Assembly: GCA_027624955.1 (NCBI GenBank)
Contig: JAQBTG010000041.1
Span: 1-32,799 of the forward strand
Direction of reading: 5' to 3'
DNA from: Pseudomonadota bacterium
GTDB lineage: Bacteria > Pseudomonadota > Alphaproteobacteria > UBA828
DNA length: 32,799 nucleotides
In this document: piece after piece, positions 1 through 32,799 of the stretch
Position numbering within the stretch: the stretch's first letter is position 1
Layout of the letters: each line of letters starts with the position of its first letter
Translations under genes and position numbers: made by a program
The notes under the pieces: model-generated
What the model was told of the DNA's origin: nothing
The model's input: only the letters and a program-made list of their open reading frames with translations
Databases searched by the model: none

Positions 1-506
1 AAACCCTCCCTTATGCAATCCGACTAGTTTGTTCCATAGGCGCTGACGTCAGACAACGAACAATTCTTTCGAATGCAGAATCGAACATAAGGTTATGACG
101 AATTCTATCAGAATCCCATCTAGTAATAAATAATTAACCCATCAAAACAATAAGTAAGGCTTGGTCAAGGAGTTAAACTGTTAACAATGAAACCTTTATT
201 TTCCCGCCGGATTGCGATCCGATCCACCTGAGCGGATCGGATTGAATATTAGTGCATGGCTGGCTTTCCGCATATCGGAACAGCGGTTTCCAAAGACCCA
301 CGCAGAAAATTCTGAAAATCCGCCCAAATTAACGGCGGCACAGAGAGCGATTGCGCCACCAATCTCGCTTGATGAATCAACTAGATGCATCAGCGACGCA
401 CTGAATATCAATCCCCGGGCCAAGCGCCGCCGACCCGCAAGCGTCTTCGCGATGAGAGTATTCTCGTGCCTCTGTTCCGCACTATTACGGGATTGAAATA
501 CCGGCA
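1..506. other. Gene-poor AT-rich left edge
   Basis: I see no supportable gene here. The first 190 bases are AT-rich and non-coding in appearance. An imperfect hairpin lies at 215-244 (11-bp stem with one G-U pair, 8-base loop); no T-run follows it on either strand, so it does not look like a terminator. The open frames that cross this stretch have no recognisable domain, and one of them only mirrors the recombinase relic that follows. Confidence 0.5.
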
Positions 507-802
507 AACCGCCCGAAAACGTCTTACCCCACCGCGGAAAAGCTGTTTGGACGTCCACCACACTGGTCCGGATACATCCTAACCTGGCTAATCTGGGTAA
601 GATTTCTCGGCAGACCTTAGCCGGCTGGGGAGAAGCGTTGAATGATGATGGCGGCAAAGTGGAAACTTGTTCCATATTCCGGGGTCTGATCGTGGAGATA
701 CGCCTCGTGCCAATCGACAGCAAGGTTCGCATCCATCTGGAAGGCAATCTGCCCGCCATGCTCGCTTATACCACGAAGGATGATCGCGCCCGATCATCGT
801 AA
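507..802 (+). pseudogene. Serine recombinase C-terminal relic
   Basis: The frame ending in TAA at 800-802 encodes a stretch that resembles the C-terminal tail of DNA-invertase-like and large serine recombinases found in alphaproteobacterial mobile elements. It contains RIHPNLANL, then a helix-like GWGEALNDDGGKVET, then FRGLIVEIRLVPID and a closing HLEGNLPAMLA. This matches the family pattern of HPNLAE.YR.KV, EAL.D, RGLI..I.L.P and I.L.G.LA..L. The catalytic serine domain, most of the recombinase domain and any start codon are missing, and the upstream frame meets a stop just before about 490. It is therefore a decayed fragment. It ends 30 bp from the 3' end of tRNA-Met. The family call rests on pattern memory only. 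Confidence 0.55.
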
Positions 803-831
803 CCCGGCGTGCAATTAGTGCTGGTTGGCGC

Positions 832-907
832 TGGTAGCGGGAGAGGGATTTGAACCCCCGACCCATGGATTATGATTCCACTGCTCTACCAACTGAGCTA
901 TCCCGCC
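832..907 (-). tRNA. tRNA-Met (CAT), elongator type
   Basis: A complete cloverleaf can be folded on the minus strand. The acceptor stem pairs GGCGGGA with TCCCGCT (one G-U). The D arm is GCTC/GAGC, the anticodon stem GTGGA/TCCAT has loop ATCATAA and anticodon CAT, and the T arm is GGGGG-TTCAAAT-CCCTC. The discriminator is A, and CCA is encoded at 832-834. The GGCGGG acceptor fits alphaproteobacterial elongator tRNA-Met rather than initiator tRNA, whose first base pair is mismatched. A tRNA-Ile(CAT) identity is less likely from the acceptor sequence. A good promoter lies just upstream (926-955). Confidence 0.93.
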
Positions 908-925
908 CCGGCCGTCGCGGCGTTG

Positions 926-955
926 GCTATACGACTGGGCGCGGCGACCTGTCAA
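926..955 (-). promoter_or_regulatory. Sigma-70-type promoter of tRNA-Met
   Basis: On the minus strand TTGACA (950-955) is followed after 18 bp by TATAGC (926-931), about 19 bp before the first base of the tRNA. The consensus -35 and GC-rich discriminator fit a stable-RNA promoter. Confidence 0.6.
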
Positions 956-972
956 GCGCAGCGATGCGCCAC

Positions 973-1236
973 TTAACCGGCCGGGCTGTCTTGAATTGCT
1001 AAGATCGTTGAAAGGTCGACCTCGACGAAGCGAACGGCTCGCACGCCGTCATCATCCACGCGGGTAACCTGGCCGGTAAATTCGCAAGATGGGCCTCCCT
1101 GAGGCTCCATCATCCCGGTAAAACGATCCTTGGGCTCAAGATCTTCAAGTCCATAAGCTCTAAATCCACCGATCGACCAATTCAAAGTTTCGAGCTCTCG
1201 CTCTCCCACTCTCAATTTCAATTTATTATTCTCCAA
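973..1236 (-). CDS. Small PilZ-like domain protein
   Basis: Up to 87 residues. The motif NWSIGGFRA resembles the D.S.GG core of PilZ domains, which bind c-di-GMP. It is followed by a strand-rich segment and a closing VRAVRFVEVDLST that fits the last PilZ strand. The N-terminal RxxxR signature is not visible, so c-di-GMP binding is doubtful. The first candidate start (1236) is TTG without a ribosome site; a TTG at 1221 has GGAG nine bases upstream and is the better start (82 residues). No ATG occurs in frame. It stands alone, with tRNA-Met downstream on the same strand. It could be a diverged or shortened PilZ gene. Confidence 0.55.
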   Translation of the reverse strand: MENNKLKLRVGERELETLNWSIGGFRAYGLEDLEPKDRFTGMMEPQGGPSCEFTGQVTRVDDDGVRAVRFVEVDLSTILAIQDSPAG

Positions 1237-1564
1237 CCGGACGTCGTTGCCGATAACAATATGCTATAGATGAACAGTGTTTACATTATGACAAACTATC
1301 TGTTCAAAAGAAAGTGATCGTTGTCACAATTCTGGGAGATAACGACGCGATAGCCGATGCCGCCTACTCAATCTTAAATCGTCATGCAGAAAACTCGGGT
1401 CGAATTGTTGCGATATCGCAATAGCTTCAAAGCACTATCCAGGCGCCCATCATTCGTCTGTGGCGCTTTAAGGCGGCATTGAGTGTGCAAATCAACCATG
1501 GAGTGTGCAAATCAACCATGTGGCGGAGATCACAGGTCTTTAACTACCGAGATTTGACGGGTCG
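1237..1564. other. Intergenic region with palindrome and duplication
   Basis: No gene is visible in these 328 bases. They hold a perfect 14-bp palindrome (TTGCGATATCGCAA, 1408-1421) and a perfect 20-bp tandem duplication (1481-1520). The duplicated unit may be an insertion-sequence scar or a duplicated regulatory site. Confidence 0.5.
1481..1520. repeat. Perfect 20-bp tandem duplication
   Basis: The unit GAGTGTGCAAATCAACCATG occurs twice back to back, at 1481-1500 and 1501-1520, with no mismatch. Repeated blocks of about this length are found at the ends of IS21-type elements, but no transposase gene or second end is present, so the origin is unknown. Confidence 0.9.
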
Positions 1565-2716
1565 CTATGCGGCGGTCGTCTGGCTCAGCGCCGCGCTCCG
1601 TTCCATGCTCGCGATCCACCCGCCACCGAGGAGCTTGTCGCCGCGATAACAAACCGCCGCTTGGCCACGCGCGGTTGCCGGTTCGGGCTGGGCAAGGCGG
1701 ATTTCGGCTTCGCCATTGTCGAGCAGGGTCAAATAGCCGGCCGCGCCCGGGTGTGTGGACCGCAATCGAACGATAACGTCACCAGCACTCCGCAACGACG
1801 CTTCGGAGTCGATAAATTGCGGCTGCCGGAGGCGGACCCGGTCGCACAATAGCGCCGCCTTGGGGCCCACCGTAACACGCCGACTTGCAGCGTCCACGGC
1901 GACGACGTACAGCGGTTCAGGCGCGGCGAGTCCAAGACCCCGACGCTGACCGACAGTGTAATGAATAATGCCCGCATGTTCGCCGACAACCGCTCCGGCG
2001 AGATCGACAATATCTCCGGGCTCGGCAGCGCCAGGCCGAAGTTTTTCAATTATTGCGGCATAATCGCCGCCAGGGACGAAGCATATATCTTGGCTGTCGG
2101 GCTTTTCCGCCACCGCAAGTCCGAGGCGCTCGGCATGCCGCCTGACCTCCGACTTACCGATATCACCCAGAGGAAAGCGCAGAAATTCAAGTTGCTCGCG
2201 GGTAGTGGCGAAGAGGAAATAGCTCTGATCCCGCCCGGCGTCATGGGCGCGGTGCATTTCAGGCCCGGCAGCACCAACTACGCGGCGCACATAATGCCCG
2301 GTCGCCAAGGCGTCCGCCTCGAGGTCGCGGGCCGCAGCCAGCAGGTCGCGAAATTTTACCGTTTGGTTGCAGGTGATACAGGGAATTGGCGTTTCCCCGC
2401 GCAAATAGGAATCGGCAAATTCATCCATGACTTCGCGGCGAAAGCGATCTTCATAGTTCAGGACGTAATGCGCGATGCCGAGATGCGCTGCTACACGGCG
2501 GGCGTCGTGAATATCCTGGCCGGCGCAACAGCTCCCGGTCCGCGCCTGCGTGGCGCCGTTGTCGTATAGCTGGAGCGTCATGCCCACCACGTCATAGCCG
2601 GCCTCGGCATAAAGCGCGGCGGCAACAGAGGAATCGACGCCGCCCGACATGGCCACGACGATTCGGGTCCTGTTGCGCGGCTTGTCTATTCCGACATCAA
2701 TGGATGGTATGGACAT
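1565..2716 (-). CDS. mnmA: tRNA-specific 2-thiouridylase MnmA
   Basis: MnmA thiolates the wobble uridine (U34) of Glu, Gln and Lys tRNAs with ATP and persulfide sulfur that ultimately comes from a cysteine desulfurase. The PP-loop SGGVDSS is at residues 24-30. The two redox cysteines lie in ITCNQTVKF (C116) and DICFVPGG (C212). The ATG at 2716 is chosen over an in-frame TTG at 2737 because the seven extra residues are not family-like; the protein is then 383 residues, close to the family norm. It is the last gene of the cysE-iscR-desulfurase-ferredoxin-tenA operon, 71 bp after tenA. Its position downstream of its likely sulfur donor is biologically sensible. Confidence 0.96.
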   Translation of the reverse strand: MSIPSIDVGIDKPRNRTRIVVAMSGGVDSSVAAALYAEAGYDVVGMTLQLYDNGATQARTGSCCAGQDIHDARRVAAHLGIAHYVLNYEDRFRREVMDEFADSYLRGETPIPCITCNQTVKFRDLLAAARDLEADALATGHYVRRVVGAAGPEMHRAHDAGRDQSYFLFATTREQLEFLRFPLGDIGKSEVRRHAERLGLAVAEKPDSQDICFVPGGDYAAIIEKLRPGAAEPGDIVDLAGAVVGEHAGIIHYTVGQRRGLGLAAPEPLYVVAVDAASRRVTVGPKAALLCDRVRLRQPQFIDSEASLRSAGDVIVRLRSTHPGAAGYLTLLDNGEAEIRLAQPEPATARGQAAVCYRGDKLLGGGWIASMERSAALSQTTAA

Positions 2717-2787
2717 GGGCGCAATATAGGCCGCCAAACTGGCCCGGCAAGCACAACGATTTCATCGCAACCCGGTCTGTTGGTTTC

Positions 2788-3486
2788 TTATTCGCCCGCC
2801 GCGAGGCCCATTTGCCAGAATGCTGCCTCCAAACGGGTGGCTTCGCCGAATGTGCGGCTAAGAGCCGTAATTCGTAGGTCCGCCCCGCGCGCCTTGCCGA
2901 CACGATCGAGTAAGTGGACGGCGTCGGCCGAAATGGTCTGATAATCCTTGCCACCATACATCTCAATCCAAGCGGCAAAGCGGTTGCCTTTCATTCGGGT
3001 GCTATTGTCGGCGATGAGACGGGCGCCGATTTCGCCATAGCCGATGACGCAGGGCGCCAACGCAACATAAAGATCGAGCAAATCGCCGGCCATGCCCCGC
3101 TCCAATACGTAGCGGGTATAGGCGAGCGTGGCGCTGTCTTCGAGCGCAGATTCGAGAGTGGCGGAATCCACCCCCCAGTCGGCGCAATAGGCTTCATGCA
3201 GGCCGATCTCGACGTTGAGGATCGCCTGCAATCCTTGCGATGCAGCACGAATTTCCTCCAGGCTCTCTGCTTTGTAGGCAGCTAGACCATAGGCCCTGGC
3301 AAAATGCCGAAGAAATAGGAAATCCTGAATCAAATAGTGGCGAAATGCAGTCTCGGGCAAACTGCCGTCGGCCAACGCCTTCACAAAGGGATGCGCGGTA
3401 AAGTTGCGCCACGCGTCGGCATTCGCCTCCCGCAAGCTGACAAACAAGCTCCCGTTCGAATGCTCGCTCAAAACTCGTCCGGCCAC
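2788..3486 (-). CDS. tenA: TenA family thiaminase II-like protein
   Basis: TenA proteins hydrolyse aminopyrimidine breakdown products of thiamine and allow vitamin B1 salvage; they act in the cytoplasm as all-helical proteins. The 232 residues include W26..F29 at the start of the fold, YLIQDFLFLRHFARAY in the second helix region and LAPCVIGYGEIG, where C146 matches the catalytic cysteine of the family. The start is GTG, two bases after the ferredoxin stop, which suggests translational coupling. A sulfur operon is an unusual but sensible home, since thiamine synthesis draws on the same desulfurase. Some TenA-like proteins have other substrates, so the exact reaction is inferred. Confidence 0.88.
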   Translation of the reverse strand: MAGRVLSEHSNGSLFVSLREANADAWRNFTAHPFVKALADGSLPETAFRHYLIQDFLFLRHFARAYGLAAYKAESLEEIRAASQGLQAILNVEIGLHEAYCADWGVDSATLESALEDSATLAYTRYVLERGMAGDLLDLYVALAPCVIGYGEIGARLIADNSTRMKGNRFAAWIEMYGGKDYQTISADAVHLLDRVGKARGADLRITALSRTFGEATRLEAAFWQMGLAAGE

Positions 3487-3488
3487 CG

Positions 3489-3821
3489 TCAGCCGAGCAG
3501 CATGTTTCGCGTTTCTTTGGGAAGCGAAACTACGAGCCCATCCAACTCTTCAGTGATCACGATCTGACACCCGAGGCGTGACGTACGCGTCAGGCCAAAG
3601 GCAAGATCGAGCATATCTTCTTCATCTTCGCTCGCTTCCTCGAGTTTGTTGTGCCAATTCTTGTCGATGATGACATGGCATGTCGAACAAGCCATCGAGC
3701 CCTCGCAAGCGCCTTCAATGGCAATCTGATTGTCGTGTGCGATATCAAGCACAGAATCGCCAACCGGTGCGTTGACCACGAGATGGGAGCCGTCGGCGAC
3801 GACAAACGTCATTTGTGGCAT
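3489..3821 (-). CDS. fdx: [2Fe-2S] ferredoxin, adrenodoxin type
   Basis: This is a 110-residue electron carrier of the Isc-ferredoxin/adrenodoxin class, which supplies electrons for Fe-S cluster assembly. The four cluster ligands are C39, C45 and C48 in CEGSMACSTC and C85 in LGCQIV, giving the C-x5-C-x2-C...C spacing. The stretch EEASEDEEDMLDLA is the acidic partner-recognition helix typical of this group. The ATG at 3821 is preferred because GGAG stands nine bases upstream; a TTG at 3836 would place the ribosome site inside the gene. It lies 81 bp after the cysteine desulfurase and 2 bp before tenA. A small inverted repeat (3849-3872) separates it from the desulfurase gene. Confidence 0.93.
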   Translation of the reverse strand: MPQMTFVVADGSHLVVNAPVGDSVLDIAHDNQIAIEGACEGSMACSTCHVIIDKNWHNKLEEASEDEEDMLDLAFGLTRTSRLGCQIVITEELDGLVVSLPKETRNMLLG

Positions 3822-3902
3822 AGACAAATTCTCCAATAAACTTTCTGCCCGTCGGATCCTCCGCGCCGACGGCGCAATCCAAATTCAACTTGCCCAGCTT
3901 GG

Positions 3903-5114
3903 TCAACGTTCAGCAGCTTTATCACTGCCCGAAATTTGTGAAACACCGCTGGTATAGCGTGCCGTCAACCCGGCATAAAATGCGCGCCAGGCACGCACCA
4001 GTGTATCGACTTCTTCGTCCTGGCTTGCCCATCCGAAACTGATTCGAATAGCGCATCCAGTCTCCGCGTCGGGCAAGCCGAGCGCGCGTAACACGTGCGA
4101 CGGTTCCACTTTGCCAGAGGAGCACGCGGAGCCAGCACTTACCGCAACTCCAGCGAGATCCAAACCCATTACCTGCAACTCGCTTTGCACGCCGGGCATA
4201 CTCAGGCAGCTGGTATTGGGCAGCCGCTCCGCGCCCGCACCAAAAACTCTAACCTTCGAATCGATGCCGCTGAGGCTTTGTTCCGCCCTATCCCGCATGG
4301 CCGATATATGCGGCGCTCGCTGCAAATCGTCGACAGCCAACTCCGCCGCGACACCGAAGCCAACGATACCTGCCACATTTTCTGTACCCGGGCGCCTGCC
4401 GCGCTCCTGCCCGCCGCCAATGACCAAGGGCTGCAAATCGAGCGTACTCTTTACAAAAAGCGCGCCAACGCCTTTCGGGCCGCCAAACTTGTGCGCCGAC
4501 AGGCTGAGCATATCCACGCCGAGGGAAGCGACATCGAAGGCGATACGGCCCGGCGCCTGCACGGCGTCACAATGAACCAAGGCGCCGCGTTTCTGTGCCA
4601 GCGAGGCAATTTCGGCAACCGGTTGAATCACGCCTGTTTCGTTATTGGCCAACATGACGGAAACCAACGCGTCATCAGCTATATTACCCAGCGCCCGGTC
4701 GAGGTCGTCAAGCGACACAATCCCGTTGCCGTCAACCGGAAGCACTGCCAGTTCTCTTCCATTTCTATCTGAATTTGAATCAGCAAGGGCTTCCGCGGCC
4801 CGCAGAACCGAGGGATGCTCGATTGCAGAAATTATCAAGCGGCTTCGCCGGGCGCCGTTCAGAGCCATGTTATTGGCTTCGGTGCCGCCGGCGGTAAATA
4901 CCACTTCTTCGGGGCGGGCGCCGATCATGGCCGCAACTTGATCGCGCGCCAGTTCCACCGCATTGCGCGCGTCACGTCCAAATTGATGTACGGAAGACGG
5001 ATTTCCCGTCATCGCCAGTGCCTTGGCAACCGCTTCGCTTACCTGCGGTTTGACAGGCGCGGTGGCGTTATAGTCGAGATAAATTGCTTCCGTTCGGTGA
5101 TCGCTCGCGCTCAT
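3903..5114 (-). CDS. Cysteine desulfurase, NifS/IscS class
   Basis: This PLP enzyme converts cysteine to alanine and a protein-bound persulfide for Fe-S clusters, tRNA thiolation and thiamine. The 403 residues begin YLDYNATAP. The PLP lysine is K209 in SAHKFGGPKG, and the persulfide cysteine is C331 in GSACSSGKVEPSHVL. The short active-site loop and sequence place it in the IscS/NifS class (class I), not SufS. The ATG overlaps the iscR stop (ATGA), so the two are translationally coupled. No iscU, hscAB or suf genes follow in this window, so scaffold proteins must be encoded elsewhere. Ferredoxin, tenA and mnmA downstream are plausible users or partners. Confidence 0.95.
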   Translation of the reverse strand: MSASDHRTEAIYLDYNATAPVKPQVSEAVAKALAMTGNPSSVHQFGRDARNAVELARDQVAAMIGARPEEVVFTAGGTEANNMALNGARRSRLIISAIEHPSVLRAAEALADSNSDRNGRELAVLPVDGNGIVSLDDLDRALGNIADDALVSVMLANNETGVIQPVAEIASLAQKRGALVHCDAVQAPGRIAFDVASLGVDMLSLSAHKFGGPKGVGALFVKSTLDLQPLVIGGGQERGRRPGTENVAGIVGFGVAAELAVDDLQRAPHISAMRDRAEQSLSGIDSKVRVFGAGAERLPNTSCLSMPGVQSELQVMGLDLAGVAVSAGSACSSGKVEPSHVLRALGLPDAETGCAIRISFGWASQDEEVDTLVRAWRAFYAGLTARYTSGVSQISGSDKAAER

Positions 5115-5608
5115 TCGGCTGCCGCGGTAGCCTGTGGGTTACCGTCGCCTCGCTGCGCCGTATGCAGCACACCGCTGGACCCCAACACCCTGCCTGCGCA
5201 CACGTCTTCGAGCGTCACGGTATTGAGAAACAGATAAATATGGTTGCTGAGTTCTTCCCAAAGATCATGCGTCGCGCGTCTGCCACCGTCGGGCATGCAG
5301 CCAGAGCCGCTCATGGGATCGCAACGTGTGGCGCGGAGCGGTTCATCCACCGCCATGACAATATCTGATATACGCAATTGGTCGGCGCCGCGAGCCAACA
5401 TATAGCCGCCGCCCGGACCACGGACACTTTTAACCAAACCCTTTTTCCGCAACTTACTGAACAATTGTTCGAGATAGGACAATGAAATATCTTGGCGATC
5501 AGCGATATCGGAAAGCGTGATCGGCCCGTTCTTGGCGCGCATGACGGTACAGTTCGCAAGATCCACCATCGCCATGACCGCGTAGCGGCCTTTCGTGCCC
5601 AACTTTAT
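5111..5608 (-). CDS. iscR: Rrf2/IscR-family Fe-S regulator, apparent AUA start
   Basis: IscR senses Fe-S cluster status and represses or activates Fe-S and sulfur genes. The winged-helix domain is clear: KLGTKGRYAVMAMVDLA, then SLSYLEQLFSKLRKKGLV and VRGPGGGYMLAR. Family members start M-K-L-[ST]-T-K-G-R-Y. At the matching position this gene has ATA (5606-5608), with AAGGA seven bases upstream and no in-frame ATG or GTG nearby; TTG at 5602, two codons later, is the alternative. Cluster ligands C96 and C104 and the histidine of THDLW (H114) are present, but the third cysteine expected three residues before the histidine is R111. The protein is 165 residues from ATA. The gene follows cysE by 46 bp and overlaps the desulfurase start by 4 bases. 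Confidence 0.9.
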   Translation of the reverse strand: MKLGTKGRYAVMAMVDLANCTVMRAKNGPITLSDIADRQDISLSYLEQLFSKLRKKGLVKSVRGPGGGYMLARGADQLRISDIVMAVDEPLRATRCDPMSGSGCMPDGGRRATHDLWEELSNHIYLFLNTVTLEDVCAGRVLGSSGVLHTAQRGDGNPQATAAAE

Positions 5609-5654
5609 GACAAATTCCTTTCCATTCGGCAGTCGCCGACTCAATCGCCTGTGG

Positions 5655-6392
5655 TCAACAATTAGGTGGAACGGCGTCGCCCTTTGCGTCGCCAGCTTCT
5701 TCACCAGACATATTTTGCGTTTGTTGGTTCGAACTCGCGCTTTCGAGGTGCTCAAGCCGGGCGCGCAAGCGGCCAAGTTCCTCAAGCAATCCTTCAATAG
5801 AACGAGACATTGGGTCGGCAACATTCGGCGACGGCGTTCCGTATGCCGCGAAACCGCCCTGCTCACGCATCTCTTTCGGGGTGCGCGCCGCCGGGCGTGC
5901 AGCCACGCCGACCATAGTTGCGCCCGCAGGAACGTCTTTCAAAACAACAGCATTGGCTCCCACCCGTGCGCCCCGGCCGACAGTAATCGGGCCCAGCACC
6001 TGAGCGCCAGCGCCCACGACAACATTATCTTCCAGGGTCGGATGGCGCTTTCCGGGCGCCCATGTGACACCTCCCAAAGTAACGCCGTGATAAAGCGTCA
6101 CGTCGTTTCCAATTATCGCAGTTTCGCCAATCACGACGCCCATGCCGTGGTCAATAAAAAATCGCCGGCCGATGCTAGCTCCCGGATGAATTTCTATGCC
6201 CGTAAACATCCGGCCCAAATGCGAAACAAAGCGGCCGAATAGGAACAGGCGATGCCGCCACAGCCAATTTCCGAAGCGGTAAAATTGCAACGCATGGAAG
6301 CCCGGATAACAAAAAAAGATCTCGGCGCGTGAGCGAACAGCCGGGTCGCGGCCAAAAACGCTATCCATATCTTCTCTAATACGCTTGAACAT
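5655..6392 (-). CDS. cysE: Serine O-acetyltransferase
   Basis: CysE acetylates L-serine with acetyl-CoA, the first step of cysteine synthesis. The 245 residues carry the left-handed beta-helix of hexapeptide repeats. Diagnostic segments are [26 protein letters not shown] (catalytic His and Asp in [12 protein letters not shown]), LYHGVTLGG and [16 protein letters not shown]. The C-terminal 50 or so residues are a low-complexity polar tail not seen in short family members. The ATG at 6392 has AGGTG about six bases upstream. It is the first gene of the sulfur operon and follows an IscR-like operator and promoter by about 100 bp, so cysteine supply may be co-regulated with Fe-S demand. Confidence 0.94.
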
Positions 6393-6494
6393 AACGGCAC
6401 CTGTCGTATATCAATGGTCTAGACGTAAGTATTCTCTTGGCGCTCGCGCCGCAAGTGCCCACACTTTGTCGGGGCAAATCTACGATACATAATA

Positions 6495-6522
6495 TTTTTA
6501 AGTACCCGACCTAGTCTGTCAA
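6495..6522 (-). promoter_or_regulatory. Candidate promoter of cysE-iscR operon
   Basis: On the minus strand TTGACA (6517-6522) is followed by a weak AT-rich -10 (TAAAAA after 16 bp, or AAAAAT after 17). It lies about 100 bp before the cysE ATG and inside the IscR-like palindrome. The -35 is perfect; the -10 is poor, as expected if an activator or repressor sets its strength. Confidence 0.45.
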
Positions 6523-6526
6523 GATA
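6502..6526 (-). promoter_or_regulatory. IscR type 1-like operator
   Basis: A 25-bp interrupted palindrome has core CCCGAC-N7-GTCAAG on the plus strand. Its half sites and 7-bp spacer match the E. coli type 1 IscR consensus (SYYGAC-N7-GTCRRS). It overlaps the -35 element of the cysE-iscR promoter, a position suited to repression by the operon's own regulator. Binding is inferred. Confidence 0.6.
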
Positions 6527-6612
6527 TTGGGCATTGATTTTGTGTTATATAGTGTCTTTGCCGCAGTAAACCAAATGGATTTAACCGCTCACTCAAATTG
6601 TAACGGAATGAT

Positions 6613-7266
6613 ATGCCAGAGGTGATGATCAACGGGCCCGAAGGGCGTCTTGAGGCGCGCTACCACCACGCCGAAGATCCCAACGCGCCCATAGCTTTGG
6701 TGCTTCACCCCCATCCGCAGCATGGGGGAACGATGAACAACAAGCTCGTGTACACGGTGTACCATATCTTCAGAGCTCGCGGTTTTTCAGTCCTGCGTTT
6801 CAATTTTCGCGGCGTTGGCAGGTCGCAAGGGCGTTTCGATCATGGCTTCGGCGAATTGAGCGATGCTGCGACCGCCCTTGACTGGATGCAAACGATTAAC
6901 CCGAACGCGAAATCCTGTTGGATCAGCGGCTTTTCTTTTGGCGCCTGGATCGCCATGCAAGTGCTGATGCGCCGGCCTGAAATTCACAGTTTCATCGCGG
7001 TGGCGCCGCCGGCCAACATGTTTGATTTCACGTTCTTGGCGCCCTGCCCATCGTCCGGCCTGATTATCCACGGTGCGCGCGACGATCTCGTACCTGAATC
7101 CGACGTCGCGACTTTGGCGCAGAAATTACAGAACCAACGCCACATTGAGATCGACTACCGCGTCATCAAAGGCGCCAATCATATGTTCGAAGATAAGATC
7201 GATATTTTGGGCAAGCACGTCGAATCTTATTTAGACGAACATATGGCAATCGCCGAGGCTGGTTAA
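6613..7266 (+). CDS. Alpha/beta hydrolase, COG2945-like
   Basis: A 217-residue cytoplasmic serine hydrolase fold. The oxyanion-loop segment LVLHPHPQHGGTMNNKLV, the strand FSVLRFNFRGVGRSQG, the nucleophile elbow GFSFGAW (Ser near residue 107), an acidic residue in HGARDDLVPE and the histidine in GANHMFEDK complete a Ser-Asp-His triad. The family substrate is unknown. It is divergent from cysE across a 220-bp intergenic region that contains the IscR-like operator, so it may share regulation. ATG at 6613 is the natural start. Short alpha/beta hydrolases of this type occur widely in alphaproteobacteria; a role in the sulfur operon is only inferred from position. Confidence 0.85.
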   Translation: MPEVMINGPEGRLEARYHHAEDPNAPIALVLHPHPQHGGTMNNKLVYTVYHIFRARGFSVLRFNFRGVGRSQGRFDHGFGELSDAATALDWMQTINPNAKSCWISGFSFGAWIAMQVLMRRPEIHSFIAVAPPANMFDFTFLAPCPSSGLIIHGARDDLVPESDVATLAQKLQNQRHIEIDYRVIKGANHMFEDKIDILGKHVESYLDEHMAIAEAG

Positions 7267-7273
7267 ACCACCA

Positions 7274-8413
7274 TCAGCCGGCGCGGTGCAAAACGCCGCC
7301 GCTTTGTGCTTGGCGCACACCAGTGGTTTCCGGCAGGCTCAAAAACGCTCCGTTCAGCGACCGCACCGCTAAGTATGCGAAGGCTTCCGCTTCCAGCGCG
7401 TCTCCCCGCCAGCCTACCCTTTCCACTGACTCGACCGCGATTTCGGTTCGCTCGGAAAGTGCCGCCAACAAGCAAGCATTATGCCTTCCACCGCCAGTAA
7501 CCAGCAGGCGCCGGGCCTTAGCAGGACATAAATCGAGCCCCAATGCCACCGCCTGGGCGGTGAAAGCCACCAGCGTCGCCGCTCCGTCGGCATCAGATAG
7601 TGACGAAAGAGCGGCGCAGTCAAAGGCGTTGCGGTCAAGCGACTTGGGCGGCGGCGCCGAAAAATAGCGATCGCCCAAAAGTATTTTGAGCGCCGCCTCG
7701 TCGACGCGCCCCCGCGCCGCAAGGGCCCCGTCGCGGTCAAATGGCGCGCCGGTACGAGAGAACAGCCAATCGTCGATCAAGGCACATCCCGGGCCGGTGT
7801 CAAAAGCACGCAGGGCGTTATCTTTGCCAATCCACGTAATGTTGGCCACCCCGCCCAAATTCAGAATCGCTACCGGCAGTGCGAGTGCTGTTTTGGTGGT
7901 CCGTGCCAATGCTCGATGATAGAGGGGCACCAGTGGCGCCCCCTGCCCTCCGGCGGCAACATCAGCCGTGCGGAAATCATTCACCACATCGATTGCAAGA
8001 CGTCGCGCCAACAGCGCGCCGTCACCCAATTGACGGGTTACGCCATGCGACGGGTCGTGCCAAATGGTATGACCATGAAAGCCGACCACGCGTATCTTCC
8101 CGGCGCCGTATCCGGCCTCAGCCATCAACGATTTTGCGGCCGCGGCATGAGCCTCCGTCAGTGCCGCCTCCACTTCACCCGCTTCATCGCTCTTGCCTTC
8201 GATTAGCCTACGCAATGCCTGGCTCAGACTGGCATCGTAGGGAACCGTCAGCCACGGGCCAAAATCGAATACTTGCTCGCCATCGGTCCGAATTAGAGCC
8301 GCATCAATGCCATCAAGCGACGTCCCACTCATCAAGCCCAATGCGTAAACCGGCACTAGACCGGCTCGATCTTCGTCCAATATTCCGATCCCGCCTGCAT
8401 TCAATTCGGCCAT
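7274..8413 (-). CDS. anmK: Anhydro-N-acetylmuramic acid kinase
   Basis: AnmK cleaves and phosphorylates 1,6-anhydro-MurNAc, a product of peptidoglycan turnover, to MurNAc-6-phosphate for recycling. The 379 residues show LGLMSGTSLDGIDAAL (phosphate-binding loop), NLGGVANIT, FDTGPGCALIDDW with the catalytic acid, and LLVTGGGRHN near the C terminus. Length and order are normal. The ATG at 8413 is followed by a short leader before the conserved region. It is convergent with the hydrolase gene (7 bp between stops) and divergent from tyrS, an arrangement common in this class of bacteria. Confidence 0.95.
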   Translation of the reverse strand: MAELNAGGIGILDEDRAGLVPVYALGLMSGTSLDGIDAALIRTDGEQVFDFGPWLTVPYDASLSQALRRLIEGKSDEAGEVEAALTEAHAAAAKSLMAEAGYGAGKIRVVGFHGHTIWHDPSHGVTRQLGDGALLARRLAIDVVNDFRTADVAAGGQGAPLVPLYHRALARTTKTALALPVAILNLGGVANITWIGKDNALRAFDTGPGCALIDDWLFSRTGAPFDRDGALAARGRVDEAALKILLGDRYFSAPPPKSLDRNAFDCAALSSLSDADGAATLVAFTAQAVALGLDLCPAKARRLLVTGGGRHNACLLAALSERTEIAVESVERVGWRGDALEAEAFAYLAVRSLNGAFLSLPETTGVRQAQSGGVLHRAG

Positions 8414-8535
8414 AGCCTCATCAAAGTTGATTGTGACAGCTGATGGCCACAGTTAATTGTCCAAGCACGTGGGCCGTGTTACATCACGGCGACCTGCTCA
8501 TCCAGGCTTCTTTCGAATACGGACCACCGCTAGCC

Positions 8536-9789
8536 ATGCCCGAATATCGTTCTGAATTTATGCGCGTGCTGCATGAGCGCGGATTTGTGCATCAATGTAC
8601 AGATGATAGGGCACTTGATGCCCTCGCCGCAGACGGCTCGATCACCGGTTACATCGGCTTCGATTGCACCGCCAACAGCCTGCATGTCGGCAGTCTGGTT
8701 CAGATCATGATGTTGCGCTGGCTGCAACGTTGCGGCCACAGACCGATTGTCTTGATGGGCGGCGGCACAACCAAGATTGGCGACCCCTCGGGCCGAGACG
8801 CCTCGCGGCAAATGCTTAGCGACGCGCAAATCACCGCGAACAAAACTGGCATTCAAGGTTGTTTCGCGCGCTTCCTGACGTTCGGCGACGCGCGCGGTGA
8901 CGCCATCATGGTGGACAATGCGGAATGGCTCGAAGGGCTCGAATATGTCCCGTTCCTGCGCGATATCGGTAGCCATTTTTCATTGAATCGGATGCTTAAA
9001 TTCGATTCGGTACGCTTGCGCCTGGAGCGGGAGCAACCGCTGACATTTCTCGAATTCAACTACATGATCCTGCAAGCCTATGATTTCATGGAATTATCCC
9101 GGCGTGAAAACTGCGTACTTCAAATGGGCGGCTCAGATCAATGGGGTAATATTGTAAGTGGTATCGAATTGGCCCGCAGAATCGATTCCGCGTCGCTGTT
9201 TGGCGTGACGACTCCATTAATCACGCTTGCCTCTGGAGAAAAAATGGGCAAGACCGCGCAGGGCGCGGTTTGGATCGATGAATCGAGATTAAGCTCTTAT
9301 GATTATTGGCAGTTCTGGAGAAATACCGACGATAGGGACGTATGCCAATTTCTCCGTCTATTCAGTGAATTGCCGCTCGAGGAAATTAAGCGATTTGAAT
9401 CCGTCGCCGGAGAAGAACTAAACGAAGCAAAAAAGCTGCTGGCCAACCTCGCCACCGAAATGTGCCATGGCAAAGATGCCGCTCTGGCGGCGGCGAAAAC
9501 CGCGCGCGATACATTCGAAGCCGGCGGCGGCGGCGGCGGATTGCCCGAAGTCAGCGTTTCCAAAGTGGATCTGACCGTGGGAATTCCCGCCTTTCAATTC
9601 GTGCACGATGCCGGATTGTGCGAATCGCGCGGTGAGGCACGGCGCCTGATCAGAGGTGGCGGTGTGCGCTTAAACGACAATGTGATTTCCGAAGAGGATT
9701 TCGCCGTATCGCTGTTAAGCTGCAACGCGGACGGCCTGATTAAGCTTTCAGCCGGCAAGAAACGCCACATTTTGGTTCGGCCGAGCTAG
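8536..9789 (+). CDS. tyrS: Tyrosyl-tRNA synthetase
   Basis: TyrS charges tRNA-Tyr. The class I signatures are SLHVGSLVQ (HIGH-like) and EKMGKTAQGAVW (KMSKS-like), with QMGGSDQWGNI for tyrosine binding between them. The S4 RNA-binding domain closes the protein (ESRGEARRLIRGGGVRLND). I use the ATG at 8536 because the family begins within a few residues of YRSEFMRVLHERGF; an in-frame ATG at 8443 would add 31 unrelated residues and nearly abut the divergent anmK. The protein is then 417 residues, the usual size. A glycine run (GGGGGG) near residue 335 lies in the linker before S4. Confidence 0.95.
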   Translation: MPEYRSEFMRVLHERGFVHQCTDDRALDALAADGSITGYIGFDCTANSLHVGSLVQIMMLRWLQRCGHRPIVLMGGGTTKIGDPSGRDASRQMLSDAQITANKTGIQGCFARFLTFGDARGDAIMVDNAEWLEGLEYVPFLRDIGSHFSLNRMLKFDSVRLRLEREQPLTFLEFNYMILQAYDFMELSRRENCVLQMGGSDQWGNIVSGIELARRIDSASLFGVTTPLITLASGEKMGKTAQGAVWIDESRLSSYDYWQFWRNTDDRDVCQFLRLFSELPLEEIKRFESVAGEELNEAKKLLANLATEMCHGKDAALAAAKTARDTFEAGGGGGGLPEVSVSKVDLTVGIPAFQFVHDAGLCESRGEARRLIRGGGVRLNDNVISEEDFAVSLLSCNADGLIKLSAGKKRHILVRPS

Positions 9790-9905
9790 CGACCTCTGGC
9801 AAGAGCGACTTACGCCACAGCCGACAACGATGCCGCAGGCCGTCTAAAACTGGTCCGCCCGAAGAAATTTACATTTGCGCTGCTAGCCTGTTCAAAATAG
9901 CTCGA

Positions 9906-10265
9906 TTACTCCGGACGCCAGGGCTCATAATCTCCTGTCGCCTTGTCGCGTTTGCCGCCCTCCAATAGATGGCCGGGCGGGCGGAAAGCGGCTGAAGTGC
10001 CGGTCAGATTCGGCAAATGAGGTTTTTCCCAAGATTTCACTGCGACGGGCTTTTCGGCGGGCGTTTCCGCGACAATATGGTGCAACCATCCGTGCCATGA
10101 TGGCGGAACGCTCGATGCGTCGTCGTCATCATTATACAACACCCAGCGCCGTTCGCGCCGGCCCTCCCGCCTGCGTTTCTCACGAAAATAACGATTGGCA
10201 AACTCGTCCCTGCCGACAAATTCACCCCTAAACATAGTGAATAACCGGGTCCCGATGGTAGCCAT
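9906..10265 (-). CDS. NADH dehydrogenase accessory subunit NDUFA12-like
   Basis: A 119-residue homologue of the mitochondrial complex I subunit NDUFA12 (17.2 kDa), which alphaproteobacterial complex I also carries. Diagnostic parts are GEFVGRDEFANRYFRE, RRERRWVLYNDD and PPSWHGWLHHI, followed by a proline-rich tail with KPHLPNLTGT and YEPWRPE. The ATG at 10265 has GGAG eight bases upstream; the frame stays open for 31 more codons upstream, but these are not family-like. It sits apart from the nuo operon, as is usual for this gene, and is convergent with tyrS. Confidence 0.9.
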   Translation of the reverse strand: MATIGTRLFTMFRGEFVGRDEFANRYFREKRRREGRRERRWVLYNDDDDASSVPPSWHGWLHHIVAETPAEKPVAVKSWEKPHLPNLTGTSAAFRPPGHLLEGGKRDKATGDYEPWRPE

Positions 10266-10579
10266 GCAAAGTTCTCCATCCGCACAATCGATCGCCCGGC
10301 AACTCTGGCGTGCGATCTTGCAATTTCGTCGTGTTCGACGCGGTCGAGATTTATGCACGCTGCGTGGTGCACAGTCCAGGACTCTGATCCAGAAGAAATT
10401 TTTCGGCGCCGCATCGGGGGGGAAACTTAAAAAAAACTTCTCTGAATCAGGCGCCGAGCCCGGTTACAGTTTAGATTTTACTTTAAAACCGTTCCACACC
10501 TATATTAATTATATTAGTAATGACAACAATTTAAGCCATTGAATATATTGTATATTATTCACTATTACTTGTTAACATT

Positions 10580-10600
10580 TTAACCACAGTTTTATCCACA
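10580..10600 (+). promoter_or_regulatory. Paired DnaA boxes upstream of nrdJ
   Basis: TTATCCACA at 10592-10600 matches the DnaA consensus exactly, and TTAACCACA at 10580-10588 differs at one position, 12 bp away in the same orientation. In E. coli nrdAB, DnaA boxes upstream of the promoter tie dNTP synthesis to replication initiation. The same role is likely here, but an origin function is not excluded. Confidence 0.6.
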
Positions 10601-10691
10601 GGTTACTCGACACACCATGTAGTGTTGTCAAAATCACTAACCCCAAAATGTTGTTGCCATCCGAATTTGAACGGCGTAACGTGGCTTTCCG

Positions 10692-10734
10692 TCGAGATGT
10701 TGTGTTGCAAACCTATATAGCCACAACATCTCGA
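10692..10734. repeat. 13-bp perfect inverted repeat upstream of nrdJ
   Basis: TCGAGATGTTGTG at 10692-10704 is repeated in inverted form at 10722-10734, with 17 bases between, including CTATATAG. It lies about 100 bp upstream of the nrdJ start. It could be a protein-binding operator or, if transcribed, a stable leader hairpin. No T-run follows, so it is not a simple terminator. Confidence 0.9.
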
Positions 10735-10835
10735 AGTATTTGAACCGAAAGGGTTTATTCGACCTAGATCGGAAAACCGGATCGGAGTGAAACAATGGTT
10801 GATAGTTGGCGAAAGTTTGTTGGGGGGGCGAGGTT

Positions 10836-13800
10836 ATGCGCATAGAGCGGGTCTTCACTGTTGACGGCCAATCGCCGTACAACGACGTCGAATTTCGCAA
10901 GACGAAGAGCGAAATTCGGCATCCCGATGGCTCTATCGTCTTCGCACAGAATGACATTGAAGTGCCGAGCGCATGGTCGCAAGTAGCGTGCGATGTGTTG
11001 GCACAGAAGTATTTTCGCAAGGCGGGAGTGCCGAGCCACATACGCCCGGTTGAGGAAGAAAGCGTTCCGCGCTGGCTGTGGCGCTGCGAGGCCGACGACG
11101 CGGCGCTTGAAAGTGTAAATCTTTCTGAGCGCGATACTGGAGAAACCTCCGCCAAGCAGGTGTTTGACCGCCTGGCCGGCACTTGGGCCTATTGGGGCTG
11201 GAAAGCAGGCTATTTCGACGCCGAATCCGATGCCCGCGCCTTTTATGACGAAAGCCGCTTTATGCTGAGCCGGCAAATGTGCGCGCCGAATTCGCCGCAA
11301 TGGTTCAACACCGGCTTGCATTGGGCTTACGGCATCGATGGGCCAGCGCAGGGCCATTATTACGTTGACTTCGAAACCGGCGAGACCAAACCCTCTCTTT
11401 CGGCCTATGCTCACCCGCAGCCGCATGCGTGCTTCATTCAGAGTATCCAAGACGATCTCGTCAATGAAGGCGGCATCATGGACCTTTGGGTGCGCGAGGC
11501 GCGCCTCTTCAAATACGGCTCGGGAACAGGCACTAATTTCTCGAATCTGCGTTCCGACGGCGAATCTTTAAGCGGTGGTGGCCGCTCTTCTGGCCTCATG
11601 AGCTTCCTAAAAATCGGCGATCGCGCGGCGGGAGCCATTAAATCGGGCGGTACCACGCGCCGGGCGGCCAAAATGGTGATTGTCGATATCGATCACCCAG
11701 ACGTCGAAAAATTCATTAACTGGAAAGTGGCGGAGGAGCAAAAGGTCGCCGCACTGGTCACTGGTTCGAAGCTTGCGAACAAGCATTTGAACGCCATTAT
11801 GCAGGCGTGCCGCTCTGGCGATGGAGACGCGCGTTTCGACCCCAAATTGAACGACGCGCTGCGCAAAGAAATTACCGCCGCGCGCAAATCAATGATTCCA
11901 GAAAACTACATCCACCGCGTCATCCGTTTGGCGCAACAGGACTACGATTCCATCGATTTTCAAATCTTTGACACGGATTGGCAGTCGGAAGCCTATGTGA
12001 CCGTGTCGGGGCAAAACTCCAACAACACCGTACGCGTGACCAACGCATTCTTAGAAAGCGTGCAGAGCGGCGGCGATTGGGAGTTGATCCGGCGCAAGGA
12101 CGGTAAAGTGGCGAAAACCGTCAAGGCGAGCGCGCTGTGGGATCAAATAGCTCTGGCTGCCTGGTCTTCAGCCGACCCGGGTGTGCAGTACGACGACACG
12201 ATTAATGAATGGCACACGTGCCCGGCGGATGGACGTATTAACGCGTCCAATCCTTGTTCGGAATATATGTTCCTGGACGATACTGCTTGCAACCTGGCCT
12301 CGCTAAACTTGCTTACTTTCCAAAACGAGGAAGGTCGCCTCAAGATCGCAGAATTCGAGCACGCGGTTCGGCTGTGGACGCTCACCTTGGAAATCTCCGT
12401 CCTGATGGCACAATTTCCGTCGCGCGAGATTGCCCAACGGTCCTATGATTACCGCACCCTGGGCCTCGGGTTCGCCAATATCGGCGGATATTTAATGTCG
12501 AGCGGCATCCCCTACGACAGCCCGCGTGGCCGAGCCATCTGTGGTGCCATCAGCGCGCTCATGTCTGGCACCGCCTATGCGACATCCGCCGAAATGGCAG
12601 GGGAATTCGGCGCCTTTCCACGCTTTGAGGCTAATCGCGAGGATATGCTGCGCGTCATCCGCAATCATCGCCGTGCGTCGCTAAGTCACTCAGAAAGCTA
12701 CGAAAGGCTTTCGGTCTCGCCCGCGCCGCTCGATCTCGCCAATTTAGCCGACGATGCGTTGGCCGCCGCCGCAAGGAATTCCTGGGACAAAGCCATAGAG
12801 CTCGGCGAAGCGAATGGCTTCCGCAATGCCCAGGTCAGCGTTATCGCGCCGACTGGCACCATCGGCCTGATCATGGATTGCGACACCACTGGCATCGAGC
12901 CGGATTTCGCACTGGTCAAGCATAAGACGCTGGCTGGCGGAGGGTATTTCCGTATCATCAACCGTTCGGTGCCGCGCGCACTCGAAGTGCTGGGCTACAG
13001 TGATGAGGAATGCGACGAAATTGTGCGTTACGCCACGGGGAACGGCACTCTCGTTGGTTCGCCGGCGATCAATCACGACAACCTCGCCGAAATTGGTTTC
13101 TCAAAGTCGGTTTTAGACAGCTTGGAGCAGGCGCTTGGCACCGCGTTCGAGCTGCGCTTCGCATTCAATAAATGGACCCTGGGTGAAGAATTCTGCCTCA
13201 AGGTGTTGAATCTGACTGAAGCGCAGATCAATAATCCCATCTTCGATTTTCTGCCTGCTATGGGCTTCAGCGATGCTGATATCGCGGCAGCTAACCTGTA
13301 TTGTTGTGGTGCAATGACGCTCGAAGGAGCGCCGTATCTCAGAGATGAGGACCTCCCGGTATTTGATTGTGCCTCTCCGTGTGGCCGGTTCGGGACCCGC
13401 CACCTGACGGCGGAGAGCCACATCCGCATGATGGCGGCAAGCCAGCCTTTTATTTCCGGCGCGATCTCGAAAACGATCAATTTGCCGGCCGGTGCCACCG
13501 TCGAGGACTGCGCCAATGCCTATCTGCTTTCCTGGCGGCTCGGGCTCAAAGCCAACGCGGTTTACCGGGACGGCTCGAAATTGTCACAACCGCTTAGCGT
13601 CTTGGCGCTCGGCGACGAGTTAGATGGAGAGATTGAAGAACAACCCCAGACTGTGCGCACCGTCAAGGTAACCGAACGCATCGTCGAACAGGTGTTCTTG
13701 CATGAGGGCAAGAGGCGGCGCCTACCGGACCGTCGCAAGGGCTATACCCAGAAAGCGATCGTCGGCGGACACAAAATTTATCTTCGAACGGGCGAGTTTG

Positions 13801-14531
13801 AAGACGGCAATCTTGGGGAAATCTTCCTCGACATGCACAAGGAGGGCGCAGCCTTCCGCAGCCTGATGAACAACTTCGCCATCGCCATTTCTATCGGCCT
13901 CCAATATGGCGTGCCGCTTGAAGAATATACCGACGCCTTCACGTTCACCCGCTTCGAACCGGCGGGCTTGGTGCAGGGCAATGAAGCGATCAAGATGAGC
14001 ACGTCCATTCTTGATTACATATTCCGCGAATTGGCTATTTCCTACCTCGGACGCAGTGACCTGGCTCACGTGGAAGCGGCCGACCTGTTGCCGGATACAA
14101 TTGGCCGGGGTGAGTCTCAAAGCGACCAGCCCACCCATGGCGCGGATGCCTCCGGCGGCGGCGGCGGAGTGCAGGGTTTTGCCGCCGCGCTCAGCAGCAA
14201 CGGAACCAGTGCCGGCTACGTGCGCAGCAGTCTGATGGTGGTAAACGGCGGTTTCTCGACGAACGACGAGGCGTCCACCAGTCACCTTAGGACCGTTACC
14301 GACAATGGCGTGGAAGTAAAAGGCTTCACCAGTGGCGCGGCTGCGGCAGTAGCCGTCGATCCAGCGCATGAAACGGCGACGGAACACGATCTTGAGCTAG
14401 AACGGATTCGTCGGGCGCGTCTCAGAGGATATGAGGGCGAGGCCTGTGTCGAATGCGGTAATTTTACACTGGTGCGAAATGGCACCTGTATGAAATGTGA
14501 CACCTGTGGCTCCACCAGTGGTTGTTCCTGA
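10836..14531 (+). CDS. nrdJ: Class II (B12-dependent) ribonucleotide reductase
   Basis: NrdJ reduces ribonucleotides to deoxyribonucleotides with adenosylcobalamin as radical source, independent of oxygen. The 1231 residues carry [11 protein letters not shown] near residue 150, [14 protein letters not shown] with a catalytic cysteine near 474, [19 protein letters not shown] near 670, a TSCPD domain at about 970-1075, and a C-terminal zinc-ribbon-like CVECGNF...[14 protein letters not shown] that supplies the thiol-relay cysteines. This is the long alphaproteobacterial form. I use the ATG at 10836 with GAGG just upstream rather than the TTG at 10806. No other RNR gene is in the window. The gene is monocistronic: DnaA boxes precede it and a strong terminator follows. 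Confidence 0.96.
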
Positions 14532-14570
14532 CGGCCGTTTTTCTCCCGCGGCTAAGACCATTGGACCTTA

Positions 14571-14604
14571 TGGGGTGCGCGCAACGCGCACCCCATTTTT
14601 CTTT
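14571..14604 (+). terminator. Intrinsic terminator of nrdJ
   Basis: TGGGGTGCGCG and CGCGCACCCCA form an 11-bp stem with loop CAA (14571-14595), followed directly by TTTTTC and TTT. It starts 40 bp after the nrdJ stop. Confidence 0.93.
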
Positions 14605-14649
14605 GTGCTAACTTATGGTGTCGAAGCTTAGCCCAAGTCGGGAGACTCC

Positions 14650-15357
14650 ATGCAGATTGGTGAATTTTCCGCTCTTACATTCGATTGCTACGGAACATTG
14701 GTGGATTGGGAGCGCGGCATGCTCACGGCTTTGGCACCGTGGCATGAGCGGTCCGGTTTAGGGATGGATCATAGCGTTTTGCTGGCCGCCTATGGCCGCC
14801 ATGAAACGGTGATACAGCAAGAACAACCGGGGCTGCCCTACCGTGACGTCGTAGCAAACGTACTTGGGCGGATCGCTAACGAATTCGATAGGCCGGCACA
14901 CCAAGACGAAATGCAGCTTTTCGGCAATTCCGTCGGTCTGTGGCCGCCTTTTCCGGATAGCCGAGATGGGCTCGCCTATCTAGGTCAACATTTCAAGCTT
15001 GTGGCTATCACGAATGTCGACAACGCTTCCTTCGCTCGTACGCACCAATTACTCGGCGAGCCTTTTCACGCGATCGTCACCGCGGAAGATGTAGGTAGCT
15101 ATAAACCGGCGCTAGAGAATTTTCATTTCGCCTTCGAGCGCCTCTCAGAATTGGGAGTGGCCCGCAGCAAAATCCTCCATGTGGCTCAAAGTCTTTATCA
15201 CGATATTGCGCCGGCTCGGGCGCTGGGCCTCGCCAATGTGTGGGTCGATCGGCAAACCGAGTACGGTGCTGGCATGACGCCGCCAACCGACGCGCAGCCG
15301 GATCTGCGGGTGACCAGTTTGAACGAATTGGTCGCTGTTCACCGCGCCAAATGCTAG
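14650..15357 (+). CDS. HAD-superfamily hydrolase, haloacid dehalogenase type II-like
   Basis: A 235-residue protein of the type II haloacid dehalogenase group. Motif I is LTFDCYGTLVDW (nucleophile Asp), motif II AITNVDN, motif III GSYKPALENF and motif IV ILHVAQSLYHDIAPARALG. The helical cap lies between motifs I and II, as expected for subclass C1. The ATG at 14650 has GGGAG six bases upstream. The cyclase gene begins 6 bp after the stop, so the two are probably co-transcribed. True dehalogenase activity is uncertain, because many members act on phosphorylated metabolites. Confidence 0.9.
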   Translation: MQIGEFSALTFDCYGTLVDWERGMLTALAPWHERSGLGMDHSVLLAAYGRHETVIQQEQPGLPYRDVVANVLGRIANEFDRPAHQDEMQLFGNSVGLWPPFPDSRDGLAYLGQHFKLVAITNVDNASFARTHQLLGEPFHAIVTAEDVGSYKPALENFHFAFERLSELGVARSKILHVAQSLYHDIAPARALGLANVWVDRQTEYGAGMTPPTDAQPDLRVTSLNELVAVHRAKC

Positions 15358-15363
15358 TTCGTC

Positions 15364-17160
15364 ATGCGTCAGAATTACGTACTTGATTATCATTTCGACC
15401 ATTCGCCGGAGGTGATGTGGCCGCTCATGATAGATTCACCACGCTCCAATGAGGCGACCGGCTTCCCGCGTCATCAAGTAACGCAAACTCCCCGCCCGGA
15501 TGGTTCTGTCGAACGCATTGCCCGCGGGAAGTTCGGCCCGTTTCAATCCGAGTGGGAAGAATTTCCGTGGGAGTGGGTGGCACAGCACAAAATGCGCAAC
15601 ATCAGGCGCTTTCGTAAGGGCGTATTCGATAATATCACCGCGTCATTCGAACTGACACCGGAAGGCAACGGATGTCATGTACATGCCGAACTCTCCATGG
15701 AGAGCAGCAATCTGTTCGGCACGCTTTTTTTACTCTTCGGCGGAGGCGCAAAAATCGCCCACAAGGTCGAGACATATATCACCGCCAACACCGCCTTCAT
15801 GTTGGACAACGGACCACTGCCAGCCGCACTCGCAGGCGACAAAATTTCTGCCGCCATGCGAGCCCGCTTGACGCAACTCGTCGTAGAGATCGAAGGCGGC
15901 CCCTATGGACATAATTTAGCGCGCCTGCTGGCTGAATTTATTGCCACCGGAGGCGATGTTGATATGAACCGCATCCGCCCGCTGGAGCTCGCACAGCGTT
16001 GGGATGCAGAACCGCGCAAGACTATAGAGTTGTGCCTGGAAGCTGTTCGGGTTGGCATTCTTGGCATGCGATGGGATCTTATCTGCCCGCGTTGCCGGGG
16101 CGGTGAAGGCGCCATACCGGACCTGGCATCTTTGCCCGACGGTATCCACTGCCCGTCCTGCAACATTGATTATCAACGTGACTTCTCGGCCAATGTAGAG
16201 CTGAGCTTTCACCCCGCGCCGGCCATTCGCCCGATAAACCCGGATGAGAATTTTTGCCTCATGAGTCCGGCTCATACGCCACACGTCATGCTGCAGAAAA
16301 TTTTGGAACCAGGCGAAAGTGCTGAGTTGGACATCGATATTGCGCCCGGCGCTTACGACATTCGCACGCTCGAGCCAGGCGGCATGGTGGAAGTTGATTA
16401 TGAAGGCGGCGGTTTCCCCGAAGTAATCTCCGGCGATGACGAAATGCGAGCCGGCGATAGGGCGGCCCCCGGCAAAGCAAAACTGCGCAATGAAAGTAAG
16501 AAACGCCTCACCCTTCTTATCGAACGCCGCGACTGGCTCAATAACATCGTCACTGCAGATAAAGTTACGGCGCTCCAGGCGTTTCGCGACTTATGCGGCA
16601 ATCAGGTTTTGCGGGCCGGCGACGATGCTGCGATCGGGCATATCGCCTTGATGTTTTCAGATTTGCGCAGCTCGACCGCGCTTTACAATCGCATCGGCGA
16701 CGGGCCGGCTTATCATTTGGTACGCGAACATTTCTCCTTTCTTGCTGACGAAGTGCGCGAGCATAACGGCGCCATCATCAAGACCATCGGCGATGCCGTA
16801 ATGGCGGCGTTTGGCGAACCAGCCGATGCCGTGCGCGCCATGCTATCAATACAAAACCATATAGCCGCCTTCAACGCATCGCAGGAAGAAGGCGAACTTG
16901 TTATTAAGCTCGGCGCCCATGCCGGCAGAACGATTGCCGTCAATTTGAATGGCCGCCTCGATTATTTCGGAGCAACAGTCAATCTCGCGGCGCGATTGCA
17001 GCAGCTGAGCGAAGGCGGCGATGTCGTCCTCTCCGAATCCCTTGCCGGCGACCCCGCAGTCGGGACTCTCCTTGCAGGCATGCAATTCGAAGTGGGAGCT
17101 GCGCATTTGAAAGGATTCGACAAACCGGTCGCCTACACCCGCCTACGTTCCGTGGCCTAG
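15364..17160 (+). CDS. Adenylate/guanylate cyclase with DUF5939-like N terminus
   Basis: A 598-residue soluble multidomain protein. Residues 1-140 resemble an SRPBCC/START-like fold. A Cys4 pair, CPRC near 241-244 and CPSC near 262-265, suggests a zinc ribbon. The class III cyclase domain begins near 425 with LMFSDLRSST and TIGDAVMAAFG, which supply the two metal-binding aspartates; K of KTIGD recognises the base, and VNLAARL supplies the transition-state Asn and Arg. The residue that is usually Asp/Thr/Ser in GDxVN is Ala here (GATVN), so ATP versus GTP preference is uncertain. No membrane segment is visible. It follows the HAD gene by 6 bp and has no obvious ribosome site of its own. Confidence 0.92.
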   Translation: MRQNYVLDYHFDHSPEVMWPLMIDSPRSNEATGFPRHQVTQTPRPDGSVERIARGKFGPFQSEWEEFPWEWVAQHKMRNIRRFRKGVFDNITASFELTPEGNGCHVHAELSMESSNLFGTLFLLFGGGAKIAHKVETYITANTAFMLDNGPLPAALAGDKISAAMRARLTQLVVEIEGGPYGHNLARLLAEFIATGGDVDMNRIRPLELAQRWDAEPRKTIELCLEAVRVGILGMRWDLICPRCRGGEGAIPDLASLPDGIHCPSCNIDYQRDFSANVELSFHPAPAIRPINPDENFCLMSPAHTPHVMLQKILEPGESAELDIDIAPGAYDIRTLEPGGMVEVDYEGGGFPEVISGDDEMRAGDRAAPGKAKLRNESKKRLTLLIERRDWLNNIVTADKVTALQAFRDLCGNQVLRAGDDAAIGHIALMFSDLRSSTALYNRIGDGPAYHLVREHFSFLADEVREHNGAIIKTIGDAVMAAFGEPADAVRAMLSIQNHIAAFNASQEEGELVIKLGAHAGRTIAVNLNGRLDYFGATVNLAARLQQLSEGGDVVLSESLAGDPAVGTLLAGMQFEVGAAHLKGFDKPVAYTRLRSVA

Positions 17161-17470
17161 CTATTATTAAATCGACCATGACCATTGCGCGGTATCGTGT
17201 TAACTGAAGGTGATCTCGGCAATCAACGCTATCGAGATTTTCACGCTGCGGGTTGACGTCATTCAACGAACACCAGAGAGCGGTTAGGTTTGAACACTTC
17301 GCGGCGGTTGAGGTGATTGTCGAAATTGACGCGATTGTGGATCATGTCGTGTGAGGAGACGAATTTTTTTGCTGAGTCCTGATGTACTGGATTTTCGCCA
17401 TGGCCCCTTGCCGTCTTCGGAATGGACTATTTATCTGTCGAGGCTATGCGTCGCCGGCGCTGGCATCAAG
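17161..17470. other. Intergenic stretch with a transposase-like relic
   Basis: No intact gene lies between the cyclase and aspS. The middle carries a short minus-strand coding relic (separate entry). No terminator with a clear stem and T-run is seen for either convergent gene. Confidence 0.5.
17263..17426 (-). pseudogene. Transposase C-terminal relic, IS6-like
   Basis: An open frame of about 54 codons reads AKKFVSSHDMIHNRVNFDNH followed by LNRREVFKPNRSLVFVE, then a TGA. This pattern (F[LV]S.H..I.N..N...HL...) resembles the last 40 residues of IS6-family transposases. If the TGA were TGG the frame would go on W-R-Q-P-A-A, also family-like, so a nonsense mutation is possible. There is no DDE core and no inverted repeat. 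The family call is tentative. Confidence 0.33.
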
Positions 17471-19306
17471 CTAGTTTGGTTTGGTTGAACCCTCGGCTAG
17501 GCCTTCGCCGCTTTCTTTCACCGCCGCCTGCTTTTTCGACAAATCAAGACGCAGGCTTAATTCCTTCAAATGTTTCGGCGATGCCGGCGCTGGCGCGCCC
17601 ATCATCAAATCCTGCGCCGTCTGGTTGAAGGGAAACATGATGATTTCACGAATATTGGGCTCGTCCGCCAGCAACATGACGATGCGGTCGATACCCGGCG
17701 CGATGCCGCCATGCGGCGGTGCGCCATACTGGAAGGCGTGATAGAGCGCGCCAAAACGGGTCTCGACTTCCGATTTTTCATAGCCGGCAATCTCGAACGC
17801 CTTGACCATAACGTCGAGGCGGTGGTTTCGGATCGCGCCGCTCGAAAGTTCGACACCGTTGCAGACGATATCGTATTGCCAAGCGAGAATATCGAGAGGG
17901 TCCTTGTTTTCAAGCGCTTCCAGCCCGCCCTGGGGCATGGAAAACGGATTATGGCTGAAGGCGATGGCTCCGCTTTCTTCGTCGCGCTCGAACATCGGGT
18001 AGTCGACTATCCAACAAAAGCGAAAACATCCTTCCTCGATCAAGCTTAGTTGGCGCGCAAGTTCGACCCGAACCGCGCCCGCATAGCGCGCGGCGAGGTT
18101 TTCTTTATCGCAGCTGAGAAACAAGGCGTCGCCATCGCCCAGGCCGGACGCTTCTTTTAATTTCTGGATGACATCATCAGGGATGAACTTGGCTATAGGT
18201 CCCTTGCCGCCGCCAGCCTCGAAGACGATGTAGCCGAGGCCCGGGGCGCCGAGCGCCTGCGTGAACTCGATCAACTTGTCGAAAAAGCTGCGCGGTTTGT
18301 CCGCTACGCCGCGCGCCGGAATGCCGCGCACCACGCCGCCTTTCTCAATAACCCCCTTAAACGCCTTAAATGCCACCTCTTCCAACGCGAAAAACTCGGT
18401 GACATCGACAATTTCGGTAGCGATTCGCAAGTCCGGTTTATCGCTGCCATAGCGCAGCATGGCATCAGAATAGGTTAGGCGGGGGAAAGGTAGAGGTGTC
18501 ACGTCACGGTCCGAAAACTCGGTAAAGACACCGTGCATGACAGGTTCGATGGCGGTGAACACGTCCTCCTGCTCGACAAACGCCATTTCGACATCGAGTT
18601 GATAGAATTCCCCGGGAGAGCGGTCAGCGCGCGCATCTTCGTCGCGAAAGCACGGTGCGATCTGAAAATAACGGTCGAAGCCCGAGCACATTATAAGTTG
18701 TTTGAACTGCTGCGGTGCCTGAGGGAGGGCATAGAACTCACCCGGATGCATCCGGCTCGGTACAAGAAAATCGCGGGCGCCTTCGGGGGAACTCGCCGTT
18801 AATATCGGAGTCTGAAATTCGGTAAAGTCCTGTTCAATCATACGCCGGCGGATGCTCGCGATAATCCCGCTCCGCAGCATCATATTGCGATGCATGCGCT
18901 CACGACGGAGATCGAGGAAGCGGTAACGCAGACGCGATTCTTCTCCATATTCATGTTCACCGTGAACCGGTAGCGGCAACGTCTCGGCGGCGTTTTGAAT
19001 TTCCACTTCGCGAATGCGCAACTCCACTTCGCCCGTCGGCAGGCGCGTGTTAACTGTCTCCCCGTCGCGCCGATCGATCATGCCGGAAACGGTCAGAACG
19101 GTTTCTGATCTTAAGTTTCGCGCTACTTCGAACATTTCGTGGTCGGCCTCGACGACGCATTGCGTCACCCCGTAGTGATCGCGCAGATCAACGAAGACAA
19201 GGTGTCCGTGATCGCGCACCCGGTGCACCCAACCGGACAGGCGGGCCTCCTGCCCAACGTGTTCGGCGCGCAATTGGGCGCATGTATGGCTTCTGTAGCG
19301 ATGCAT
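17471..19306 (-). CDS. aspS: Aspartyl-tRNA synthetase
   Basis: AspS charges tRNA-Asp, and in many alphaproteobacteria also tRNA-Asn (a non-discriminating enzyme feeding GatCAB). The 611 residues show the OB-fold anticodon domain ([12 protein letters not shown]), class II motif 2 ([19 protein letters not shown]), the bacterial insertion domain at about 290-400 and motif 3 ([14 protein letters not shown]). A polar C-terminal tail of about 25 residues follows the catalytic core. ATG at 19306 has AGGAG nine bases upstream. A TTGACA hexamer lies further upstream at 19390-19395. It is divergent from the ankyrin-rnd pair. Discriminating versus non-discriminating cannot be decided by eye. Confidence 0.96.
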
Positions 19307-19454
19307 CCTTGTCGGCTCCTGATTAGGCCGCGATTTGACCTATATGGTCCGGTAACGGCGGGCGAGAAAGCACATGGATGAGGTCCTTTTGTCAAGGCTC
19401 ACACGCAATGCACTGGCCGAATCGGCTGCTTTCGAGTAAACACGGAAAGACCTC

Positions 19455-20018
19455 ATGGCGCGACAATTCATATACAGCCTCGTTTTCGTTTTTTTTGCCC
19501 TTCCAGCCTTTGCGGACGAGCGGTCGGCTGAGTTTTTGGAAGCCGCGAAGATTGGCGACACCCACGCCTTGCGCGCCCTGATGGCTGAGGGGGTGGATAT
19601 CCATGTGGCCGATTGGGCGGGCTGGCCTGCGCTGAATTGGGCGGCCCTGATGTTGCAAAATGACAGTATCGAATTCCTGCTCGAATCCGGTGCCGACATC
19701 GAATACTTAGCGAGGGGCGGAAAAAACAGCGGACGCCCCTTGATGATGGCCGCAAAGAAATACCATGGGCTGGAAACGGTTAAACTGCTGGTCTCACGCG
19801 GCGCCGATGTCAATGGCGCCGATCAATACGGCCGCACCGCGCTGATCATGGCCGCGCATTACGGGCGCACTAAAATAATTCGCTTTTTACTCTCCCTTGG
19901 CGCCAACCCGAACGCAGAAAGCATCATGCAAAAATGGAAAACCCCGATGATTGCAGCCAAATTGCGCGGCCACGACGAAGCGGTGGCGCTTTTGAGGGAA
20001 GCCGGGGCATTGAAATGA
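19455..20018 (+). CDS. Secreted ankyrin-repeat protein
   Basis: 187 residues. Residues 1-20 form a signal peptide ending in LPAFA, which suggests export to the periplasm. At least four ankyrin repeats follow, with helix-turn-helix signatures such as WAGWPALNWAALMLQN, RGADVNGADQYGRTALIMAAHYGR and LLSLGANPNAE. Ankyrin repeats mediate protein-protein contact; the partner is unknown. ATG at 19455 has GGAAAG about seven bases upstream. Its stop overlaps the rnd start (ATGA), so translation of the two is coupled although the products should act in different compartments. Confidence 0.88.
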   Translation: MARQFIYSLVFVFFALPAFADERSAEFLEAAKIGDTHALRALMAEGVDIHVADWAGWPALNWAALMLQNDSIEFLLESGADIEYLARGGKNSGRPLMMAAKKYHGLETVKLLVSRGADVNGADQYGRTALIMAAHYGRTKIIRFLLSLGANPNAESIMQKWKTPMIAAKLRGHDEAVALLREAGALK

Positions 20019-21286
20019 CCGGCATCACCGTTATCACCGAGAGCGCCCTTCTCGCCGAGTATTGTGCTGACTGGAAGAAGGCGACCTACATTACGGTAGA
20101 TACCGAGTTCATGCGTGAACATACTTTTTGGCCCATACTCTGTCTGGTCCAGGTGGGCGGACCGGACGAGTCGGTAATCATCGATCCGATGGCGGAGGGG
20201 ATCGACCTCACGCCGCTATACGATGTGCTCACAGATCAGAACGTCTTGAAGGTATTCCATGCCGCGCGGCAGGACGTCGAACTGTTCCATCACCTGACTG
20301 GTCATGTGCCGTCCCCCCTGTTCGACACTCAACTCGCGGCGATGGTCTGTGGGTTCGGCGATTCGGTCGGCTATGAGAAACTTGCCGCCCGGCTTGCCGA
20401 CGCTCAAATAGACAAGACGTTGCGTTTCACTGATTGGGCGCGCCGTCCGCTCACTGATCGTCAGCTTATCTATGCGGTGGCCGATGTCAGCCACCTGCGG
20501 CCAATTTACGACAAACTATCCGCCCAGTTGGAAAGTAACGGTAGGCGAAGCTGGATCGATGAGGAGATGAAAATTCTCACGAGCCCCTCAACTTATGAAA
20601 ATGAACCTGAGAATGCCTGGCTGCGCATTAAAGTGCGCAATGCCAAGCCTCGCTTCTTGGCGATCCTGCGAGAAGTTGCGGCCTGGCGAGAAAAAGAAGC
20701 ACAGCGCCGCAACGTTCCGCGCAACCGTGTCATCCGGGAAGAAGCGTTGACCGAGATCGCGGCGAGCGCTCCGACCAACGTTGATGAGCTCGCTCGGGTA
20801 CGCGCCATCAGCCAAAAACTGGCAGAAGGAGAAATGGGACGGGCGATTTTGAAGGTAGTCCAACATGCGCTTTCGCTGAGCAAGGAGAGTTATCCGGTGC
20901 CGCCCAAGCATATCGAAAAGCCGATTGGCATGGCGCCGCTTATGGAGCTTTTGAAGGTTTTGCTGAAAATGCGCTGCGAACAAACGGGTGTCGCACAGAA
21001 ATTGGTCGCTACAGTCAGTGATTTGGAACGTTTTGCTGCCGGCGATGAGGATTCGCCGCTACTCAGCGGTTGGCGGCTAGAGCTTTTCGGTGAACTCGCA
21101 CTCGCGCTCACCGACGGCCGTGTCGCGTTGACGGCTTTGAACGGCCAGATTCAGGTTATTCCGCAAGATGCAGAAGCGGCGAAACTAACGGCCCCGCCCA
21201 AACGATCTAAGCGGCCACGCCGGCGCCCGCGACGCGGAAATGAAGGGCCGCCGGACGAAACGCGTGCCGACGAACTCGCTGAATGA
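20015..21286 (+). CDS. rnd: Ribonuclease D
   Basis: RNase D is a 3'-5' exoribonuclease that trims tRNA 3' ends. The DEDDy exonuclease residues are in TVDTEFMRE (D and E), HAARQDVELFHH (D) and YAVADVSHL (Y and D). HRDC-type helices follow at about 205-290 and again further on. The C terminus is a short Lys/Arg-rich tail (PPKRSKRPRRRPRRG) that could bind RNA. The ATG at 20015 overlaps the ankyrin gene's stop by 4 bases; the frame is open for 27 more codons upstream inside that gene, but these are not family-like. The protein is 423 residues. It is convergent with ppk1, 18 bp apart. Confidence 0.95.
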   Translation: MTGITVITESALLAEYCADWKKATYITVDTEFMREHTFWPILCLVQVGGPDESVIIDPMAEGIDLTPLYDVLTDQNVLKVFHAARQDVELFHHLTGHVPSPLFDTQLAAMVCGFGDSVGYEKLAARLADAQIDKTLRFTDWARRPLTDRQLIYAVADVSHLRPIYDKLSAQLESNGRRSWIDEEMKILTSPSTYENEPENAWLRIKVRNAKPRFLAILREVAAWREKEAQRRNVPRNRVIREEALTEIAASAPTNVDELARVRAISQKLAEGEMGRAILKVVQHALSLSKESYPVPPKHIEKPIGMAPLMELLKVLLKMRCEQTGVAQKLVATVSDLERFAAGDEDSPLLSGWRLELFGELALALTDGRVALTALNGQIQVIPQDAEAAKLTAPPKRSKRPRRRPRRGNEGPPDETRADELAE

Positions 21287-21304
21287 AGTTTTTGAGCTTC
21301 GATA

Positions 21305-23446
21305 TTAGGGAACAGTCGTCAGTTTGGCGCGTCTCGCGCTGCCGTCGGCCGAGAGGCCAGGCGGCGCCATGAAAGCTTCATGGAGGTTGAAACGCTCGCC
21401 GTCCCCCCAGATGCGCGAATACTCGCCGTCCGCTCCCAGCTCCCAGCTCTGATCCGTATCCTTCATATTGAAGGGCATTATCTGCTCCAGGAGTTGAGCA
21501 TGAACTGTGTCGTTAAAAATCGGGACCAGAACTTCGACCCGCCAATCAAAATTTCGCGGCATCCAATCCGCCGAGGACAGGAACACTTTCGCTTCCGCCG
21601 AAGGCAAGCCGTGGCCTGCGCCGAAGCAGACGATGCGTGCATGTTCCAAGAAACGCCCGACGATGCTCTTAACGCGGATGTTTTCAGACAGTCCCGGCAC
21701 TCCTGGGCGCAGGCAACAAACGCCCCGCACCACCAAGTCTATGGATACACCGGCCTGAGATGCTCTGTAGAGCGCGTCGATGACCTCGCCATCGACCAAG
21801 GAATTTAGCTTCGCCCATATTACGGCCGGCCGATTGGCGCGCGCGTGAGCGATTTCGTCGTCGATCAAAGATAATATTTCATGGCGCAGATCGATGGGAG
21901 CGACGGCGATGCATTCGAATTTGTCTGGACGAGCGCCGCCTGTCAGATAATTAAACAAATAGGCCGCGTCATGGCAAAGCGCAGGATCGCAGGTGAAGAA
22001 GGAAATGTCTGCATACACCTTCGCAGTGATCGGGTGATAATTTCCGGTGCCAAAATGAACGTAACTGCGAATACCATCAGCCTCGCGCCGCACCACGAGC
22101 GATGCCTTTGCATGGGTTTTCTTGTCGAAGAAGCCGTATATGACCTGGGCGCCGGCACGCTCCAAATCCCGCGCCCATTTAATGTTCGCTTCCTCGTCAA
22201 AGCGAGCGTTCAACTCGACCAGGGCCGTAACTGATTTGCCGGCCTCCGCCGCCTCAATCAGGGCCTTCACGATCGGCGATTCATCGCTGGTGCGATAGAG
22301 AGTTTGCTTGATCGCGACCACATCGCTGTCACGCGCCGCCTGATTGAGAAACTGCACGACCATCTCAAAACTTTCGTAGGGATGGTGCACGAGCAAATCC
22401 TTGGAGCGGATTGCCGCAAAACAATCACCGCCATGCTCCCTCACCCGCTCCGGAAATCGCGCGTGATACGGAGGGAACAGCAAATCAGAACGGCCACATT
22501 CGATGAGCACTGCCGTATCTGCCATTCCCAAAAGACCATCGACTTTGACAATGCCAGAGCTATCCACCGCCAAGCTGCCTGCGACAAAATCGAGCAGCCC
22601 TTGCGCAATGCCGTTGTTGACTTCCAGGCGGATCACATTGCCGCGGCGACGCTTCTTGAGAGCGGATTCAAATACGCGGACCAAATCCTCCGCTTCCTCT
22701 TCCAACTCGATATCGCTGTCGCGAAGAATTCGAAATTGACCCACTTTGACGATCGAGGACCCAATAAAAAGCCGTTCGAGAAACTGCTCAACAAGCTTCT
22801 CAAGCGGCAAATAGCGCAGGGCGTGCCCAGGGCGTGGTGGAAGTGGCACAAATCTACCCACTCCAGCAGGCAGGGGAACGAGCGCCGGACGGGCTGAACC
22901 ATTTCGCAATTGCTTCAGTTCCAAAACCAGCGCAAAGCCAAGATTGGGGATGAATGGAAAGGGATGCGCAGGATCAATGGCGAGGGGCGTTAAGACTGGA
23001 AACAGACGACTCATGAAATATTGCTCGGCCCATTCAAGGTCCGCTTCGTCTAAGTCTTCGAGATCTGAAACTAAAACGCCGGCGCCACCGAGCAGACCAC
23101 GTAATTCGTGCCAGCAATCCTGTTGCCTCGCCATCAGTTTTCCCGCCCGCGAATTGACAGCGTCGAGCTGTTGGCCGGGCGTCAATCCGTCCTGGCTGAG
23201 TTGCCTGACATCGGCATCCACTTGTCCACGTAGTCCGGCGGCCCGCACCATATAGAATTCGTCAAGGTTGGAGGCGGAAATCGAAAGAAAGCGCACACGC
23301 TCTAACAGCGGGTGCGCCTCGTTCTCGGTTTCCTCAATCACGCGCTCGTTAAACGCCAACCAGGAAAGCTCGCGATTAATGTAGCGCTCCTCCGGCGAAA
23401 AGGCTTGTAGCTGAATATCGGTGGCGTTTGTTCTCTGCTCTTCCAT
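21305..23446 (-). CDS. ppk1: Polyphosphate kinase 1
   Basis: PPK1 polymerises the gamma-phosphate of ATP into polyphosphate. The 713 residues start with [18 protein letters not shown] and carry [46 protein letters not shown] (autophosphorylated His near 460) and RFLEHARIV with a second conserved His near 605. The family usually has about 690-730 residues. The ATG at 23446 is 82 bp after hdaA. In many alphaproteobacteria the exopolyphosphatase gene ppx follows; here rnd is convergent and ppx is absent. Confidence 0.96.
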
Positions 23447-23528
23447 TTACTTCGCTTTATTACGTTCCCAATCGGCAATGGCGGGCTTACTAGAATTCCA
23501 TTCTAGCATGCGGCGCGCGGGCTGCAAT

Positions 23529-24218
23529 TTACCGCCCTTCCGCCTCAGCAAGTGCCAACCGAGCCAGGGGTATAGTTATCTGCCGCTGCTCGGCGAGCGC
23601 AAGGCGATCTATCTCCGCCGCAATGCTGCGGGCGGCGGAGAAAGAACGTTCCATTCTGGCCAGCAGAAACGAGATAATTTCCTCCCCAATCAGCAATTGT
23701 CGATCTTCAAACATTTTTCGCATGACGGCGCTCAACACCATGTCGTCAGGATCGGCAATCGATATTGCCGGCATGGCGCGAAGGCGGGAGAGAAGGTCCG
23801 GGAGGCGAAACCCCATACGCCCCGGCGCTTCAAGTCCGGTGAATAGAATGTGCCCGTTCCTTTCGCCTATCAAATTGTAAAGATGCAAAAGCGTCTGCTC
23901 CGGGACATCGGCATTGATATTTTCGATTACCAGCGCGGGGGCGTTTGAAATTATCTCCGCCGCATCCCGCCCGCGAAGCGCCATCGCGGCAACCTTGGTG
24001 GCCCCACTCCGCACCCGCCAAATTTCAGCCAAATGCGTTTTTCCGCATCCGGGCGAGCCGTAAAACGAAAGGCCGGTCGCCGGCCAATCAGGCCAGCGGT
24101 CAATCCACAGCAACGCATTTTCATTACATGGTGCTGCGATGAAATCCTTTCGGCCCTGCGCCGTCCGGTGGCCAAGGTCGAGCGGAATCTGAACGGTCTC
24201 GCGCCTTTGCTTGGGCAT
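23529..24218 (-). CDS. hdaA: DnaA-related regulator HdaA
   Basis: Hda/HdaA bound to the sliding clamp stimulates ATP hydrolysis by DnaA and so prevents re-initiation of replication. The 229 residues begin with a clamp-binding motif QIPLDL (residues 10-15), followed by a DnaA-like AAA+ fold: Walker A GSPGCGKTH (53-61), a degraded Walker B ALVIENIN and a sensor-like RLPDLLSRLRAM. It is shorter than DnaA and lacks its DNA-binding domain 4. The start is ATG, 5 bp after the permease stop. The order permease-hdaA-ppk1 is a known alphaproteobacterial arrangement. Confidence 0.93.
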   Translation of the reverse strand: MPKQRRETVQIPLDLGHRTAQGRKDFIAAPCNENALLWIDRWPDWPATGLSFYGSPGCGKTHLAEIWRVRSGATKVAAMALRGRDAAEIISNAPALVIENINADVPEQTLLHLYNLIGERNGHILFTGLEAPGRMGFRLPDLLSRLRAMPAISIADPDDMVLSAVMRKMFEDRQLLIGEEIISFLLARMERSFSAARSIAAEIDRLALAEQRQITIPLARLALAEAEGR

Positions 24219-24223
24219 CTACT

Positions 24224-25330
24224 CTAGGGTTGCTGCGTTTCGGAAACTTCGTCCGTCTTAGCCATCTCTTCGCCGCCAAGATAAATATTGCTTTCGAGAT
24301 ATTGGCCGATGCCGAAACGAATGATTACGCCCATCAATGCCGCGACCGGTAAGGCAATCAGCATGCCGACGAATCCGAATAGGGTGCCACCACCGAGAAC
24401 GGCAAAGATGACCCACACCGGATGCAGTCGAATACGATCACCTACCAGCTTGGGCGTAAGAATCATGCCTTCGGCAAGTTGGCCAACAATGAAAATACCG
24501 GCGACGACGGCAATTCGCCAACCCTCATCAAATTGGAGAAAGGCCAAACCGACACATATTATCAGGCCGCCCAACGACCCGAGATAAGGAACGAACGATA
24601 GGAGTCCGGCGGCCAAGCCGATCGCCAGGCCAAATTGAAGTCCTGCGGCACTCAGAGTCGCAGCGTAAAAGATGCCCAGTATGATGCACACCATTCCGGT
24701 GCCACGTATAAAACCGGAGAGCGTGCTGTCCATGAGGCGCGCCTGCTCGCGAATGGTCTCGGCCTGCGCTTTTGGCAACCAGCCATTCAACCGAGCGACA
24801 ATCGAATCCCAATCGCGCAACAAATAAAATGTGACGACCGGCGTGATGAACAACAAGGCGAGCAAGTTAACCAACGCCATCCCGCCAGCCCAGACGTTGC
24901 CCAGCATGCCGAGGACAAACTGTGCCGCACGCTCGGAAAATTGCTCGATCACCGCGTCAGCGCGATCGGCTTGTTCCGTGTCTAACTTATTCGTCCAGCG
25001 TTCGACCAAGGGCTCGGCCCACCCCCGAACGGACTGAAAATAATTGGGCAGGTTGCCGAGAAAATCGACGATCTGCCTCTGCAACAGCGGCACTGCGAAT
25101 ATCAGAAACAAAACAACAAGGATCGTAAATGCAGAGGTAATGATGGTGGTGGCAAGAGTCCGGGAGAGGCCGGCTTTCTCAAGCCGATCGGCGACCGGAT
25201 CGAGAAAATAGGCTACCGCCATTCCGGCCACAAAGGGCAGCAGGATGCTTTGAAAGAGCAGCAGCAAGATGATCACAACGGCGAGCGCCGCCAGCCAAAT
25301 TCCTGTAAAGGTGCGAATTTTCATTGTCAT
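24224..25330 (-). CDS. AI-2E family (PerM-like) membrane permease
   Basis: 368 residues with about eight hydrophobic segments, beginning IWLAALAVVIILLLLFQSI and FVAGMAVAYFLDP. It includes the family's conserved FVPYLGSLGG and the late GGGTLFGFVGMLIALPVAA. AI-2E proteins are inner-membrane permeases of uncertain substrate; some export the quorum signal AI-2, others are Na+/H+ antiporters. ATG at 25330 or six bases later at 25324 are both possible. It lies 21 bp after the DUF2066 gene and 5 bp before hdaA, so it is part of that operon. Confidence 0.92.
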   Translation of the reverse strand: MTMKIRTFTGIWLAALAVVIILLLLFQSILLPFVAGMAVAYFLDPVADRLEKAGLSRTLATTIITSAFTILVVLFLIFAVPLLQRQIVDFLGNLPNYFQSVRGWAEPLVERWTNKLDTEQADRADAVIEQFSERAAQFVLGMLGNVWAGGMALVNLLALLFITPVVTFYLLRDWDSIVARLNGWLPKAQAETIREQARLMDSTLSGFIRGTGMVCIILGIFYAATLSAAGLQFGLAIGLAAGLLSFVPYLGSLGGLIICVGLAFLQFDEGWRIAVVAGIFIVGQLAEGMILTPKLVGDRIRLHPVWVIFAVLGGGTLFGFVGMLIALPVAALMGVIIRFGIGQYLESNIYLGGEEMAKTDEVSETQQP

Positions 25331-25351
25331 GGCGTCACAGCTATCATGGAA

Positions 25352-26623
25352 TTATAGATTCTTCTCGCTCGGTCTACTCTGCCCACTGGTGACCTCACTC
25401 GGCAATACCCAGCCGCCAGATTCAAAATTCAAGGCGAGATTCGATTGTGCGAGCCCCAGCATTAATTGTTCTTTCTCGCCGAAATAACGTAGCAACACAT
25501 CGGCTTGCCCGCGCGATAATTTAGCCAAATCCACACTGGCAACCACCGCCAATTCACGCAATCGACGCCGGGTTTCAACCCACTCCGATAAAGATTCTAG
25601 CGGCACCACAATGCGCATCTCGTTCTCATGCCCAAAGCGCAGCATGTTGGCCTGCTTCCAACCACTTTCTATATGCGCCACGACGCGCGCCACCGCGCGC
25701 GCCAACAGGTCTTCTCTGCTTTCGCCGCGCGCGCCGCGCAACAACTCAGTCGACGGTGATGGCGTTGCTGCCCCGACCTGATGGATAGTTAGCTGCAAAA
25801 TTGCGCCCTCCACGGGCTCGCGGACCCGAGGGCTGCTGGCTACGTCAGTTTCTGCGGCATCGCCAGACGGGTCACCACCGGCATCACTGACGTTCCCTCC
25901 ATCGACATCGGGATCGTCTTCCACCGGCCAGTCCGGAAGCTCCAGATAAGCCGAGGCAACGACAACTTCCTGAGTGCCATATCGTTCGGCCAGACTGAAA
26001 AGTGCCTCGCGCGATGGCGCGAGGGCTTGCGAGGGCTCGATCGCCGCCATGTCCATGACGTCTCCGAGCGGTAGGATCAAGGGAACTAGGCCCTCATGGG
26101 CCGGGCGCGCCAACCATGCGTTACGCCAGTCAGCTGGCTCGAGCCACAAGGAGGCGCCGTTACCGGCATCAAATATCGGTAAAAGAAGGACGTTGTTGCT
26201 ACGTGTCTCGGCAAAGCGAATTTTTTGCTGTTGTAGCAATTTTCTAACTGCTATTTTATTAAAGTCAAAAATTAAACTTGCTCTATATCTTGTTGAAGAT
26301 ACTAATTCTTTTTCTATTATATAGCCGTCAACTAGATCCGCCACCTGGGAGGTTTCGAGAACTGGCACGAGCACGCGATCGGCCGACAACACCAGGCGTT
26401 GGAGGAGGCGTTCGAAAGCCTGTCGTTGGCCATTGGCCAGGGCCACGGACCGTGCTTCAGCAGCCGATTTGGCGGAGGAATCCACAGCGATATCCCGCAC
26501 CGTGTATACCGAATCCGCTTTCACGGCACCCGAAGAAAGGGTGACGCAGAGGGCGAGCAATCCAGCGAGAACGCTAACTCTCCGTAAGGTTCGCGGCTGA
26601 ATCATTACAGAAAGCCCAGACAT
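25352..26623 (-). CDS. DUF2066 domain exported protein
   Basis: 423 residues with an N-terminal signal-like segment (VSVLAGLLALCVTLSSGAVKA), so the protein is probably periplasmic or lipid-associated. The DUF2066 body is recognisable in AFERLLQRLVL, YRASLIFDFNKIAVRKLL and NNVLLLPIFD. A low-complexity acidic linker (residues about 235-265) separates it from a C-terminal region. Function is unknown. It heads the operon with the permease, hdaA and ppk1. The part coding for about residues 100-137 is strikingly AT-rich (26221-26320) with rare-looking codons such as AGA, ATA and TTA. ATG at 26623 or 26605 are both possible; neither has a clear ribosome site. Confidence 0.85.
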   Translation of the reverse strand: MSGLSVMIQPRTLRRVSVLAGLLALCVTLSSGAVKADSVYTVRDIAVDSSAKSAAEARSVALANGQRQAFERLLQRLVLSADRVLVPVLETSQVADLVDGYIIEKELVSSTRYRASLIFDFNKIAVRKLLQQQKIRFAETRSNNVLLLPIFDAGNGASLWLEPADWRNAWLARPAHEGLVPLILPLGDVMDMAAIEPSQALAPSREALFSLAERYGTQEVVVASAYLELPDWPVEDDPDVDGGNVSDAGGDPSGDAAETDVASSPRVREPVEGAILQLTIHQVGAATPSPSTELLRGARGESREDLLARAVARVVAHIESGWKQANMLRFGHENEMRIVVPLESLSEWVETRRRLRELAVVASVDLAKLSRGQADVLLRYFGEKEQLMLGLAQSNLALNFESGGWVLPSEVTSGQSRPSEKNL

Positions 26624-26688
26624 AAAGTATGTTGCGAATGCGCGGCCATCTCAGGGAGGGGCTCCCTTGAAAAGCGGAATACAATAAC

Positions 26689-27402
26689 ATGAGCAGGCGA
26701 AAAAAAAACGATAGCGCGGGTGGGCGCGAAGGCCCGGCAAGACAACTGAGACTTGCTGTATTGATATCTGGCAGTGGAACCAACCTACAGGCACTGATCG
26801 ACGCATGCAGCGAGGCCGACTATCCGGCCAGGATATGCTTGGTCATCTCCAATAAGGACAATGCCGGCGGCCTCGCGCGCGCGGAAAACGCCAACATACC
26901 AACCTTGATAATCCGCCATACGGATTTTGAAGCACGCGGCGCTTTCGATGACGCGCTCACCGCGGCGCTCGAGGCGGCAAATGTGGACCTGGTCTGTCTC
27001 GCCGGGTTCCTGCGTGTGCTCGGACAGCCATTTGTCGAGCACTGGCAGGACCGGCTCATCAACATTCACCCTGCCCTGCTGCCCGCCTTCAAGGGCCTGC
27101 ACACCCATAGGCAGGCTCTTGAAGCCGGCGTGCGCATCGCCGGCTGCACAGTTCACTACGTGCGAGCCGAAGTCGATGTCGGGCCGATTATCGCCCAGGC
27201 GGCGGTCGCCGTCCTTCCGGGAGACAGCGAGGAAAGCTTAGGCCAGCGAGTCTTGAAACAGGAGCATCGGCTTTATCCGCTCGCGGTTGAACTTATCGCC
27301 CGCGGAAAAGTACGGATAGAAGGCGGAAACGCCCACCTGCAGTGCGCTTGGGCCAGAGAAGACGCGTTGCTGATCAACCCACCGCCGGCGACCAGGAAAT
27401 AG
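26689..27402 (+). CDS. purN: Phosphoribosylglycinamide formyltransferase
   Basis: PurN transfers a formyl group from 10-formyl-THF to GAR in purine synthesis. The 237 residues have a 20-residue basic N-terminal extension before LAVLISGSGTNLQALIDA. The catalytic set is Asn/His of INIHPALLPAFKGLHTH and Asp of EVDVGPIIAQA. The ATG at 26689 is the only reasonable start. purM, usually its neighbour in an operon, is not present; the DUF2066 operon lies divergently across 65 bp. An intrinsic terminator follows the stop. Confidence 0.95.
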   Translation: MSRRKKNDSAGGREGPARQLRLAVLISGSGTNLQALIDACSEADYPARICLVISNKDNAGGLARAENANIPTLIIRHTDFEARGAFDDALTAALEAANVDLVCLAGFLRVLGQPFVEHWQDRLINIHPALLPAFKGLHTHRQALEAGVRIAGCTVHYVRAEVDVGPIIAQAAVAVLPGDSEESLGQRVLKQEHRLYPLAVELIARGKVRIEGGNAHLQCAWAREDALLINPPPATRK

Positions 27403-27435
27403 AAAAAGGCCCGCGGCGAGACGCCAGCGGGCCTT
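27403..27435 (-). terminator. Bidirectional terminator between purN and phasin
   Basis: AAGGCCCGC and GCGGGCCTT pair, with an inner GGCG/CGCC stem. Read on the minus strand, the hairpin is followed by TTTTTC, so it is strongest for the phasin transcript; on the plus strand the tail is poor. Confidence 0.8.
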
Positions 27436-27455
27436 AATCTTCGATGCTATCGAGT

Positions 27456-27863
27456 TTAGCTGGCGTTCTCGGCGAAGGTCTCGACCACGCCGTCGACGCG
27501 GGCACGAATCGGCGCAATCGCGTCATTCGCGGTCTTCACGGCCATCTCAGTAATCTTGCCTGATTCCGAAACATAGTTATCGAATGCGCTGCGCGCCCAA
27601 TCCGCTTGCATTTCCGCCGCATCGGTCGGATTCTTCGCAGAAAAAATGGCTTCTGCTGCTGCGCCATTGCGTTCAAAGGCACCTTTGGCGAAGGCTAACC
27701 AAGCTTGGTTGACGCTACCGAAGCCCTGCGCAGCGATACTTGACGCCGCAACGAAGGCTTCCATGTTTCCGCGCCCGGCATCAGCCAGTTTCTCGAAGGA
27801 ACCGTTGGCATCCCAACCGTTGGCGAAAATGTTTCCGTTGGTCTTTTTCTTTTGTGTCGGCAT
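27456..27863 (-). CDS. Phasin family protein
   Basis: A 135-residue amphipathic, mostly helical protein of the phasin family, which coats polyhydroxyalkanoate granules. The C-terminal pattern WARSAFDNYVSESGKITEMA and VKTANDAIAPIRARV is typical. The basic N terminus (PTQKKKTNG) has no signal peptide. ATG at 27863 has GGAG nine bases upstream. A strong promoter with TGC repeats lies just upstream. No PHA synthase is in the window, so the link to PHA rests on family and promoter. Confidence 0.88.
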   Translation of the reverse strand: MPTQKKKTNGNIFANGWDANGSFEKLADAGRGNMEAFVAASSIAAQGFGSVNQAWLAFAKGAFERNGAAAEAIFSAKNPTDAAEMQADWARSAFDNYVSESGKITEMAVKTANDAIAPIRARVDGVVETFAENAS

Positions 27864-27910
27864 TTTGTACTGCTCCAGGAATGTTAAATTGCTGCACTGC
27901 GGTATGTTGT

Positions 27911-27946
27911 TGCAGTGCAATATATGCAGCGCAATAAATATGTCAA
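27911..27946 (-). promoter_or_regulatory. Phasin promoter with TGC direct repeats
   Basis: Minus-strand TTGACA (27941-27946) and TATATT (27919-27924) are 16 bp apart. TGCAGTGCAA (27911-27920) and TGCAGCGCAA (27925-27934) flank and overlap the -10. TGC-rich sites at phasin promoters are the known targets of the repressor PhaR, so such an operator is likely. Confidence 0.6.
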
Positions 27947-28054
27947 GGGGGTCGATCTGCGGTGGGTGCTGGTGGGTAATTCTTTCGGAAAGCTACAGGC
28001 ATCGGCCGATCCGCACGGCCGCACAAATTCAGCACCGTGGATTCAACGGAATTC

Positions 28055-28294
28055 TTAAAAAATCGACGGTTGGGACCCTAGGGTGCCCTTAACGGCAAGT
28101 GATCGGTGCGACGACGAGTATAACGCGAATCTCTGCTCGTCATCCTGTAGCTGCTGCGCCAGGTCGCGGCTCCCTAACAATCCATATGTGCCGGACGCGG
28201 CAACCCCACCTATCTGCAGCGAGAGATATATTGCTTCCCCTTCGCGCCGCGAATCCGCGAGCCGGCGCTTTCTAAGGTCGCGGTGTGCGTGAAT
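28055..28294 (-). pseudogene. ArsR-family regulator relic
   Basis: A minus-strand frame that opens right after a TAG (28295-28297) and ends at TAA (28055-28057) reads HRDLRKRRLADSRREGEAIY followed by LSL. This matches the third helix and wing of ArsR-type winged-helix repressors (VLR..GLV.SRREG..IYY.L). The N-terminal helices are missing and no start codon is available. It is probably a decayed gene; the identification is from pattern only. Confidence 0.45.
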
Positions 28295-28459
28295 CTATGT
28301 TTCAATACTGAGATAGTTAAACTTATATTTATTTTACCCTTCTAATATTGAACTGTGCACAAAGTCTTGGTTTTTTTCTTCTTTATAAGCATTTAAATAC
28401 CATCTCGAAATTGCCCAATTGGCGTCTCAACAGTGCCAAGCCATCAGGAATGACCCTTA

Positions 28460-29554
28460 ATGATTTCAGAGAAGGCCAGCGATGCCGGCGTAGTTTTCAC
28501 GTCACCAGCGTTTGACCGGCATGAACAGGTCATATTTTGCACCGATGCTGAAAGTGGGCTTCGCGCCATCATTGCTATTCACGACACAAGCCTTGGTCCC
28601 GCTCTCGGCGGCTGCCGGATGTGGCCTTATCGAACCGAGAATGAAGCGATCGTCGACGTGCTGCGACTTTCGCGCGCGATGAGCTTCAAGAACGCGCTGG
28701 CGAAATTGTCCACCGGCGGCGGAAAGAGTGTGATCATCGGCGACCCCGAACGCGATAAGAGTGACGCTCTCTTTCACGCCTTTGGGCGATTTGTCGAAAA
28801 CCTGGGCGGCCGTTATATCGTCGCCGAGGATGTCGGCACGACAGTCGAAGATATGAACCAAATCAGACGTCAAACCTCGCACGTGATGGGATTCTCAGCG
28901 CGCGAAGGCAGCAGCGGAGACCCCTCTCCAGTCACAGCGTATGGCGTTTTTTGCGGACTCAGGGCGGCGGTCGAATTCCGCTTCGGTCGCGACGACCTCT
29001 CGGGCTTGCGCGTCGCCGTGCAGGGGATTGGCCACGTAGGATACCAGCTGTGCAAATATCTTCACGAAGCCGGCGCCAAGTTGCTTGTAAGCGATATTAA
29101 CCGCGCCGCAGTGGCGCGTGCTGAAGCGGATTTCGGTGCGCGCGCTATCGACGGAACAGACATCTACAGCCAAGACGTCGATGTTTTCGCGCCCTGCGCA
29201 CTAGGCGCTGAATTGAATAGCCGGACTATTCCACAACTGAGAGCCCAGGTCGTTGCGGGCGCAGCCAACAATCAATTGGAATGCGCCGAGGATGGATCCA
29301 AATTGGCCGCGCGCAATATTCTCTATGCACCCGACTACGTCATCAATGCAGGAGGGGTCATCAATCTCTCCTACGAGCGGGAAAGCCGGTATGAGCGCGA
29401 CAAGGCGATGGCGCATACCGCGCGCATCTACGATATCGCGATGGAAATTTTTGGCCGCGCCAAGCGCGAGGGCCGCCCCACCAACGAAATCGCAGATAAT
29501 ATGGCGCAAGAATTGCTTGGCGCCCGTGGCCAAGCGGTTGACGAAATGACATAG
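28460..29554 (+). CDS. Leucine/phenylalanine-type amino acid dehydrogenase
   Basis: A 364-residue NAD-dependent dehydrogenase of the Glu/Leu/Phe/Val group, which oxidatively deaminates branched-chain or aromatic amino acids. Segments include LGPALGGCRMWPY, the catalytic lysine in STGGGKSVIIGDP (near residue 88), the Rossmann glycines VQGIGHVGYQL, and AGAANNQL. Its size fits leucine dehydrogenase rather than the larger glutamate enzymes. ATG at 28460 has AGGA ten bases upstream. The adjacent FAH-family and alpha/beta hydrolase genes suggest a small catabolic cluster. Substrate is inferred from family only. Confidence 0.9.
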   Translation: MISEKASDAGVVFTSPAFDRHEQVIFCTDAESGLRAIIAIHDTSLGPALGGCRMWPYRTENEAIVDVLRLSRAMSFKNALAKLSTGGGKSVIIGDPERDKSDALFHAFGRFVENLGGRYIVAEDVGTTVEDMNQIRRQTSHVMGFSAREGSSGDPSPVTAYGVFCGLRAAVEFRFGRDDLSGLRVAVQGIGHVGYQLCKYLHEAGAKLLVSDINRAAVARAEADFGARAIDGTDIYSQDVDVFAPCALGAELNSRTIPQLRAQVVAGAANNQLECAEDGSKLAARNILYAPDYVINAGGVINLSYERESRYERDKAMAHTARIYDIAMEIFGRAKREGRPTNEIADNMAQELLGARGQAVDEMT

Positions 29555-29614
29555 GCAGGGCATTTATCCGCCGGCGCTAATTCATGCGCAATTACCCGCA
29601 AGAAAAGAAACGCA

Positions 29615-30493
29615 ATGAAACTTGTCACTTATCAATTTGCTGGCTCCGTTGGCCTAGGCGCCGTCGACCCGCAAGCTGGCATGATCCATCCTCTCAGAGA
29701 CAGCGAAACGGCGTACGGCAACGACATGGTGGCGCTCATCAAGCAGCACACCAGGCTCGACGCCCCTTTGGAAACGGAGACCACCGGAATCGCGCTGGAG
29801 AAAGTAAAATTACTCGCGCCCATTCCACGTCCAACCAAGAATATTTTTTGCGTCGGTAAGAACTATTTTGAACATGCCCAGGAATTTACGCAAAGCGGTT
29901 TCGACGCGACGAGTAAGCGTGGCGATAACATTCCGGACCATCCGATAATTTTTACCAAGGCGCCGACGACGGTTACCGCGCCTGGAGATGACGTACCGTG
30001 CCATAGCGGACTGAGCGTACAGCTGGATTATGAGGCCGAACTTGCCGTTATCATCGGCGAAGGCGGGAGCAGGATTAGCAAGGCTGATGCCTTTAACCAT
30101 GTCTTCGGCTACACAATCACAAATGACGTGACGGCCCGCGACCTGCAACTTAAGCATCGTCAATGGTTCATCGGAAAATCGCTCGATGGCTCCTGCCCGA
30201 TGGGACCCTGGATCGCGAGCGCCGATGAATTAGACGCTGAGAATCTTTCGATCCGATGCTGGATAAACGGCGAATTACGCCAAGATGGGAATTCGCGTGA
30301 TCTCATATTCGACATCCCGACTTTGATCGAAACGATTTCCGCAGGCATTAGGTTAGAGCCAGGTGATATTATTTCCACGGGCACACCATCAGGTGTCGGT
30401 ATCGGATTCGACCCGCCACGTTTTCTCGCCCCCGGGGATGTCATGAAAATTGAAATCGATGGTCTTGGAAGTTTGGAAAACAAGATTGTCTAA
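29615..30493 (+). CDS. Fumarylacetoacetate hydrolase family protein
   Basis: 292 residues of the FAH superfamily, enzymes that hydrolyse or decarboxylate 2-oxo or acylpyruvate compounds from aromatic and amino acid breakdown. The metal ligands are the glutamates of LDYEAELAVIIG and the aspartate of TNDVTARDLQ. The active-site signature STGTPSGVGIGFDP is complete. Residues 1-70 form the smaller N-terminal domain. ATG at 29615 follows the dehydrogenase by 60 bp and lacks a strong ribosome site. The alpha/beta hydrolase gene begins 37 bp downstream. Confidence 0.93.
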   Translation: MKLVTYQFAGSVGLGAVDPQAGMIHPLRDSETAYGNDMVALIKQHTRLDAPLETETTGIALEKVKLLAPIPRPTKNIFCVGKNYFEHAQEFTQSGFDATSKRGDNIPDHPIIFTKAPTTVTAPGDDVPCHSGLSVQLDYEAELAVIIGEGGSRISKADAFNHVFGYTITNDVTARDLQLKHRQWFIGKSLDGSCPMGPWIASADELDAENLSIRCWINGELRQDGNSRDLIFDIPTLIETISAGIRLEPGDIISTGTPSGVGIGFDPPRFLAPGDVMKIEIDGLGSLENKIV

Positions 30494-30530
30494 GGTACTG
30501 ACAACCGTCTGCTAAGGGAGACCGAAAATC

Positions 30531-31301
30531 ATGATGACGATAAATAATAAATATCTGGAGATCGAGCAGCACGGCCAGGGCGACGCCATGATCATGGTGC
30601 ATGGCCTCGGCGGAACGTCGAATGCCTGGTATCCGCAGGCAACTTTGCTGGCGCGTTCTTTTCATGTCATTCGGCCAGATATGGAAGGCTCGGGACGTTC
30701 GCCCGCAAAGGGCAAAATTTCCATCGCCAGCCTGGTAAAAGATGTTTCCAAGCTGATGGACAAGTTGAATATCAAGTCGGCGCATTTCATCGGCCACTCG
30801 ATGGGTACAATTGTCTGCCAGCACCTGGCCGCGAGTAGCCCGGCGCGGGTCAAGAGTCTGGCGCTTTTAGGACCGTTAGCGGAACCGCCGCAGGCCGCGC
30901 GCGGCGCTATCAAAGACCGCGCCTCGGCCGCGCGCAGCAACGGCATGACTCCTATCGCTGATACGTTGGTGCAGGTGGCGTTGTCCGCTGATTCGCGTGT
31001 TCATCAGCCCTCTGTCGCTGCGTTCGTGCGTGAAATCATCATGCGCCAGGACGCGGAAGGATATGCGCGGACCTGCGAGGCACTCGCGGTGGCCAAATCA
31101 GCCGATTTATCCAAAATCAAATGCCGCACTTTGCTTATTACCGGCGATGAAGACGGCGTGGCGCCGCCCGCCAGCGTCCAGAAACTCTCGCGGGCCATCA
31201 AGGGTTCCAAGGCGATAATTTTGGATCGTTGCGGCCACTGGACTCCAATTGAAAGGTCGTCCGAGGTGAATGCGGCACTGATGAATTTCTATTTCGGTTG
31301 A
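30531..31301 (+). CDS. Alpha/beta hydrolase, 3-oxoadipate enol-lactonase-like
   Basis: 256 residues. The oxyanion HGLGGTS, the nucleophile elbow FIGHSMG, acid TGDEDGVAP and base CGHWTPIE make a complete Ser-Asp-His triad. The overall layout resembles PcaD-type enol-lactone hydrolases, but that specificity is not proven. ATG at 30531 (a second ATG follows directly) has GGGAG about eleven bases upstream. It is the third gene of the plus-strand cluster; the DUF1636 gene starts 7 bp after its stop. Confidence 0.88.
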   Translation: MMTINNKYLEIEQHGQGDAMIMVHGLGGTSNAWYPQATLLARSFHVIRPDMEGSGRSPAKGKISIASLVKDVSKLMDKLNIKSAHFIGHSMGTIVCQHLAASSPARVKSLALLGPLAEPPQAARGAIKDRASAARSNGMTPIADTLVQVALSADSRVHQPSVAAFVREIIMRQDAEGYARTCEALAVAKSADLSKIKCRTLLITGDEDGVAPPASVQKLSRAIKGSKAIILDRCGHWTPIERSSEVNAALMNFYFG

Positions 31302-31308
31302 CGGTGAC

Positions 31309-31782
31309 ATGGCGCGGCAAACAGGCAGAGAAGTTCGTAGTGGCACGACCCAGGCCAAGTTAAGACCGAGGAAGCCAACCTCGGTCCGGCAGCCGGTCAC
31401 TCTTTATGTGTGCCGGTCCTGCGTATGGAGCGAGGCGCAACGCGAACAGGACGGCCGGCGGCAGGGGGAATTTCTACTTGAAGCCATTAATCAGGAGATC
31501 GAGCGTGTTCCGCTCCCCCAAAATTCAAGTCTGCGTGCAGTACATTGTCTGAACGGCTGTAAAAGCCCCTGCAACGTGGCGTTCCGCTCGCCCGGCAAAC
31601 ATGGTCTTCGCTTCAGTCATCTAACTCCGGACAATGCAGGGGAGGTGCTGTCGTTCCTTGGCGCCTATTTTGAAAGCGAAGTCGGAGATGTCGCGGAAGC
31701 GGATATACCCGAGGGATTACGCGGCAAATTGACGGTTCGAACCCCGCCGCCGCCGATCCGACCCATTAGCCGCCTAAAATAA
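31309..31782 (+). CDS. DUF1636 family cysteine-rich protein
   Basis: 157 residues. After a 28-residue basic leader the DUF1636 body begins VTLYVCRSCVWSE and contains VHCLNGCKSPCNVAF. These cysteines (CxxC and CxxxCxxxC) suggest a metal or Fe-S site in a thioredoxin-like ferredoxin fold. The family often occurs with cobalamin or metal genes and its function is unknown. The gene ends 9 bp past the convergent GGDEF-EAL stop, so the two 3' ends overlap. The start is ATG at 31309, with a weak ribosome site. Confidence 0.85.
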   Translation: MARQTGREVRSGTTQAKLRPRKPTSVRQPVTLYVCRSCVWSEAQREQDGRRQGEFLLEAINQEIERVPLPQNSSLRAVHCLNGCKSPCNVAFRSPGKHGLRFSHLTPDNAGEVLSFLGAYFESEVGDVAEADIPEGLRGKLTVRTPPPPIRPISRLK

Positions 31783-32799
31783 ACCCCTTCGCCGTAACAA
31801 ACCTTCGATCTTTCGCGGCGGAAGGGCGGTGTGGCTCCGGTAGCGTCGAATTCCGTCGCACTGCAGGCGCCGCAACAGACTGAGCATTTCCTCTGAATCG
31901 ATATTGCTGGCATTTACTTTTAGCCCGATTCCGTGGGCCAGAGAAATTAGCGCCGTCAGCAACAATCGATTTGCGTGATTTGCGGAAGCGCCATTGAGAA
32001 TCCCACCTTCAAGAGACAAATTGTCGAGCGGCAATCCGCGCCAATTTTCCAAGAGGTGAGCGCCCACCGCAAATCCATCAACAGTGAGCCGCAGGCCATA
32101 CGCTTTCAGGCCGACCAACATCGGCGCCAAATTTTCGGGGTCAGCTTGCAGCATTTCTGCTAAAAAAAGCAGCTCAAACTCCCGACCCTCGACCTCGAAT
32201 TCGCTGAGCACGCGGGCGATACGCGGAGCGAGACGCACATCAAATAATTGCGGTGCGGAAATATTTAAAGCGAATGGGAGGTATCCCCATTCACGATCCC
32301 GCCACGATGCCTTTTGCCGGACGACCTCGGCTAAAGTCCAATCGAAGAATTTGTCCAACATTCCGGCTTCCTGGACCAAGAGTTGGTAATCGTTTACCGC
32401 TACTACGCCGCGCTCCGGATGGCGCCAGGTTGGAACACAGCGAATAACCTCGGGGCGTTGGGTTCTACATTCGACTTCGACGCGATAGCGCATCTCGAAC
32501 TTGCCGTCTTGAAAAGCGCGAAAGATGCTCGCCGTCCGATCGTGCCGCTGTGAGGCGTGCGATTCCAACTCGCCGGTGTAAAATCGATAGCCTATTTCAC
32601 CCTTTTCGGAGACCGCATCGAGCGCAGCGTCGGCGCGGGCGATCAACTCGCCACTGTTCACGCCATGCGTGGGGCACAGCGCGATGCCGGCGGCGGCAGC
32701 CAAATTAACGCCCGCGCCGTCACGCTCAAACGGCAACGACAGACAGGAGAACAACGGCTCGCAAACATCATCCGCCGCCCTGGGAAGCCTATTGCCTAC
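31774..32799 (-). CDS. Degenerate GGDEF-EAL protein, 5' end outside window
   Basis: The frame stays open to the window edge, so this is the C-terminal part of a longer protein; 341 codons are visible. Residues close to the edge match the end of a GGDEF domain (LSLPFERDGAGVNLAAAAGIAL and ARADAALDAVSE). An EAL-like domain follows: RCVPTWRHPERG, LNISAPQL, ELLFLAEM, LTVDGFAVGAH and CDGIRRYRS. The EAL triplet is RCV, the DDFG-like motif is VDGF and the later EGVE is NASNID, so c-di-GMP hydrolysis is very unlikely. It may bind c-di-GMP or act as a protein-interaction domain. The stop is TAG at 31774-31776. Confidence 0.9.
   Translation of the reverse strand, partial: VGNRLPRAADDVCEPLFSCLSLPFERDGAGVNLAAAAGIALCPTHGVNSGELIARADAALDAVSEKGEIGYRFYTGELESHASQRHDRTASIFRAFQDGKFEMRYRVEVECRTQRPEVIRCVPTWRHPERGVVAVNDYQLLVQEAGMLDKFFDWTLAEVVRQKASWRDREWGYLPFALNISAPQLFDVRLAPRIARVLSEFEVEGREFELLFLAEMLQADPENLAPMLVGLKAYGLRLTVDGFAVGAHLLENWRGLPLDNLSLEGGILNGASANHANRLLLTALISLAHGIGLKVNASNIDSEEMLSLLRRLQCDGIRRYRSHTALPPRKIEGLLRRRGLF

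Follow-up and report, generated by a model that had tools for sequence, protein, structure and literature searches.

The AT-rich patch within the DUF2066 gene studied here contains a short motif that is fixed in position, is written in synonymous sites and recurs in separate lineages of Alphaproteobacteria. On balance, and from comparative evidence, we favor the view that the patch is an embedded cis-acting nucleic-acid element bound by something. The original prediction had offered three causes for the patch, namely, a gene-conversion tract from an AT-rich donor, selection for slow translation or weak mRNA structure, and an embedded control site. It was supported only in part: the embedded control site survives, because separate lineages have a synonymous motif in common at one specific position, and the conversion tract does not. 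The window, meaning the whole stretch of DNA that was analyzed (32,799 nucleotides), carries the following features relevant to this locus.

23529 to 24218, minus strand: gene that we take to encode an Hda/DnaA-like ATPase, downstream of and co-oriented with the DUF2066 gene
24224 to 25330, minus strand: gene of a membrane protein, presumably AI-2E/PerM-like judging by its sequence; starts 21 bp downstream of the DUF2066 gene, an order kept in the genus
25352 to 26623, minus strand: DUF2066 gene, open reading frame of 423 aa (Pfam PF09839, 1.2e-20)
26219 to 26323, minus strand: AT-rich tract, codons 101 to 135, 22% GC, delimited by composition and by the dips of orthologues
26285 to 26300, minus strand: 16-nt core ATCTTCAACAAGATAT, codons 108.3 to 113.3; the cross-lineage consensus is ATCTNCANNRCGTTAY
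26689 to 27402, plus strand: gene that we assume to be purN, divergent, 65 bp from the DUF2066 start

The composition of the patch was as first described. Positions 26221 to 26320, which span codons 102 to 135, hold exactly 23 G+C in 100 bases between flanks of 54% (26121 to 26220) and 62% (26324 to 26423) GC. The reading frame stays open throughout, within a gene matching PF09839, and the reported switch to AGA, ATA, TTA, GTA, and AAA codons is present. Only 3 of the 34 third bases in these codons are G or C, against a mean of 15.6 and a minimum of 6 in 20,000 within-gene synonymous shuffles. Furthermore, no 100-mer with fewer than 29 G+C arose in 200 third-order Markov sequences of the window's length. 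In a genome sample of 387,112 bases (the window and 20 further stretches, with 316 open reading frames of at least 120 aa), the patch was the most AT-rich 34-codon window (0.23, versus 0.34 for the runner-up). Among the reading frames taken as genes in the window, the next-lowest 100-mer after the patch reached 41%. Outside those frames, two low-GC 100-mers were seen at 10496 to 10595 (21%, below the patch) and 28300 to 28399 (24%), upstream of long plus-strand reading frames at 10806 and 28460, respectively.

The dip in GC at third codon positions (GC3) occurs at identical codons in all five same-genus orthologues examined (L002 to L006), with GC3 of 20 to 40% in codons 101 to 125 versus 44 to 76% in the following 25 codons. 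Protein identity among these genes is 57 to 68%, and the dip is therefore old. As independent genomes share the trait, an assembly error is unlikely to account for it. One of the five, L003, matches CAJXFT010000023.1, from an uncultured Alphaproteobacteria MAG, at 100% identity along 4,272 bases, which places the genus among uncultured alphaproteobacteria. Another genus of the same family (L007) also dips, and genus g6 of that family does not. Thus, the comparison of orthologues shows the same AT-rich tract as an ancient trait, the very outcome that the original prediction had named as speaking against the patch as an anomaly.

To place these genes in the class, roughly 90 genes were fetched from the 309 genomes that gave a DUF2066 match. 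Before any count, we removed L061 (the same gene as L052) and the duplicates L066, L068, L072, L081, L162, L164, L165, L170, and L172; the short, distant matches L192 to L201 were left out of the alignment, and L016 and L056, two near-identical copies in one genome, were both counted. The 141 DUF2066 genes were scanned end to end for synonymous AT dips, and of the 12 strongest, 10 begin at codons 98 to 109, the other two beginning at 220 and 387. Further strong GC3 dips were noted in L087 at codon 220 and in L073, L084, and L127 at codons 386 to 387, a small second cluster (window numbering). The dip threshold is passed by 16 of the 141 genes, with L150 and L187 passing without the core, while L017 has the core with a weaker dip (z of -2.1). 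The final element set has 15 genes, which represent only about 5 to 6 lineages and were defined after scanning. Genes that dip at the position of the patch fall in our families f1, f27, f31, and f169, and f29 dips more weakly at the same place. In each of ten element-bearing loci (L090 to L095, L098, L100, L099, and L075), the patch is the AT-richest intragenic window. The AT bias at synonymous sites spans codons ~100 to 123, extending to 135 in the source species.

The element is discrete in its presence or absence, and a gene tree built without codons 95 to 135 shows it to be polyphyletic, because its distribution requires six changes, at least three of them forced by well-supported branches. 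Such a history would mean either an old element with frequent losses or several separate gains. Since 126 of the 141 scanned genes, those of genus g6 included, do not have it, the element is dispensable; within the order of G339, it is found in 4 of 10 genomes.

On the coding strand, the consensus of the core reads A-TCT-NCA-NNR-CGT-TAY, is position specific and is common to several alphaproteobacterial lineages. Ser109 is encoded by TCT in 12 of the 15 element genes and by TCA in 1, whereas at codon 110, nine genes use TCA and none uses TCT (Fisher test, 2e-5, with genes treated as independent). The last two bases of codon 110 are CA in all 15 genes, whether it encodes Ser, Pro, Ala, or Thr, and Arg112 is CGT in 11 and AGA in 4. 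The combination of TCT109, NCA110, and CGT or AGA112 occurs in 12 of the 15 element genes versus 0 of the 126 others. Across codons 108 to 112, third-base agreement between lineages is 0.64 versus 0.33 expected from the codon usage of the patch, a value reached in 0 of 1,000 simulations; outside the core, it is 0.37 versus 0.36 expected (210 of 1,000 simulations). Codon 105 is likewise prominent in the per-site list of third bases. Consequently, the constraint on synonymous sites exceeds what codon usage explains and falls at the same position in different species, the pattern by which an embedded regulatory element is recognized. With a motif score computed by leaving out one clade at a time, 14 of the 15 element genes score 4.9 to 17.0 and the 126 others at most 3.2, the exception being L006 (-4.8).

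The copy in the source species, ATCTTCAACAAGATAT, has two mismatches from the search consensus and carries AGA instead of CGT as its arginine codon, as do three of the five same-genus orthologues. The core has thus drifted in this species while the AT bias stayed, and because the drift lies at the arginine codon, the most AT-rich copy, that of the window, is not the one with the best core. Judged by eye from the core-region sequences, the reading frames other than that of DUF2066 contain stops in several lineages, and no palindrome or direct repeat typical of regulator sites was seen in the core. A TTAA-spaced pattern at codons 117 to 122, also noted by eye, was dropped, as it is set by the reading frame.

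Searches beyond the gene point to specificity for DUF2066. When 15 genomes were searched with a 54-nt profile of the element, the DUF2066 site was the top match in every one (E of 1.3e-13 to 2.7e-8), with the next match anywhere at E of 0.013. Over 386 genomes of the class, seven had a match with E below 1e-10; each of these lies in DUF2066 and belongs to the profile's own source sequences. The next matches (G183, 2e-7; G121, 7e-7) are also in DUF2066 but have an incomplete core. Apart from DUF2066, pattern and profile searches for a regulon gave only a few chance-level matches. As judged by these searches, the element is rare and gene specific. Relocation of the motif was considered in 50 loci, almost all from genomes that lack the element, and was discarded, as the positions of all 23 matches fit the homologous DUF2066 site. 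A close copy of the core occurs in G046 and G061 (L227 and L228, near position 1500; E of 0.013 and 0.024 per genome), between genes that we take to be trpD and a polysaccharide deacetylase gene. We did not retain these matches as a second site, as chance could well yield them over 15 genomes. The exact core pattern was also found near position 1500 of L210 (G048), in an AT-rich stretch of an SGNH-hydrolase-like reading frame. No paper describing the element was found in the open-access literature searched.

Several explanations that require no sequence-specific factor were weighed against these observations. The idea that each lineage acquired, by recombination into the gene, a short piece of DNA from an AT-rich relative would suit the polyphyletic distribution, with its six changes of which at least three are forced, and AT-rich relatives do exist (L016 and L020). 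However, the AT-rich g5 relatives have no core, and patch protein identity between element-bearing lineages is hardly raised (0.466 versus 0.442 for other pairs of similar overall identity). The dip of all five same-genus orthologues also tells against a conversion tract from an AT-rich donor: at 57 to 68% protein identity, equilibration of the synonymous sites is to be expected, and the bias would have to be maintained. A transferred tract is thus largely refuted, and we give it hardly any credence. Locally AT-biased mutation, or a site attracting an AT-preferring nucleoid protein without any sequence-specific role, accords with the flanks, where composition is biased without site identity, and with the genus, in which the bias reaches codon positions 1 and 2 and the amino acids. 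Nevertheless, the third bases of the core agree across lineages beyond composition, and a mutational cause would need to have struck separate families, each time at the same codons, which makes this explanation very improbable. Selection of rare AT-ending codons, at which ribosomes would pause during N-terminal folding or export, draws on AGA, ATA, TTA, and GTA, which are enriched in the patch when it is compared with the remainder of the six same-genus genes. Additionally, in the AlphaFold model (mean pLDDT of 78), the patch is predicted to encode a β-hairpin (98 to 108 and 112 to 121) and the following helix, with the core close to the turn. On the contrary, the patch of the model lies inside the N-terminal domain and so seems not to coincide with a boundary between domains, and the usual codon for Arg112, CGT, is not the one that these genes use least for arginine. 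Since the adjacent serines use opposite AT-ending codons, the codon choice in the core does not follow rarity alone. We therefore regard a slow-translation zone as quite unlikely to be the cause of the patch. Of the originally proposed slow translation or weak mRNA structure, a role as a side effect is possible, but TCT109 versus TCA110 is left unexplained, and shuffled sequences are not clearly less accessible than the core.

A target at the RNA level deserves more weight. In this explanation, the AU-rich mRNA segment and its core would form an sRNA pairing or RNase E cleavage site, setting how fast the DUF2066 mRNA decays in comparison with the genes downstream. In favor are the asymmetry of the core, its place on the coding strand, and the A-rich triplets found ahead of it in several lineages; the other exact pattern matches also lie on the sense strand of the adjoining or surrounding reading frame. 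Against this, the accessibility of the core is barely above that of synonymous shuffles (mean z of +0.6 in unpaired probability over 15 genes; 0.48 versus 0.40 in 60 motif-negative genes), and no pairs of a conserved RNA structure were predicted at the element. Rfam returned only subthreshold matches in 25300 to 27500, none of them in the patch, and a strict 16-nt pattern search found no complementary sRNA gene. With neither a conserved fold nor an Rfam family at gathering score, and with little extra accessibility, a DNA site seems weakly likelier than an RNA target, which we consider unlikely. An intragenic sigma-70 promoter was also rejected: over 15 genes and both strands, with approximate weights, the best-scoring sites rarely beat synonymous shuffles and do not share a position from gene to gene; even in the most favorable cases (L003 and L163, sense), 6/100 shuffles reached the observed score.

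For the embedded cis-acting element, the narrower reading of the patch as a DNA-binding site is one that we propose tentatively, as a possibility short of even odds. In such a site, a trans-acting factor would bind the core, and the AT-rich flanks would assist as bendable or easily melted DNA. Our best guess is that a sequence-specific regulator adjusts the transcription that passes through DUF2066 into the AI-2E/PerM-hda genes downstream; alternatively, its output might be the divergent purN/purM promoter ~0.4 kb away. The gap between DUF2066 and purN (26624 to 26688) is 65 bp here and ~1 kb in some relatives, where the insert is presumably purM. Gene order does not predict the element, as the arrangement purN/purM, DUF2066, (AI-2E), hda, and ppk was seen both with and without it. 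The host gene itself has an N-terminal helix (12 to 30) that appears to resemble a signal peptide, and its product is likely an envelope protein; in the open-access literature searched, no paper had the function of DUF2066 in its title. Taken to its full extent, the proposal is that of an ancient intragenic operator in the DUF2066 gene of several alphaproteobacterial families, in which AT-rich flanks around ATCTNCANNRCGTTAY would serve an unrecognized regulator and link an envelope gene to the adjoining hda and purine genes, with independent loss in most lineages. As a whole, this scenario is speculative and, in our estimation, rather doubtful. If true, it would be a clear example from nature of a second message kept at the synonymous sites of a bacterial gene, visible since GC-rich codon usage sets it off, and it would open a way into an envelope gene that has been little studied and lies next to that of the DnaA regulator hda. 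A local GC dip within a gene can then flag an embedded element and not foreign DNA.

Known regulator sites offer some precedents. Because DUF2066 is likely an envelope protein, the motifs of CenR and ChvI were considered. The CenR motif of Alphaproteobacteria is given as TGA-N8-TGA (PMC9275681), and this direct repeat is absent from the core in a comparison of the cores by eye. The ChvI motif, TTGC-N3-GCAA (PMC9731502), is a GC-rich palindrome, likewise absent from the core by eye. The conserved intragenic sigma-54 sites reported for Escherichia coli (PMC4591121) resemble this element in being a conserved signal inside coding sequence, a binding signal there and a candidate here. Unlike them, the element has no sigma-54 consensus recognized by eye and is set in an AT-rich stretch of 70 to 105 nt. 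The intragenic PhoB sites of E. coli, which are reported to be mostly transcriptionally inert (PMC10294691), share with it the location of regulator sites, putative in our case, within genes. In contrast to the PhoB sites, the synonymous sites of the DUF2066 element look constrained.
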